Both the position numbers and the translations under genes were made by a program. A stretch of 64,000 bases of DNA, taken from Bifidobacterium italicum (lineage in GTDB: Bacteria; Actinomycetota; Actinomycetes; Actinomycetales; Bifidobacteriaceae). This document shows, piece after piece, positions 1-64,000 of the stretch. The stretch is from NCBI RefSeq assembly GCF_002286915.1, contig NZ_MVOG01000008.1, forward strand, positions 1 to 64,000, written 5' to 3'. The notes under the pieces are model-generated. The model searched no databases. It saw only the letters and a list, made by a program, of their open reading frames with translations, and was not told where the DNA came from. Position 1 is the first letter of the stretch, and each line of letters opens with the position of its first letter.

Positions 1-1
1 C

Positions 2-1321
2 TACAACCCGGTCCTGATGACCGACATGTACGAGTACACGATGCTCGACGCGACGCTGCAGGACGGCACCGCGTCGCGCGACTGCGTGTTCGAGGTCTTC
101 ACTCGCCATCTTCCCGAGGGGCGCCGCTACGGCGTCGTCGCCGGCACCGGACGGCTGCTCGACGCGCTCGCCGACTTCCACTTCGCCGACGAGGATCTCA
201 GGTTCCTGCGCGACCGGCGCATCGTCAACAAGGAGACCGTCGACTGGCTCGAGCATTTCGAGTTCCACGGTTCGATCCGCGGCTACCGCGAAGGCGAGAT
301 GTACTTCCCGAACTCGCCGATCCTGCAGGTCGAGGGTTCGTTCGGCGAGTGCACATTGCTCGAGACGCTGATCCTGTCGATCCTCAACTACGATTCGGCG
401 GTCGCCGCGGCCGCGTCGCGCATGACGTCGGCCGCGAAGAACCGCCCGTGCATGGACATGGGCGGCCGGCGCACGAACGAATGGGCGGCCGTCGCCGCCG
501 CGCGCGCGTCGATCGTCGGCGGATTCCAAGGCACCGCCAATCTGCTCGCCGCGAAACTCTACGATCTGACGGCGATCGGCACGGCCGCGCACTGCTTCAC
601 GCTCGTGCACGACAGCGAGCGCGCCGCCTTCGAATCGCAGATCAACGCGCTCGGCCGGAACACGACGCTGCTCGTCGACACCTACAACATCGAGGAGGCC
701 GTGAAAACCGCGGTGGAGGTCGCCGGACCCGAACTCGGCGGCGTGCGCATCGACTCGGGCGACCTCGCGTCGCTCGCGCAGCGCGTGCGCAACCAGCTCG
801 ACGCGCTCGGCGCCGTCAACACGAAGATCACGGTGACGAACGACCTCGACGAGTACGCGATCGCGTCGCTGCAGACGGCGCCGGTCGACTCGTACGGCGT
901 CGGCACGCAGCTCGTGACCGGCTCCGGCGCGCCGACCTGCGCGATGGTGTACAAGCTCACCGAACGCGCCGGCGACGACGGCACGATGGTGCCGGTCGCG
1001 AAGAAGTCGACGAACAAGGCGACGGTGCCGGGCCGCAAGCTTGCGTTCCGCTCCTACGAATACTCGCTCGCCGACTGCGAGCACGTCATCGCCGGCAGCA
1101 AGGAGGAACTCGACATGTTCACTCCCGAGGAGGGATGGCAGGATCTGCTCGTCGACTTCGTCGACCACGGGCGGATCGACGACCGCTGGCGCGGCCATGA
1201 CGCGATCATCGACGCGCGCGCACACCACGAGGAGGCGCTCAAGGCGCTGCCGATCACCGCGCAGTCGCTGATGCGCGGCGATCCGGTGATTCCGACGCAG
1301 ACGCTCGTCCTGCCGCAGTAG
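2..1321 (+). CDS. pncB: Nicotinate phosphoribosyltransferase, 5' end cut by window edge
   Basis: NAPRTase converts nicotinate and PRPP to nicotinate mononucleotide in the NAD salvage pathway, in the cytosol. The open frame continues to the window edge before the first ATG (position 17), reading Y-N-P-V-L-M-T-D-M-Y-E, the typical family N-terminus. The gene therefore very probably starts just outside the window. Family motifs include G-T-A-A-H-C-F at about visible residue 193-199, whose His is the phosphorylated His of the family, and V-R-I-D-S-G-D-L near residue 248. The 3' end is intact (TAG), followed by a repeat-filled gap. Confident family call; only the start is missing. Confidence 0.93.
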   Translation, partial: YNPVLMTDMYEYTMLDATLQDGTASRDCVFEVFTRHLPEGRRYGVVAGTGRLLDALADFHFADEDLRFLRDRRIVNKETVDWLEHFEFHGSIRGYREGEMYFPNSPILQVEGSFGECTLLETLILSILNYDSAVAAAASRMTSAAKNRPCMDMGGRRTNEWAAVAAARASIVGGFQGTANLLAAKLYDLTAIGTAAHCFTLVHDSERAAFESQINALGRNTTLLVDTYNIEEAVKTAVEVAGPELGGVRIDSGDLASLAQRVRNQLDALGAVNTKITVTNDLDEYAIASLQTAPVDSYGVGTQLVTGSGAPTCAMVYKLTERAGDDGTMVPVAKKSTNKATVPGRKLAFRSYEYSLADCEHVIAGSKEELDMFTPEEGWQDLLVDFVDHGRIDDRWRGHDAIIDARAHHEEALKALPITAQSLMRGDPVIPTQTLVLPQ

Positions 1322-1380
1322 GCGGTTGGCGGCGGCGGTTGTTGTGGGCGTAGTGAGTGCGGGTGTGGGTGTAAGTACAG

Positions 1381-1576
1381 CGGCATTCTGCAGCTGACCA
1401 CACCCACAAAACGCCGCCGCCACGGTCAGCAACGGCAGTATTCAGGTAACCACACCCACAAAATGCCACCATCACAGCTGCAAACGGCATTCCATGGGTA
1501 ACCGCACCTATAAACGACCGCCGCCACAGCCGCAGACGGCAGTATTTGGGTGAACTCACCCACGGAATGCCGCCGG
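1381..1576. repeat. Array of ~3.7 imperfect 52-bp palindromic units
   Basis: Four units begin at 1381, 1433, 1485 and 1537, exactly 52 bp apart, each opening with CGGCATTC or CGGCAGTA. Each holds an inverted repeat in which GGCATTCNGNGGGT-type sequence is answered by ACCCACANAATGCC. Related units occur at 60987-61125. The 327-bp gap 1322-1648 otherwise holds only the promoter of the next gene. Units are not separated by unique spacers, so this is not a CRISPR array. Confidence 0.8.
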
Positions 1577-1600
1577 CGCACGGGTGCCATGGGACGTCGC

Positions 1601-1606
1601 TACAAT
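1601..1606 (+). promoter_or_regulatory. Probable -10 box of the aldo/keto reductase gene
   Basis: TACAAT lies 42 bp before the chosen ATG, immediately after the palindromic repeat array. No convincing -35 hexamer is seen 17 bp upstream. Inferred from consensus only. Confidence 0.45.
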
Positions 1607-1648
1607 GGGGGCAGCCGTATCATCAACCAGCCAGACAGCGAGGTCACG

Positions 1649-2656
1649 ATGCTCGAACCCACCGACGCCTATACACCCGATCCGACGCGCTATGCATCGA
1701 TGGAGTACCGCCGCTGCGGCGTCAGCGGCCTCAAGCTGCCGCGCATCGCACTCGGCCTGTGGCATAATTTCGGCGACGACACACCGCTGGCGAACATGCG
1801 CGCCACGATCCGCACGGCCTTCGACAACGGCGTCACCTACTTCGACCTCGCCAACAACTACGGCCCGGAACCCGGCGCCGCCGAACGCAACTTCGGCCGC
1901 ATCCTGCGCTCCGATCTGGCCTCGCACCGCGACGAACTCGTCATCGCGACGAAGGCCGGCTTCGAGATGTGGGACGGCCCCTACGGCCACGGCGGCAGCC
2001 GCAAATACCTGCTGAGCAGCCTCGACGCCTCGCTCGGCCGCCTCGGCCTCGACTACGTCGACGTCTTCTACCACCACTGCATGGACCCGGACACGCCGCT
2101 CGAGGAATCGATGGGCGCGCTCGCGACCGCCGTGAGCAGCGGCAAGGCGCTCTATGTGGGCCTGTCGAACTACGACGGCCCGACGATGGAACGCGCGATG
2201 GGCATCCTCGCCGACCTGCATGTGCCGTTCATCGTCAACCAGAACCGCTACAACATCTTTGACCGCACGATCGAGCGCAACGGGCTCAAGGAGACCGGCG
2301 CGCGCCTCGGCAAGGGCCTCGTCACCTTCTCCCCGCTCGATCAGGGCCTGCTCACCGACCGCTATCTCGACGGCATCCCCGCCGACAGCCGCATCGCGCG
2401 CGACGGCCGCTTCCTGCAGGCGAGCGCGCTCACCGACGACCGTCTGCGGCGCATCCGTGGACTCAACGAGCTGGCGGCGCAGCGCGGCCAGTCGCTCGCC
2501 GAGATGTCGCTCGCATGGCTGCTGCACGATCCGGCGGTGACGACGGTGCTCGTCGGCGCCTCGCGTCCGGCCCAGCTGCTCGACGACCTCGCCGCCCTCG
2601 CCAACACCGATTTCACCGCCGACGAGCTCGCGCGCATCGACTCGCTGTCCAAGTAA
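1649..2656 (+). CDS. Aldo/keto reductase (YghZ/L-glyceraldehyde-3-phosphate reductase type)
   Basis: A 335-residue NADPH-dependent aldo/keto reductase, cytosolic, probably reducing small aldehydes or methylglyoxal-like carbonyls. The fold starts with M-E-Y-R-R-C-G-V-S-G, followed by Y-F-D-L-A-N-N-Y-G (catalytic Asp and Tyr, about residues 65 and 70), A-T-K-A-G-F (Lys, about 101) and Y-H-H-C-M-D (His, about 142), giving the complete catalytic tetrad. The reading frame is open from 1550, but that would place the start inside the palindromic repeats. The ATG at 1649 has GAGG upstream and is preferred. It stands alone, facing the convergent DUF3039 gene across a strong hairpin. Exact substrate unknown. 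Confidence 0.88.
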   Translation: MLEPTDAYTPDPTRYASMEYRRCGVSGLKLPRIALGLWHNFGDDTPLANMRATIRTAFDNGVTYFDLANNYGPEPGAAERNFGRILRSDLASHRDELVIATKAGFEMWDGPYGHGGSRKYLLSSLDASLGRLGLDYVDVFYHHCMDPDTPLEESMGALATAVSSGKALYVGLSNYDGPTMERAMGILADLHVPFIVNQNRYNIFDRTIERNGLKETGARLGKGLVTFSPLDQGLLTDRYLDGIPADSRIARDGRFLQASALTDDRLRRIRGLNELAAQRGQSLAEMSLAWLLHDPAVTTVLVGASRPAQLLDDLAALANTDFTADELARIDSLSK

Positions 2657-2662
2657 ATCAAG

Positions 2663-2734
2663 GATGATGCTCCCCCTCAACGGCGATAACGGCTGCGACA
2701 CGCCGATATATCGCCGTTGAGGGGGAGCATCATC
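2663..2734. terminator. 26-bp perfect inverted repeat between convergent genes
   Basis: Arms 2663-2688 and 2709-2734 are perfectly complementary over 26 bp around a 20-nt loop. It starts 7 bp after the aldo/keto reductase stop and lies before the DUF3039 stop on the other strand, so it would work for both. There is no T tract on either side. It could instead be a small mobile or dispersed repeat. Confidence 0.6.
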
Positions 2735-2781
2735 TCGGTAACCGGCCTCTAGACCCGGAGCCGCAAGCCCCCGGAAAGGAC

Positions 2782-3126
2782 CTAGAACTGCGCTCCGCCG
2801 TACTCCGAGTAGATGCGCTTGCACTCGGGGCAGATCGGATAATCGGCCGGGTTGCGCTTCGGCACCCACACCTTGCCGCACAGCGCGACGACCGGCCTTC
2901 CGGTAAGCCGCGACTCCTCGATGCGCTCCCTCGAGACGTAATGCGCGAAGCGGTCGGCGTCGCCGTCGTCGCTGCGCTGCGCCTGCTCCTCTTCGACCGG
3001 CCGCTCGAGCACGGTCGTGCCAGTGTTCGTGTCCGGTTCGGTCTGCGTGAGCGGATCGGCCTCATCGACCGCCCCCGCGTTCCTCCACGGTGCGAACTGT
3101 TCAAACTGTTCGATTGCTGATTCCAT
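2782..3126 (-). CDS. DUF3039 family protein
   Basis: A 114-residue protein whose C-terminal half matches the actinobacterial DUF3039 pattern: [13 protein letters not shown], then [11 protein letters not shown]. The Cys residues (one plus a CxxC) suggest a small zinc-binding domain. The N-terminal half is acidic and low in complexity. The frame is open to 3258, but the ATG at 3126 has GGAGA just upstream and gives the usual N-terminus (M-E-S-A-I-E-Q-F). Molecular role is unknown in the family. It is divergent from coaD across a 216-bp gap. Confidence 0.8.
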
Positions 3127-3342
3127 GATGTTCTCCGTTCCGCGGCGCACCCATCCGCGTCCGCCCGCGCGTCGCGCCCATTGACGCATCCGGTGCGCAG
3201 TGCGTCCATGATAGCGCACGCACCCCATGCGGATCCGACATGCGCCTTCCGCCTGCACAACCGCGCGCGGCCCATGCGCATTCCCGTCGCCTTTTTCGTG
3301 AAACGCGGCCCGAACGCCTTACGTGTCGCTACTCTTATACGT

Positions 3343-3834
3343 ATGACTATTGCTGTATGCCCCGGATCCTACGATCCGATCACCGACGGCCACCTCGACG
3401 TCATCCGGCGCTGCGCGCGCCTGTTCGACGAAGTGCACGTCGTCGTCGCCGTGAACGCCGCGAAGACGCCGCTGTTCACCGAGGAGGAGCGCGTCGACAT
3501 CATCCGTCACACACTTGAGGGCGATGGCGCCACGAACATCGTCGTGAGCTCCACCGACGGCCTGATCACCGACTACTGCGAGCAGGTCGGCGCGACCGTC
3601 ATCGTCAAGGGGCTGCGGCAGAACGGCGATTACGAGGCCGAGCTGGGCATGGCGCTCGTCAACCGCAAGCTCGCCGGCATCGAGACGATGTTCCTGCCCG
3701 CCGACCCGGTGCTCGAGCACATCTCGAGCTCCGTCGTCAAGGACGTCGCGCGGCACGGGGGCGATGTGCGCGGCATGCTCCCCGACTACGTCGTCGAAAA
3801 ACTCAACGTCGCGCTCCGGGCGACGCGCGACTGA
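3343..3834 (+). CDS. coaD: Phosphopantetheine adenylyltransferase
   Basis: CoaD transfers AMP from ATP to 4'-phosphopantetheine, the penultimate step of coenzyme A synthesis. The 163-residue product has the nucleotidyltransferase signature T-D-G-H (residues 15-18, within [11 protein letters not shown]) and the C-terminal I-S-S-S-V-V-K (ISSTxxR-like), with normal family length. The frame is open upstream to 3181, but the protein homologous to CoaD starts at M-T-I-A-V-C-P-G-S. There is no Shine-Dalgarno. Instead TACTCT (3330-3335) lies 7 nt before the ATG, which suggests a leaderless mRNA. First gene of the coaD/SepIVA-like/DUF177/rpmF/rnc cluster. Confidence 0.96.
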
Positions 3835-3872
3835 CGGGCCGACGCGGACCCACCCATCGAGGAAGGACGAAT

Positions 3873-4559
3873 ATGACGGACGAGACACCGGTCGACGACA
3901 CCGACGAGCACATCCCGGCGAACGCGGGGGGCCGTGCGGCCTTCAACATGGGCGATCTGCCCGATCTGCGCGACCGCCGATCCGACGACGCGCCCCAGCC
4001 GTCGCGCGAGCAGGAGGAGTTCACAACCGTCTACGACACGATCGACGCGATGGAGCGCACGCTCAACGAGGCGAAGGGCACGATGTTCTCTCCGACGCTC
4101 GTGAAGATCGACCGTGAGGACTTCCTCGACCAGCTGCAGTCGCTCAAGGCGATGCTGCCGGTGCAGCTCGAGCGCGCGTCCGCGCTGATGCGCGAGGCGG
4201 AACGACGGCTCGAGGGCGCGCAGTCGCAGGCGAACGTGATCATCACCTCGGCGCAGAGCCGCGCCGCTGACATGATCCGCGACGCGAACGACCAGGTGCA
4301 GTTCCTGACGAGCCAGGAGAACATCACGCAGCTGGCTCGCGAGAAAGCGACGCAGATGCTCAACAAGGCGCAGCACACCTCCGACCGCCTGACGCAGGGC
4401 GCCGACCGCTACTGCATCGGCGTCATGAACGATCTGCAGGAGCAGCTCGACAAGCTCAAGCGGGACGTCGCCGGCGGCCTGCAGGTGCTCGAGGACCGTC
4501 AGCAGAAGGCCGCGCAGGACGTGCCGCACGTCTCCGACGACGACTACCCGCAGTCGTGA
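3873..4559 (+). CDS. DivIVA/SepIVA-like coiled-coil cell-division protein
   Basis: A 228-residue acidic protein with no membrane segment. After a disordered N-terminus comes a long, Gln/Glu/Arg/Lys/Ala-rich helical region (about 50-210) with heptad character, as in DivIVA-type proteins. Position is the strongest clue: in mycobacteria the gene between coaD-linked genes and DUF177-rnc is sepIVA, a septum-associated DivIVA-domain protein. Start ATG at 3873 has GGAAGGA upstream, and the gene lies 38 bp after coaD. A role in septation or polar growth is inferred. The sequence alone supports only a coiled-coil protein. Confidence 0.7.
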   Translation: MTDETPVDDTDEHIPANAGGRAAFNMGDLPDLRDRRSDDAPQPSREQEEFTTVYDTIDAMERTLNEAKGTMFSPTLVKIDREDFLDQLQSLKAMLPVQLERASALMREAERRLEGAQSQANVIITSAQSRAADMIRDANDQVQFLTSQENITQLAREKATQMLNKAQHTSDRLTQGADRYCIGVMNDLQEQLDKLKRDVAGGLQVLEDRQQKAAQDVPHVSDDDYPQS

Positions 4560-4692
4560 CGGCCCGGCGGGACGGCGCGCGATGCGCGCAGGAATAATCG
4601 TCGCGGATCGGCGATTGGTCGAGACGGACGGATTCCGCCGAGGACGGACAACGCAGACAACGCAGCAAGGAAACCAAGGAAAAGAGGAACGC

Positions 4693-5337
4693 ATGGCACG
4701 CGTGCAGTACACGGATTGGACGGTGCCGGTCGCGCAGGTCGGCTCCCACGCTGGGCAGCAGATGCCGCTCGACCGCATCTTCCCGGCCCCGTCGGGCATC
4801 GGCGACAGCATCGTCGGCGTCAAGGAGGGCGCCGACGTCCACGTCGACGGACGGTTCGACTCGATCGTCGACGGACTCATCTTCACCGGCACCTTCACGG
4901 CGCCGGTGCACGCCGTCTGCTCGCGCTGCGACACGCCGCTCGACGACGACTGGAGCGAGCAGGTGACGGCGTTCCTCCCCTACGAGGAGCAGCAGCCGGA
5001 ATCCAAGGGCGGCAAGCAGGACGAGGACGTCGAGATCGTCGCCGGCGAGGACGAGGCCGAGGACGTCTACCCGCTGATGGACAACGGCTCCTTCGCCGAC
5101 CTCGAGGCGCTGATCCGCGACACCTTCGTCGACGCGCTGCCGCTGCAGCCGTTGTGCCGCCCCGATTGCAAGGGCCTGTGCCCGCAGTGCGGCGTCGACC
5201 TCAACGAGCATCCCGACCACCGTCACGAGACGACCGACATCCGCTTCGCCGGACTCGAAGCGCTCAAGGCGCAGCTCGAGGGCGCCGAGGGCGATGCGGA
5301 CGTCGCGGACGAGGACGTCCCGGCGGGCGAAAACTGA
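4693..5337 (+). CDS. DUF177 (YceD) family protein
   Basis: A 214-residue YceD/DUF177 protein. The family is almost always encoded next to rpmF and is linked to large-subunit ribosomal RNA or L32 biogenesis. Conserved features are C-S-R-C-D-T-P-L (about residues 76-83) and C-R-P-D-C-K-G-L-C-P-Q-C-G (about 156-168), whose Cys residues may bind zinc. The C-terminus is very acidic. The frame opens at 4582, but the ATG at 4693 follows an AAGAGGAAC ribosome site and matches family N-termini. It is followed 105 bp later by rpmF. Confidence 0.88.
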   Translation: MARVQYTDWTVPVAQVGSHAGQQMPLDRIFPAPSGIGDSIVGVKEGADVHVDGRFDSIVDGLIFTGTFTAPVHAVCSRCDTPLDDDWSEQVTAFLPYEEQQPESKGGKQDEDVEIVAGEDEAEDVYPLMDNGSFADLEALIRDTFVDALPLQPLCRPDCKGLCPQCGVDLNEHPDHRHETTDIRFAGLEALKAQLEGAEGDADVADEDVPAGEN

Positions 5338-5442
5338 GCGACCGTGCGGCCCGCGGCGGCCGCGCGCCGCGTTTGTACGGCCGATGCGTTAAACTTCTGA
5401 ACGCTTAAGCTCAATTGTTCGATCGAATAGAGGAAACAAACT

Positions 5443-5637
5443 ATGGCACTGCCAAAGTACAAGATGTCGCGCGCCAACACGCGTTCGCGCCGCGCTAACT
5501 GGAAGACCAAGGCCGTCCCGACGATCAGCTGCCCGAACTGTGGCGCCCCGACGATGGCCCACATGGCCTGCCCGACCTGCGGCTCCTACCGCGGTCGCGT
5601 CTATCGCGAGGCCATCCGCAGCACCTACTCTCGCTGA
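5443..5637 (+). CDS. rpmF: 50S ribosomal protein bL32
   Basis: A 64-residue bL32 of the large ribosomal subunit. It starts [18 protein letters not shown], the usual basic N-terminus, and carries a zinc ribbon of two CxxC pairs (C-P-N-C and C-P-T-C, about residues 30-48). It is therefore the zinc-containing (C+) form. GAGGAAA precedes the ATG. It is cotranscribed or closely coordinated with the DUF177 gene upstream and followed by an intrinsic terminator at 5665-5701. Confidence 0.97.
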
Positions 5638-5664
5638 GTCGCGGATCTTCGATAACGCCTAACG

Positions 5665-5701
5665 AAAACGCTCTGCCATCGACGGGTGGCGGGGCGTTTT
5701 T
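5665..5701 (+). terminator. Intrinsic terminator after rpmF
   Basis: The stem CGCTCTGCCA / TGGCGGGGCG, with G-T pairs, is followed directly by five Ts. It lies 30 bp after the rpmF stop and before rnc, which has its own -10 box. Confidence 0.8.
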
Positions 5702-5773
5702 CGTATGCCCGGCGTCCGGATGCGTCATTCGCCGCGCCCTGCGCCGCACGCACCGCCGACTACTATGGCAGAC

Positions 5774-6514
5774 ATGACCAACCATGTGACCGTAACCATC
5801 GACGACCCCAATCCCGCCCATCCGCTGCTTGAGGCGCTCGGCACGACGCTGCAGCCGGACCTGCTCGTCGAGGCCCTCACCCACCGCTCCTTCTCCCATG
5901 AGCATCCCGATGCGAAGAACTACGAGCGTCTCGAGTTCCTCGGCGACGCCGTCCTCGAGCTCGTCGTCACCGAGACGCTGTTCACCGCCCATCCGGACAT
6001 GACCGAGGGGCAGCTCGCGAAGATCCGCGCGAAGGCCGTCTCCGAGGAGGCGCTGTCCGCGGTCGCGCGCACGAAGCTCGACGCGAGCCCGTACATCCTG
6101 CTCGGCCACGGCGAGATGGAGCAGGGCGGAGCCGAGAAGAGCTCGATCCTGTGCGACATCGTCGAATCGTTGATCGGCGCGACCTTCGTCGAATACGGCA
6201 TCGACGGCGCACGCGAGGTCGTCCACCGCCTCATCGACGACACGCTCGCCGAGGTCGCGAGCGAGGGCCCGGCGCTCGATTGGAAGACGTCGCTCACCGT
6301 GAAGGCGCACCAGCTGGGACTGGGCGAGCCGCGCTACCAGATGTCGGTCGGCGGCCCCGAATACGCGCAGCAGTTCACGGCGCGCGCGATGCTCGGCGAC
6401 AGCGACGACGTCATCGGCATCGGCCGCGGCACGAGCAAGCGCAAGGCGCAGCTCGCGGCCGCCGAACAGGCGTGGAGGAACCTCGACGCCGCCGCGGCCG
6501 CCGACGCCGACTGA
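5774..6514 (+). CDS. rnc: Ribonuclease III
   Basis: RNase III cleaves double-stranded RNA in rRNA precursor and mRNA processing. The product (246 residues from this start) has the signature E-R-L-E-F-L-G-D-A-V-L-E-L (from about residue 50, with the metal-binding Glu and Asp) and a C-terminal double-stranded RNA-binding domain starting D-W-K-T-S-L-T-V-K-A and ending with the G-T-S-K-R-K-A-Q-L-A-A-A helix. TACTAT (5761-5766) sits 7 nt before the ATG at 5774 with no Shine-Dalgarno, so a leaderless start at M-T-N-H-V is preferred over the in-frame ATGs at 5705 and 5765. Confidence 0.95.
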   Translation: MTNHVTVTIDDPNPAHPLLEALGTTLQPDLLVEALTHRSFSHEHPDAKNYERLEFLGDAVLELVVTETLFTAHPDMTEGQLAKIRAKAVSEEALSAVARTKLDASPYILLGHGEMEQGGAEKSSILCDIVESLIGATFVEYGIDGAREVVHRLIDDTLAEVASEGPALDWKTSLTVKAHQLGLGEPRYQMSVGGPEYAQQFTARAMLGDSDDVIGIGRGTSKRKAQLAAAEQAWRNLDAAAAADAD

Positions 6515-6540
6515 TCGCACGCCGGCAAACCACGACACCG

Positions 6541-6738
6541 GCGAACGTGACAGGTGCCGATTGCGGCGGTGGCGTTCGCGAACGGCGGCGTCTGCGAACG
6601 CCACCGCCGCGATCGGCACCTGCGACGTTCGCATACCGGCGCCGCAGCGAACGTGACAGGTGCGGTATCGGCCCGTCGCGTTCACGAGCGGCGGCGTTTG
6701 CGAACGCGACGGCCGCGATCCGTGCCCGCGACGATCAC
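6541..6738. repeat. Two ~92-bp hairpin elements upstream of ilvB
   Basis: Copy 1 has 39-bp arms at 6541-6579 and 6594-6632 that pair with only three mismatches. Copy 2 (arms 6647-6685 and 6700-6738) begins with the same GCGAACGTGACAGGTGC but its arms have diverged. The two start 106 bp apart. The rest of the 371-bp gap between rnc and ilvB has no gene. They could fold in the ilvB leader or terminate rnc, but no T tract follows. Confidence 0.75.
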
Positions 6739-6885
6739 TGGGCGACGCCGCCCCTCCCCGAACTTCCCCGACCTGTCCGGAAAAACATTCATCATTCGGT
6801 CATGCCTGCGGGGATCCGGCCTCTTTCCAGTAGGATGACGTGGACAACCAGCAGACACCACTTAAGGAAAAGGGAGGGATCAGCA

Positions 6886-8802
6886 GTGTCACCTACACCC
6901 CTGCAGGCGTTCAGCGGCGTGACGAAATCCGCCGCCGCCCACCAGAAGCATGCGGTCACGGAAGGCGAGAAGATGACGGGTGCGCAGGCGCTCGTCCGCG
7001 CGCTTGAGGATCTGGGGGTCAAGGACGTCTTCGGCGTCCCCGGTGGCGCGATCCTGCCCGTCTACGACGCCATCAACGAGGACACGGACTTCCGCTTCAT
7101 CCTCGCGCGCCACGAGCAGGCGGCCGGCCATGCCGCCGAAGGCTACGCCGTCGCCACAGGCGAGGTCGGCGTGTGCATCGTCACCTCCGGCCCCGGCGCG
7201 ACGAACGTCATCACGGCGATCGCCGACGCGAACATGGATTCGATCCCGATGATCGTCATCACCGGGCAGGTCGGCGTCAACTCGATCGGCACCGACGCGT
7301 TCCAGGAGGCGGACATCGTCGGCGCGACGTACCCGGTCTCCAAGCATTCGTATCTCGTCACGAGCGCGCAGGACGTGCCACGCGTGCTCGCCGAGGCGCA
7401 TTACATCGCGCGTTCAGGCCGCCCCGGCCCGGTCGTCGTCGACCTGACGAAGACCGCGCAGAACGAGGAGATGTACTACAGCTGGCCGCAGCGCATGATC
7501 CTGCCCGGCTACAACCCGACGACCGAGGCGCACGGCCGCGTGCTGACGACGGCCGCGAAGATGTTCCAGCGCTCGTTCCGCCCGGTGCTCTACGTCGGCG
7601 GCGGCGCCGTGCGTTCCGACGCGGGTGACGAGATCAAAGCGCTCTCCGACCTCACCGGCGCGCCGATCGTCACGACGCTGCCGGCGCGCGGCATCGTCTC
7701 CGACGACGATCCGGCCGTGCTCGGTATGCTCGGCATGCACGGCACGATCGCGGCGACCGGCGCCGTGCAGCGCTCCGACCTGCTCGTCGCGATCGGCGCA
7801 CGCTTCGACGACCGCGTCACCGGCAAGCTCGAGGCCTTCGCCCCCGGCGCGCGCGTCATCCACATCGACATCGACCCGGCGGAGATCGGCAAGAACCGCA
7901 CCGCCGACGTACCGATCGTCGGCGACGTGAAGACGGTGCTCCAGGCGCTGATCCCACAGATCGAGCAGCTGCACGCCGAATACGGCAAGCCCGACCTGAG
8001 CAGCTGGTGGAAGCTGCTCGACAAGTGGGTCGAGCAGTATCCGGTGCGCTACGAGGAGCCGACGGACGGAACGCTCGCGCCGCAGTGGGTCGTCGAACAG
8101 CTCTCCGAGGCCGCCGATCCGAACACGATCTGGGTCTCCGGCGTCGGTCAGCATCAGATGTGGGCGACGCAGCTCATCAAGTTCCGCAAGCCGCATCAGT
8201 GGATCTCCTCGGGCGGCCTCGGCACGATGGGCTTCGGCCTGCCGGCGGCGATCGGCGCGGCGGTCGGCTCGCAGCGCTACTTCAACGGCGACAAGCCGGT
8301 GTGGCTCATCGACGGCGACGGCTCGTTCCAGATGACGAGCGAGGAGCTCGCGACGGCCTTCCTCGAGGGCACGCCGGTCAAGATCGCGCTGCTCAACAAC
8401 TCGGTGTACGGCATGGTGCGCCAGTGGCAGACGCTGTTCTACGACAAGCACTACTCGGCCACGATCCTGCACGAGGAGGATGAGACGGGCCTCGTCGGCT
8501 GCCCCGACTTCGTCAAGCTCGCCGAGGCCTACGGTTGCGTCGGTCTGCGCGCACGCACGAAGGAAGAGGCCATCGAATGCATCCGCAAGGCCAATGAGAT
8601 CAACGACCGTCCGGTGCTCATCGACTTCCATGTGTGGAAGGACGCGATGGTGTGGCCGATGGTCGCCGCCGGCGATTCGAACAACAACGTCACCTACATG
8701 CCGGGCATCAAGCCGTTGCTCAACCCGACCGGCGACGTGCGGCTGGACGACGCCGACGACATGGACGGCGCAGCCGCAGCCGACGAGAACGAAGAGAACT
8801 GA
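6886..8802 (+). CDS. ilvB: Acetolactate synthase, large (catalytic) subunit
   Basis: This ThDP enzyme condenses two pyruvates to acetolactate (or pyruvate with 2-oxobutyrate), the first common step of valine, leucine and isoleucine synthesis. The 638-residue product has the catalytic Glu in H-E-Q-A-A-G-H-A-A-E-G-Y (about residue 75), the FAD-associated middle domain, and the ThDP motif from G-D-G-S-F-Q-M-T (about 477) to L-L-N-N. The frame is open far upstream, but the GTG at 6886 has AGGGAGGGA before it. An internal ATG at 6973 is the alternative. ilvN follows after 13 bp, an operon. Confidence 0.96.
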   Translation: MSPTPLQAFSGVTKSAAAHQKHAVTEGEKMTGAQALVRALEDLGVKDVFGVPGGAILPVYDAINEDTDFRFILARHEQAAGHAAEGYAVATGEVGVCIVTSGPGATNVITAIADANMDSIPMIVITGQVGVNSIGTDAFQEADIVGATYPVSKHSYLVTSAQDVPRVLAEAHYIARSGRPGPVVVDLTKTAQNEEMYYSWPQRMILPGYNPTTEAHGRVLTTAAKMFQRSFRPVLYVGGGAVRSDAGDEIKALSDLTGAPIVTTLPARGIVSDDDPAVLGMLGMHGTIAATGAVQRSDLLVAIGARFDDRVTGKLEAFAPGARVIHIDIDPAEIGKNRTADVPIVGDVKTVLQALIPQIEQLHAEYGKPDLSSWWKLLDKWVEQYPVRYEEPTDGTLAPQWVVEQLSEAADPNTIWVSGVGQHQMWATQLIKFRKPHQWISSGGLGTMGFGLPAAIGAAVGSQRYFNGDKPVWLIDGDGSFQMTSEELATAFLEGTPVKIALLNNSVYGMVRQWQTLFYDKHYSATILHEEDETGLVGCPDFVKLAEAYGCVGLRARTKEEAIECIRKANEINDRPVLIDFHVWKDAMVWPMVAAGDSNNNVTYMPGIKPLLNPTGDVRLDDADDMDGAAAADENEEN

Positions 8803-8815
8803 GAGGAGCACCGCC

Positions 8816-9370
8816 ATGGCATCGTATCCAGCATCCCAGCCGGGATCCAAGCGCCACACATTGTCCGTGCTCGTGGAGAACCGTCCGGGCGTGCTCGCAC
8901 GCATCGCCGGCCTGTTCGCGCGGCGCGCGTTCAACATCAACTCGCTGTCCGTCTCGCCGACGGAACGCCCCGACATCTCCCGCGTCACCGTGACGGCGGA
9001 CGTGGACGAGGTGCCGCTCGAGCAGATCATCAAGCAGCTCAACAAGCTGCTGCATGTGCTCAAGATCGTCGACCTCGATCCGGAGACGACGGTCGAGCGC
9101 GAACTCGTGCTCATCAAGGTCGCCGCCGACGAGTCCAACCGCTCCGACGTCCTTGAGATCGTGCGCCTCTTCCGCGTGCGCGTCGTCGACGTCAACCCGG
9201 AGTCGCTGACGATCGAGGCCACCGGCGCCGGCGGCAAGATCGACGCGCTGCTCGGGCTGCTCGACCATTACGGCATCATCGAGCTCGTGCGTTCCGGCGC
9301 CGTCGCGATGAGCCGTGGTCCGCGCGCGCTGAGCGAGAAGGTCATCGGCTCGGAGATCACCGGCCGCTGA
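8816..9370 (+). CDS. ilvN: Acetolactate synthase, small regulatory subunit
   Basis: The regulatory partner of IlvB, 184 residues. An N-terminal ACT domain (about residues 14-90, H-T-L-S-V-L-V-E-N-R-P-G-V-L) is expected to bind valine for feedback inhibition. The C-terminal domain (about 95-175) is typical of IlvH/IlvN. GAGAGGAGC precedes the ATG, and the 13-bp gap to ilvB implies one transcript. It is followed by a 22-bp perfect hairpin. Confidence 0.96.
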   Translation: MASYPASQPGSKRHTLSVLVENRPGVLARIAGLFARRAFNINSLSVSPTERPDISRVTVTADVDEVPLEQIIKQLNKLLHVLKIVDLDPETTVERELVLIKVAADESNRSDVLEIVRLFRVRVVDVNPESLTIEATGAGGKIDALLGLLDHYGIIELVRSGAVAMSRGPRALSEKVIGSEITGR

Positions 9371-9380
9371 TGCAGCGCCT

Positions 9381-9430
9381 CGCGATGCGGGGGTGGACGC
9401 CCAGGAGGGGGCGTCCACCCCCGCATCGCG
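9381..9430. terminator. 22-bp perfect hairpin after ilvBN
   Basis: Arms 9381-9402 and 9409-9430 are perfectly complementary around a 6-nt loop, 10 bp after the ilvN stop. No T tract follows, but strength and position suggest the end of the ilvBN transcript. Confidence 0.6.
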
Positions 9431-9493
9431 CAAAAATCAGCGCACAGCCGGCTCCGGCGGCTCCAAGTCAGGGCGGATGGCACAATGGGAGGC

Positions 9494-10222
9494 ATGACAC
9501 AACCGGAAGTCCTTATTCTGCAGCACGCCGCTTGGGAGAAGCCAGGACGCATCCAGACCGAGCTCGAAGAGATCAATCTGCCGACCCAGACGTTGACGAT
9601 CGCGAAGAAAAAGAAGCCGGACATGCCCGACTTCGACGAGGTCGCCGGCGTCGTCGTCATGGGCGGACCGATGTCCGCGACCGACTACGACGGCTACCCG
9701 GGACTGAAGGCGGAGTGCAAGCTCGTGCGCGCCGCGATCAGCGTCGGCAAGCCGGTGCTCGGCGTATGCCTCGGTCATCAGATCATCGCGACCGCGCTCG
9801 GCGCGAAGCTCAAGACGAACAACGATCCGGAGATCGGCGTGCTGCCGATCAAACGCGTCGAACGTCACGACTACTTCGCGATGTGGAACAAGGAACTCGA
9901 CGTGCTGCAATGGCACAACGACTGCGTCACGCTGCCCGACGGCGCCACGCTGCTCGCCCGCTCCGGCGCCGCGAAAGTGCAGGCCTTCCGCTTCGGTTCC
10001 GCCCTGGGCATGCAGTTCCACCTCGAAGTGACGCCGCAGCTGCTCGAGGAATGGCTCGAGGAACCGCTCATGGTCAAGCAGCTCAAGGCGTCCGGCGGCT
10101 CGAAGTCGCAGCTGCGCGAACAGTACGCGACCTGCAGCCCGCAGCTGCAGCCGCTCGCCGAACAGGTCTTCTCCGGTTTCGCCGCCCGCTGCAACACCTA
10201 CGCCACCACATTGATGCGCTGA
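9494..10222 (+). CDS. Class I glutamine amidotransferase-like protein
   Basis: A 242-residue stand-alone class I GATase domain. The nucleophile elbow is G-V-C-L-G-H-Q (Cys about residue 92), and the distal His and Glu lie in Q-F-H-L-E-V-T (about 176-178), so the Cys-His-Glu triad is intact. Stand-alone members resemble GMP synthase glutaminase domains, and some act as gamma-glutamyl hydrolases. The acceptor is not known here. CACAAT (9481-9486) lies 7 nt before the ATG, suggesting leaderless translation. The in-frame ATG at 9485 overlaps that box and is less likely. Confidence 0.85.
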   Translation: MTQPEVLILQHAAWEKPGRIQTELEEINLPTQTLTIAKKKKPDMPDFDEVAGVVVMGGPMSATDYDGYPGLKAECKLVRAAISVGKPVLGVCLGHQIIATALGAKLKTNNDPEIGVLPIKRVERHDYFAMWNKELDVLQWHNDCVTLPDGATLLARSGAAKVQAFRFGSALGMQFHLEVTPQLLEEWLEEPLMVKQLKASGGSKSQLREQYATCSPQLQPLAEQVFSGFAARCNTYATTLMR

Positions 10223-10306
10223 ATACGCTGAACGGCGGTGCGCGGCGACTCCGGCGACGGGGCGTGCGCACCGCCGATTTACCGCGCCACCATTACAGTG
10301 TTCCCT

Positions 10307-12493
10307 ATGCCGACTTTTGATCTGGGACTGGAACACGTCTCCCTTTCCTTCGCAACGAAAACCATCTTCACCGACGTCACGCAGGGCGTCTTCGAAGGCG
10401 ACCGCATCGGCATCGTCGGCCGCAATGGCGACGGCAAATCGACGCTGCTGCATCTGCTCGACGGCGAACAGACGCCCGACTCGGGCCGTGTGAGCCGCCG
10501 CAACGGCCTCACGCTCGGCGTCCTCGGTCAGCGAGACGAACTCGACGACGACGCGACGCTGCGCCAGGCCGCGCTCGAAGGCCGCGACGACTACGAATGG
10601 GCGGCGCAGACGCAGTCGCGAGAAATCGTCGAGGCGCTGCTCGGCGGCCTCAACCTCGACGCGAAGATCGGCACGCTCTCCGGCGGCCAGCGCCGGCGCG
10701 CCGACCTCGCGCGGCTGCTGCTCAAGGACTGGGACATCCTCGCGCTCGACGAACCGACGAACCACCTCGACGTCGTGACGATCCACTGGCTCGCCGAACA
10801 TCTCAAGAACCGCTGGCCGAAAGGCACCGGCGCGCTGCTGCTCGTCACGCACGACCGCTGGTTCCTCGACGAGGTCTGCGAATCGATGTGGGAGGTGCAT
10901 GACGGCGAGATCGAACCCTTCGAAGGCGGCTACAGCGCGTACATGCTGCAGCGCGTCGAACGCGACCGTCAGGCCGACGTGCGCGAGACGAAACGGCGCA
11001 ACCTCGCGCGCAAGGAGCTCGCATGGCTGTCGCGCGGCGCACGCGCGCGCTCGACGAAGCAGAAGTTCCATGTGAAGGCCGCGCGCGAACTCATCGCCGA
11101 CGTCCCGCCGATGCGCAACACGCTCGAACTCAAGCAGATGGCGACGTCACGGCTCGGCAAGCAGGTCGTCGACCTCGTCGACGTCACGCAAATCTTCGAC
11201 CGCGAACAGGGCGCGTACGCGGACATCGACCCGGACGCGGCGGCGCTCGCGGCGAGCGCGAAGTCGGCGTCGACGGTGGACGTCGTCGAGCCGATGGTCA
11301 GCGAGCCGCAGGCCTTCGGCGAGGTGACGATCGCCGTCGACGACGCCGACGACCCGCGCCTGAAGTCGGCCTTCGGCTCGCGTGCGGCGCAGGTCGCCGC
11401 CGCGCATGGGCTCACGCACCGCGAGCCGGCCGGCGAGATCAACGCGCTGCGCGGCACGCGCGGCGAGGCGGACGGCGAAACGGCGTCGGATGTGACGTCG
11501 GCGGCCGTCGAACTGACGGTGAGCGGACGCGAGATCCTCGACGACGTGACATGGCTGATCGGCCCGGGCGACCGCTTCGGCATCGTCGGCGCGAACGGCG
11601 CCGGCAAATCGACGCTGCTCAGGATCCTCGACGGCACGTTGACGCCGACGGCCGGCCATGTGAACATCGGCAAGACCGTGAAGTTCGCGGTGCTCTCACA
11701 GCGTCTCGACGAACTCGAGAAGCTCGGCAAGTACAAGGTCAAGGAAGTGCTCAGCCGTTACAAGCCGAGCTACATCGTCGATGGCAAGGAGGTCACGCCG
11801 GGGCAGCTGATGGAGCGGCTCGGCTTCGAGGCGGCGCAGCTGATGACGCCGATCCGCGACCTGTCCGGCGGGCAGAAGCGACGCATGCAGCTGCTGCTGA
11901 TCCTGCTCGACGAGCCGAACGTGCTCATCATGGACGAGCCGGGCAACGATCTGGACACCGACATGCTCGCCGTCATGGAGGACCTGCTCGACACATGGCC
12001 GGGCACGCTCATCGTCGTCAGCCACGACCGCTATCTGCTCGAACGCGTCACCGACGAGCAGTTCGCATTGATCGGCGGCAAGATCCGGCATCTGCCCGGC
12101 GGCGTGCAGGATTATCTGGACATCGTCGACGCGCTGCGCCGCGGCGAGGATCCGCTCGGCATGAACAAGGCCGAGGGCGCGGCCGATCCGACCGTCGACG
12201 CGGACACCGTCAAGGCCGAGGATGCGGCCACCGGTCCGGCGGACGCGGCGCCGGCCGCGCCGAGGCTCAGCGGCAAGGCGTATGCGGAGGCATCGCGGCG
12301 CGTCTCGGCGATCGAGCGCAAGCTCGAGAAGCTCGAGACGCAGAAGGAGGCACTTGAGCGGCAGATGGCGGCGCACGATCCGAGCGACTACGCCGGTCTC
12401 AACGAGCTCAACGGGCAGCTGCAGGCATTGACGACCGAATCGGACGGCCTCGAGTCCGAATGGCTCGACCTGTCCGAGCAGATGGACCAGTGA
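10307..12493 (+). CDS. ABC-F family ATPase with long insertion
   Basis: Two fused ABC ATPase domains with no membrane domain: ABC-F family proteins act on ribosomes. Domain 1 has Walker A G-R-N-G-D-G-K-S-T (about 37-45), signature L-S-G-G-Q-R-R-R (about 124) and D-E-P-T-N-H (about 149). Domain 2 has G-A-N-G-A-G-K-S-T (about 427), L-S-G-G-Q-K-R-R (about 519) and D-E-P-G-N-D, an unusual Gly for Thr. About 100 residues rich in Ala and Asp (about 297-400) interrupt domain 2 between its first strand and the G-R-E-I-L-D-D segment. The C-terminus (about 660-728) is a coiled coil, as in Uup. TACAGT 7 nt before the ATG suggests a leaderless mRNA. 728 residues. Confidence 0.9.
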   Translation: MPTFDLGLEHVSLSFATKTIFTDVTQGVFEGDRIGIVGRNGDGKSTLLHLLDGEQTPDSGRVSRRNGLTLGVLGQRDELDDDATLRQAALEGRDDYEWAAQTQSREIVEALLGGLNLDAKIGTLSGGQRRRADLARLLLKDWDILALDEPTNHLDVVTIHWLAEHLKNRWPKGTGALLLVTHDRWFLDEVCESMWEVHDGEIEPFEGGYSAYMLQRVERDRQADVRETKRRNLARKELAWLSRGARARSTKQKFHVKAARELIADVPPMRNTLELKQMATSRLGKQVVDLVDVTQIFDREQGAYADIDPDAAALAASAKSASTVDVVEPMVSEPQAFGEVTIAVDDADDPRLKSAFGSRAAQVAAAHGLTHREPAGEINALRGTRGEADGETASDVTSAAVELTVSGREILDDVTWLIGPGDRFGIVGANGAGKSTLLRILDGTLTPTAGHVNIGKTVKFAVLSQRLDELEKLGKYKVKEVLSRYKPSYIVDGKEVTPGQLMERLGFEAAQLMTPIRDLSGGQKRRMQLLLILLDEPNVLIMDEPGNDLDTDMLAVMEDLLDTWPGTLIVVSHDRYLLERVTDEQFALIGGKIRHLPGGVQDYLDIVDALRRGEDPLGMNKAEGAADPTVDADTVKAEDAATGPADAAPAAPRLSGKAYAEASRRVSAIERKLEKLETQKEALERQMAAHDPSDYAGLNELNGQLQALTTESDGLESEWLDLSEQMDQ

Positions 12494-12553
12494 CTGCGGG
12501 ACGCTGAGCTCTGACAGCCGCCGCTTGTCTACAAAACGCAATACGCTCGAACC

Positions 12554-14239
12554 ATGACCGAGCATTCCCACGAAGCAAGCAACGCCAACACTTCCGGCAC
12601 TTTTCAGGACCCGCAGTTCACCGAGACGCTGATGGCCGGCGACGGCGGCGTCGCGAACGCGGCCGTCGATCTGAGGCTCTACGACACGGCGTCGCATGCG
12701 ATCAGCCGTTTCGAGCCGATCCAACCGGGCAACGTGGGCATCTACGTATGCGGTGCGACGGTGCAGAGCTCGCCGCACATCGGCCACATCCGCGCCGGCG
12801 TCGCCTTCGACGTCATCCGCCGCTGGTTCCTCAAGCTCGGCTACCGGGTCACGTTCATCCGCAACGTCACCGACATCGACGACAAGATCCTCGACAAGGC
12901 GGCCGCCGCCGGCCAGCGCTGGTGGGCGCGCGCCTACCACTACGAGCAGGAGTTCACCGACGCGTACGACAGGCTCGGCGTCCTGCCGCCGACCTACGAA
13001 CCGCGCGCGACCGGCCACATCATGGACATGATCCATCTGATCGAGCGCATCATCGACAACGGCCACGCCTACGTCATCCGCGACGAACGCGGCGAGCTGA
13101 CCGGCGATGTCTACTTCGACGTCGCGTCGTGGCCGCACTACGGCGAGCTGACGCACCAGAAGCAGACGACCGAGGTCGACGAGGCCGCCGCCGTCGCCGA
13201 CCGCATGGGGCCGTCGGTCGACATGACCGGCGAAGACAAGTACAACCCGGTCGATCCTGCCGACCTGTCCGAGGACAAGCGCGACCCGCGCGATTTCGCG
13301 CTGTGGAAGCGGCCGAAGCCGACCGACCCCGCCGACGCGCGATGGAAGACGCCGTTCGGCACCGGACGCCCCGGCTGGCATATCGAATGCTCGGCGATGA
13401 GCTACCGCTACCTCGACGGCATGTTCGACATCCACGGCGGAGGCCTCGACCTGCGCTTCCCGCACCATGAGAACGAGATGGCGCAGACGCGCGCGGCCGG
13501 CTACCGCACGGCGAACCGCTGGATGCATTCGGCATGGGTGACGGCGAAGGGCGAGAAGATGAGCAAGTCGCTCGGCAACGGCCTTTCGGTGCCGGTCGTG
13601 CTCGCCGAGCACTCCGCGTGGGTCGTGCGTTACGCCCTCGGCTCGGTCCAGTACCGTTCGATGCTCGAATGGTCCGACCAGACGCTCGCCGAGGCGCAGG
13701 CCGCCTACGACCGCGTCATGAACTTCATCGAGCACGCCGGCGAAGCGCTCGGCGAGCAGCCGTCGCGCGACGAAATCACGGCCGTGACCGCCGACGAGCT
13801 GCCGGCGGACTTCATCGCCGCGATGAACGACGACATCAATGTTTCACGTGCAACCGCCGTCATCTTCACGCAGCTGCGCGCCGGCAACAGCATTGTTGCC
13901 ACAATTGAGACCAATGGTCGCTGCGGCACTGATGACACTCTCACTCCAGAGAACGCTAAGCCGCGCTTGCGCGCAATACTCGTCAACGTCCGCGCGATGC
14001 TCGACACGCTCGGCCTCGACCCGCTCGCCGAACCGTGGATCGGCGGCGGCGACGACAAGGGCGGCGAGGACAAGGCGCGCGTGACGCTCGACGCGTTGAT
14101 CGACGCGCAGCTCGAGGCGCGCGCCGACGCGCGCAACGCGAAGGACTTCGCGACGGCCGACCGGATCCGCGACGACCTCGCCAAGCTCGGCGTCACGATC
14201 GAGGACGGCCCGACCGGCTCCTCGTGGACGCTCAACTGA
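12554..14239 (+). CDS. cysS: Cysteinyl-tRNA synthetase
   Basis: Class I synthetase charging tRNA-Cys, 561 residues, somewhat longer than usual because of an N-terminal extension and an insert. P-H-I-G-H-I-R (about 75) is the HIGH motif and K-M-S-K-S starts at K335. The zinc ligands are the Cys in Y-V-C-G-A, the Cys in I-E-C-S-A-M, and the His/Glu of P-H-H-E-N-E. TACGCT (12542-12547) lies 6 nt before the ATG with no Shine-Dalgarno, a leaderless type. A stretch at about 13838-13976 has distinctly lower GC and different codon choice than the rest. Confidence 0.96.
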
Positions 14240-14256
14240 CCGGCCGCAGCCTCCCC

Positions 14257-14427
14257 ATGCGCGGCGACGAGACGACATCGGCCATCATCACGGCGGAGGA
14301 TCGCGCTCTGTACGAGCTTGCACGCGAGCGCATGGAACACGATGACGGCAGACGGTACACGATGGACGAAGCCTTCGGCGAGCACTACCGGCCCGCCGAC
14401 GACGGGTTCGACCCGGAATTCGAATGA
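14257..14427 (+). CDS. Small conserved-looking protein of unknown function
   Basis: A 56-residue, acidic reading frame starting 17 bp after cysS (M-R-G-D-E-T-T-S). The middle, A-L-Y-E-L-A-R-E-R-M-E-H-D-D-G-R-R-Y-T-M-D-E-A, recalls small antitoxin-type or RHH-like proteins, but no toxin gene is adjacent. No clear ribosome site. It might be translated with cysS. Function unknown and reality uncertain. Confidence 0.4.
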   Translation: MRGDETTSAIITAEDRALYELARERMEHDDGRRYTMDEAFGEHYRPADDGFDPEFE

Positions 14428-14467
14428 TGCGGCCGCCCGTCGCCATCACGGCGACCCGGCCATATCA

Positions 14468-15202
14468 CTACAGCTGCGCGGCGCCCCATTTGTCGGCGCG
14501 CGGAATGCGGCGGATGCGCGCACTGCACAGCACGATCGCCGTCGACGACGCAAGCGCCGCGAGGTACACGGCGACCGTTCCGCGGAATCCCAACGCAGGC
14601 AGCAGCGTGCCGGCGGTCGCGCTGGAGAACGCGGAGAGCGCCTGCGCGGGCACCGTGAGCGTCACGGCGATCCTGCCCTGCATCGACGCGGGCGCCTTGG
14701 CGTAGACGAACCCGAGCAGCAGCGCGTCGATGATCGGGAACGGCAGCCCCATCACCGAGTTCGACGCGAACACGAGCGCATAGGAGGCGCCTCCCGGCAT
14801 GCCCGGCCGATACGCGAACAGCATCGGCACGACGCATATGCACAGGAACATGAATCCCGTGCAGATGCAGGCGCCTACCGGCACATGGTCGCTCAAGCGC
14901 GCGGCGGCGAACGCACCGACGAGCATCATCGCGGCGATGCCGCTGCCGATGGCGCCGATGAGCGTCGCGTTCGTCCCGAGCTGCATCAGATGCAGCTGAA
15001 TCGCATATTCGACGCCGTTGACGCCGAAATTCAGCACCGCAGCGGCGACCATGACGGTCACGAGCAGCGGCTCGTGCAGCGACCACGACCATCGCCGCCG
15101 CCTAAAACAGTCGTCTGTGCGTAAGGTCATCCACATGCTGCCGCCTAGGGATGCACTTGCCCACACACCGCCGTCCGCGGCCGCTCCGCTGGGCGCCGTC
15201 AC
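14468..15202 (-). pseudogene. C-terminal half of an MFS transporter (truncated)
   Basis: A 244-residue frame. From about residue 40 it matches the second half of a major facilitator permease: L-L-V-T-V-M-V-A-A-A-V-L-N-F opens a set of six membrane segments ending before the C-terminal R-I-R-R-I-P-R-A-D. A whole MFS protein has 12 segments and about 400 residues, and no first half is present in any frame upstream. The first ~37 residues look like random translation of the junction region near 15100-15200. A GTG overlaps the stop of the CDF gene (GTGA), so it could still be translated. Most likely a decayed gene. Confidence 0.65.
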
Positions 15203-16104
15203 TCGAAGACGAAGTCGACGTTGACGATGTGCAGCTTCGGTTCGAGCGCCTTCTCGATCGTCTGCCGCGCGGCCACCAGTTCCTCCATCCGCACACTGCC
15301 CTGCGTGCTGCCGATGAAGATGTCGACGTCGAAGTTCATGCCGGTCTTGAAGACGTGGATCTTCTCCATCTCGATCGCCGACGGCAGATGCGCCTCGACC
15401 TCGCGCGCGACGAACGCGGAGGTCTCCTCGTCGTCATGTGTGCCGCCGACGAGTTCGACGAAGGCGTCGCGCAGCACGACGACCGGTTCCTTGATCGTCA
15501 ACGCGACGATGATCGTCGTGATGAAGAAGTCGCCGGTGTAGTGCAGGAAATCGAACGGCGTCCCATCGGGCAGGAAGTACAGCAGCACGGCGACGACGCC
15601 GATGCCGAGCGAGATCATGCCGTCGATCCATGTGCCGTTCGCCTCCGCCTTGAGCATCAGGCTCGCGTCGCCGATCGAGCGGTTGCGCGCGCGGTAGTAC
15701 CACACGAGCACGAGGCAGACGCTGACGGCGGCGATCTGGTAGATGATGACCGGGCCGAAGCTCAACCGCTCGCCTTCGCCGTACGCGAAGTAGTCGATCG
15801 CGACGCGCAGCACGTCGAGGAACGAGAACAGCAGCAGGCAGATCGTGAAGATCGATTTGCAGATCGCGTAGATCGGCTCGAGCGCGAACATGCCGTTCGG
15901 GAAGCGTTCGCTCACGCGTACCGTCTTCTTCGACAGATACGCCGCGACGCCGCCCGAGATCACCGAGATCACGGTGAACGACGCGTCGAGGAACATCGAT
16001 TTGAGTCCGGTGACGAAGAACACGAAGAATCCGGCGACGACCATGACGATGTTGACGATGATGCCGACCTTCAACGCCTGCTGTTCGATTCTCTTCTGAT
16101 GCAT
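15199..16104 (-). CDS. Cation diffusion facilitator family transporter
   Basis: A 301-residue inner-membrane protein with about six hydrophobic segments followed by a soluble C-terminal domain (about 215-301), the CDF layout for export of divalent metals such as zinc or iron. The segment F-L-D-A-S-F-T-V-I-S-V-I-S-G-G in helix 2 and I-G-D-A-S-L-M-L-K-A-E-A-N-G-T-W-I-D-G in helix 5 hold the Asp residues expected at the metal site. The ATG at 16104 gives a normal N-terminus. Metal specificity cannot be read from the sequence. Confidence 0.85.
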   Translation of the reverse strand: MHQKRIEQQALKVGIIVNIVMVVAGFFVFFVTGLKSMFLDASFTVISVISGGVAAYLSKKTVRVSERFPNGMFALEPIYAICKSIFTICLLLFSFLDVLRVAIDYFAYGEGERLSFGPVIIYQIAAVSVCLVLVWYYRARNRSIGDASLMLKAEANGTWIDGMISLGIGVVAVLLYFLPDGTPFDFLHYTGDFFITTIIVALTIKEPVVVLRDAFVELVGGTHDDEETSAFVAREVEAHLPSAIEMEKIHVFKTGMNFDVDIFIGSTQGSVRMEELVAARQTIEKALEPKLHIVNVDFVFE

Positions 16105-16252
16105 GCCGCCTCCTCGCTCCTCATCGGGCCATATGGCGCCGCGTCGTCGTACGCGCGGCCGCCGTCACCTGTCACACCCCCACCAGTGTAGTGAACGCGC
16201 GCATGGCCGTGGAGCTCCGGTGCGCAGGCTGCACGATTTCCCCTCAACACGG

Positions 16253-16258
16253 TAGAAT
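16253..16258 (+). promoter_or_regulatory. -10 box of ffh
   Basis: TAGAAT ends 10 nt before the ffh ATG, leaving at most a few nucleotides of leader and no Shine-Dalgarno. Confidence 0.5.
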
Positions 16259-16268
16259 CGTAGCCATT

Positions 16269-17906
16269 ATGGCAGCATTCAGTTCTCTTACAGACAGGCT
16301 CTCGAACGCGTTCAAGCATCTCAAGAGCAAAGGCAAGCTTTCCGAGGCCGACATCGACGGCACGATCCGCGAGATCCGCCGCGCGCTGCTCGACGCGGAC
16401 GTCTCGCTCGACGTCGTGCGTTCGTTCACGGCGCGCGTACGCGAGCGCGCGCTCGGCGCCGAGGTCTCCGAGGCGCTCAACCCGGCGCAGCAGGTCGTCA
16501 AGATCGTCAACGACGAGCTCACCGACATCCTCGGCCAGGGCGTCGACCGTCCGCTCAACTTCGCGAAGACGCCGCCGACGATCATCATGCTCGCCGGTCT
16601 GCAGGGCGCCGGCAAGACGACGCTCGCCGGCAAGCTCGGCTACTGGCTCAAGGAATCGGGCCATACGCCGCTGCTCGTCGCCGCCGATCTGCAGCGCCCG
16701 AACGCCGTGACGCAGCTCGAGGTCGTCGGCGAGCGCGCCGGAGTGCCGGTGTACGCGCCGGAGAAGGGCGTGCAGTCGGCCGGCGGCGAAGCGGTCTCCG
16801 CACCGGGCGAGACGCACGGCGATCCTGTCAAGGTCGCGCGCGATTCGATCGAGTACGCGCGCCAGAAGCTCTACGACACCGTCATCATCGATACGGCGGG
16901 CCGTCTCGGCGTCGACGAGACGCTGATGAAGCAGGCGCGCGACATCCGCGACGCCGTGCAGCCGGACGAGATCCTCTTCGTCATCGACGCGATGATCGGC
17001 CAGGACGCGGTGCGCACCGCGCAGGCCTTCGACGAGGGCGTCGACTTCACCGGCGTCGTGCTGTCGAAGCTCGACGGCGACGCGCGCGGCGGCGCCGCGT
17101 TGTCGGTCGCGTCGGTGACCGGCAAGCCGATCCTGTTCGCGTCGAACGGCGAGGGCCTCAAGGACTTCGAGGTCTTCCACCCGGACCGCATGGCCTCGCG
17201 CATCCTCGACATGGGCGACATCCTGACGCTCATCGAGCAGGCGCAGCGTGAATTCGACGAGGAGCAGACGCGCAAGGCCGCCGAGAAGATGGCCGAGGGC
17301 GATTTCGGCCTCGACGACTTCCTCGCGCAGCTGCAGCAGGTGCGCAAGCTCGGTTCGATGAAGTCGCTGCTCGGCATGATCCCGGGCATGGCGCAGCATC
17401 GCAAGGAGCTTGAGCAGTTCGACGAGCGCGAGATCGACCGCACCGAGGCGATCATCCGTTCGATGACGCCTCAGGAGCGCCGCAACCCGAAGATCATCGA
17501 CGGCTCGCGCCGCGCGCGCATCGCCTACGGCTCGGGCGTGACCGTCTCCGCCGTCAACGCGCTGCTGCAGCGTTTCGAGCAGGCCTCGAAGATGATGAAG
17601 CGCATGAGCAACAAGGCCGGTTTCGGCTCGATGGGCGGCTTCGGCGGCGGTTCGTCCCGCAAGAACGCCAAGAAGGGCAAGAAAGGCAAGAAGGGCGCGT
17701 CGAAGTCCGGCAATCCGATGAAGCGCGAGGCCGAGGAGCAGGCGTTGCGCGCACGGCTGTCCGGCAAGACGAACGCCTCCGGCTCGGCCTTCGCCAAGAA
17801 GCCGAAGACGCCGCAGCTGCCCGACGAGCTGCAGGGGATGCTCGGAGGCGCCGACCTTCCGCCGAATCTCGGCGGCGGCCTCGGCGGCCTGCTCGGCGGC
17901 AACTGA
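16269..17906 (+). CDS. ffh: Signal recognition particle protein Ffh
   Basis: Ffh (SRP54) is the GTPase that binds SRP RNA and signal sequences to target membrane proteins. In the 545-residue product, the N domain is at about 1-90 and the G domain starts at G-L-Q-G-A-G-K-T-T (about 108-116). D-T-A-G-R-L and S-K-L-D-G-D-A-R-G-G follow. The Met-rich M domain starts at about 325, ending in a Lys/Gly-rich tail. The G domain has an insert (G-V-Q-S-A-G-G-E-A-V-S-A-P-G-E-T) before the H-G-D-P-V motif. The ATG at 16269 matches family starts. An intrinsic terminator follows. Confidence 0.97.
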   Translation: MAAFSSLTDRLSNAFKHLKSKGKLSEADIDGTIREIRRALLDADVSLDVVRSFTARVRERALGAEVSEALNPAQQVVKIVNDELTDILGQGVDRPLNFAKTPPTIIMLAGLQGAGKTTLAGKLGYWLKESGHTPLLVAADLQRPNAVTQLEVVGERAGVPVYAPEKGVQSAGGEAVSAPGETHGDPVKVARDSIEYARQKLYDTVIIDTAGRLGVDETLMKQARDIRDAVQPDEILFVIDAMIGQDAVRTAQAFDEGVDFTGVVLSKLDGDARGGAALSVASVTGKPILFASNGEGLKDFEVFHPDRMASRILDMGDILTLIEQAQREFDEEQTRKAAEKMAEGDFGLDDFLAQLQQVRKLGSMKSLLGMIPGMAQHRKELEQFDEREIDRTEAIIRSMTPQERRNPKIIDGSRRARIAYGSGVTVSAVNALLQRFEQASKMMKRMSNKAGFGSMGGFGGGSSRKNAKKGKKGKKGASKSGNPMKREAEEQALRARLSGKTNASGSAFAKKPKTPQLPDELQGMLGGADLPPNLGGGLGGLLGGN

Positions 17907-17919
17907 TCCGTCCATGTGA

Positions 17920-17949
17920 GGGGCGGCTGCCAGCAGCAGCCGCCTTTTT
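17920..17949 (+). terminator. Intrinsic terminator after ffh
   Basis: The stem GGCGGCTGC / GCAGCCGCC (17922-17930, 17936-17944) with a 5-nt loop is followed by TTTTT, 15 bp after the ffh stop. Confidence 0.9.
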
Positions 17950-18015
17950 CCTGACCGTGGCCCGACCGCCACGGCCTTTTCGATGTACCGAACATCCTAC
18001 AGAAAGGTCTTTGTG

Positions 18016-19413
18016 ATGCTCATCGCGATGTGGATCGTGCTGATCGTGCTGATCTCGTGGCTCGCGCTCACCGAGCTGCCCGCCGGCTGGGACGGCCACA
18101 AGCCGCTGCCCTATCTGATCGCGCTGACGCCCTTCCTGTGGATCCCTTTCACCGCGCTCGCGATCGTCGGCGCCTGCCTGCATGCGTGGCCGTTCACGAT
18201 CTGCGCCGTCGTCATGCTCATCGCGTCGCTGATGCGCCAATCCGCCTATTGGCTCAACGACATCAAGGCGCCGAACACGGCCGCCGCGCTCGCGCGCCGG
18301 CTCACCGAACGCAAGGCGCGTGAGTCCGGCACGACGTCCGACGCCGCCCGCCCGCGCAAATCGCATCCGGACCACGGCCAGTTCCGCGTGCTGACGCTCA
18401 ACTGCCGATACGGCCGCGCCGACGCCGGACGGATCGTCGACCTCGTGCGCGACGAGGACGTCGCCGTCCTCGCACTGCAGGAGCTCAGCGAGGACCTCGT
18501 CGCGCGTCTCGACGCCGCCGGCCTCAACGCGCTGCTGCCCTACCATGAGCTCGGCGAGCCGCTGCCGACCGACAACGGCGGCTTCAACGGCGTCTGGATG
18601 CGCGTCGAGCCGTCGGCGAGCACGCCGACCGGCGTGCCGATCCCGGCCGCCGACGTGCCGACGATGACGATCCCGTTCTCGTCGACGCGCGACATCACCT
18701 TCGCGTCCGCCCATCCGAAGTCGCCGATGCGCGGCTGCCGCGCCTGGTCGGAGGGCATCATCGGCCTGCGTGCATTGATCGCGCATCCGAAGGACGAGCC
18801 GCGCGAAAAGTACCCGACGCTCGCCGCGATCGACGCGGCCAACCGCGCGGCGGCCGCGGCGGCCGAGAAGGACGGCTCCCGTGACGGCGCCTTCGCGCAG
18901 GCCGGCATCTCCGCGCATTCGGCGACGGCCGACCGCGCGGCCCATCACGACGCCGCCGGCCACGCCGCCGCCACGACCGTGGCGGAAGCGCAGACCGCGC
19001 AGTCGTCCGCCGCACAGCAGCCCGAACGTGAGACGATCTGCGTCGTCATGGGCGATTTCAACTCGAGCGTCCCGCATCCGAGCTTCCGCAAGCTGCTCGC
19101 CGCCGGTTTCCACGACGCGGCGCTCACCGACGCGCGCGGGCTGCGCCCGACCTATCCGCGTTGGATCAAGTGGCCGCGCATCGTGCTCGACCATGTGCTG
19201 TTCACCGACTATCTGACCGCCTGTGACGTGCGCGCGGCCGAAGTGCCCGGCACCGACCATCTCGCGCTCGCCGCGACGCTGACGATCATCGACCATCCGA
19301 CGCCGCTCAACGCCGGCGCCGGCGAGACATGGCCGGATTCGCTGCCGCCGCTCGCCCGCGAGCGCGCCCGCGACCATATCCGCGCCGCACACGACGAGGC
19401 GGATGCCGACTGA
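18016..19413 (+). CDS. Membrane-anchored endonuclease/exonuclease/phosphatase family protein
   Basis: A 465-residue protein with three N-terminal membrane segments (about residues 1-22, 30-52 and 56-76) followed by an EEP catalytic domain. Visible EEP elements are L-T-L-N-C-R-Y-G (Asn), L-A-L-Q-E-L (metal-binding Glu), V-M-G-D-F-N-S (Asp/Asn) and G-T-D-H-L-A-L (His). An Ala-rich, low-complexity insert of about 75 residues interrupts the domain before V-V-M-G-D-F. The ATG at 18016 has AGAAAGG upstream, and an ATG at 17983 is the longer alternative. It converges on the beta-galactosidase gene with only 6 bp between stops. Substrate unknown. Confidence 0.82.
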   Translation: MLIAMWIVLIVLISWLALTELPAGWDGHKPLPYLIALTPFLWIPFTALAIVGACLHAWPFTICAVVMLIASLMRQSAYWLNDIKAPNTAAALARRLTERKARESGTTSDAARPRKSHPDHGQFRVLTLNCRYGRADAGRIVDLVRDEDVAVLALQELSEDLVARLDAAGLNALLPYHELGEPLPTDNGGFNGVWMRVEPSASTPTGVPIPAADVPTMTIPFSSTRDITFASAHPKSPMRGCRAWSEGIIGLRALIAHPKDEPREKYPTLAAIDAANRAAAAAAEKDGSRDGAFAQAGISAHSATADRAAHHDAAGHAAATTVAEAQTAQSSAAQQPERETICVVMGDFNSSVPHPSFRKLLAAGFHDAALTDARGLRPTYPRWIKWPRIVLDHVLFTDYLTACDVRAAEVPGTDHLALAATLTIIDHPTPLNAGAGETWPDSLPPLARERARDHIRAAHDEADAD

Positions 19414-19419
19414 CGCCGC

Positions 19420-23100
<3,681 letters not shown>

Positions 23101-23580
23101 TTGGCAACCAAGATTCGTCTCAAGCGCATGGGCAAGAAGTTCTATGCCGTGTACCGCGTCGTCGTCATGGATTCGCGCAGCAAGCGCGACGGCCAGGCCA
23201 TCGAGGAGATCGGTCTGTACAACCCGAACACGCAGCCTTCGACGATCGAGATCGATTCCGATCGCGCGCAGTACTGGCTTGGCGTCGGCGCCCAGCCGAC
23301 CGACCAGGTCCGCAACCTGCTCAAGATCACCGGCGACTGGCAGAAGTTCAAGGGCCTCAAGGGCGCCGAGGGCACGCTGAAGACCGCCGCCGCGAAGCCG
23401 GATGCGGCCACGCTCATCGAAGAGGCCGACACGAAGGCGCAGAAGCTCAAGGCCGCGAAGGCCGAAGCCGAGCTCAAGGCCAACGAGGCCGCCACCGACC
23501 CGGACGCCGCCGCCGAGCAGAAGGCCGACGAGAAGGTCGAGTTCGCCGATCCTGAAGAGTCCGCTCCGGAAGCCGTCTGA
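23101..23580 (+). CDS. rpsP: 30S ribosomal protein bS16
   Basis: bS16 of the small subunit. Family N-terminus [12 protein letters not shown]; the only start that fits is the TTG at 23101, preceded by AAGGAGAG. The conserved domain ends near residue 90. A further ~70 residues rich in Ala, Lys, Glu and Asp make the protein 159 residues long, an extension seen in several high-GC Gram-positives. It leads the rpsP-khpA-rimM-trmD cluster, genes for S16, RNA binding, 30S maturation and tRNA methylation. Confidence 0.95.
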
Positions 23581-23582
23581 TC

Positions 23583-23816
23583 ATGCTTGCTCAAGTCGTG
23601 GAACATCTGATTAGGAACATCGTCGATTTCCCTGACGACGTCTCGGTCAAGTCCCATGAGAACGCGCGTGGTGAGCTGATTCGCGTACGCGTCAATCCTG
23701 AGGACATCGGACGTGTGATCGGCCGCAACGGCCGCACCGCCAACGCGATCCGCACCGTGGTGCAGGCGATGGCCGACCACAAGGTGCGCGTCGACATCAT
23801 GGATGTGCGCAAGTGA
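23583..23816 (+). CDS. khpA: KH-domain RNA-binding protein KhpA
   Basis: A 77-residue single KH domain of the YlqC/KhpA family. The GXXG loop is I-G-R-N-G-R-T-A (about residues 45-52). In other bacteria KhpA pairs with KhpB (Jag) and binds RNA, affecting cell division and translation. It starts 2 bp after the rpsP stop, without a clear ribosome site, so it is probably translationally coupled. Its stop overlaps the proposed rimM start. Confidence 0.93.
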   Translation: MLAQVVEHLIRNIVDFPDDVSVKSHENARGELIRVRVNPEDIGRVIGRNGRTANAIRTVVQAMADHKVRVDIMDVRK

Positions 23817-24361
23817 ATCATCGATCTTCACCGATGGACCCTCAACAGCCCGAGCTGCTGAGGGTCTGTCGTATCGGACGCGCGCAGGGACTCAAAGGCG
23901 AAGTGAGCGTGCAGCTGTTCACCGACGAACCCGAGGAGCGTTTCGCTCCCGGTTCGCCGCTGTTCACGAAGGACGCCGAGGACGAATACGTCGTCGAAGG
24001 CGCACGCACGTTCAAGAACCGCTGGTACATCAAGCTCGAAGGCGTCGACGACCGCAACGCGGCCGAGGCGCTCAACGGCACGATCCTCTATGGTGAGCCG
24101 TGGGAGCTCGAGGAGGACGAGTTCTATCCGAAGGACATCGTCGGCCTCGAGGCGCGGCTCGCATCGGACGGTCGCGTCCTCGGCAACGTCGTCGACATGA
24201 TCGAAGGCGCACAGTGGCTTCTCAAGATCCGCCTGGCCGAGCCGGTCGGCGACGAGAAGACGGCACTTGTGCCCTTCGTCATCGAACTCGTGCCCGACGT
24301 GGACCTCGAGGAGGGCTATCTGACGATCGACCCTCCCGGCGGCCTGATCCCGGGCATCTGA
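23813..24361 (+). CDS. rimM: 16S rRNA processing protein RimM
   Basis: RimM binds S19 and helps mature the 3' domain of the 30S subunit. The 182-residue product has the N-terminal RimM domain (R-V-C-R-I-G-R-A-Q-G-L-K-G-E-V) and a C-terminal PRC-barrel starting near F-Y-P-K-D-I-V-G-L. The GTG at 23813 overlaps the khpA stop (GTGA), suggesting coupling. The ATG at 23834 is an alternative. Confidence 0.95.
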   Translation: MNHRSSPMDPQQPELLRVCRIGRAQGLKGEVSVQLFTDEPEERFAPGSPLFTKDAEDEYVVEGARTFKNRWYIKLEGVDDRNAAEALNGTILYGEPWELEEDEFYPKDIVGLEARLASDGRVLGNVVDMIEGAQWLLKIRLAEPVGDEKTALVPFVIELVPDVDLEEGYLTIDPPGGLIPGI

Positions 24362-24491
24362 CGGCCGCCGCCCGACCATCCATCCGCCGTCCCGAATGCC
24401 TCGGCCGCCTGATGCGACCGGGGCATTCGGCTGCATGACCTCAACACCGCGTTGCCATCAACGCCGCAATCCCAACACTGCAAGGAGCCCT

Positions 24492-25316
24492 ATGGACATC
24501 GACATCGTCTCCGTGTTCCCCGAGTACTTCGACGTGCTCAACCTGAGCCTGTTCGGCAAGGCGATGGAACGCGGGCTCGTCACGGTCCGCGCGCACAACC
24601 TGCGCGACTGGACGCATGACGTGCACCAATCGGTCGACGATACGCCGGTCGGCGGCGGCGCAGGCATGGTGATGAAGCCCGAGGTGTGGGCCGAATGCCT
24701 CGACGAGCTGCTCGGCATCGCGGCGGACGCTCCGGCGGACGCCGATGCGACGCCCTCCCCCGGCTCCCCGGTGCTGATCTTCCCGAACCCGTCGGCGCCG
24801 CTGTTCACGCAGCAGGACGCGACCGAGCTGTCGCACGCCGAACATCTCGTCTTCGGCTGCGGCCGCTACGAGGGCTACGACGCGCGCATCCCGCAGTACT
24901 ACCGCGAGCGCGGCGTCGATGTGCGCGAGTATTCGATCGGCGACTACGTGCTCAACGGCGGCGAGGTCGCCGTCTCGGTGATGCTTGAGGCGATCACGCG
25001 GCTGCTGCCCGGTTTCATGGGCAACGCCGACTCGATCGTCGAGGAGTCGTACACCGGTGCGAACGCGCTGCTCGAGCACAGCCAGTACACGAAGCCGGCC
25101 ACCTGGCGCGGCATGGCAGTGCCGCCGGTGCTCATCTCCGGCGACCACGGCAAGGTCGACCGCTTCCGGCGCGACGAGGCGCTCGGGAAGACGTCGAGGA
25201 TCCGGCCCGATCTGATCGCGCGTCTCGATTGCGCGGCGCTCGACAAGGCCGACCGCAAGACGCTGATGGCGCTCGGCTGGGAGGTCTCCGGCGCGCATCC
25301 GCGCCGTCTTGGCTGA
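24492..25316 (+). CDS. trmD: tRNA (guanine-N1-)-methyltransferase
   Basis: TrmD methylates G37 of tRNAs using S-adenosylmethionine, preventing frameshifts. The 274-residue product carries the trefoil-knot motifs G-C-G-R-Y-E-G-Y-D-A-R and Y-S-I-G-D-Y-V-L-N-G-G-E and the C-terminal R-P-D-L domain. A short Ala/Asp/Pro-rich insert lies at about residues 77-95. The ATG at 24492 follows CAAGGAG. The gap of 130 bp after rimM has no gene. Confidence 0.96.
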   Translation: MDIDIVSVFPEYFDVLNLSLFGKAMERGLVTVRAHNLRDWTHDVHQSVDDTPVGGGAGMVMKPEVWAECLDELLGIAADAPADADATPSPGSPVLIFPNPSAPLFTQQDATELSHAEHLVFGCGRYEGYDARIPQYYRERGVDVREYSIGDYVLNGGEVAVSVMLEAITRLLPGFMGNADSIVEESYTGANALLEHSQYTKPATWRGMAVPPVLISGDHGKVDRFRRDEALGKTSRIRPDLIARLDCAALDKADRKTLMALGWEVSGAHPRRLG

Positions 25317-25337
25317 CCGTTCCCGCGCTGAACCGTT

Positions 25338-25949
25338 TCAGTCAGCGCGCTGCGCGTCGACGAGCCGCTCATAGGCGGCCGAACGGTAGGTGTAGACGGT
25401 CGTCTCGCCGTAGTCGCGGCGGTCGTCCTCGACCCATCCTGCGGGCGCGGCAGGCGCAGCCGTACGCTTCGAGCGTTCGAGGACGATCGCGCCGTCCTCC
25501 CCCACCAATCCGCGCGCGACGAGGTCGTCGAGCAGCCGTGCGCAGTCGTCGGTCGCGAATATGTACGGCGGATCGATGAGCACAAGGTCGAACGGCGCGT
25601 CTACCTTCGCCTTCGCCGCGTAGCGTTCGGCCTTCGCGCGCACGACATGCGCGTCCATGCCCTTTTCCCATCCGTGGTGCCGCTTGAGCGCCGTCAACGT
25701 GCCGGCGATCAGTTTCGCCGCCTGCGCGTTCGCCTCGACGACGACGAGCTCGCGCGCGCCGCGGCTCAGCGCCTCGATGCCGAGCGCGCCGGTGCCGCCG
25801 AAGAGGTCAAGCACCCGCGCGTCCCGCAGCAGGCCGTGCGATTCGAGGCGCGAGAACAACGCCTCCTTCGTGCGGTCGGTCGTCGGTCGCGTCACGGAAA
25901 GCGGCGTCGTGAGCGGCGCGCCCTTGAATCTGCCGGTGATGACATGCAT
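25338..25949 (-). CDS. rsmD: 16S rRNA (guanine966-N2)-methyltransferase RsmD
   Basis: A 203-residue Rossmann-fold methyltransferase. Motifs are R-P-T-T-D-R-T-K-E-A-L-F (residues about 21-32), the SAM-binding V-L-D-L-F-G-G-T-G-A-L-G and the catalytic L-I-D-P-P-Y. It methylates G966 of 16S rRNA in other bacteria. TAGGCT (minus strand, 25957-25962) lies 7 nt before the ATG with no Shine-Dalgarno, so it is probably transcribed from its own leaderless promoter rather than from the surface-protein gene 18 bp upstream. Converges on trmD. Confidence 0.94.
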   Translation of the reverse strand: MHVITGRFKGAPLTTPLSVTRPTTDRTKEALFSRLESHGLLRDARVLDLFGGTGALGIEALSRGARELVVVEANAQAAKLIAGTLTALKRHHGWEKGMDAHVVRAKAERYAAKAKVDAPFDLVLIDPPYIFATDDCARLLDDLVARGLVGEDGAIVLERSKRTAAPAAPAGWVEDDRRDYGETTVYTYRSAAYERLVDAQRAD

Positions 25950-25967
25950 GGCTTCGAGCCTAGCGCC

Positions 25968-28900
25968 TCACCCGCCCATCGTGACGCGGTTCATACGGAT
26001 CGCACAGCCTGCGGCACCGAAGAGGAACACGATCGCAAGCGCAAGCGTGATCATGCCCTGTTCGCGTCTGCCGCCGGTCGATGGCAGTTCGACGCCGGCC
26101 GTGTTGACGAAGGTGCCGTCGTCAACACGCGTTGTCGCCGTCAGCTTGCCGTTGCCTTCATCGGTCACCGTGATCGTGAGCGTCGCCGTATGCGTGTCGT
26201 AGTAGATGCCGCCTTGGGTCGCCGAATCGTCGATTTCGCGGACTTCGTAGACGTAGGCGCCGGCGCGGGTGAACGTGAAGGTGCCGAAGTCAATCGGCGT
26301 AACGAGGCCGCTTTCCGGTTTGCCGACGCCCACCGTGCATGTGCGCGTCTCGACATCGCAGCTGAGCGGGCTCTGCGGTGTTTCGGGCGCTTCGCCGGGG
26401 TCGCCGTCGTCGGTCGCGTCGCCGCCGGTGGCCTCGTCGTCGCCTTGCTGGACCGTCCATTGCGGCAATGTCGGCTGCGGGTCGTCGTCCGCGTATTCGG
26501 TCACGTCCTGCAGCGTGAAGCGGAACCTCCAATCGTCGTCCCAGGACGGCGCACGCAGTTCCTTCGTCAGTTCGGCCGGAGTCGCCACCTGCACCGGCTC
26601 CGGCTCGTACACGTTGACGAAGGTCGTACCGTCGATGCCGGTGACCGTCCACCCGACGCTGTACTCGCCAAGGCCGTTGTCGACGACGCTGAAGCGCAGC
26701 TGCGCCGACTCCGCGTACTGCAGACCGTCGATCGTCTTGCCGGCGTTGGCTTCGGTGACCGTATAGACATAGGTGCCCGGCTTGCTGAACGTGAAGTCGC
26801 CGAATCCGAAGCCGTTGGCGTTGTCTTTCGTCACCGTCACCTCATGGGTCTGCGGCATGGCCGCGCCGAGCGTCGTTTCATCGACGGAGGAGGAGTCCTT
26901 ATCGACGGCGAGCGCGAACGTGAAGGACTCGCCGTCCTTCCAGTCGCGGCCCTGCAGCGCCTTCATGAACGTGACGGACTGCGTCGTCGGCTCGATCTTG
27001 TAATGGTTCGTGAACGCCGCGACCGTAGTGGCTGCATCATCGACGGTCGTCGTCGCCTCGAGCGTGCCCTTGCCGGTGTCGCTGACGGCGATGCACGCCT
27101 TGTGCACGGCGGTGTCGTAGGTCACGCCTTGGAAGACGGGTCCGCCGTCCGGTCCGGGCATCGCGGCAGACGGGACGATTTCGGCGATCTCGTAGCAGTA
27201 GGTCTTGCCGGCGTCCTCCTTCGTGAAGGTCAGTCCGCCGAGCAATGTGCCGTTGACCGGCCAGACGAGCGCCTGACCTGCCGGAGCTGTGTAGGGGTTC
27301 GAGGTCCGTCCCGCGCCTTCCGGAAGCGGGGCATCGCCGATCGGCGTGATGCCGAACGGGAACTCGCCTGCGCGCATCGCGCGTCCGGTCAATGTCTTGC
27401 TGATGCGCAGCGCGCCGACGTCGCCGTAGTCGAGCGGTTCAACGGCGTAGCTGTTCGTGAACAGCTTCGTCGATTCGTCGGAGCCCAGCGTCGCCTGCAG
27501 CGTGCCCTGCTCGTCCGTGACGACGACGGTCACCGTGTGCCGGTGCGTGTCGTAGGTCCAGCCTTCGGCCGTCGGCTGCAATGTGTCCGGCAGCACCGTC
27601 TCCGGCAGCTGTTCGTTGATCGTGAACGTATAGGTGCCCGGCTTCGTGAAGGTCAACTTCGGGAACGTCACATCGCCGGTGGCGTCCTTGGCGATCTCCG
27701 GCGTCGTGGCCGTCAGCGTACCGGCCCATGGAGCATCGTTCACCATCACGTTCGCCGCTTCGCCGGCGAGCGAGGCTTCGAACGTGAACTTGCCTTCCGC
27801 GGCGGCGCCGCCGGTGACCTTCTTCCGCACGTCCAGCTGGGCGTCAACAGGCGTCGCCTCGTAGCGGTTGCTCAGCTCGACCTGCGTGCCGCCGCCGGGA
27901 TATTCGACCGACGTGACGAGGTTAGCCTGCGCGTCGCGGCTCACCGTCACGACGACCGTGTAGTCGTTCAGGTCGTAGGTCATGCCGTCCTTCGTCGGAT
28001 TCTCGACCGTCACGCCTTCGGGGACGACTTCGCTGACATGGTAGGTGAACCGCTTCGGCTCGTCATCGTGGCCAAGCGCGCTGCCGGTGAACTGGAGGAC
28101 CTGCCGCCAGCTGCCGTCAAGACCGACGTTGATGATCGCGCCGCCTTCGGGCAGCTCGGGGCCGCCATCGGGATTGGCCGGATCGGCGGTGACGCGCACC
28201 TTGAACTTGCCGACCGTGTTGTTCGGGTTCGTGCCGGTGACGTCCTCGTAACGCTTGATGCCGTGGATGTCGGCCGTGGCCTTGTTGGTGCCGAGGAACC
28301 GGTTCGTGAACACGGCGACGCCGCCTTCGACGACCGGTTCGCCGTCGATATGCGCGCCGTCGTCGGTGAAGGTGTGCGTCAGCTGTCGGCTGGCGATCAT
28401 CAGATTGCCGTTCCCGTCGTCCTTGACGACGACGGTGAGCACATAGCGCGCCGCCGAATAGCGCATGTTGGGCTGCGCGTCGCCGGTATCGGTGTTGTCG
28501 GACTCCCTGATGACGTACCGATAGGTGCCCGGCACCGTGTAGACGATCGAACCGAAGGTGAACGGCACCTGGTCGTGATTGTGATATCCGCCGCTCAATG
28601 TGACGCTCGTCTGCTCGGGCATCGCGTCGGCCGGATTCGCATCACCGGCGCTGATCGTGAACGTGAAGCGGTCGTTGTCGGTGTTCCAGTCTCGACCTTC
28701 AAGCACCTTGACGCCGCTGACCGACGGCTCCTCGAGCGTGACCGGCTCGAGCGTGTAGCGGTTCACATACGGCATCGTCAGCATGCCGCCGGAAGTCACC
28801 GTTCCCGCACGCGTCGGACCATCATCGACGCTCCAGCCGGGACCGCCGGCATCCGTCTGCATACAGGTCGCCGTGACGCCGGCCGGGATGTCGTAGACGC

Positions 28901-31433
28901 TGATCGATTCGCCGTCCTTGAGCGAGAAGGTCGAGCCGTTGCCTATCTCGATGATCGTGCCGTCGCTCTTCTCGCCGCGCACGGTGCCGCTGAAGTCGGT
29001 CCCGTCCGCGTTCTTCAACGTCAACGTGAACGGGAAGGACTTGTCCGGATCGGGCGTGACGCCCTGCGGCCAGACGACGTCCTCGGTCACCGTGAGCGCA
29101 CCGGGGATCTCGATCAGCTGCAGGCCGTTGTTGCCGAGGCGCACATTGACCTGTGTATCGCGCCATTGCGGCGACGACGCGTACTTCGCGGTATTGGTCG
29201 GATTCTCCTTCTTCTCGCGCGTGTACTGGTTCGCGAGCACGGTGCGGGGAGTACCGGCCGTCGCATAGTACTGATCGGTCGCCGGGTTCTTCGATGCGGC
29301 ACGGACGGCGGCGTCGCCGGGCACCGGAACCCATTGCGTGCACGTCTTCGCCGAGCATGAGGTCACGATGCCGCTGGCCTCGTCGGTGTGCTCGCCATCC
29401 ACCATATCGGCGTAGAACACACGCTGGTAGTAGTAGGTGCCGGCGGCGTCGACCTCCTTCGCCGGAGCGTCGAGGCTCTGCGAAGCGTACAGCGGCGTGT
29501 CCTGCGTGAAATAGTAGAAGTCGTTCGTCGTCGCCGGCGTGAACACGGCGGTCGTATTGCCGTAGCCTTCGTTCGGCTGGCCGTCGTAGCGGTTCGTCAG
29601 GAAGCGGATCTTGCCGTCGGCGCCTTTGTTCGCCGCGATGTACTGGGTCATGTCGTCGTCCGGCTTCGAGACGAGCTCCCGGACTCCGTCCTTGAGCCCG
29701 ACCTCGTAGAACAGGCGCATCGGATGAGTGCGGTTGATCTGCGTCTCGACGGTGCCGTCGGCGTTGACCTTCGCCGAATACAGGCGCAACGGCAACAGTT
29801 CCTCGGGCACGTCGACGGTCACGAGATCGCCCTGACGAGCCGGCGTATAGCCTTCGGCGTCCGGCGTCGTCGTGTCGAAGCTGCGCACGGTGATAGTCAT
29901 CCTGCTCAGATCGGCGGCCTTGTAGATCTCGTTCGCTTCGACGGTGCCTTCGAAGACGTAGGTCGTCGTGTCGCCTGATGTGGTTTTCGAGACCTGCTCG
30001 AATTGCTGCCCGGCGAAGACGATGCTGTTCATGTCGAGCACATGCATGTAGTCGCCGAGCTGGTCGGTGAAGCGCACGACGCCATGCGACGAGCCGGCCG
30101 TCGTGCCGCTCGTCGTGCTCGACTGGATCGGCGACGTCGGCTTGCTTGACACCTCGTCCCAGATCGTCTCGAAAACGGTATTGAGCGATTGCGAATCAGA
30201 GGCTGTCAGATAGTAATCGGCGTCGGGGGCACGCGCGCCAAGCGCCGTATATGCTGTCGCATCCGGATAGTTGCTGGAGACGGCCTGCATGAACGCATTC
30301 GCCTTCAGTGCGTCGCTGCTGTCTGCGGTTACATCAGACACATCGATGGCAGGGTCGGCGTTATCGAAGATGCCGACGGCGTAAATCGACGCGAAGCCGT
30401 CCTTGATGGCCTTCGCCTGTGTAATCGCGTCGTTGGCGATTGTCGGATTGAATTTATCACCTTCGCTTCCCGTAGGCAAGCCATCGGTGAAGAAGATGAC
30501 GATCTGGGAGGCATCGGCGCGAGCACCCGAGGACAACATCGATTGTGCCTGCTCCAATGCCCGATCGGAGCGGGTGAGCCCAGCCGTTGTCAGCGCATCC
30601 ACTTTGGTCTTCAGCCCATCGAGGTCATCGGTCAGACTACTCTGGACGGTGACATTGGTGCCGTATGAAATCAGTCCGATGCGGTTTTTCCTATTCGGAT
30701 TGGCTACGGTTCCATTCGCCGTGATCGTCTGGTCGATGAAATGATTGACTGCGGTCTGCAACGCCGTGATCTTGAACGTATCGCGATAATACACTTGCGT
30801 ATGCTGGGGGTTGGTGTCGTTCGGGCCTGTTTTGACAGTAATGCTTCTGTTCGTGTCATCCCGGCGGCATGAGGTCCCAGCCGCGTTGCAGGTGATTCTC
30901 TGATGGTGCCCATTGGCTTTCAGGATGAACAGTTCTTTCAACTGCGTCTCAGTGAATGGCGGGTATACCTCACGGTATCCGAAACCGCTCGTCATCGAAC
31001 TGGACGTATCAAGCACGAGCACGATGTCGAGCGGCTTCGTCACGTTCGAGACGCCGGTGATCTTCTGCGCGCTTGACATCGCCGAAAGCCCGACGAGGAA
31101 CGCGTCCTTGTCGGTATGCTTCGGCGCCACACGCACTGTCTTGCCATCGTAGGTCTTGAGCTCAACGGCATCCGTCGAGACCGACTTGTCGGTCCACACT
31201 CGGCCGGTCGATCGCGGATCGGTCTGGTTGCCGATGCCCTGCTCCCACTGCGTGAATGTCGTCGGATCGGCGACGCGTTCGGCATTGCTCGCCTCCGCGC
31301 GCGTCGGCGTCATGACGATCGCCATCGTCGCGATCATCACCAGGCCGATCACGGCCGCAGCCGTTTTTTTCGTATATGTGCTCACTGAGTCGAAGAGTCG
31401 CTTCCCCCACTCGAGCACCTGCTGTCCATTCAT
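25968..31433 (-). CDS. Large LPXTG-anchored surface protein: VWA domain plus pilin isopeptide-type repeats
   Basis: A 1,821-residue secreted cell-wall protein. The signal peptide covers about residues 1-48 (basic K-R-L, hydrophobic core, cut near T-R-A-E-A-S). A von Willebrand A domain (about 120-400) carries the metal motif D-T-S-S-S at 142-146. A central region of about 400-850 is unassigned. From about 870 to 1780 there are about six ~120-150-residue repeats of the FctA/Spy0128 streptococcal-pilin type (F-T-F-x-x-P-G-T-Y-x-Y-x-V-x-E and V-T-V-T-D-x-G-x-G patterns). The sorting signal L-P-S-T-G is at 1783-1787, followed by a hydrophobic segment and short tail. It probably mediates adhesion or forms a fimbria tip or shaft. 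No sortase gene is nearby. ATG at 31433 has AAAGG upstream. A 14-base G tract lies 50 nt before it. Confidence 0.9.
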   Translation of the reverse strand: MNGQQVLEWGKRLFDSVSTYTKKTAAAVIGLVMIATMAIVMTPTRAEASNAERVADPTTFTQWEQGIGNQTDPRSTGRVWTDKSVSTDAVELKTYDGKTVRVAPKHTDKDAFLVGLSAMSSAQKITGVSNVTKPLDIVLVLDTSSSMTSGFGYREVYPPFTETQLKELFILKANGHHQRITCNAAGTSCRRDDTNRSITVKTGPNDTNPQHTQVYYRDTFKITALQTAVNHFIDQTITANGTVANPNRKNRIGLISYGTNVTVQSSLTDDLDGLKTKVDALTTAGLTRSDRALEQAQSMLSSGARADASQIVIFFTDGLPTGSEGDKFNPTIANDAITQAKAIKDGFASIYAVGIFDNADPAIDVSDVTADSSDALKANAFMQAVSSNYPDATAYTALGARAPDADYYLTASDSQSLNTVFETIWDEVSSKPTSPIQSSTTSGTTAGSSHGVVRFTDQLGDYMHVLDMNSIVFAGQQFEQVSKTTSGDTTTYVFEGTVEANEIYKAADLSRMTITVRSFDTTTPDAEGYTPARQGDLVTVDVPEELLPLRLYSAKVNADGTVETQINRTHPMRLFYEVGLKDGVRELVSKPDDDMTQYIAANKGADGKIRFLTNRYDGQPNEGYGNTTAVFTPATTNDFYYFTQDTPLYASQSLDAPAKEVDAAGTYYYQRVFYADMVDGEHTDEASGIVTSCSAKTCTQWVPVPGDAAVRAASKNPATDQYYATAGTPRTVLANQYTREKKENPTNTAKYASSPQWRDTQVNVRLGNNGLQLIEIPGALTVTEDVVWPQGVTPDPDKSFPFTLTLKNADGTDFSGTVRGEKSDGTIIEIGNGSTFSLKDGESISVYDIPAGVTATCMQTDAGGPGWSVDDGPTRAGTVTSGGMLTMPYVNRYTLEPVTLEEPSVSGVKVLEGRDWNTDNDRFTFTISAGDANPADAMPEQTSVTLSGGYHNHDQVPFTFGSIVYTVPGTYRYVIRESDNTDTGDAQPNMRYSAARYVLTVVVKDDGNGNLMIASRQLTHTFTDDGAHIDGEPVVEGGVAVFTNRFLGTNKATADIHGIKRYEDVTGTNPNNTVGKFKVRVTADPANPDGGPELPEGGAIINVGLDGSWRQVLQFTGSALGHDDEPKRFTYHVSEVVPEGVTVENPTKDGMTYDLNDYTVVVTVSRDAQANLVTSVEYPGGGTQVELSNRYEATPVDAQLDVRKKVTGGAAAEGKFTFEASLAGEAANVMVNDAPWAGTLTATTPEIAKDATGDVTFPKLTFTKPGTYTFTINEQLPETVLPDTLQPTAEGWTYDTHRHTVTVVVTDEQGTLQATLGSDESTKLFTNSYAVEPLDYGDVGALRISKTLTGRAMRAGEFPFGITPIGDAPLPEGAGRTSNPYTAPAGQALVWPVNGTLLGGLTFTKEDAGKTYCYEIAEIVPSAAMPGPDGGPVFQGVTYDTAVHKACIAVSDTGKGTLEATTTVDDAATTVAAFTNHYKIEPTTQSVTFMKALQGRDWKDGESFTFALAVDKDSSSVDETTLGAAMPQTHEVTVTKDNANGFGFGDFTFSKPGTYVYTVTEANAGKTIDGLQYAESAQLRFSVVDNGLGEYSVGWTVTGIDGTTFVNVYEPEPVQVATPAELTKELRAPSWDDDWRFRFTLQDVTEYADDDPQPTLPQWTVQQGDDEATGGDATDDGDPGEAPETPQSPLSCDVETRTCTVGVGKPESGLVTPIDFGTFTFTRAGAYVYEVREIDDSATQGGIYYDTHTATLTITVTDEGNGKLTATTRVDDGTFVNTAGVELPSTGGRREQGMITLALAIVFLFGAAGCAIRMNRVTMGG

Positions 31434-31483
31434 CACAGTGCCTTTGTCTCGGTTTTCCCCCTGTGGACAGAAGCGCAAATGAG

Positions 31484-31497
31484 CCCCCCCCCCCCCC
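31484..31497 (-). repeat. 14-base homopolymeric G tract upstream of surface protein gene
   Basis: Fourteen consecutive Cs on the + strand, so Gs in the direction of the surface-protein gene. The tract ends 50 nt before its ATG. Such tracts change length during replication. A frame that runs through the tract ends, at the present length, in a TGA overlapping the ATG (TGATG). At 15 or 12 Gs that frame would fuse to the gene. Confidence 0.85.
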
Positions 31498-31795
31498 GCA
31501 GGAAATCAGGATCCGGACACCGCGGATGCAATCCCTACTTCATCAGCGAGGTTCCGGTTTTACCTTTCAGCATACACGCTATCAGCAGAATCGCGGGGCG
31601 TCGATGGCGTCTCAATATGTGCGCCCGCAAGCGTCCCATCCACGCATGCACAGCGCGATCGCGCCGCTGTTGCCACATACCATCGCGCAAAGAACCATGG
31701 AAACGCACATCCGCCATCGGCAATTTCCCCAATGTTTTCACAAACGACGGCACCCCATCGGCGTGTCGCAACCTGCATCTGCCGATCCGTCCGAC
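31498..31795. other. Gap between recG and the G tract, no clear gene
   Basis: About 300 bp of somewhat lower GC than the flanks. It should hold the promoter of the surface-protein gene, though no clear -35/-10 pair was found. A 78-codon minus-strand frame (31535-31771) has no recognisable features. Confidence 0.35.
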
Positions 31796-34207
31796 TCAGT
31801 TGCTCGTCAGGAACTTCTCGTTGCCGCGCGTGAAATCGAGGACGGCGCCGGCGAGCTGCACATGCCCGTCGAGCGTCGGATCGGCGTCAAGCACGGCCTG
31901 TGCACGTTCGCGCGCATCGGCGATCATCGGCGCATCCTTGACGACGCGCAGCAGCCTGAGGCTCGACTTGCCGCCCGACTGCGCGTCGCCCAGCACGTCG
32001 CCGGCGCCGCGCAATTCGAGGTCCTTGGCGGCGATGTCGGCGCCGTCGAGCGAATCGGCGATGACCTGCAGCCGTTCCTCGGCGATCGACGCCGGCTCGG
32101 CCCGCGAAACGAGGAACGCCCACGCGTCGGTGCCGCCTCGGCCGACGCGTCCGCGCAGCTGATGCAGCTGCGACAGGCCGTAGCGGTCGGCGTCGAAGAT
32201 GACGATGCAGCTCGCCTGCGGCACATCGACGCCGACCTCGATGACGGTCGTCGCGACCATGACCGGCGTCGCGCCGCTCGCGAACCCCTCCATGACATGC
32301 TGCTTCGTCTTGTCGTCGTCACGCCCGGTGAGCGTGCAGATCGCGACGCCGCGGAACTGCGGCAGCGACTGCAATCGTTCGCGGATCTCCTCCACCGAAC
32401 GCAGCGGCGGACGCGGATGGTCGGCTTCGTCGCCGAGCTCGACGACCTGCATGTCGTCGTCGGCGGAGGTCGCACCGTCGTCCTCCGGCACGTCGATGCG
32501 CGGGCAGACGACGTACGCGCGCTCACCGGCGTCGACGCGCGCGCGCAGATGCCAGAACATGTCGGACATCAGCTTGCCGTCGTCCTCCGGCACGATGAAC
32601 GTGCGGATCGGACGGCGGCCGCCCGGCAGTTCGGTCAGCCATGAGATGTCGAGGTCGCCGAACCACGTCATCGCCGCCGTGCGCGGGATCGGCGTCGCCG
32701 TCATGACGAGCAGATGCGGATCGCGCTCCGACTTGCCGCGCAACGTGTCGCGCTGCTCGACGCCGAAGCGGTGCTGCTCGTCGATGACGGCGAGCGCGAG
32801 GTTCGGCGTCTGGAACGACTTCGAGAACGCGGCGTGCGTCGCGACGACGATGCACGGCTCGCCGCTCGCGGCCTTCGCGAGGACGCGGCGGCGCGCGGCG
32901 AGCTTCATGCCGCCGGTGAGCAGCAGCACCGGCACGTCGGCGTCCAATGCGCCGACCGATGCGGCGATCGATTGGTAATGCTGTTCGGCGAGCACCTGCG
33001 TCGGCGCGACGAGCACGGCCTGATGCCCCGAGCCGACGGCCTGCAGCATCGCGGCGACGGCGACGACGGTCTTGCCGGAGCCGACCTCGCCCTGCAGCAG
33101 CCGCTGCATCGGGTGGTCGGCGCGCATGTCATCGCCGATTTGGTCGATGACGGCGCGCTGGCCGTGGGTCAGCGGGAACGGCAGCGTGGCGATGTAGTCG
33201 TCGCGCAACGTGACGTCGCCGCAGGGGAAGGCCTCGCTCGCGCTCGCCGCGTCGCGCGCCATCAGCAGCGCGCACTGGCAGACGAAGGCCTCCTCGTAGC
33301 GCATCGTCCGGATCGCATGGCGGAAGTCGGCGACGGCGTCGGGGTCGTGGATCGCGCAGAAGGCCTGCGCGCGGTGCATCAGATTGAGTTCGGCGCGCAC
33401 CTGTTCCGGCAGCACGTCCGGAATCGCCTTTTCGAGCGCGGCGCGCACGGATTCGCCGTCGTCCCACAGCGAGCGCGCCGGGGCGTCGTCGGAAGGTTCG
33501 GCGGCGGACTGCGGCTCCTCGCCGGCGAGCATATGCAGCAGCATCAGGATCGTCTCGTGGATGTGTTCGCTCGAGATACGCGAGTTCGCATGGTAGACAG
33601 GGCGCGGACGGCAGACGCGGGCGAGGCCCTGCGCGACGGAGTCGACGTCGTATTTGAGCGTGCGGGCGGGCGTGTTGCGCGGACGGCCGGCGGCGCGCGC
33701 GGCGGCGGGATCGTCGAAGGCGAGCTGCGCCGGCGCGGGCGGCGGCGTGTCGGGGGCGACGGTCAGGATCTCGGGATGCGTGAACTGCAGGCGGTCGTTG
33801 AACACGCTCGGATCGCCGGCGATGACGATGCGCATGCCGGTGGCCAGCCGTGACGCCATCCAGTCGATATACGACTTGCGGTGGGCGAAGAAGACGAGGT
33901 TCGCGGCGGCGGGGCGCAGCCCGTGGTCGCGCGCGTAGTCGGCGTCGTCAACGAGCACCTCGAGGCGGTAGGAGCCGCGCGAGCTCATCGGCGCGACGCG
34001 CACGCCGCGCACGACGACCGGGCAGGCCATCTTCTCGCCGAAGCGCACGTCGCTGAGCGCGCGCACCGGCACCGGCTCGGTCACGCGGAACGGATAGTAG
34101 CTGAGCGCCTCGCCGACCGTCGTGACGCCGAGCGCCTTGAGCGCGCTGACGCGCCGCTTGTTCGTCAGCAACGACGCCAGCGGTGATTCCACGGTCACGG
34201 TACTCAT
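31796..34207 (-). CDS. recG: ATP-dependent DNA helicase RecG
   Basis: RecG remodels stalled replication forks and Holliday junctions. The 803-residue product has an N-terminal OB/wedge domain, Walker A G-E-V-G-S-G-K-T (about residue 374), A-V-I-D-E-Q-H-R-F-G (DEQH box), M-T-A-T-P-I-P-R-T and the C-terminal Q-L-R-G-R-V-G-R-G. An insert rich in Ala and Asp falls before the helicase core. The ATG at 34207 gives the family N-terminus, and GACAAT on the minus strand (34216-34221) lies 8 nt upstream, a near-leaderless arrangement. The frame is open much further upstream only because the 93-bp repeats contain no stops. Confidence 0.95.
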   Translation of the reverse strand: MSTVTVESPLASLLTNKRRVSALKALGVTTVGEALSYYPFRVTEPVPVRALSDVRFGEKMACPVVVRGVRVAPMSSRGSYRLEVLVDDADYARDHGLRPAAANLVFFAHRKSYIDWMASRLATGMRIVIAGDPSVFNDRLQFTHPEILTVAPDTPPPAPAQLAFDDPAAARAAGRPRNTPARTLKYDVDSVAQGLARVCRPRPVYHANSRISSEHIHETILMLLHMLAGEEPQSAAEPSDDAPARSLWDDGESVRAALEKAIPDVLPEQVRAELNLMHRAQAFCAIHDPDAVADFRHAIRTMRYEEAFVCQCALLMARDAASASEAFPCGDVTLRDDYIATLPFPLTHGQRAVIDQIGDDMRADHPMQRLLQGEVGSGKTVVAVAAMLQAVGSGHQAVLVAPTQVLAEQHYQSIAASVGALDADVPVLLLTGGMKLAARRRVLAKAASGEPCIVVATHAAFSKSFQTPNLALAVIDEQHRFGVEQRDTLRGKSERDPHLLVMTATPIPRTAAMTWFGDLDISWLTELPGGRRPIRTFIVPEDDGKLMSDMFWHLRARVDAGERAYVVCPRIDVPEDDGATSADDDMQVVELGDEADHPRPPLRSVEEIRERLQSLPQFRGVAICTLTGRDDDKTKQHVMEGFASGATPVMVATTVIEVGVDVPQASCIVIFDADRYGLSQLHQLRGRVGRGGTDAWAFLVSRAEPASIAEERLQVIADSLDGADIAAKDLELRGAGDVLGDAQSGGKSSLRLLRVVKDAPMIADARERAQAVLDADPTLDGHVQLAGAVLDFTRGNEKFLTSN

Positions 34208-34310
34208 AGTCCCCCATTGTCGCACGCGCGCGGACGAGGCGCCACGGCGCGTCCCGCCGGGTCCGATTCCGGGCCAATCCGTCGACGCACCCGACGGATC
34301 CACCCGGAAA

Positions 34311-34742
34311 CCAGCCACTTTCCGGGCCGAGCCATCGACCCGGCCGACGGAACGGGCCGCGGCGTCCCAAACCGTCGAGGACGCCGACGAACCATCCCGC
34401 CGACCAGCCACTTTCCGGGCCGAACCATCGACGCACCCGACGGAACGGGCCGCGGCGTCCCAAACCGTCGAGCGGACCGACGAACACACCCGCGAACCGG
34501 CGCCTTTCCGTCCCGAACCATCGACACGGCCGCCGAACCCACCTGCAGCGTCCCGATCCGTCGAGGACGCCGACGAACCATCCCGCCGACCAGCCACTTT
34601 CCGGGCCGAACCATCGACCCGGCCGACGAACCCACCTGCAGCGTCCCAAACCGTCGAGGACGCCGACGAACCATCCCGCCGACCAGCCACTTTCCGGGCC
34701 GAACCATCGACCCGGCCGACGATCCCACCCGCGACGGCGGCC
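34311..34742. repeat. 93-bp tandem repeat array between recG and rpmB
   Basis: Four full units start at 34311, 34404, 34497 and 34590, exactly 93 bp apart. A partial fifth starts at 34683 and a degenerate partial unit precedes the first (about 34265-34310). Each opens with CCAGCCACTTTCCGGGCCGA (third unit CCGGCGCCTTTCC). Because 93 is a multiple of three and units lack stops, several frames stay open with a 31-residue repeat, for example P-A-T-F-R-A-E-P-S-T on the + strand. None has a credible start. The 696-bp gap 34208-34903 also contains the rpmB terminator. Probably a non-coding minisatellite. Confidence 0.85.
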
Positions 34743-34834
34743 GGCGGCCGAGAGCCGCGGCGTCCCGTACCTGCTCCGCCACTTCGACGCCGGACACCCC
34801 CGCCCCGCTACCTCCGGCAACCCCGGGCAACGAA

Positions 34835-34873
34835 AAGCCCCGCCGGACGAGATGGACTCATCCGACGGGGCTT
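34835..34873 (-). terminator. Intrinsic terminator of rpmB
   Basis: Read on the minus strand, AAGCCCCGTCGGA pairs with TCCGGCGGGGCTT around a 13-nt loop and runs into TTTT. It starts 30 bp after the rpmB stop. Confidence 0.88.
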
Positions 34874-34903
34874 CCTCATGCGTTCCGCATGGTTCAATGC
34901 ATA

Positions 34904-35101
34904 TCAGTTGGCGCTCACACGCTGAACCTTGCCTGCCTTGAGGCATTTCGCGCACACGCGAAGGCGGACGTTCTGGCCGTCCACGGTGGTGCGAACCGGC
35001 TGGAGGTTCGGCAGGAAGCGGCGCTTGTTACGAATATGCGAGTGCGACACGGAATAACCCGTACGCGGGCCCTTGCCACACACTGCACAACGAGCTGCCA
35101 T
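34904..35101 (-). CDS. rpmB: 50S ribosomal protein bL28
   Basis: A 65-residue bL28 of the large subunit, starting [12 protein letters not shown]. The C-A-V-C and C-A-K-C pairs make it the zinc-binding form, and P-N-L-Q-P-V-R is the usual central motif. GGGAG precedes the ATG. It lies upstream of recG, as is common in actinobacteria, but is separated here by a terminator and the repeat array. Confidence 0.96.
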
Positions 35102-35495
35102 AATGGACTCCCTATAAATTACTGTTGACTTGCAAGTCTGCGTGCGGCTGCGTGCATACAAGAACGTACGCCGTCACACACAACTTCCCAATGATACATC
35201 CAGATGCCGGACAACGCCACTTTTCCGTTGCATTCTTCACAATTGCGCCCAACCGCGCCCATCAAGTCCCAGCAAGCTCCATCGAGAACGCTGACTGCCC
35301 GCATCCGCACCGCCCCGTGTCCCGTTCCCGCATGCAGCGTCTACAATCATAACCAGAGCGTCTTCTCAGGGGGCCGCCAATCGGTACCGGAAAGTGCCGG
35401 ATCATATCGGGAGTGGGTAAAGGAAGAGGTAGTGGAGCCTCGCGCGCAGCCACAGGCGGGAATCGCGCCGGGTTCCGGTGAGAAAGGAACCAGTC
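35102..35495. other. Divergent promoter region of rpmB and the PfkB-like gene
   Basis: 394 bp without a gene. Toward the PfkB-like gene, TACAAT at 35342-35347 is a likely -10, leaving a ~140-nt leader. Toward rpmB, the stretch near 35115-35140 is AT-rich and probably holds the promoter. No other structure seen. Confidence 0.4.
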
Positions 35496-36536
35496 ATGCT
35501 CAGTGACATCGTCAATAAGATCCGCGCGCAGCGCGACCATGAACCGACCGTCGTCTCCCTCGGCCAGACCTGGGTGGACACGCTGATGCACGTGCCGGAG
35601 ATGCCGCAGGCCGGCCGTTTCGTCGAGGCGGCCACGGTGACCCGTTCGATCGGCGGCAGCTTCCAGGTGCTCGACGCGGCGGGACATATGGGCGCCCGCA
35701 CCGAGTTGGCGAGCATGATGGGCACCGGCCCGTGGGCCGACTGCATCGCGGATGCGCTGCGCCAGGCGCACATCACCCACACCGGCCGCACATTGCCCAA
35801 TCAGGACAACGGCATGCGCATCATCCTGTCCGACGGCGACGCGAAATCCTACGTCGCGCATCACGGCGCCGAGTCGCGCGGCGATGCGGACGCCTACAGG
35901 AACGTCCATCCGAGGAAGGGCGACGTCGTGCACATCGGCAGCAACGCGCTGATGAACGACGGCGCGATCGCCGTCCACCAGTTCCTGTCGCGCCCCGAAT
36001 GCCAGCCGCAGGCGCGCGACTTCCGCATCGTGCTCAATTCGACGAGCGCGCTGCGCCTCGTCAATGCGCAGCTGCTCGAGACGTTGATCCTCGCACGCCC
36101 GATCTGGTCGATGAACCGCCAGCAGGCGTATTCGCTCGCCGAACGGCTGTCGATCAGCATCGACGAGACGCCGACGCTGCGCGTCTCCGGCGGCTTCGAC
36201 GAGTCGATGCACGAACTGTGCACGGCGCTGAGCAACGTGCTGCACGCGCCGATCGTGCTGCGCGCCGGCTCGCGCGGCGCATGGATCCGCCAGCACGGCG
36301 AAGGCGTCATGCACATCGACGGTTTCCCGACGAAGGCGACGCACATCCGGTCCGCCGGCCCCGTGCACACCGGCGCGCTGTGCGCGCTGCTCGCCGAGGG
36401 ATGGGACCTCGAGGCAAGCGTGCAGATCGCGAACGCGGCCGCCGCGCTGTCGATCGCGCACAACGCGGACGGAGTCCCCGTCTGCCCGCCCTACGACGAG
36501 GCGACCGCGTTCATCAAGGAGCGCCTCGCCGACTGA
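35496..36536 (+). CDS. PfkB-family (ribokinase-like) protein with altered active site
   Basis: A 346-residue protein with the ribokinase fold: S-I-G-G-S at about residue 53 matches the N-terminal GG motif, and D-S-x-x-A-x-L and L-R-A-G-S-R-G-A follow in order. The anion-hole/catalytic motif, normally G-A-G-D in D-T-x-G-A-G-D-x-F, reads R-S-A-G-P-V-H-T-G-A here, so the catalytic Asp is replaced. The protein may have lost kinase activity or use another residue. The ATG at 35496 has AGAAAGGA upstream. Monocistronic, with a terminator following. Substrate unknown. Confidence 0.7.
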   Translation: MLSDIVNKIRAQRDHEPTVVSLGQTWVDTLMHVPEMPQAGRFVEAATVTRSIGGSFQVLDAAGHMGARTELASMMGTGPWADCIADALRQAHITHTGRTLPNQDNGMRIILSDGDAKSYVAHHGAESRGDADAYRNVHPRKGDVVHIGSNALMNDGAIAVHQFLSRPECQPQARDFRIVLNSTSALRLVNAQLLETLILARPIWSMNRQQAYSLAERLSISIDETPTLRVSGGFDESMHELCTALSNVLHAPIVLRAGSRGAWIRQHGEGVMHIDGFPTKATHIRSAGPVHTGALCALLAEGWDLEASVQIANAAAALSIAHNADGVPVCPPYDEATAFIKERLAD

Positions 36537-36567
36537 TCTTCCACGAAAATCCACCCATGCAAAAACA

Positions 36568-36595
36568 GGGCCGGGACCGCAAGGCCCCGGCCCGT
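36568..36595 (+). terminator. Hairpin after the PfkB-like gene
   Basis: GGGCCGGG / CCCGGCCC (36568-36575, 36586-36593) with a 10-nt loop containing ACCGCAAG, followed by GTCTTCGTC, 31 bp after the stop. Confidence 0.65.
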
Positions 36596-36624
36596 CTTCG
36601 TCGATCGGCGCCCATCGGCGCGCG

Positions 36625-39249
36625 TCACTCCCCGCGCTCGGCCGCGAGCACGTCATCGGCGTTGAGCACGCCGTAGCGCAGGCATTGGCGCAGCAGCCGC
36701 AACACGTCGCCTTCGATTGAGTTCGCGAGGATGTCCGCGGCGGCGTCGGCCGCGCACGGGAATCCGGCGTCGACGAGTCCCATCGCCGCCTCGGCGAGCA
36801 CATCGAGCGCGCGCGCCTGCGGGGCGACCGGGATGCCGACCTCGCGCAGCCTGGCGACGGCGTCGTCATGGTCGGGCAGCTTGTCCCAGCCGAGCTGCGC
36901 AAGCAGCTGCGCGACCTCACGGCGTGCGGACGGCGCATAGGAGGCGCTGTCGAGCGTGCGCATCGCATAGCAGGCCGCCGCCGATTCACGGTCGCCGGTA
37001 TTCCACAACGCGTAGGCGAGGCGGTAGTAGACGAAGTCGACGTCGTCGCGCGCGACGGCGATCGTCAGCGCGAACTTGAGCACGCGCGCCGCGGCCTCGT
37101 AGTCCTCGTTGTCGGCGTGCACGACCGCCTCCTCGAAATACGCGGACGCGCAGGTCGGCGCGATGCGCTCCATCGCCTGCGCCTGCGCGACGGCGGCCTG
37201 GTAATCGCCGTCGTCGCGGTAGATGTGCGTCAGGCCGACGCGCGCGTTGTACAGCGCGTCCGGCGCCTTCCAGTAGCGCGTGTCCGGGCCGTCGTCGACG
37301 AGGGAGACGAGAAGCCGCTGCGTCGGGCTCTCGCAGTACAGCGGCCGCTGGTTCGCCGGCGCCTGCTCGCTCATCTCGATCTGCATGATGACCGATTCGA
37401 GTTCGATCGACGTGCCGATCGGCGTGTCCTCCTCGTTGTCACGCCGCAGATCCATGACCTCCGATCCCTTGATCGAGGCGTTGTCGTGCAGGATGTCGAG
37501 GTCCTGCGCGCGGTCGGCGCGCAGCAGCGAGGACAGTTGCGGCGGCAGCGGACGCGTGTCCGCCCACAGCGGCGTGCGGTTCGCCAGCAGCGACCGCGGC
37601 ACCGGCAGCGGCGTGATGACGTCGAGGCCGCGGCGCGCGTTGAAGGCGAGCGCGAAGGCCGTCGGCTCGAGCATCGGCATGACGCGCGCAGGGTCGTCGT
37701 CGAGCGACGCATCGTCGAAGGCGCCGGCGCGGTAGCGCGGCAGCACGTCCGCCGTGAATCGCGCGCGGTCGAAGCGCAGCGAGAGCACCGGATCCTCGGT
37801 CTTGTACAGCGAGCCGCGGTATCCGGTGACGGTGACGGCGTTGACCGACGGGCCGGCCGTGAACGCGATCTGCGCGAGCAGTCCGGCGAGTTCGAGCGCA
37901 TACGTCGCGGCGTGCGCGGCGCGCATCTCGCGCACGTCGACGACATGGCCGTCGCGCCAGTCGCTCGACTGGAACTGCGTTTCGTCGGGGGCGGAGAAGA
38001 TGATCGCCATCTCGCCGGTGTCCGTGTTGACGTCGGCGCGGTATTCGAAGCGATGCGGCAGGATCAGCGATTCGCCGATCGTGATGAAGCGCGTCAACGT
38101 GTCCCACATGCCGCCCGGCGCGGCCGCCGCGTCGTTGATTCGCGCGAAACGGTTGTTGACGTCCGCGTAGTCGAGCACATGCTCGACGTGCTGCGACCAG
38201 ATATGGTCGCGACGGCGCACCGCGTCGTAGCAGGCGGCCTCGTCGAGCGTCGTGACGAAGCCGTTCTCGTTGTCCTTCGCGTCGGCCGCATGGCGCACGG
38301 CGCCGATGCGGTTGAGCGCGGATTCGATGGCGAGCACGACGTGCCGGTCAGCGGTCGCCATGTCGCCGTTGAACACGGCCCAGAACAGGTTCGTGCCCTC
38401 GACGATGATGAAGCGCACCGATTCACGTGCGCTGACCGGACGCAGCGCGGCCGCGCCGGCCTCGATGAGCTCACGGGCGGCGAAACGGTCGGCCGGCGCC
38501 GCCGTGGACGCGTTCACGGCGCCCTTCCAGACGATCGCGTCGACGGCGTCGGCGACCGGCTCGCGCGTCACCCTCCTGAACTCGTCAAAGATGCGGCCGA
38601 GGCCGACACCGGGACGACGCCCGGCGATCGTCGGGAAATGGTAGGTGAGCAGCCAGCTCGCCGCGAGGACCTCCGTCATCGGGTGCGCTCCATGCGCGTA
38701 GGGTCCGAAGTCGAGTGCGGCGGCGAGGATCGTCAGATCGTTGCCGGTGCGCTGGTATTCACCGAAACTGACGCCGCGTTCGGCATCGAAGATGCTGCGT
38801 ACGCGCATCGCGCCGGTGAGGTCTTCACTGCCTTCGTCCCATTGGTCGAGGTGGATGTCGGCATGGTCGTCGCGCAGCGGGTCACCGGCGTCCTCGTCGA
38901 TCGGATGTTCGGTGTGGTACACCTTCATGTCGTCGCGAATCCAGGCGAGGATCCGCACGCCACCGGCGACCCGTTCGACGACGTAGCCGAGGCCGCGCTC
39001 CGGCTGCGGCAGCGCGTCCGTCACTTCGTAAACGTGATCCACCGGCTGTCCGGGCAGCGCCGGCAGCCGGTCGGTGCGGCCGTGGCCGTCCAGTTGGCGG
39101 ATCGGGTGCGCCGCATGCCGTGCGCGCGTCGGCTGCGGCGCCGCATGCTGCGGGGGCGCCGGCATCGGAGGCGGCGTCGGGGCGCCGGATCCCGGCGCCG
39201 GCGGAATCGGTGGCACGGTGAAACCGTTCGTGCCGTTCATCTGCGTCAT
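36625..39249 (-). CDS. Large protein of unknown function, paralog A (TPR-like C-terminus)
   Basis: An 874-residue cytosolic-looking protein: no signal peptide or membrane segment. After a Pro-rich N-terminus (about 1-45) comes a domain shared with the neighbouring paralog (P-G-Q-P-V-D at about 67, then I-L-A-W-I-R-D-D). A large central region of about 100-640 is unassigned, and the C-terminus has helix pairs with TPR character (Y-Y-R-L-A-Y-A-L-W-N-T-G-D-R-E-S-A-A-A-C). I do not recognise a named family. Downstream of paralog B by 72 bp and in the same direction, so probably one operon. The ATG at 39249 follows AAAGGA. Confidence 0.75.
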   Translation of the reverse strand: MTQMNGTNGFTVPPIPPAPGSGAPTPPPMPAPPQHAAPQPTRARHAAHPIRQLDGHGRTDRLPALPGQPVDHVYEVTDALPQPERGLGYVVERVAGGVRILAWIRDDMKVYHTEHPIDEDAGDPLRDDHADIHLDQWDEGSEDLTGAMRVRSIFDAERGVSFGEYQRTGNDLTILAAALDFGPYAHGAHPMTEVLAASWLLTYHFPTIAGRRPGVGLGRIFDEFRRVTREPVADAVDAIVWKGAVNASTAAPADRFAARELIEAGAAALRPVSARESVRFIIVEGTNLFWAVFNGDMATADRHVVLAIESALNRIGAVRHAADAKDNENGFVTTLDEAACYDAVRRRDHIWSQHVEHVLDYADVNNRFARINDAAAAPGGMWDTLTRFITIGESLILPHRFEYRADVNTDTGEMAIIFSAPDETQFQSSDWRDGHVVDVREMRAAHAATYALELAGLLAQIAFTAGPSVNAVTVTGYRGSLYKTEDPVLSLRFDRARFTADVLPRYRAGAFDDASLDDDPARVMPMLEPTAFALAFNARRGLDVITPLPVPRSLLANRTPLWADTRPLPPQLSSLLRADRAQDLDILHDNASIKGSEVMDLRRDNEEDTPIGTSIELESVIMQIEMSEQAPANQRPLYCESPTQRLLVSLVDDGPDTRYWKAPDALYNARVGLTHIYRDDGDYQAAVAQAQAMERIAPTCASAYFEEAVVHADNEDYEAAARVLKFALTIAVARDDVDFVYYRLAYALWNTGDRESAAACYAMRTLDSASYAPSARREVAQLLAQLGWDKLPDHDDAVARLREVGIPVAPQARALDVLAEAAMGLVDAGFPCAADAAADILANSIEGDVLRLLRQCLRYGVLNADDVLAAERGE

Positions 39250-39321
39250 CGTTGCGTCCTTTGGTCGTTGCTGGGGTCGTTACGGGGCTTGGCCACCCTA
39301 TGGCCGGAGGTCCGGGCGCGC

Positions 39322-41964
39322 TCATTCGTCGCCGAGTTCGTCCTCGCCGTAGGTGCCGTAAAGCAATGTGCCGCCGAGCCAGTTGAGCGTGTCGTCGCGT
39401 TCGGCGGCCGCGAGCAGCCGCGTGCCGATGCCGGCGGCCTTCGGGAAGCCGGCGTCCACGAGGTCGATCGTGTTGCGCGCGAGCAGATGCATCAGGCCGT
39501 GCGACGGCACGATCGGAATGCCGTTCGCGCGCAGCAGCTGTTTGGCGTCCTCGATCGCCGGCGCACGGCTCAGGTCGCCGTCAAGCAGCTCGCTCAGCTC
39601 CTCGATCGCCGTGTCGCGCAGCCAACGCACCGGCATCGTCAGCGTCATCGCGTAGCAGGCGGCGGACAGATCGGCCTTGTCCAGGTTGCGCATCGCGTAG
39701 GCGAGGCGGTAGTAGAGCATGGCGACGTCGGAGGCCTCGACGGCGTAAGGCAACGCCTTCGTCAGCACGTCGGCGTCCTTGGCCCAGTCGGGTTCGTCGA
39801 CGTCCACGTACATCACCGATTCGCTGACGTACGGCGGGATCGACAGCTTGCCGATGTGGTGGATGCGCGCGAGCAGCTCCCTCGCCTTGTCGAGCTGCCC
39901 GTTGGCGATGCTGATGCGCGCGAGTTCGATCAGCGCGCGGAACAGCGCGTCCGGCACCTTGAAGTACCGGATCGTCGACGGGTCGACGCTCGGCCGGCCG
40001 TCCGCATGCGTCTGCGGATCGTCGTCGTCGGCGAGCGTGACGAGTTCGCGCTCTCCCTGGTTGTTGCAGTACAGCGGGCGGAACGTCGGCGTCTCCTGCG
40101 GCAGCGACTTCGACAGTTCCATGACGACCGATTCGAGTTCGATCGCGGCGGAGACCGGCGATTCCTCGTTGTCCTTGATGATCTTCTCGACGTCGGCGAT
40201 CGAGATCGGCGCATCGTCGTGCAGCACGTCGAGCTCGCACGCGCGTTCGGCGCGCAACCGTTCGCCGAGGTCGGCGGGCAGTTCGCGCATGTCCTTCCAC
40301 AGCGGCACGCGGTGCGCTTTGATCGCCGGCGGCATCGGCAACGGCGTGACGCCCCTGAGGCCGAGGTCCTCTCCGAAGTCGACGGCCTGCGCGGCCGGCG
40401 CGAGCAGCCGCAGCAACGCAGCCGGGTCGACGCTGAAGGCATCGTCATCGATGTCGCCGCCGAGGTAGTACGGCAGCACGGCGCCGTAGAAGGCCATGCG
40501 TTCGAAGCGCATCGACAGCACCGGCGTGCCGGTGATCGTGCCGGCACGCGCCGTGATCGTCACCGACGTCGTCGCCGTGCTCGATGAGAAGCCAACGTAG
40601 GCGAGCAGTCCGGCGAGCCGCAGCGCGTAGACGGAGGCCTGCGCGCCGCGCGTGTCGCGCACGTCGCGCCAGACGCCGTCGTCGTCGACGCACGAGGCCG
40701 GGAAGCCCATCGCCGTCGGCGCGCTGAACGCGATCGCCATCGCTCCGGACGCGTTGTCGACGTCGACGCCGTATTGGAGGCGCAGCGGCAGCCGCAGCCG
40801 TTCGGCGACGTTGCCGAAGCGCGTCAGCGACTCCCATGCGCCGCCGCGTCTGGCGTGCGCGTCGTAGAGCTCCATGTACGGGTTGCGCGCGTCGATTTGG
40901 CCGCGTGCGAAGCGCGCATGCTCGCCCCAGTGGCCGAAGGCGTCACGGAACACGAAACCGGTCGTGCGCTCGTCGAGCGTCGCGAGCAACGCGACGTCGT
41001 TGTCACGGTGCGCGGCGGCGTTGCGCGCGTCGACGGCGCGGTTGAACGCGCCCTCGACGGCGATGACGAGGTCGCGTTGCAGCCCCTGCACGGCCTCCTC
41101 GTCGAAGTTGATCCAGAACTGGCCGGTCGTGTCGAGACGACGCAGGTTGAATTCGGTGTTCGCGGCGATCGCGCGCAGCTGCGGCGCGCCGATCTCGACG
41201 AGCTGGCGCGCGAGCGCGCGTTCGACCGGCGTGACGCGGCCGGTGTTCGACGTGCCGCGGTGGATGATCATGTCGATCGCGTCAGGCAGCGGCATCTTCT
41301 CGATCTGGTCGAAGAGGTCGGCGAAACGGCCCGAGCTCGTCGTGATCCGCTCGCCGCGCAGCGCCGGCAGGCGGCATGCGAGCAGCCAGCATGCGGCGAT
41401 CGCGTCGGCACGCGGATGTGACGCGGAACCGTAGGTGCCGGCGTCGAGGGAGCATTGGGCGATGTATACGCTGCGGTCCCGGTCGACCGTGTATTCGCCG
41501 ATGCAGATCGGGATGTCGGGGTCGTCGCCCTGGAAGCCATGCACGGTGTCCCAGATGAAGATCGCACCGATGCGGTCGTTGCCTTCGTTCCACGGGTCGA
41601 GTTTGAGTTCGACGTCCGCGGTGCCCGGATCCTCGGCGAGCACGGTGGAGGTCGGATGCACGGCGTCGTCGTCGCCGATCCACGCGAGGATGTTCATCTG
41701 TCCGACCGGCGTGAGTTCGACGATGTATCCCTGACCGCCTTCGGGCTGCTCGAGCGCCTGCACGACGCCGACGCGCATGTCCTGCGGCTGTCCGGGCACC
41801 GGATCGATGAGCCGCACCGGGCCGTGCGTATGCCCGTTCGTCGGGGCGGGCGGCGGCACCACGGCGCCCATGCCGGGGGCCTGCGGCGGCGACGGCTGCA
41901 TGGGCTGCGCCGCGGCTTCGGCGTCGCGCTTCGCCTTGTCCTTCTTCCTGCCGAATCCAAACAC
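39322..41964 (-). CDS. Large protein of unknown function, paralog B (TPR-like C-terminus)
   Basis: An 880-residue homologue of the next gene. Shared landmarks are P-G-Q-P-Q-D with I-L-A-W-I-G-D-D (N-terminal domain), E-S-L-T-R-F-G-N and F-S-A-P (centre), the I-E-L-E-S-V-V-M-E block, R-P-L-Y-C, and the TPR-like Y-Y-R-L-A-Y-A-M-R-N-L-D-K-A. No membrane or signal segment. The frame is open much further upstream, but the GTG at 41964 (V-F-G-F-G-R-K-K-D-K) has GGGAAGGAG 10 nt before it. Function unknown. Conserved pairing suggests the two products may interact. Confidence 0.75.
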   Translation of the reverse strand: MFGFGRKKDKAKRDAEAAAQPMQPSPPQAPGMGAVVPPPAPTNGHTHGPVRLIDPVPGQPQDMRVGVVQALEQPEGGQGYIVELTPVGQMNILAWIGDDDAVHPTSTVLAEDPGTADVELKLDPWNEGNDRIGAIFIWDTVHGFQGDDPDIPICIGEYTVDRDRSVYIAQCSLDAGTYGSASHPRADAIAACWLLACRLPALRGERITTSSGRFADLFDQIEKMPLPDAIDMIIHRGTSNTGRVTPVERALARQLVEIGAPQLRAIAANTEFNLRRLDTTGQFWINFDEEAVQGLQRDLVIAVEGAFNRAVDARNAAAHRDNDVALLATLDERTTGFVFRDAFGHWGEHARFARGQIDARNPYMELYDAHARRGGAWESLTRFGNVAERLRLPLRLQYGVDVDNASGAMAIAFSAPTAMGFPASCVDDDGVWRDVRDTRGAQASVYALRLAGLLAYVGFSSSTATTSVTITARAGTITGTPVLSMRFERMAFYGAVLPYYLGGDIDDDAFSVDPAALLRLLAPAAQAVDFGEDLGLRGVTPLPMPPAIKAHRVPLWKDMRELPADLGERLRAERACELDVLHDDAPISIADVEKIIKDNEESPVSAAIELESVVMELSKSLPQETPTFRPLYCNNQGERELVTLADDDDPQTHADGRPSVDPSTIRYFKVPDALFRALIELARISIANGQLDKARELLARIHHIGKLSIPPYVSESVMYVDVDEPDWAKDADVLTKALPYAVEASDVAMLYYRLAYAMRNLDKADLSAACYAMTLTMPVRWLRDTAIEELSELLDGDLSRAPAIEDAKQLLRANGIPIVPSHGLMHLLARNTIDLVDAGFPKAAGIGTRLLAAAERDDTLNWLGGTLLYGTYGEDELGDE

Positions 41965-42213
41965 GTCGCGTATGCTCCTTCCCGACGGCCGGCCCCGGCC
42001 GTCGTCGTCTGCTGCGTCTGCGGCGCTCCTCGCCGTCCGTCGCCGGACCGGTCGTCTGCGAGACCTCGTCGCCCGCAGAGGGCATTGCGCCTGCGCCACC
42101 GCTGTGGCGCGCCTTTCCATGGTTTCGTCAGTGTAGCGCAGTCGCGGCGCGCCTTCACCGCCATCCCAGCACGTGAGAACCGCCGCGGCGGCCGATGCGA
42201 TACCGTGGTGTCC

Positions 42214-43083
42214 ATGACGCATATGATCCTCGCCTTCGACAAGATCTTCCTGTGGTTCCTGCTGTACAGCTTCGTCGGCTGGCTGTGGGAGACCTGCCTC
42301 AACATCGTCATGAAGCGGCGCTTCGTCGACCGTGGCATCCTCAACGGCCCGCTGTGCCCGATCTACGGCTTCGGCGCGATGCTCGCGATCTACGCGCTGC
42401 CCGGCGAGCATTCGTTCCTCGCCGTCTTCCTCAGCAGCGGCGTCCTCGCGTGCACGCTCGAATACCTCACGTCGTGGGGCATCGAGAAGCTGTTCCACAT
42501 GCGGCTGTGGGACTATTCGGACAAGCCGTTCAACATCAACGGACGCGTCTACCTCAACGGCTTCATCTTCTTCGGTCTCGGCTGCACGGCCATCAAACTG
42601 TGGGTGCAGCCGCACGTCGTCGCCGCGCTCGACGCGGTTCCCCCGACGACGCTGATCGCCGTCGCGACGACGCTGCTCGTGCTGACGCTCGTCGACGCCG
42701 TGATCACCTTCGCCGGCCTGATCAGCATGAACAGCCGTCTCGGCCGCGCCGAATCGGACATCAAGGCGCTCAAACGGCGCGGCATCGCGAGGATCGACGT
42801 CGGCATCACGGCCGCCGACGAGCATATCGAGGCCGCCGAGGCGCGCTTCAACGCGGCCACCGACGACCTCGGCGCGCGCATCGGCACGAGGGTGCGCGAC
42901 GCCAGCGAGGCCGTCAGGGACACGAGCGACCAGTTCTCGACGCATGTGCACGACCTGTTCAGCCTGCAGCAGCGCCGCCTCATCGACGCCTACCCACGGA
43001 TGCGCACCGCGCACGACCCGCATGTGCTCAAGGAGGTCCGCGCGCAGTTCGCGAAATACCGCGAGCGCCGCGCGTCGCGCTGA
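42214..43083 (+). CDS. CmpB-type (putative ABC transporter type IV) membrane protein
   Basis: A 289-residue protein with four or five membrane segments in the first 175 residues. The opening F-L-L-Y-S-F-V-G-W-L-W-E-T and R-G-F/I-L-N-G-P-L-C-P-I-Y-G-F-G are hallmarks of the PF06541 (CmpB) family, whose role is poorly defined. A ~110-residue amphipathic helical tail follows, probably cytosolic. TACCGT (42201-42206) lies 7 nt before the ATG without a Shine-Dalgarno, a leaderless type. Divergent from paralog B. Confidence 0.82.
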   Translation: MTHMILAFDKIFLWFLLYSFVGWLWETCLNIVMKRRFVDRGILNGPLCPIYGFGAMLAIYALPGEHSFLAVFLSSGVLACTLEYLTSWGIEKLFHMRLWDYSDKPFNINGRVYLNGFIFFGLGCTAIKLWVQPHVVAALDAVPPTTLIAVATTLLVLTLVDAVITFAGLISMNSRLGRAESDIKALKRRGIARIDVGITAADEHIEAAEARFNAATDDLGARIGTRVRDASEAVRDTSDQFSTHVHDLFSLQQRRLIDAYPRMRTAHDPHVLKEVRAQFAKYRERRASR

Positions 43084-43165
43084 CCCCTGCGCCGGCGCAA
43101 CGCGCGCGACATGACTTCGGCGTACGCTGGCCTCATCCCCGTCCCGTCCGATCCGAAAGGCCACC

Positions 43166-44356
43166 ATGATCAACGACCGCTACAAGGACATGCTCAACGA
43201 GAAATCCGTCATCCGTTCGATCAGCGAACGCGCGAGCGCACGCAAGCGCGAGATCGGCGCGGACCACGTCTTCGACTTCTCGATCGGCAACCCCAACGTC
43301 CCGTGCCCGTCGCAGTTCACCGACGCGATGCTCGACCTCTACGCCACCGAACCGCCGCATGTGCTGCACGGCTACAGCCCGTCGACCGGCATCCTGTCGG
43401 TGCGCCAGGCGATGGCCGATTCGCTCAACCGCCGCTTCGGCATGGACTACGAGGCGGCGCACCTGTTCCCGACCGCCGGCGCGACCGGCGCGCTCGCGCA
43501 CGCGTTCCGCGCGGTGACGAAGCCGGGCGACGAGATCGTCACCTTCGCACCGTACTTCCCCGAATACCAGCCGTACGTCGAGGGCACCGGCGCCGTATTG
43601 ACCGTCGTGCCGCCGGACACCGAACGGTTCCAGATCGATTTCGACGCGTTCGAGCGCGCGCTCAACCCGAAGGTCACGGCCGTGCTCATCAACACGCCGA
43701 ACAACCCGTCGGGCACCGTCTACTCCGCCGAGACGCTCGAGGCGCTCGCCGACATGCTGCGCGCCAAGCAGCGCGAGTTCGGCCATGACATCTTCCTGAT
43801 CTCCGACGAGCCGTACCGCGAGATCGTCTTCGACGGGGCCGAGCAGCCGTATCCGGCGCGCTTCTACGACAACACGCTCACCTGCTACTCGTTCTCGAAG
43901 TCGCTGTCGCTGCCGGGCGAGCGCATCGGCTACATCGCCGTCAACCCGCGCGCGACGGACGCCGACCTGCTCGTGCCGATGTTCGCGCAGATCAGCCGCA
44001 CAATCGGCCACAACTGCCCGTCGTCGTCGATGCAGCTCGCCGTCGCGCGCGTGCTCGACGACACGAGCGACCTGTCGATCTATGAGACGAACATGAATAT
44101 CATCTACGACGCGCTCATCAACCTCGGATTCACGGTGCAGCGCCCCGGCGGCACCTTCTACATCTTCCCGAAGGCGCTCGAGGAGGACGCGAACGCGTTC
44201 GCGCGCAAGGCGATGGACTACGACCTGTACATGGTGCCCTCCGATTCCTTCGGCATGCCCGGCTATCTGCGCATCTCCTACTGTCTGGAGACCGACCAGG
44301 TGCGCCGCGGCGTCGCGAGGCTGCGCGAGTTCGTGTCCGAGGTGTACGGCGGCTGA
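43166..44356 (+). CDS. PLP-dependent class I/II aminotransferase
   Basis: A 396-residue fold-type I aminotransferase. P-N-N-P-S-G-T holds the Asn and S-D-E-P-Y-R-E the Asp that contact PLP, and Y-S-F-S-K-S-L-S-L-P-G-E-R-I-G contains the PLP Lys. It probably transfers the amino group of an amino acid such as Asp, Ala or an aromatic one to 2-oxoglutarate. The exact donor is not readable. AAAGG precedes the ATG at 43166. No partner genes in a pathway are adjacent. Confidence 0.87.
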   Translation: MINDRYKDMLNEKSVIRSISERASARKREIGADHVFDFSIGNPNVPCPSQFTDAMLDLYATEPPHVLHGYSPSTGILSVRQAMADSLNRRFGMDYEAAHLFPTAGATGALAHAFRAVTKPGDEIVTFAPYFPEYQPYVEGTGAVLTVVPPDTERFQIDFDAFERALNPKVTAVLINTPNNPSGTVYSAETLEALADMLRAKQREFGHDIFLISDEPYREIVFDGAEQPYPARFYDNTLTCYSFSKSLSLPGERIGYIAVNPRATDADLLVPMFAQISRTIGHNCPSSSMQLAVARVLDDTSDLSIYETNMNIIYDALINLGFTVQRPGGTFYIFPKALEEDANAFARKAMDYDLYMVPSDSFGMPGYLRISYCLETDQVRRGVARLREFVSEVYGG

Positions 44357-44401
44357 CTTCCGCCCGCCGCAATCGCACGCACGCCCGCGGCCGGCCGCCC
44401 G

Positions 44402-44407
44402 TACAAT
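44402..44407 (+). promoter_or_regulatory. Probable -10 box of the DUF2974 gene
   Basis: TACAAT 42 bp before the ATG at 44450, with the same spacing and following GGG as the box at 1601. Confidence 0.45.
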
Positions 44408-44449
44408 GGGTCGGGGACGGCCGCGGCGGCACGTTCCGGGAAGGCCGGC

Positions 44450-45643
44450 ATGGGTAACATTCTCGACTATGCGCGCACGGAGACGCGGGATTTCTCCCAA
44501 TGGCCGTTCCATACGGCCGACGCGCTCGTGTTCGCGCTGCTGAGCTATGACCGGATCCCCGCCGACGTGCCGACGCTTGCGACGCTCGAACGGCGCTACG
44601 GAAGCCTGTCGAGGCGCCTGCGCTCCTTCGACTGGCACCGGCTCTCCCATTCGGTGCGCGCGCTCGTGCGCGCGCCGTTCGACGGCCCCGCGCTGCGCCA
44701 GATCGAGCATGAGCTCGGCGAGTACGAGACCCTCCACCCGTACATCGCGAAGCATGCGGGTTTCGGCGATCCGCGCGAATCGCACGAGTTCTACCGTTCG
44801 ATCGCCGCGAATCCGCGCTTTTCGGTCGTGCGCGTCGCGGCGGCCGAGGAACGGTTCGACGAGGCCGCGCAGACGCAGTTCGCCGCGTTGACGTTCCGGC
44901 TGCCGACCGGCGAGCTCGTCATCGCCTTCCGCGGCACCGACGATTCCCTCGTCGGCTGGAAGGAGGACTTCAACATGGCCTACCAGTATCCGGTGCCGGC
45001 GCAGAAGCAGGCGGCCGACTACCTCGAGAAGGTGGCCGCGCTGTGGGACGGCGACATCATCCTCACCGGGCACTCGAAGGGCGGCAACGTCTCCGTGTAT
45101 GCGGCGATGAACGCGCGCGACGACGTCAAGGACCGCATCCGCCACATCTATTCCTTCGACGGCCCCGGATTCCCGCCCGACGTCGTGCACAGCTACGAGT
45201 ACGGCACCGTCGTCAACCGCATCACGAAGGTCGTCCCCGATTCATCGATCATCGGCATGCTGCTCAACGAGTCGCCGAACGAGCGTCTCGTCGTCGTCAG
45301 GTCGGACGCCGACGGCCTGGCCCAGCATTCCTGCTACAGCTGGCGGATGCACGGCGACGACTTCGACATCGCCGAGGGCGGCCTATCCGAAAGCTCGAAG
45401 ACCTTCAACGACGCCCTCAATTCGTGGCTGTCCGGCATGACGCAGCGCCAGCGCGAGCACGGCGTCGAAGCGCTGTTCCGCGTGCTCACGTCGAGCGGAT
45501 ACAAGAGCACGACCGAACTGATGAAGGCCGGCCCGCGCGTCATCCCCGGCATGCTCGGCCGGTATGTGGGTCTGACGAGCGAGGAGCGCCGGTACATCAA
45601 CCAGGCGCTGTGGATGCTCGCCACGGCCACGTTCCGCCATTGA
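44450..45643 (+). CDS. DUF2974 alpha/beta-hydrolase (lipase-like) protein
   Basis: A 397-residue protein of the DUF2974/Mbeg1-like family, an alpha/beta-hydrolase fold. The core reads V-I-A-F-R-G-T-D-D-S-L-V-G-W-K-E-D, then the nucleophile elbow L-T-G-H-S-K-G-G (Ser about residue 207) and Y-S-F-D-G-P-G. No signal peptide, so intracellular. Natural substrate unknown. GGGAAGGCC precedes the ATG. Alone between the aminotransferase and the TetR gene. Confidence 0.82.
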   Translation: MGNILDYARTETRDFSQWPFHTADALVFALLSYDRIPADVPTLATLERRYGSLSRRLRSFDWHRLSHSVRALVRAPFDGPALRQIEHELGEYETLHPYIAKHAGFGDPRESHEFYRSIAANPRFSVVRVAAAEERFDEAAQTQFAALTFRLPTGELVIAFRGTDDSLVGWKEDFNMAYQYPVPAQKQAADYLEKVAALWDGDIILTGHSKGGNVSVYAAMNARDDVKDRIRHIYSFDGPGFPPDVVHSYEYGTVVNRITKVVPDSSIIGMLLNESPNERLVVVRSDADGLAQHSCYSWRMHGDDFDIAEGGLSESSKTFNDALNSWLSGMTQRQREHGVEALFRVLTSSGYKSTTELMKAGPRVIPGMLGRYVGLTSEERRYINQALWMLATATFRH

Positions 45644-45854
45644 CCGGCGCCCCCGATCCATCTCCCGGTTTTTCGCCAGCAGCCATCGTCCGGCCGAATC
45701 GCAACCGCATGCCTATACACTGGTAGACAACGAAGGAGCGCGGGCCCCGTCCCGCACCCCGTCTCGCACGCGACACATGGCCCCGAAGAGCACACGGCAC
45801 ATGGGCCGCCGTCATCGATCGAAGCGATCGACCCAATCCGAAGGAGCGAAACCC

Positions 45855-46535
45855 ATGTCTAGGCCTCGTCGTGATTCAGAGATCCTCCCAGCCAAGGATC
45901 GGCTCGAGAACGCCTTCTGGACGCTGCTCGAGGACCATGATTACGACAGGATCACGGTGACCGACATCGTGCATGCGGCGCAGGTGAACCGCAACTCCTT
46001 CTACTACCACTACTCCGGCCTGCCCGAACTGGCCGATTCGTCGATCCTGCACGAGGTGGAGCGGCTGCCGATGCCGCTCTACACGCGTGTGGACGGCGAC
46101 CCGAACGTCGAATGGCGCCATTTCTGCGTCCGCCTGCTCAACGACCCCGATCAGCTGCAGCATCTCAACCGCCTGTCGCTGCTCGTCGGCCCGCACAGCA
46201 CCGACGAGCTCGTCGACTCGCTGCGCGACTTCCTGCGCATGACGCTGCTGACGATCGTCGGCTCCGACACGGTCTCGATCGAGCCGAAGACGAGGATGCT
46301 CGTCGATTTCTGCGTCGGCGGCATCCTGTCGTCGTTGTACAACTGGCCGCAGCTGCGCAACGACGTCACCGTCGACGACCTGCTCGACAGCGACGTCGCG
46401 ATCCTCGTGATGGGGCTGTTCCTGACGATGGCCGATGAGGATCCGATGTCCTTCTGGCGCCGCGTGGTGCTTGGCTACAACCGCGTCCACAACCATGTGC
46501 CGAGCTTCATCGCGCCCGGCGACCATTACCGCTGA
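45855..46535 (+). CDS. TetR-family transcriptional regulator
   Basis: A 226-residue regulator. The N-terminal helix-turn-helix is D-R-I-T-V-T-D-I-V-H-A-A-Q-V-N-R-N-S-F-Y-Y-H-Y (about residues 32-54), the TetR signature. The remainder is a helical ligand domain of unknown specificity. AAGGAG lies 8 nt before the ATG at 45855. TACACT near 45717 may be its -10. It precedes the MscS gene but a hairpin separates them, so the target is not evident. Confidence 0.88.
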   Translation: MSRPRRDSEILPAKDRLENAFWTLLEDHDYDRITVTDIVHAAQVNRNSFYYHYSGLPELADSSILHEVERLPMPLYTRVDGDPNVEWRHFCVRLLNDPDQLQHLNRLSLLVGPHSTDELVDSLRDFLRMTLLTIVGSDTVSIEPKTRMLVDFCVGGILSSLYNWPQLRNDVTVDDLLDSDVAILVMGLFLTMADEDPMSFWRRVVLGYNRVHNHVPSFIAPGDHYR

Positions 46536-46557
46536 GCGGGGCAGCGCCCCCGCTGTG

Positions 46558-46593
46558 CGCGCCCCCGGCGGCCTGACGGCCGCCGGGGGCGCG
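46558..46593 (+). terminator. Strong GC hairpin after the TetR gene
   Basis: 16-bp perfect stem (46558-46573 with 46578-46593) and a 4-nt loop, 22 bp after the stop. No T tract follows, so function as a terminator is likely but not certain. Confidence 0.6.
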
Positions 46594-46673
46594 GTCGTCA
46601 TGGTTCCCGCGCTGCCGTTATGATGGCGGTGCCGCCGACCGGCGGTCATCGATCCGATTCTTCCGGGAGCGTC

Positions 46674-47474
46674 ATGGACATCGTGCTGAACTGGCTGCGT
46701 GCGAACAGCGGCAAAATCATCCTCGTCGTCATCGTGACCGTCGCCGCGATGATCGCGGCGCGGATCACGTCGCGTGTGCTCGACAAGGTGTTGCGCCGCT
46801 CGCAGATCCCGAACGCGTCGATCTTCATCAACCTCGCGCGCATCCTCATCTGGACGCTCGCCATCACGATCGTGCTCAAGCCGGTCTTCGGCGTCAACCC
46901 GGTCACCCTGTTCACGGCGCTCGGCATCGGCGGCTTCGCGATCTCTCTCGGTCTCAAGGATTCGATCGCGAACACGATCGGCGGCTTCCAGCTGATGTTC
47001 TCTCATGTGCTGCAGCCGGGCGACGTCGTCTCGATCTCCGGCGTGACCGGCACCGTCACCGACGTCACCTGGCGGCAGACCGTCGTGCGCGAGCGCAACG
47101 GCAACACGCTGATGATCCCGAATTCGGTGCTCAACACGACGGCGCTCGAGAAGTGCCTGCCGACGAACGAATCGCAGGTGACGATCCCGTTCACGGCGAA
47201 GCCGGGCGTCGACATGGACGCGCTGACCGACGAGCTGCTCGGCAAGATCGACGAGTCGGCGCACGACCTGATCTGCCCCTCCCCCAGGCCGCTGATCCGT
47301 TTCACCGGCTTTTCGCCGGCCGGCACGACCGGCAACATCATCGCCTACGCGAAGCCGGGGGTCGCGCTGTCGGCGGTGACCGACGCGATCGCGCGCGACG
47401 TGGGCGCGTCGTCGATGTTCACCGACCTGGCCGCCTCGGGATCGGTCGCCGCGAAGGACGCAGCCGCCCGCTGA
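46674..47474 (+). CDS. mscS: Small-conductance mechanosensitive channel (MscS family)
   Basis: A 266-residue MscS-type channel that opens on membrane tension to release solutes during osmotic downshock. Three membrane segments span about residues 13-35, 53-75 and 80-105, the last being the Gly/Ala-rich pore helix (A-L-G-I-G-G-F-A-I-S-L-G-L-K-D). It is followed by the beta domain F-x-x-G-D-V-V-S-I and the alpha/beta C-terminal domain. CGGGAGC precedes the ATG at 46674. Converges on the CPBP gene. Confidence 0.93.
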   Translation: MDIVLNWLRANSGKIILVVIVTVAAMIAARITSRVLDKVLRRSQIPNASIFINLARILIWTLAITIVLKPVFGVNPVTLFTALGIGGFAISLGLKDSIANTIGGFQLMFSHVLQPGDVVSISGVTGTVTDVTWRQTVVRERNGNTLMIPNSVLNTTALEKCLPTNESQVTIPFTAKPGVDMDALTDELLGKIDESAHDLICPSPRPLIRFTGFSPAGTTGNIIAYAKPGVALSAVTDAIARDVGASSMFTDLAASGSVAAKDAAAR

Positions 47475-47481
47475 CGCGCGG

Positions 47482-48510
47482 CTACAGCAGCGTCAGCGCG
47501 AACGTGCCGACGACGCCGACGACGAGGAAGACGACGACGCCGGCGTTGCCGAAGAAGGCCGGCATCGCCGCGCCGCGCGGCAGCTCGTCGGGCGCCGTGT
47601 AGAAGCGGAAGCGGCGGCGCCTGCGGATGAGCAGCACGAACCCGGCGATGATGCCGGCGAACATCAGCACGAGATACAGCGCCATCGCGACGATGAACAG
47701 GACGTCCGCGGTCTGCGGATGGCTCAGCAGGTCGGGTTTCGCGATGATCCGCTCGTAGCGGCCCAGCATCGACGTGCCGATGATCGCGCTGTTCGCATTG
47801 ATCGCCATGTGCAGCGCGACGCTGTAGCGCAGCCGGCTCGTGCGCGTGTAGACGTAGCCGAACAGCAGCCCCAGGCCGAAGGCGTAGAAGAACTGGTACA
47901 GGTTGAGGTGGAACAGGCCGAAGAACAGCGCGGACAGGACGATCGCGGGTTTTTCGCCGTAGCGGCGCAGACGGCCGATGATCTGCTTGCGGAACAGCCA
48001 CTCCTCGACGAGCGGCGCGACGACGACGGTCGCGATCGCCATGACGAACCAGTTCGATCCGCTCATCAGCTCCGTGACGCGGTTGCCGGCGCGCCCCGAC
48101 GACAGCAGCGCGGACAGGCCGGCGCCGAGCAGATTGCCAACCCAGATGATCGGCAGGCACATCAGCAGATAGGCGAACCACTGCGACAAGCGCAGGCCGA
48201 AGCGGCGCGTCGCCGGCAGCGGCGTGTTGCGCAGCAGCTGGTAGCCGATCGGGATCGCGCATACGCACAGCGCGAAGTCGGAGATCGCGAGCGCCATCCA
48301 GCCGGCCATGCTGCTGCGCAGCCACATGAAGGCCGACTGCAGCAGCAGCGTGATCGCGCTCCAGATGACGATGATGAACGTGAATCCGGCGCCGATCGAC
48401 GACGCGGCGCGGCGCGCATTCGCGATGCGGGCCTCCATCTGCGGACGGGGCGTCTGCGGCCCCAGCGCATAGTACATCGGCTGCGGCGCCGGAGTCATCG
48501 GAGCGCTCAT
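47482..48510 (-). CDS. CPBP-family intramembrane metalloprotease
   Basis: A 342-residue membrane protein of the CAAX protease/bacteriocin-processing (Abi, CPBP) family with about eight segments. Motif 1 is V-E-E-W-L-F-R-K (Glu-Glu and Arg, about 187-194), and motif 2 is F-G-L-F-H-L-N (His). A further His sits in A-L-H-M-A-I-N-A-N. A short Pro/Gln-rich N-terminus precedes the first segment. It lies 8 bp after the DUF4190 gene, so the two form an operon. Its substrate is unknown. Family members are linked to bacteriocin immunity or membrane-protein maturation. Confidence 0.88.
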   Translation of the reverse strand: MSAPMTPAPQPMYYALGPQTPRPQMEARIANARRAASSIGAGFTFIIVIWSAITLLLQSAFMWLRSSMAGWMALAISDFALCVCAIPIGYQLLRNTPLPATRRFGLRLSQWFAYLLMCLPIIWVGNLLGAGLSALLSSGRAGNRVTELMSGSNWFVMAIATVVVAPLVEEWLFRKQIIGRLRRYGEKPAIVLSALFFGLFHLNLYQFFYAFGLGLLFGYVYTRTSRLRYSVALHMAINANSAIIGTSMLGRYERIIAKPDLLSHPQTADVLFIVAMALYLVLMFAGIIAGFVLLIRRRRRFRFYTAPDELPRGAAMPAFFGNAGVVVFLVVGVVGTFALTLL

Positions 48511-48518
48511 CGGCGGCC

Positions 48519-48869
48519 TCACTGCACGACGGCGGCCGTGATGACGGTGCCGAAGAGCACGAAGAGCAGGATGCACGCGAGGATGCTCAGCGCGAGCGAG
48601 ACGGCGGAGATGATGATGCCGGCGAGCGCGAAGTCTCCGCCGCGCTCGCCGCTCTTCTTCGTCTGCGAGTAGCCGATGATGCTCAGCACGAGGCCGATGA
48701 GCGAGAAGAAGAACGAGCAGACGAAGCCGGCGATCGCCATGGCGTTCCATTTCGACGACGGCGCGGCGTAGTACTGCGGCTGCTGCGTCTGGTAGTTCGG
48801 GTACTGCGGCGGCATCGGCGCCCCGCCTCCCATGTACGGGTTGTTCATGGTCGGGTTGTTCTGGCTCAT
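48519..48869 (-). CDS. DUF4190-type small membrane protein
   Basis: A 116-residue protein: a Pro/Gln/Asn/Tyr-rich N-terminus (about 1-40) followed by two membrane segments (N-A-M-A-I-A-G-F-V-C-S and the segment before T-A-A-V-V-Q) typical of DUF4190. Function unknown. The ATG at 48869 has GAGGAGA upstream. The frame extends to 48923, but the shorter start fits the domain and ribosome site. First gene of the pair with the CPBP protease. Confidence 0.8.
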   Translation of the reverse strand: MSQNNPTMNNPYMGGGAPMPPQYPNYQTQQPQYYAAPSSKWNAMAIAGFVCSFFFSLIGLVLSIIGYSQTKKSGERGGDFALAGIIISAVSLALSILACILLFVLFGTVITAAVVQ

Positions 48870-49008
48870 CGTCTCCTCGTTTCCCGCGCATGCGCGCGTG
48901 TCCTCGGCGCCTGCGGGCGCCACGCATCGTCTCTACATTAGACGAGAACGCCGCGTGGTGCACGCGGCGTCCCCATGTCCATCGTCGGCCGTCGGCCGCG
49001 ATCGGCCG

Positions 49009-50211
49009 TCAATCGTTGTCGAGCAGCGAATCGTAGTCGTCGCTCGTCACCTCGCATTCCGACTGCGGATCGTAGGTTTCGTCGAGGATCTTCTTGCCGG
49101 TCGAATCCTCGAGGATGAACTCGACCTTCGCGTCCTTCAGGTCGTACTGGTTCTCGAGCTGCTTGGCGAATTCGCTCATCGGCGAGCACATGATGCCGTC
49201 CATCATCGTCGTGTAGATGCTGCCGTAGCCGTCATAGGCCGAATCGGTGAAGCGGATCGAGTAGATCAGCGTGTTGCCCTTCGCGGACACGTCGAACGCC
49301 ATGCCCTCGGTGTCGCCGGAGGACTCCTCGATGGCCTCCTCGAGCTGCTGCTTGACCTGCGGGTTGCGGAAGGCCTGCTCGAGCGTCTTGCCGTCGCGCA
49401 GCTCCTGCTCGAGGACGTCGCTGCCGAGGCTGTTGCCGCCGAGCGGGTCGTCGGGATCGTCGGTCGGATCGTCTGTCGGATCATCGAAGGGATCGTCTGT
49501 CGGATCGTCGAAGGGATCATCGGTCGCCTTCGGCGACGACGTCTGGCTGTGCGTCGAGCTCGGCGACTCGGCCGGCTTGTTGTCGTCGCTCTTGTTGAGC
49601 GCGATGACGGCGAAGACGATGCATGCGATGAGCAGCACCGCGGCGACGATGCTGGCGATGATGATCGGCGTCTTGCTGTTCTTCGGCGGCTGCTGGCCGT
49701 TGAACGGCGCATTGCCGTCCGGCGGGATCTGCGGCGGCACCTGACCCGGACCGCCATAAGTGGGGGCCGGCTGCTGACCGTAGCCGTTCGCCGGCGCGTA
49801 GCCGTTGCCGCCGGGATATGCGCCGGGCTGCTGCTGCATCTGGGCCGGGGCGCCGTACGGCGCCTGCGGCATCTGCCCGTAGTCGAAGGCCTGCGTCGGC
49901 TGCGCCTGCGCGGCGCCGTCGAACCCGGTCGTGCGCGGCTGCTGCTGTCCTTCATACGACGCGGCGTACGGCTCCTGATAGGACGGCATCGGCTGCGTCT
50001 GGCTCACCTGCGGCGCGGACGGCGTGTAGGGCTGCGTCTCGTCGTAGCCGCCATAGGCCATCGGTTCGGCCGCGGGCGCGCCATAGGCCTGCGTCGGTTC
50101 CTGTCCCGCCGAACGCGTGTCCTCGTAATTGGGGTAGGCGGGGGTCTGCGGATAGCCTTGGCTGCCTTGCGGCTGCCCAGCCGGATCGTACGGCGCATTG
50201 GGGTTGCTCAT
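49009..50211 (-). CDS. DUF4854-type membrane-anchored protein with Pro/Gln-rich tail
   Basis: A 400-residue protein. About residues 1-180 are Pro/Gln/Tyr/Gly-rich and disordered, likely cytoplasmic. One membrane segment follows (T-P-I-I-I-A-S-I-V-A-A-V-L-L, about 183-207). An Asp-rich tandem of D-P-F-D-D-P-T-D-D-P follows, then a DUF4854-like extracellular domain (from about 285, E-L-R-D-G-K-T-L-E-Q). AAGGGAAG precedes the ATG at 50211. Role unknown. A wall- or stress-linked function is speculative. Confidence 0.8.
   Translation of the reverse strand: MSNPNAPYDPAGQPQGSQGYPQTPAYPNYEDTRSAGQEPTQAYGAPAAEPMAYGGYDETQPYTPSAPQVSQTQPMPSYQEPYAASYEGQQQPRTTGFDGAAQAQPTQAFDYGQMPQAPYGAPAQMQQQPGAYPGGNGYAPANGYGQQPAPTYGGPGQVPPQIPPDGNAPFNGQQPPKNSKTPIIIASIVAAVLLIACIVFAVIALNKSDDNKPAESPSSTHSQTSSPKATDDPFDDPTDDPFDDPTDDPTDDPDDPLGGNSLGSDVLEQELRDGKTLEQAFRNPQVKQQLEEAIEESSGDTEGMAFDVSAKGNTLIYSIRFTDSAYDGYGSIYTTMMDGIMCSPMSEFAKQLENQYDLKDAKVEFILEDSTGKKILDETYDPQSECEVTSDDYDSLLDND
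49443..49530 (-). repeat. Asp/Pro codon tandem repeat inside the DUF4854 gene
   Basis: Imperfect repeats of 12 and 24 bp encode D-P-F-D-D-P-T-D-D-P runs just after the membrane segment. In-frame units, so copy number could vary without frameshift. Confidence 0.6.
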
Positions 50212-50570
50212 CTTCGTGTCTTCCCTTTCCTGGTCGGCCGGACGGCCGCCTCCGCGTCTGGCGCGGCATGGCCGTCCCGTCGCGATGCCGGGGCATCGTC
50301 GACGTCGTGGTTCGGCGGCGTTCGGCAATGGCCGCAACGAGCATGGCTCCCGGTAACGCACGCGAATAGCAACAGTGTATCGAAGCCCCGGCCACCGCAG
50401 GCGCCCATTCTGACCTATGAGATGTCGCCGGCGCGCCCGGCGCCCCGGCGACGCATGCACGAGGGGCGCCCCGGGGGGTCATGGGACCCGTTGGCGGACC
50501 GGCCGCAATTACCGTCGTGCGAGTAGGCTGAAGACGTCGTAGATCCTGACTTTTCAGCACAGAGGTGACC
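50212..50570. other. Divergent region between the DUF4854 gene and ddl
   Basis: 359 bp without a gene. Possible -10 boxes are TACACT on the minus strand (50374-50379) and TAGGCT on the plus strand (50524-50529). No repeats recognised. Confidence 0.35.
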
Positions 50571-51740
50571 ATGTCCGAACCGACGCCCCAGCAAGCAACC
50601 ACCGACCGCACGCGCGTCGCCGTCATATACGGCGGCAAGGCGGACGAGCATTCGATCTCCTGCATCACGGCCGCCACGTTCCTGCGCGCGCTCGACCCGG
50701 AGCGGTTCGAGCCCGTCCTCATCGGCATCACGAAGGACGGCGCGTGGATCACCGACGGCGCCGATCCGCTCGACTGGGACCTCGCGCACGGCCTGCCGCA
50801 GGTCGAACGCGTCGAAGGCTCACGTGACGTCGTCCTCAACATCGGTCAGGGCTCCGACGGCTTCTGGGCGAAGAACGCCGACGGCACGCTCGATTCGCTC
50901 GGCCATATCGACGTCGTCATCCCGGCATTGCACGGCCCGTACGGCGAGGACGGCACGATCCAGGGGCTCTTCGAGATGATGGGCGTGCCCTACGTCGGCT
51001 GCGGCGTGCTCGCGTCGGCCGCATGCATGGACAAGCACTACACGAAGGTGCTGCTCGGCGCCGCCGGCATCCCGGTCGCGCCCGGCATCACGATCGACAC
51101 GCGCCGCTTCGACGCCTCCGACCGTTTCGCCGCCGACGGCGAGGCCTTCCTGGGGCTCGTCGACGAGGCCGGGCTCGCCTATCCGCTGTTCGTCAAGCCG
51201 TCGCGCGCCGGCTCGAGCTTCGGCGTCACGAAGGTCGAGCGCGTCAACGACCCGGAGGCGCTCGCGGCCGCCGTGTATGAGGCGAGCCTGCATGACTGGC
51301 GCGTGCTCATCGAACAGGGCATCGACGCGCGCGAGATCGAATGTGGCGTCATCCGCCCGAAGCCGACCGACTCGGCGCGCGCGAGCCTGCCCGGCGAGGT
51401 CGTGCTCGACAAGCGCGAGGACGGCGACGACCAGTTCTACGACTTCGACAGCAAGTACATGGATGCGCAGGCGAGCCACACCGAGATCCCGCCGAAGCTG
51501 TCCGACGAGCTGATCGAACGTGTCCGCGACACCGCGGTGCGTGCGTTCAACGCCGTCGACGGCACCGGCCTGAGCCGCGTCGACACCTTCGTGACGGCCG
51601 AAGGCGACGTCCTCGTCAACGAGATCAACACCTTCCCCGGCTGCACGTCGATCTCGCTGTTCCCGAAGGCGTGGGAGGCCACCGGCATCCCGTTCCCGGA
51701 CATGGTCACACTGCTCATCGAAGGCGCGCTGGGCCGCTGA
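50571..51740 (+). CDS. ddl: D-alanine--D-alanine ligase
   Basis: Makes the D-Ala-D-Ala dipeptide for peptidoglycan precursors in an ATP-dependent reaction. The 389-residue ATP-grasp protein has V-I-Y-G-G-K-A-D-E-H-S-I-S at its start, P-A-L-H-G-P-Y-G-E-D-G-T-I-Q-G-L, V-K-P-S-R-A-G-S-S-F-G-V and the C-terminal N-E-I-N-T-F-P-G-C-T-S. AGAGGTGACC precedes the ATG. Next to gpsA, plsC and murA (convergent), an order also seen in mycobacteria. Confidence 0.96.
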   Translation: MSEPTPQQATTDRTRVAVIYGGKADEHSISCITAATFLRALDPERFEPVLIGITKDGAWITDGADPLDWDLAHGLPQVERVEGSRDVVLNIGQGSDGFWAKNADGTLDSLGHIDVVIPALHGPYGEDGTIQGLFEMMGVPYVGCGVLASAACMDKHYTKVLLGAAGIPVAPGITIDTRRFDASDRFAADGEAFLGLVDEAGLAYPLFVKPSRAGSSFGVTKVERVNDPEALAAAVYEASLHDWRVLIEQGIDAREIECGVIRPKPTDSARASLPGEVVLDKREDGDDQFYDFDSKYMDAQASHTEIPPKLSDELIERVRDTAVRAFNAVDGTGLSRVDTFVTAEGDVLVNEINTFPGCTSISLFPKAWEATGIPFPDMVTLLIEGALGR

Positions 51741-51772
51741 CGGCGGCCGCAGCCGCCACGCAAATAGGACAA

Positions 51773-51806
51773 AGGGCCGTGCACAGCGGATGCTGTGCAC
51801 GGCCCT
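51773..51806. terminator. Bidirectional hairpin between ddl and gpsA
   Basis: A 15-bp perfect stem (AGGGCCGTGCACAGC with its complement) and a 4-nt loop, lying between the convergent stops of ddl and gpsA. No strong T tract on either side. Confidence 0.7.
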
Positions 51807-51845
51807 CCTGATTCGTATTCGCGTTATCGATAATCGATCAATCGG

Positions 51846-52844
51846 TCACTCGACGGTGATGTCCTTCGGGAACATCTCGGAGATCATCTGGTCGAAGGAG
51901 ATGCCGTCGTCGAGCACGCGCGTCACGGCCTTCGCGAGCGGCGTGTCCACATGGTACCGCTCGCCGAGCTCGACGACCGCGGATGCGGTCGCGACGCCTT
52001 CGGCGACGCCGTTGCTGGCCTTCGTCGCCTCCTCGACGCTCATGCCCTTGCCGAGGTTGTAGCCGAAGGTGTAGTTGCGCGACAGCGACGAGCCGCACGT
52101 CGCGATGAGGTCGCCGACGCCGGCGAGGCCGTAGAAGGTCTCCGGCAGCGCGCCCGCCTCGGTGCCGACCTCCTTGATCTCGGTCAGACCGCGTGTCTCG
52201 ATCATCGCGGCCGTGTTCTCGCCGTAGCCGGCGCCGTGCGACATGCCGACGGCGAGCGCGACGACGTTCTTGAGCGATCCGCACAGTTCGAGGCCGATGA
52301 CGTCGACCGTGATGAAGGCCTTGAAGTAGTCGGTCGTGCACATCTTCGCGAACGCGCGCGCGTTGTCGATGTCGGTGCAGCCGACGACGGCGGCGGCCGG
52401 CTCGCGTGCGGCGACCTGCTTGCTCAGGTTCGGTCCGGACAGCGCGAGGAAGCGGTTGGACGGCAGGTCGAGCGCCTCCTCGACGACCTGGTCCATGCGC
52501 TTGCCGGTGTCCTTTTCGATGCCCTTCATCAGCGAGACGACGAGCACCTCGTCCGGCAGCAGCCCCCTGAACTCCTCCAGCGCCTTGCGCGCGACCTGCG
52601 CGGCGATCGCGACGACGACGACGTCGGCGTGCGCGACCGCTTCGGCGCGGTCGCCGGTCGCCGTCATCGTGTCCGGCAGCTTCTCGACGCTCGGCAGCCG
52701 CACCGGATTGCGGTGCTCGGTCTGGATCGCCTTGACGATCTCCGGTTCGATCGCCCACATCGTCACGTTGTTGCCCGCATCCGCGAGGACCTGTCCGAAG
52801 GCCGTTCCCCAGGCGCCCGCGCCCAGAACCGTGATGTTCGCCAT
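51846..52844 (-). CDS. gpsA: Glycerol-3-phosphate dehydrogenase [NAD(P)+]
   Basis: Reduces dihydroxyacetone phosphate to sn-glycerol 3-phosphate, the start of phospholipid synthesis. The 332-residue product begins with the Rossmann motif V-L-G-A-G-A-W-G-T-A (about 5-14), and V-V-S-L-M-K-G-I-E, G-P-N and the catalytic-Lys region S-L-K-N-V-V-A-L-A-V-G follow. GGAAGGAGC precedes the ATG. It lies 139 bp downstream of plsC in the same direction, so it acts in the same pathway. Confidence 0.96.
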   Translation of the reverse strand: MANITVLGAGAWGTAFGQVLADAGNNVTMWAIEPEIVKAIQTEHRNPVRLPSVEKLPDTMTATGDRAEAVAHADVVVVAIAAQVARKALEEFRGLLPDEVLVVSLMKGIEKDTGKRMDQVVEEALDLPSNRFLALSGPNLSKQVAAREPAAAVVGCTDIDNARAFAKMCTTDYFKAFITVDVIGLELCGSLKNVVALAVGMSHGAGYGENTAAMIETRGLTEIKEVGTEAGALPETFYGLAGVGDLIATCGSSLSRNYTFGYNLGKGMSVEEATKASNGVAEGVATASAVVELGERYHVDTPLAKAVTRVLDDGISFDQMISEMFPKDITVE

Positions 52845-52983
52845 ATCGTGCTCCTTCCGCCGCGCGCGTGCGCCGGCATCTGTCGTTGGTGGCGGGGCCG
52901 GGCGCCGGCTCGTCCCCGCTGATTCGTCTGCTCTCTATTGTTGCCGTTGCCGCGCGGCCATGTTCGATTTCGCTCTTGGCGCG

Positions 52984-53943
52984 TTATTCGTCCTTCGGCA
53001 ACGCGTCCGTGGTCTTGCCGAGCGCCCGCGCGTCGACGACGTGCGGATCGGTGAAGGGGGCGACCTCGGGCACCTCCTTCATGATGCGGTAGTCGTAGAA
53101 CCCGTCCGGCGCCTTGACGCCGCGGATGTTCGCCATGACCTCCTTCATACGCACGCGCACACGGCGCGCGAGCTCGTCGGCGAGCTCGACCGGCGGCTCG
53201 TCGCCCCACTGGTCGGCGTGCGCGAGCAGGTCGGCGTAGTCGAGCCGCACGTCGTAGCACATGACGACGTTCTTGCGCGGCCACGGCCACCAATGGTTGA
53301 TGCTCGCGGCGCCCCACGTCACCGCGCAGTGCAGCGGAATCTGATGGCCGACGCGGCGCGAGGCCTCGAGCGCGATGAAGCCGATGCCGTTCTTCATGCT
53401 CATCGGCCATTTCTTCGGGTCGCGCGTGACGGTGCCCTCCGGCCAGATCGTCAGCGCGTGGCCGGAGGTGAGGATGTTGATCGACTCCTCCTCGATCTGG
53501 CGCGCCTTGCCGCTGCGGCGCGGCACCGGCTGCATGCCGACGTCGCGGAACCATTTGCCGATGATCGGCCACTTGCCCATCTCGGCCTTCGCCATATAGC
53601 GGGGGCGCCGCCCCATCTGGAACATCGCGACCATCGGCACGAAGACGTCGAACTGCGTCACATGCGTGGCTGCCGTGATGTAGGAGCCTTCGACCGGCAC
53701 GTTGTCCAATCCCCATGCGCGCACCTTGCAGCTCGCGCGCAGCACCTTCGCCGCGCCTTCGACGAGACGGTGCGTGGTCTTCGGGTTGAGTTCGTCGATC
53801 TCCTTCTGGTTCGGGCGGATGCGACCGGTCGGGAACGGCCGTGTCGGATCGACGAGATCGTATTCGGCCGCGAGCCTGGCGACCTGCGTATTGCTCAGCG
53901 GCTCGACCGCCGAGCGCGGGGAGGGTTTGCCTTTGGATGCCAT
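52984..53943 (-). CDS. plsC: 1-acyl-sn-glycerol-3-phosphate acyltransferase (PlsC-like)
   Basis: A 319-residue acyltransferase that would convert lysophosphatidate to phosphatidate. The HX4D motif reads T-H-V-T-Q-F-D (His about residue 93), and W-P-E-G-T-V-T takes the place of the FPEGTRS box. CACAAT on the minus strand (53951-53956) lies 7 nt before the ATG at 53943 and there is no Shine-Dalgarno, so translation is probably leaderless. An upstream in-frame ATG overlaps that box. It lies upstream of gpsA. Confidence 0.87.
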   Translation of the reverse strand: MASKGKPSPRSAVEPLSNTQVARLAAEYDLVDPTRPFPTGRIRPNQKEIDELNPKTTHRLVEGAAKVLRASCKVRAWGLDNVPVEGSYITAATHVTQFDVFVPMVAMFQMGRRPRYMAKAEMGKWPIIGKWFRDVGMQPVPRRSGKARQIEEESINILTSGHALTIWPEGTVTRDPKKWPMSMKNGIGFIALEASRRVGHQIPLHCAVTWGAASINHWWPWPRKNVVMCYDVRLDYADLLAHADQWGDEPPVELADELARRVRVRMKEVMANIRGVKAPDGFYDYRIMKEVPEVAPFTDPHVVDARALGKTTDALPKDE

Positions 53944-54022
53944 GCCCCCCATTGTGCCCCGAGAACCGTACTTACCTGCGCGCCCGTCCCGCGGCCCCGC
54001 ACGGACATGGACCACGGATATG

Positions 54023-54055
54023 AAAAGGCCGGCTGGAGAGAAGAGCCAGCCGGCC
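54023..54055 (-). terminator. Intrinsic terminator of murA
   Basis: Read on the minus strand, GGCCGGCTGG pairs with CCAGCCGGCC around a 9-nt loop and ends in TTTT, 46 bp after the murA stop and before plsC. Confidence 0.85.
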
Positions 54056-54101
54056 GGTGGGAAAGAAAGAATGAGGATGACGGGCGGTGCGCCCGCGCGG
54101 A

Positions 54102-55427
54102 TCAGTCGATCTGCGCGCCGAGCGCATTGAGCTTGCCGCGGAAGTCCGCATAGCCGCGGTCGATGAGGCTGATGCCGCGCACGTCGGAGGGGCCCTTCGC
54201 CGTGAGCGCCGCGATCAGATGGCTGAATCCGCCGCGCAGATCCGGCACGTCGATGTCGCGCCCCTCGAGCGGCGTCGGCCCGAAGATGACGGCCGAATGC
54301 TTGTAGTTGCGCTGCTGGAACCGGCACGGCAGCGAACCGAGGCATTCACGGTACAGCTGAATCGTCGCGCCCATCTGCACGAGCGGCTTCGTGAAGCCGA
54401 AGCGGTTCTCGTAGACGGTCTCATGCACGATGCTCAGGCCGTTGGCCTGCGTGAGCGCCACGACGAGCGGCTGCTGCCAATCGGTCATGAAGCCCGGGTG
54501 CACGTCGGTCTCGATCGCGACCGGCTTGAGGTCGCCGCCCGGATGCCAGAAGCGGATGCCGCGGTCGGTGATGTCGAACTCGCCGCCGATCTTGCGGAAC
54601 ACGTTGAGGAAGGTCATCATCTCCGGCTGCGTGGCGCCCTTGACGAAGATGTCGCCGTGCGTCGCGAGCGCCGCCGACGCCCAGCTTGCGGCCTCGATGC
54701 GGTCGGTGAGCGCCGTGTGCGTGTAGCCCTTGAGCTCCTTGACGCCTTCGATGCGGAACGTGCGGTCGACGTCCACCGAGATGATCGCGCCCATCTTCTG
54801 CAGCACGGCCACGAGATCCATGATCTCCGGCTCGGTCGCCGCGCCGGACAGTTCGGTCTTGCCGTCCGCGAGCACGGCGGCGAGCAGCGTCTGCTCGGTC
54901 GCGCCGACCGACGGGTACGGCAGATGGATCTTCGCGCCGTGCAGGCCGTTCGGCGCCGTGATGTGGATGCCGTCCTTGTGCTCCTTGTCCACGTCGGCGC
55001 CGAGCTTGCGCAGCGTCTCGAGATGGAAGTCGATCGGGCGTCCGCCGATGTTGCAGCCGCCGAGCGCCGGGATGAAGGCCTCGCCGAGGCGGTGCAGCAG
55101 CGGGCCGGAGAACAGGATCGGGATGCGGCTCGATCCGGAGAGCGTGTCGACGTCGGCGACGTCGGCGAGCTGCACGTTCGTCGCGTCGATCGTCACGACG
55201 CCCTCGGAGCCGTCGACGTCCACGTTCACGCCGTGCAGGCGCAGCAGGTCGGAGACGACGTGCACGTCGCGGATCTCCGGCACGTTCTTGAGCACGCTCG
55301 TGCCCGGCGCAAGCAATGCGGCGACCATCGCCTTGCTGACGAAGTTCTTGGCTCCACGGACCTTGATCGTTCCGTTGAGCGGCTTGCCACCAACGACGTG
55401 CAACACGTCATCCGTATGTTCGGCCAC
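54102..55427 (-). CDS. murA: UDP-N-acetylglucosamine 1-carboxyvinyltransferase
   Basis: MurA adds enolpyruvate to UDP-GlcNAc, the first committed peptidoglycan step and the target of fosfomycin. The product is 441 residues with two EPT domains. The catalytic-loop Cys is kept in G-G-C-N-I-G-G-R-P-I-D (about residue 127), so the Cys-to-Asp change that gives fosfomycin resistance in mycobacteria is not present. K-N near the N-terminus (R-G-A-K-N) is also conserved. The GTG at 55427 has AAAGAGGTAGAC before it. The ATG at 55442 is the longer alternative. Confidence 0.94.
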   Translation of the reverse strand: MAEHTDDVLHVVGGKPLNGTIKVRGAKNFVSKAMVAALLAPGTSVLKNVPEIRDVHVVSDLLRLHGVNVDVDGSEGVVTIDATNVQLADVADVDTLSGSSRIPILFSGPLLHRLGEAFIPALGGCNIGGRPIDFHLETLRKLGADVDKEHKDGIHITAPNGLHGAKIHLPYPSVGATEQTLLAAVLADGKTELSGAATEPEIMDLVAVLQKMGAIISVDVDRTFRIEGVKELKGYTHTALTDRIEAASWASAALATHGDIFVKGATQPEMMTFLNVFRKIGGEFDITDRGIRFWHPGGDLKPVAIETDVHPGFMTDWQQPLVVALTQANGLSIVHETVYENRFGFTKPLVQMGATIQLYRECLGSLPCRFQQRNYKHSAVIFGPTPLEGRDIDVPDLRGGFSHLIAALTAKGPSDVRGISLIDRGYADFRGKLNALGAQID

Positions 55428-55758
55428 GTCTACCTCTTTCATGTCCTATCGCTGCCGCGGGAGGCGCAATGCGGCGCCTTCCGAGTAAGTCCGTCCGTCT
55501 TTCTGTATATCTACCCGCGCGCCGCCGTTTTTATTTCCGCGGCCGGCCGCGCCGTCACCCATCAGCCCTTCATTGTGCCATAAGGCATGTAAGTCGCGGC
55601 CCGCGCATGCACGCGCGCAGGACCGGACGGTCGGCGTTATCGGCGTTGCGCGCAAAACCGCGTCCGCACCGGCGCCCCGCACCTATCATCGGAGCCACCG
55701 GCCGGGCGCCGCGCGAAACGGATCGCCGGCCTTCGCACGACCATCGAAGGAGACTTTC
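55428..55758. other. Divergent region between murA and the NADH oxidase gene
   Basis: About 330 bp without a gene. No clear promoter pair or repeat was recognised on either strand. Confidence 0.35.
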
Positions 55759-57108
55759 ATGACCACTGTCGCAATCATCGGCTGCACCCACGCGGGCACC
55801 TTCGCCGCATCGTCGATCCTCCATGCGCATCCGGACTGGGATGTGCACGTCTTCGAACGCAACGCCACGGTGTCGTTCCTCTCGTGCGGCATCGCGCTGT
55901 GGGTCGGCGACCATGTGTCCGATCCGAGGAAGATGTTCTACTCGTCGCCCGCGCAGCTCGAGGCGGCCGGCGCCACGATGCACATGCGCACCGACGTCAC
56001 CGACGTGCACGTCGCCGCGAAGACGCTTGAATACCGCGATCTCGAGACCGGCGACACGGCCACGCTGCCGTTCGACAAGCTCGTCGTGACGACCGGATCG
56101 CGCCCGGTCGTGCCGTCGATCCCAGGCGTCGATTCGAAGCGCGTGCAGCTGTGCAAGAACTGGGACGACGCGATCGAGCTCAAGGAGCGTTCGACGGACG
56201 CGAAGTCGGTCGTCGTCATCGGCGCCGGCTACATCGGCGCCGAACTCGCCGAGCAGTTCAGCGGCATCGGCGTCGAGACGACGCTCGTCGACGCCGCCGA
56301 CCGCGTGCTCGCCAACAACTTCGACAAGCCGATCACCGATCAGGTGGAGGAACGCTACCGTGCGCACGGCGTGACGCTCGCGCTCGGCGAGAAGGTCGTC
56401 GCGTTCCGTGACAACGACGGGGACGACACCGTCACCGTCGTCACCGATGGCGGCGAGTACACGGCGCAGTTCGCCGTGCTCGCGGTCGGGTTCCTGCCGA
56501 ACACCGACCTCGTGCGCGGGCAGCTCGACATGATGGACAACGGAGCGATCGTCACGAACGAATACATGCAGACGTCGACGCCCTACGTGTACGCGGCCGG
56601 CGACAGCGCGACCGTCCTGTACAACCCGACCGGGGCGCACGACTACATCCCGCTCGCGACGAACGCGGTGCGCCAGGGCATGCTCGTCGGCGCGAACATC
56701 GAACGGCCGACGCGCAAGTACATGGGCACGCAGGCGACGAGCGCCGTGCAGCTCTACGACCTGTCGCTCTCCGCGTCCGGCCTGACGCAGGGCGGCGCGG
56801 ACCGCCGCGGCATGGACATCCGTTCGACGGAACTCGTCGAGGACTACCGTCCCACCTTCATGACGACGACGGCGCCGGTCACGTCGATCCTGACCTGGGA
56901 TCCGAACACGCGCCTCGTCAAGGGCGCGCAGTTCTGCTCGAGCGTCGACGTCTCCGGCGCCGCGAACGTCGTATCGGTGGCGATCCAGGCGAGGTTCACG
57001 ATCGACATGCTCGCCGACGTCGATTTCCTGTTCCAGCCGAACTTCGACCAGCCGATCTACTACGTCGGCGCCGTCGCGTCGAAGGCGGTCGCCGAGCAGG
57101 GCGACTGA
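55759..57108 (+). CDS. nox: FAD-dependent NADH oxidase / peroxidase-type disulfide oxidoreductase
   Basis: A 449-residue flavoprotein of the NADH oxidase/NADH peroxidase group. An N-terminal FAD site is V-A-I-I-G-C-T-H-A-G-T, the single redox Cys is in F-L-S-C-G-I-A-L-W-V-G (C43), the NAD site is V-V-I-G-A-G-Y-I-G-A-E-L, and A-A-G-D-S-A-T binds FAD. One active-site Cys argues for a water-forming oxidase or NADH peroxidase rather than glutathione reductase. It would remove oxygen and re-oxidise NADH in an anaerobe. GAAGGAGA precedes the ATG. A hairpin terminator follows. Confidence 0.9.
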   Translation: MTTVAIIGCTHAGTFAASSILHAHPDWDVHVFERNATVSFLSCGIALWVGDHVSDPRKMFYSSPAQLEAAGATMHMRTDVTDVHVAAKTLEYRDLETGDTATLPFDKLVVTTGSRPVVPSIPGVDSKRVQLCKNWDDAIELKERSTDAKSVVVIGAGYIGAELAEQFSGIGVETTLVDAADRVLANNFDKPITDQVEERYRAHGVTLALGEKVVAFRDNDGDDTVTVVTDGGEYTAQFAVLAVGFLPNTDLVRGQLDMMDNGAIVTNEYMQTSTPYVYAAGDSATVLYNPTGAHDYIPLATNAVRQGMLVGANIERPTRKYMGTQATSAVQLYDLSLSASGLTQGGADRRGMDIRSTELVEDYRPTFMTTTAPVTSILTWDPNTRLVKGAQFCSSVDVSGAANVVSVAIQARFTIDMLADVDFLFQPNFDQPIYYVGAVASKAVAEQGD

Positions 57109-57114
57109 CGGCCG

Positions 57115-57170
57115 ACGGCCCGGCGGCAGCATCCGACGTGCGCTTGCACGGGACGCTGCCGCCGGGCCGT
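57115..57170. terminator. Hairpin after nox
   Basis: The 16-bp stem ACGGCCCGGCGGCAGC / GCTGCCGCCGGGCCGT (57115-57130, 57155-57170) encloses a 24-nt loop with a smaller stem, just after the stop. It faces the convergent AsnC-type gene. Confidence 0.65.
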
Positions 57171-57205
57171 CATGTTCGGCGTGTTCCGGCACCTGCGCGA
57201 CGCGA

Positions 57206-57484
57206 TCAGTCGCCGCCGAGGTCGAAGGCGGCCTCCTCGTCCTCCTTCGAGTACGTGCGGAAGGCCATCAGCGTCTGCGTGGCGGCGACGCCGTCCACCT
57301 TCGCGATGCCTTCGGGGATGATCTGCGCGAGGTCCTCGAAACGGTCGGAGGAGACGACGGCCACGAGGTCGACGTCGCCCGCCACCGAGTAGACGTCGCG
57401 CACGCCGTCGAGTTCGACGATGCGCTTCGCGGCATCGCCGACCATATCGCTGTCCGTCGTGATCAACACAATCGCATCCGCCAT
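57206..57484 (-). CDS. Stand-alone Lrp/AsnC ligand-binding (RAM) domain protein
   Basis: A 92-residue protein with only the ligand-binding half of Lrp/AsnC regulators (A-I-V-L-I-T-T-D, then V-x-D-V-Y-S-V-A-G-D-V-D-L-V-A-V-V). No helix-turn-helix is encoded, and the preceding sequence does not supply one. Such domains bind amino acids and form octamers. Its position 85 bp downstream of leuD in the same direction suggests a role tied to amino-acid supply, which is inference. GAAGGAGC precedes the ATG. Confidence 0.82.
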   Translation of the reverse strand: MADAIVLITTDSDMVGDAAKRIVELDGVRDVYSVAGDVDLVAVVSSDRFEDLAQIIPEGIAKVDGVAATQTLMAFRTYSKEDEEAAFDLGGD

Positions 57485-57569
57485 GGCTGCTCCTTCACCT
57501 TTGACGCCTTCGTTCGCGGGCGGCGGCCGTCGTCGCGGCCGCCGCTGCCCATTATACGGTCGCGCCCGT

Positions 57570-58250
57570 TCAGCGCGCGCCGATCGGGCCGGCCCATTCG
57601 TCCCCCTGCGGCTCGCGCGCCGATTCGATCGCCTGATCCGGCTCGTGCAGCGCCGGGATCGTCTTCGGCTTGAACGGGAAACGTTCGGCGCGCATCGCCT
57701 CGTAGGCGGCGATGTCGTCCTCGTGCTGCAGCGTCAGGTCGATGTCGTCGTAGCCGTTCATCAGACGCCAGCGCACGTAGTCGTTGACCTCGAAGGGCAG
57801 CACGACGTCGCCGCAGGTCACGGTGCGCTGCCCGAGGTCGACGGTCATCTGCCGCCCCGGCTCCTCCTCGAGCAGCTTCCACAGCAGTTCGACGCTCTCC
57901 TGCGGCATGATCGCCGCGAGGACGCCGTTCTTCGCCGTGTTGCCGTAGAAGATGTCGGCGAAGCGCGACGCGATGACGACGCGGAATCCGTAGTCGTGCA
58001 GCGCCCAGACGGCGTGCTCGCGCGACGAGCCGATGCCGAAGTCGGGGCCGGCCACGAGGATCCGGCCGTCGGCGTACTCCGGCTTGTTGAGCACGAAGTC
58101 GGGGTTGCGGCGCCACGCGTAGAACAGCGCGTCGTCGAAGCCGGTGCGCGTCACGCGCTTGAGGAAGACGGCCGGGATGATCTGGTCGGTGTCGACGTTC
58201 GAGCGGCGCAGCGGGACGCCGGTTCCGGTCAGTGTCGTGAGTTTTTCCAT
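57570..58250 (-). CDS. leuD: 3-isopropylmalate dehydratase, small subunit
   Basis: Small subunit of isopropylmalate isomerase in leucine synthesis (with LeuC). The 226-residue swivel domain includes [11 protein letters not shown] (about 17-27) and the loop [13 protein letters not shown], both hallmarks of LeuD. AAGGA precedes the ATG. It starts 24 bp after the leuC stop, one operon leuC-leuD. Confidence 0.96.
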
Positions 58251-58274
58251 CGAATCGTCCTTTTCTGGGATGCT

Positions 58275-59678
58275 TTACAGGTCGGCGGGTGTCGAGATCG
58301 TGCCGCGGATCGCCGTCGCGGCGGCCACGGCGGGCGATGCGAGATGCGTGCGCGAGCCCTTGCCCTGACGGCCTTCGAAGTTGCGGTTGGACGTGGAGAT
58401 CGACCGTTCGCCGACGACGAGCTTGTCCGGGTTCATGCCCAGGCACATCGAGCAACCGGCGTTGCGCCATTCGGCGCCGAAGTCCTTGAAGATGCGGTCG
58501 AGGCCCTCCTCCTCCGCCTGCAGGCGGATGCGCGAGGACGCCGGCACGACGAGCACGCGGTGGATCGAGTCGGCCTTCCTGCGGCCCTTCATGATCTCGG
58601 CGGCGATGCGCAGGTCCTCAATGCGGCCGTTCGTGCACGAGCCGATGAACACCGTGTCCACCGGGATGTCGCGGATCGGCGTGCCCGCCTCGAGTCCCAT
58701 GTAGTCGAGCGCGCGCTCGGCGGCTGCGCGTTCGGTCGCGTCGGCGAAGTCCTCGGGGGCCGGGACGCTGCCGGAGATCGGCACGCCCTGACCGGGGTTC
58801 GTGCCCCAGGTGACGAAGGGCTCGAGATCCTCTGCGCGCAGCGTGACCTCGGCGTCGAATTGCGCGTCGTCGTCGGTCTTCAGCGTCCTCCAGTATTCGA
58901 CCGCCTGGTCCCACAGCTCGCCCTGCGGCGCGTGCGGACGGTCCTTGAGATACGCGAAGGTCGTCTCGTCGGGGGCGATCATGCCGGCGCGGGCGCCCGC
59001 CTCGATGCTCATGTTGCAGATCGTCATGCGCGCGTCCATCGACAGCTGCTCGATGGCCTTGCCGCGGTATTCGAGCACGTAGCCCTGACCGCCGCCGGTG
59101 CCGATCTTCGCTATGATCGCGAGGATGATGTCCTTCGCGCTGACGTCCGCGGGCAGATCGCCCTCGATGTTGATCGCCATCGTCTTGAACGGCTTGAGAC
59201 TGAGCGTCTGCGTCGCCATGACGTGTTCGACCTCGGAGGTGCCGATGCCGAAGGCGAGCGCGCCGAACGCGCCGTGCGTCGACGTGTGCGAGTCGCCGCA
59301 CACGATCGTCATGCCCGGCTGCGTCAGACCGAGCATCGGCGCGAAGGCGTGCACGATGCCCTGATCGGCGTCGCCGAGCGGGTGCAGGCGCACGCCGAAC
59401 TCCTTGCAGTTCCTCTCGAGCGTCGTCAGCTGCGTCGCGCTCGTCTCGTCCGGGTTCGGCCTGTCGATGTCGACCGTGGGCGTGTTGTGGTCTTCGGTCG
59501 CGACGAGCTGGTCCACATGGCGCGGGGTGCGGCCGGCGAGGCGCAGCCCCTCGAAGGCCTGCGGGCTCGTCACCTCGTGCATGAGCATCAGGTCGATGTA
59601 CAGCAGGTCGGGAGCGCCGTCGTCGCCTTTGCGCACCAAATGATCAGCCCAGACCTTTTCGGCCAGTGTCATTCCCAT
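58275..59678 (-). CDS. leuC: 3-isopropylmalate dehydratase, large subunit
   Basis: Large, iron-sulfur subunit of isopropylmalate isomerase. The 467-residue product has H-E-V-T-S-P-Q-A-F and the cluster-binding Cys residues in F-I-G-S-C-T-N-G-R and [17 protein letters not shown] lies about 10 nt before the ATG at 59678. TATAGT on the minus strand (59781-59786) with TTCGCC 16 bp upstream is a plausible promoter and coincides with a sequence resembling the operator of the divergent IclR gene. Confidence 0.96.
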
Positions 59679-59780
59679 GGTCGGTCTTCCTCCTACAAAA
59701 ACTGGTCGCGCTTGTCAAGGGCGCGCTTCACACGTCCGTTCAGCTTATGAGTTCATCTTTCAAGACACCGCACGTACGTC

Positions 59781-59808
59781 ACTATATGAGATATGGAGGT
59801 TCGGCGAA
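59781..59808 (-). promoter_or_regulatory. Probable leuCD promoter
   Basis: Minus-strand TTCGCC (59803-59808), 16-bp spacer and TATAGT (59781-59786). The -10 region includes TATATGAGATAT, which shares a TATNTGAGAT core with the site beside the IclR gene. Confidence 0.5.
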
Positions 59809-59912
59809 CGTGTTGATACAAAGGAAATCGTTGCCATTGCTGCGTTTTAATCGATTTTGGCATCGCCGTCCCGGATTCCCCGGCGAAACTCCGGCGCTTC
59901 GATTTGGTGTTT

Positions 59913-59934
59913 CATTATGTGAGATGGCATAATG
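59913..59934 (+). promoter_or_regulatory. Putative IclR autoregulatory operator over the -10 box
   Basis: CATTATG and CATAATG (59913-59919 and 59928-59934) form a perfect 7-bp inverted repeat with an 8-bp spacer. The right arm contains CATAAT, the -10 box (59928-59933), 6 nt before the IclR ATG. Its position would block transcription of the regulator gene. Confidence 0.55.
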
Positions 59935-59939
59935 TCGTC

Positions 59940-60842
59940 ATGACTTCAAATACGCTATCCGCAAAAACCGAGCATCAGCTCGATGAGGCCGTGACAGAAT
60001 CCGTCACCGCCGTGTCTGCATCCGAAGCCGAGGCAACGCCTTCCGACGCCGCCGCGGCCGAGACGATGCACGATGACCTCCGCACGTCGGTGACGGACGG
60101 ATCGGCCGCCAACGACCATGAGATCCATTCCGGCGTCGGCGTGCTCGACAAGACCGTCAAGATCCTCGACGCGCTTGAGTCCGGCCCCGCCACGCTCGGC
60201 CAGCTCGTCAGCCAGACGAAGCTCGCGCGCCCGACCGCCCACCGCCTCGCGATCGCGCTCGAACGGCACCGTTTCGTGCTGCGCGACCAGCACGGCCGCT
60301 TCGTGCTCGGCTCGCGCTTCGCCGAACTCGCGGCCGCCGCCGGCGAGGACCGACTGCTCGCGGCCGCCGGGCCGATCCTGCAGACGCTGCTCGACCGCAC
60401 CGGCGAATCGGCGCAGATCTACCGCCGTCAGGGCGAACAACGCGTCTGCATCGCCGCCGTCGAGCGCGCGAGCGGGCTGCGCGATTCGATTCCGGTCGGT
60501 GCGATGCTGTCGATGGAGGCCGGTTCCGCCGCGCAGATCCTGCTCGCCTGGGAGGATTCCGACCGTCTGCATCAGGGCCTGCGCCACGCCCGCTTCTCGG
60601 CCGCGAAGCTCGCCGCCGTCCGCAAGCGCGGCTGGGCCGAATCGATCAACGAGCGCGACGAGGGTGTGTGCTCGATCTCGGCGCCGATCCGCAACGCCTC
60701 CGGCCAGGTCATCGCCGCGATCTCAATCTCCGGCCCGAGCGGCCGCATGGGCTCGAACCCGGGTCACCGCTTCGCCCCGCTCGTCATGGGCGCCGGCAAG
60801 TACCTGACCGACGCGCTGATCAAGGCGAGCATCAGCCGCTGA
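59940..60842 (+). CDS. IclR-family regulator of leucine synthesis (LtbR-like)
   Basis: A 300-residue regulator. After a ~65-residue Ala/Glu/Thr-rich N-terminal extension comes the winged helix (L-D-K-T-V-K-I-L-D-A-L-E, then P-T-A-H-R-L-A-I-A-L-E-R-H) and the IclR effector domain (to R-N-A-S-G-Q-V-I-A-A-I-S-I-S-G-P). The gene diverges from leuCD exactly like ltbR of Corynebacterium glutamicum, which represses leu and trp genes. That function here is inferred from position. The ATG at 59940 is probably leaderless (CATAAT 6 nt upstream). Confidence 0.88.
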   Translation: MTSNTLSAKTEHQLDEAVTESVTAVSASEAEATPSDAAAAETMHDDLRTSVTDGSAANDHEIHSGVGVLDKTVKILDALESGPATLGQLVSQTKLARPTAHRLAIALERHRFVLRDQHGRFVLGSRFAELAAAAGEDRLLAAAGPILQTLLDRTGESAQIYRRQGEQRVCIAAVERASGLRDSIPVGAMLSMEAGSAAQILLAWEDSDRLHQGLRHARFSAAKLAAVRKRGWAESINERDEGVCSISAPIRNASGQVIAAISISGPSGRMGSNPGHRFAPLVMGAGKYLTDALIKASISR

Positions 60843-60986
60843 GCCGCCTGCAGCCGCAAGCCATGTGCCGCGGACAGCGCCAAGGCCCATAGCCCTCAGG
60901 GCACCACGAAGGGGACCGCATCCGCCGGTCCCCTTCGCCATATGCTGCACCTCCGTCCCCAAGCTGCCATCAGCCGCCCCACCAAT

Positions 60987-61125
60987 GGCAATATTCGAGT
61001 GGTCCCATCCACAGAACGCCGCCAATCATCCTTCCGGCAGCATTCCACGCGTAACCACACCCACAGAATGCCGCTAGTTGCACCGCCAATGGCATTCCGT
61101 AGGTGACCTCACCTACAGAATGCCG
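60987..61125. repeat. Second array of the 52-bp palindromic repeat family
   Basis: Three units begin near 60987, 61036 and 61091 (spacing 49 and 55 bp). The last is a nearly perfect 34-bp hairpin: GGCATTCCGTAGGT pairs with ACCTACAGAATGCC. They lie in the 289-bp gap between the convergent IclR and metallophosphoesterase genes and match the array at 1381-1576. Confidence 0.78.
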
Positions 61126-61131
61126 TGCGGC

Positions 61132-62469
61132 CTACCGGCCGAAAAGGGTCTTCGCGATCGAATGGAGCACGCGGCTGAACATCGTCGGCTTGTGCAGCAG
61201 ATTGACGCCTTCGCTCTTCGGCTTGGATTCGGCGGTCATCCCGTACACATACGCCTTCTTCGAACTGGGTTTGCCGACGAGGTCGCCGAACGTGAGCAGC
61301 TGCGTGCGCGGCTCGTAGGGGTGGCGGATGTCGAACTCGAACAGCCGCGCCGCACGCCGCTGCGGCACCGGCCCATAGGATCCGAATCCGCAGGTCGGCG
61401 ACGCGATCATGCGCACGCCGTCCGCGACGCCGTCGAAGGCGTTGCGGTGGTCATGCCCTGTCGAGATCGCGAAGTACGCATGCGTGTCCCGCAGGATCGC
61501 GAATTCGCCGCTGTCGTCGTCGGGGCAGCTGACGCCCTCGCCGAGATAGCCGCCGGGCGCCGTCTTCACGTCGTCGAGCGTGTAGTACTGCCCGGAGAAC
61601 ATCCGATACCCCTCGACGGCGCGCGCGGCCGTCGCCGCGACCGGCTTGAGCAGCTGGTAGTACTGAGGAAGCGCCGTATGCTGGAAGACGATCGATTGCG
61701 CATGCGGCCCCAACACGGCCGGCAACGCGCGCAGGAACGCCAATGCGCGCGCATCCGGCGCACCGTAGCCGCCGGTCGGCGCATAGTCGCCGGAATCGAC
61801 GAGCACGACGCCGAGGACCGTTTCACCGTGTTCGTTCGCAACCGGCAGCGCGAAGGTGCCCGGTTCGCACACGTAGGCGACCTCGTCGGCGAGCGCCGGC
61901 GCCGTCGTGCGCACGCACACGTCGGCGGCGTCAAGCGACGCCGACGGGTCATCGATGCGCATCATCTGCTTCATGTGCTCGGTGATGACGGGATTGAGGC
62001 AGCCCTTGAACTCGCGGTAGATCGCATCAAGCTGCGCGTTGCTCAGTCCGCATTGGAAATCATGGTTGCCGTAGGTGACGGCCCAGGGGACGCCGGCGTC
62101 GACCATCGGCGCGACGAACTGGCGTATCGACGCGCGCACCCGTTCGCGCGTCCGCTCGAGCTCGGCCTCGCGCCGCGCGGTCGACGCCGGCTTCTTCCAG
62201 TGGCGTTTGCAGAAGGTGGCGGCGTAGGCGGGGTCGTACCCGGCGATCTGGTTGCCGGAGAAGACGACGATGTCGGGGCGCGCGCTCGCGAGCGCGGCTT
62301 CGATGAGACTGATCGTGTCCGGCGAGGCCTTCGGACCGTCCTGGATGTCGGCGAGCTGCAGGATGCGGAATTTGCCCGAACGATGGAACTGCAGCCGACC
62401 GAGGCGTTGCGACACCGACAGTGGTTCGTCCACGGCCGAAGCCTGCTTGTTCGTTGCTCGTTCGCTCAT
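61132..62469 (-). CDS. Calcineurin-like metallophosphoesterase
   Basis: A 445-residue protein with the two-metal calcineurin fold: L-Q-L-A-D-I-Q-D-G (Asp), S-G-N-Q (where most members have G-D/N), V-T-Y-G-N-H-D (Asn-His) and a C-terminal S-T-G-H-D-H (His pair). No signal peptide or membrane segment. It could be a nucleotide or phospho-ester hydrolase; substrate unknown. TACTGT on the minus strand (62477-62482) lies 7 nt before the ATG at 62469, so it is probably leaderless. Confidence 0.85.
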   Translation of the reverse strand: MSERATNKQASAVDEPLSVSQRLGRLQFHRSGKFRILQLADIQDGPKASPDTISLIEAALASARPDIVVFSGNQIAGYDPAYAATFCKRHWKKPASTARREAELERTRERVRASIRQFVAPMVDAGVPWAVTYGNHDFQCGLSNAQLDAIYREFKGCLNPVITEHMKQMMRIDDPSASLDAADVCVRTTAPALADEVAYVCEPGTFALPVANEHGETVLGVVLVDSGDYAPTGGYGAPDARALAFLRALPAVLGPHAQSIVFQHTALPQYYQLLKPVAATAARAVEGYRMFSGQYYTLDDVKTAPGGYLGEGVSCPDDDSGEFAILRDTHAYFAISTGHDHRNAFDGVADGVRMIASPTCGFGSYGPVPQRRAARLFEFDIRHPYEPRTQLLTFGDLVGKPSSKKAYVYGMTAESKPKSEGVNLLHKPTMFSRVLHSIAKTLFGR

Positions 62470-62577
62470 ACTTCCAACAGTAATGCACTTCGCGCGCGAC
62501 ATGGCGCACACCGCGGCGATTCCCCCGGTTTCCGCACAAACGTTTCGCCGAGGGCGCGCGCCGTGCGGAAAACGACG

Positions 62578-62601
62578 AAACCCTCGCCGAAGCGAGGGTT
62601 T
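62578..62601 (-). terminator. Terminator of the tRNA transcript
   Basis: AAACCCTCGC and GCGAGGGTTT form a 10-bp perfect stem with a 4-nt loop, 8 bp past the tRNA-Gln 3' end, followed on the minus strand by TCGTCGTTTTCC. Confidence 0.75.
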
Positions 62602-62609
62602 CGATTGGC

Positions 62610-62680
62610 TGGGATGCCTGGACTCGAACCAAGAATGGCTGAACCAGAATCAGCTGTGTTGCCAATTACACCACATCCCA
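62610..62680 (-). tRNA. tRNA-Gln (anticodon CUG)
   Basis: Minus-strand cloverleaf of 71 nt with acceptor TGGGATG / CATCCCA. Anticodon stem GCTGA / TCAGC encloses loop TTCTGGT, giving anticodon CTG. TGG-TTCGAGT is the T arm. CCA is not encoded beyond the stem. Downstream of tRNA-Glu on the same transcript. Confidence 0.93.
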
Positions 62681-62715
62681 ATTGGCATGTTCATCACCGT
62701 GGTGGTGAACCTCGT

Positions 62716-62788
62716 ACCCCCAACCGGATTTGAACCGGTGTTGGCGCCGTGAGAGGGCGTAGTCCTAGACCGCTAGACGATGGGGGCA
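62716..62788 (-). tRNA. tRNA-Glu (anticodon CUC)
   Basis: Minus-strand cloverleaf of 73 nt with acceptor GCCCCCA / TGGGGGT and discriminator A. Anticodon loop CTCTCAC gives anticodon CTC. The T arm contains GGTTCAAATCC. Adjacent to tRNA-Gln and gltX, a common actinobacterial grouping. Confidence 0.94.
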
Positions 62789-62821
62789 TCATCTCGTTGC
62801 TCCGTGAAGCAACAAAAAGAA

Positions 62822-62850
62822 AATATACTAGGGATTCCACACTCGCGCAA
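62822..62850 (-). promoter_or_regulatory. Promoter of the tRNA-Glu/tRNA-Gln transcript
   Basis: Minus strand TTGCGC (62845-62850), a 17-bp spacer and TATATT (62822-62827), 34 bp before tRNA-Glu. Best canonical promoter in the window. Confidence 0.75.
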
Positions 62851-62916
62851 ATCACGGCGTGTCGCGCTTGATTCCAACGTTTTCCCGCAGTCTCAGCGCG
62901 TGGCCCCGGCAAACGG

Positions 62917-62948
62917 AAGCGGGGAACATCGGCAGATGTTCCCCGCTT
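62917..62948 (-). terminator. Terminator hairpin after gltX
   Basis: 13-bp perfect stem (AAGCGGGGAACAT and its complement) with a 6-nt loop, 41 bp after the gltX stop and followed on the minus strand by CCGTTTGCC. Confidence 0.7.
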
Positions 62949-62989
62949 GGCCACTGCCATGCGCCTGTCCGGCACATGGCCGCTCCGAA

Positions 62990-64000
62990 TCAGCCCTGGA
63001 TCTCGTCGAGATGCGCGCGCAGACCTTCGAGACGCTGCATCGTCAGCGGCTTGCCGACGATCTCCATCGACTCGAACAGCGGCGGCGAGACACGGCGGCC
63101 GCTCATCGCGACGCGCACGGGCCCGAAGGCGACGCGCGGCTTGTAGCCGCCCTCCTCGATGAGCGCCTTGTTGAGCGTCTCATGGAGATGGTCGGTCTTC
63201 CATTCGTCCTCGGGCACCGCGTCGAGCGCCGCGATCGCCGCGTCGAGCACTTCGCCGGCCGTCGCCTTGAGCTGCTTCTTCGCATCGTCCTCCGGCGGGA
63301 TGTACGCGTCGTCGGACAGCAGCGAGCCGACCATGCCGGCGACCTCGCCGAGCAGACGCACGCGCGTCTGCACGAGCGGCGCGGCGGCGGTGAGCACCTC
63401 ACGCTCGCGGTCACTCAACGCATCCCACGAATCGGCGGAGACGACGCCGGCGCGGAACAGGTACGGCACCGAACGGTCGAGGAAGTCCTGCGGCTCGAGC
63501 ATGCGGATATGTTCGGCGTTGATCGCCGTTGCCTTGTCCAGGTCGAAGCGCGCCGGGTTCGCCTTGACGTCGCGCACATCGAAGGCCTTGACCATCTCGT
63601 CCATCGTGAAGATGTCGCGGTCCGGGCCGATCGACCAGCCAAGCAGCGCGAGGTAGTTGAGCAGGCCCTCCTTGATGAAGCCGTGCTCGCGGTGCAGGAA
63701 CAGGTTCGATTCCGGGTCGCGCTTGGAGAGCTTCTTGTTGCCCTGCCCCATGACGTACGGCATGTGGCCGAACAGCGGCATCTCCTTGGCGACGCCCAGT
63801 TCTACGAGGTAGCGGTACAGCACGATCTGGCGGGGCGTCGAGCTGAGCAGGTCCTCGCCGCGCAGCACGACGTTGATGCGCATCAGCGCGTCGTCGACCG
63901 GGTTCGTCAGCGTGTACAGCGGGTCGCCGTTCGGGCGCACGATCACATAGTCCGGCACCGAGCCGGCCTTGAACGTGATCTCGCCGCGGATCAGGTCGTT
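62990..64000 (-). CDS. gltX: Glutamyl-tRNA synthetase, C-terminal part (5' end beyond window)
   Basis: Class I synthetase charging tRNA-Glu. The window holds 336 C-terminal codons. The KMSKS motif appears as K-L-S-K-R, preceded by V-M-G-Q-G-N-K. The anticodon-binding domain follows. The frame continues unbroken to the right edge with [10 protein letters not shown], an internal family motif, so the N-terminal HIGH half lies outside. In bifidobacteria this enzyme may also misacylate tRNA-Gln for the amidotransferase route. That is inference. Confidence 0.95.

Follow-up and report, generated by a model that had tools for sequence, protein, structure and literature searches.

A G14 tract in the predicted 5' leader of a solitary adhesin-type gene of Bifidobacterium italicum: a plausible contingency element

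Results

The surface-protein gene and its neighbours

In the window (the whole 64-kb stretch of B. italicum DNA that we analysed), the minus strand encodes, between positions 25968 and 31433, a secreted LPSTG surface protein of 1,821 amino acids, which was recognised from its translation, its Pfam domains and its orthologues. The N terminus is signal-peptide-like and the C terminus carries LPSTGG, a hydrophobic stretch and a basic tail, in agreement with an earlier note on this DNA that had placed a large LPXTG protein after the tract described below. The Pfam domains are a VWA domain with a DTSSS MIDAS-like motif, DUF7601 and six FctA domains (Spy0128-like isopeptide), and the relatives with solved structures, which match weakly, are pilus proteins. 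Among named organisms, the closest orthologues belong to B. choerinum (76% identity over the best segment) and B. cuniculi (61%).

Upstream of it and similarly oriented is recG (31796 to 34690, minus strand; Pfam RecG_dom3_C, with a gene end conserved in relatives), which is likewise the immediate upstream gene in B. choerinum, in B. cuniculi and in genome G018, a third relative. Downstream lies an RsmD-type methyltransferase gene. There is no sortase near the surface-protein gene, the five sortases of the genome being all on other contigs, and with such neighbours a pilus-sortase operon was ruled out. Because none of the five is on its contig, the surface protein is, as judged from gene context, a solitary anchored protein of the adhesin type, and its gene does not open a pilus-sortase cluster.

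The G tract and its origin

On the minus strand, positions 31497 to 31484 form a run of 14 Gs (G14), as read directly from the window and compared with the same site in B. choerinum. The distance from its last G to the A of the ATG at 31433 is exactly 50 nt; the earlier note, whose span of 31433-31500 comprised the tract and this spacer, had given the run, its strand and its distance from the ATG exactly. The sequence around the tract reads, on the minus strand, GATTTCCTGC-G14-CTCATTTGCGC. No other run of G or C longer than 6 occurs in the window. From dinucleotide frequencies, runs of at least 14 are expected 9e-5 times per window and 0.003 times per genome, and a scan for G9 in the window returned 6 overlapping matches, all within the G14 run, against 0.14 expected. 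A chance run was thus ruled out, and in its length the homopolymer resembles those of simple-sequence phase-variable loci.

In the orthologous leader of B. choerinum the site of the tract reads GGGTGGGG, and the flanks match on both sides, with TTTCCTGC conserved 5' of the site and TGTCCACAG 3' of it. Genome G018 has a G6 aligned at this place and B. cuniculi a gap, and a homopolymer at the tract site was found in none of the orthologues aligned (B. choerinum, B. cuniculi, G018), so that any switch operating here would not be a conserved one. Since the flanks match the B. choerinum leader, this alignment indicates that G14 is a lineage-specific expansion within a leader already rich in G.

The tract comes from a 2.28-Mb draft assembly of 72 contigs, in which the exact count of 14 Gs is uncertain. 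Alternating poly-G and poly-C junk occurs within the first 60 bases of three contigs (at the start of C1 and C8, near the start of C6) and is probably a sequencing or assembly artefact. Together with the warning that G-tract lengths in databases may differ from measured ones (PMC9187656), this makes the exact length of 14 less safe, and one may suppose that the run is real and its length in part a product of the assembly, the strain having another length or a mixture of lengths. We consider this unlikely, since the tract is internal to its contig and both of its flanks match the B. choerinum leader, which argues against a misassembly.

Promoter and leader

The alignment of four leaders from recG to the adhesin gene, taken together with a scan for TANNNT, predicts a -10 element, TATGCT, at 31569 to 31574 on the minus strand. 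It is aligned with TATGCT, TATACT and TAAACT in the three relatives (B. choerinum, B. cuniculi, G018), and the block shared by the four leaders ends in GCTGATAGC(G/A)TGTATGCT. Between recG and the ATG the only TANNNT hexamers are TAGCGT (31581) and TATGCT (31574), both upstream of the tract and about 75 nt away (31581-31569); no clear -35 element could be recognised for the predicted promoter. From the position of the -10 element, transcription would start near 31562, giving a predicted 5' untranslated leader of about 129 nt (31434 to 31562, minus strand) in which the tract would occupy about +66 to +79. A Shine-Dalgarno-like AAAGG lies at 31441 to 31445 (minus strand), 7 nt before the ATG, and the start of the gene including this motif, AAAGGCACTGTGATG, is identical in B. 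choerinum. Searching the leader against Rfam returned no credible family.

As the -10-like hexamers lie upstream of the tract, and as there is no TA dinucleotide between the tract and the ATG, the tract would be part of the leader and not of a promoter spacer; a sigma-70-type -10 element at or after the tract is not likely. A switch in which the tract separates the -35 from the -10, with promoter strength depending on tract length, would have company in the genus, where, by hand count in 112 genomes, G9 immediately before TANNNT outnumbers the reversed pattern about threefold (about 147 sites against 48), where runs of G9 or more precede TATAGT in genomes G036 and G108, and where such tracts are mentioned in B. 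breve (PMC9187656). In B. italicum, however, the genome has no G9-TANNNT site and the 70 nt preceding the tract contain no TANNNT, and with no -10-like hexamer after the tract either, promoter spacing was rejected on motif grounds; we take it to be extremely unlikely. The G9-TANNNT sites of the genus, which are concentrated in small genomes (for example G036, G057 and G104-G109), are themselves probably promoter-spacer switches, going by their motifs. The G036 and G108 examples concern related genes for secreted proteins, in which G12 and G11 abut TATAGT, an arrangement that a phase-variable promoter would be expected to show.

The reading frame through the tract

A frame that starts at a TTG (31531) passes through the tract and ends in a TGA overlapping the ATG (31434 to 31531, minus strand). 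The earlier note had described its behaviour, and the frames are exact: at 14 Gs it ends in TGATG, and at 12 or 15 Gs it is in frame with the surface protein. Accordingly, the frame could control the gene through coupled restart of translation at 14 Gs and an N-terminal extension at 12 or 15. Against this, the equivalent frame in B. choerinum stops before the tract (LHPQPFMP*), the AGGGA preceding the TTG is 0-1 nt from it instead of 5-9 nt while the ATG has its own conserved and well-spaced AAAGG, and an extension would precede and bury the signal peptide. For these reasons the TTG frame is considered incidental and was not counted as a gene, control through it appears highly unlikely, and the coupled translation or fusion envisaged in the earlier note is disfavoured. 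Nor is this a tract of the intragenic frameshift kind, which joins two frames within a coding sequence, for it precedes an ATG that is conserved and has a Shine-Dalgarno motif to itself.

Folding of the leader

When the leader was folded without quadruplexes at 8-18 Gs, the predicted accessibility of the Shine-Dalgarno motif stayed between 0.59 and 0.63 and that of the start codon between 0.59 and 0.65, and the leader folded no better than its shuffles (z 0.33). Masking of the Shine-Dalgarno motif by ordinary secondary structure in a length-dependent manner was therefore set aside. A possible conserved stem, ATCCGC/GCGGGG, noticed by eye and also hinted at by the fold of the B. choerinum leader, does not appear in the minimum-energy fold of the B. 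italicum leader.

With quadruplexes allowed, the energies, which are approximate, were -65.9, -67.5, -67.7 and -69.1 kcal/mol at 11-14 Gs and -83.9 kcal/mol at 15. It is possible, according to this model, that a three-layer RNA G-quadruplex fits within the run from exactly 15 Gs, because it takes four runs of three and three one-base loops; the tract is thus one G below the length needed for a self-contained quadruplex of this kind. One may speculate that slippage by +1 would create a very stable leader and that the adhesin message would be repressed (or stabilised), which would turn expression on or off with neither a frameshift nor a promoter change. We give such a G-quadruplex length switch only a small chance. 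If length does govern expression, the leader would allow one to test cleanly whether phase switching can depend on an RNA G-quadruplex threshold.

Other G tracts in the genome and in the genus

Four internal runs of at least 11 occur in the B. italicum genome: a G14 at C9:30215, a G11 at C45:42609, a G11 at C49:9888 and the tract studied here. The C45 run lies upstream of a gene named from its sequence as glutamate-dehydrogenase-like, with C on the sense strand of the gene. The C49 run (C49:9888-9898) is on the sense strand, 35 nt before the ATG of a secreted surface protein with Rib/He_PIG repeats, for which no orthologue was found in the 112 genomes (E 1e-40). That two of the four long runs stand before surface-protein genes is suggestive, as a post hoc observation. 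The C49 G11 is preceded by CCCCC, which could pair with it. The G14 of contig C9 (C9:30215-30228) is found about 90 nt upstream of a ROK-family regulator, with C on the sense strand of the regulator and a hairpin-like repeat adjoining. The same contig has a G10 (C9:35150-35159) inside a 1,055-aa ORF for an SNF2 helicase with a full-length match to DISARM DrmD; the frame is open at 10 Gs, and slippage would switch this defence gene off.

A rival account of the tract is that it is a neutral hypermutable run, a G-rich site of the leader that slippage has enlarged, whose variation is without consequence and is tolerated because the leader is untranslated. This is supported by the expansion being seen in one lineage only, by a predicted Shine-Dalgarno accessibility that is independent of length in a leader with no structure beyond that of shuffles, and by the other tracts of the genome that adjoin unrelated genes, such as the ROK regulator and the glutamate-dehydrogenase-like gene. 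It fits less well with the fact that two of the four internal runs of at least 11 Gs stand shortly before genes for secreted surface proteins, on the sense strand, and with the measurable effect of upstream G-tracts on expression in two other bacteria (PMC7302503, PMC8295292). We regard a neutral run as a serious possibility that nonetheless falls short of probable.

In the 112 genus genomes, again counted by hand, G10 upstream of a Shine-Dalgarno-ATG combination was found in 42 genomes, compared with 22 for the reversed pattern, and of the ORFs of at least 120 aa found in this way, 9 of 25 pass a crude signal-peptide test. One such leader tract, before an ABC ATPase gene, has 10, 11, 10 and 12 Gs in genomes G052, G067, G004 and G111, with an identical 43-nt downstream flank; it follows that leader tracts in the genus do change in length, this one among four related species.

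Discussion

Our analysis suggests that G14 acts as a contingency element of the simple-sequence type, situated in the 5' untranslated leader, whose slippage would tune expression of the adhesin, a proposition to which we give even credence. It draws its plausibility from the position and exceptional length of the tract, from its leader context, from its expansion in the B. italicum lineage, from the lack of a -10 motif at or after it and from precedents in the genus. According to this proposal, replication slippage would change the length of G14, so that every length would produce its own leader RNA and, with it, its own level of adhesin, either graded or high/low, with the protein itself unaltered. 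Length could most plausibly act through the G-rich leader RNA, which may influence the elongation or stability of the transcript or the loading of ribosomes; a G-quadruplex gaining its third layer at 15 Gs, or base pairing to a C-rich partner, might mediate this. The earlier note had named three possible mechanisms, of which promoter spacing is disfavoured for want of a -10 motif at or after the tract and fusion or coupled translation fares little better, while an effect through the leader remains. Its broader suggestion of a slip-prone tract upstream of a surface-protein gene is one we share, the tract being very probably variable in length, and we infer as much from the statistical outlier that the run represents, from its lineage-specific growth out of GGGTGGGG, from the genus precedent and from a second such tract in the genome.

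In bifidobacteria, slippage of G tracts has been demonstrated for the pilus genes bbr_0113 and bbr_1889 of B. breve UCC2003, where a tract of 10-11 Gs is intragenic and joins two coding frames in the pilin gene that comes first in a pilus-sortase operon (PMC9187656); the earlier note had likewise referred to the control of sortase-dependent pili by G-tract slippage in other bifidobacteria, usually with an intragenic tract. The B. italicum locus shares with them the genus, a G tract and a gene for a sortase-anchored surface protein, and it differs in that slippage, demonstrated in B. breve, would here affect a predicted untranslated leader, with an RsmD-type methyltransferase gene next to the adhesin gene and no sortase alongside. 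A tract upstream of a gene is not unprecedented, since the survey in the same paper also admitted tracts lying as much as 500 bp before the start of a gene (PMC9187656).

By analogy, the functionally closest systems would be two from other bacteria. In Moraxella catarrhalis, a G tract upstream of uspA1 sets the mRNA level, which in one strain differs 21-fold between tracts of 10 and 12 Gs (PMC7302503). As in B. italicum, the tract precedes the ORF of a surface adhesin; the organism and the adhesin are unrelated, and the graded, high/low effect of length that was demonstrated for uspA1 would be its counterpart here only by inference. In Helicobacter pylori, a leader G-repeat of 6-16 Gs tunes the expression of tlpB via the small RNA RepG (PMC8295292). 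The variable repeat of tlpB-hp0102 is inside the mRNA leader, as predicted for G14, and acts after transcription initiation, but it depends on a dedicated small RNA and its target is a chemoreceptor/LPS operon.

The switches described for bifidobacteria in the literature cited here are frameshifts or promoter spacers, and an RNA-leader layer is not among them. If the length of G14 controls expression, a large VWA/FctA adhesin could be varied in this Bifidobacterium at the level of the RNA leader. The tract itself is real and well placed, and it is a plausible candidate for contingency control at that level.

The pilus locus of B. dentium has tracts (BDP_1874 and NCTC11816_01833 in Table 1 of PMC9187656) that were treated with the frameshift class, at a length of 13. 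They resemble G14 in lying near the start of a surface-protein gene, but are part of a pilus cluster. In genome G028 of our genus set, probably B. dentium to judge from the coordinates, a G15 (C1, about 2144869-2144883) ends 37 nt before the ATG of a secreted-protein gene, and it lies close to the coordinates of the B. dentium pilus tract for which the table gives 13 Gs (PMC9187656).
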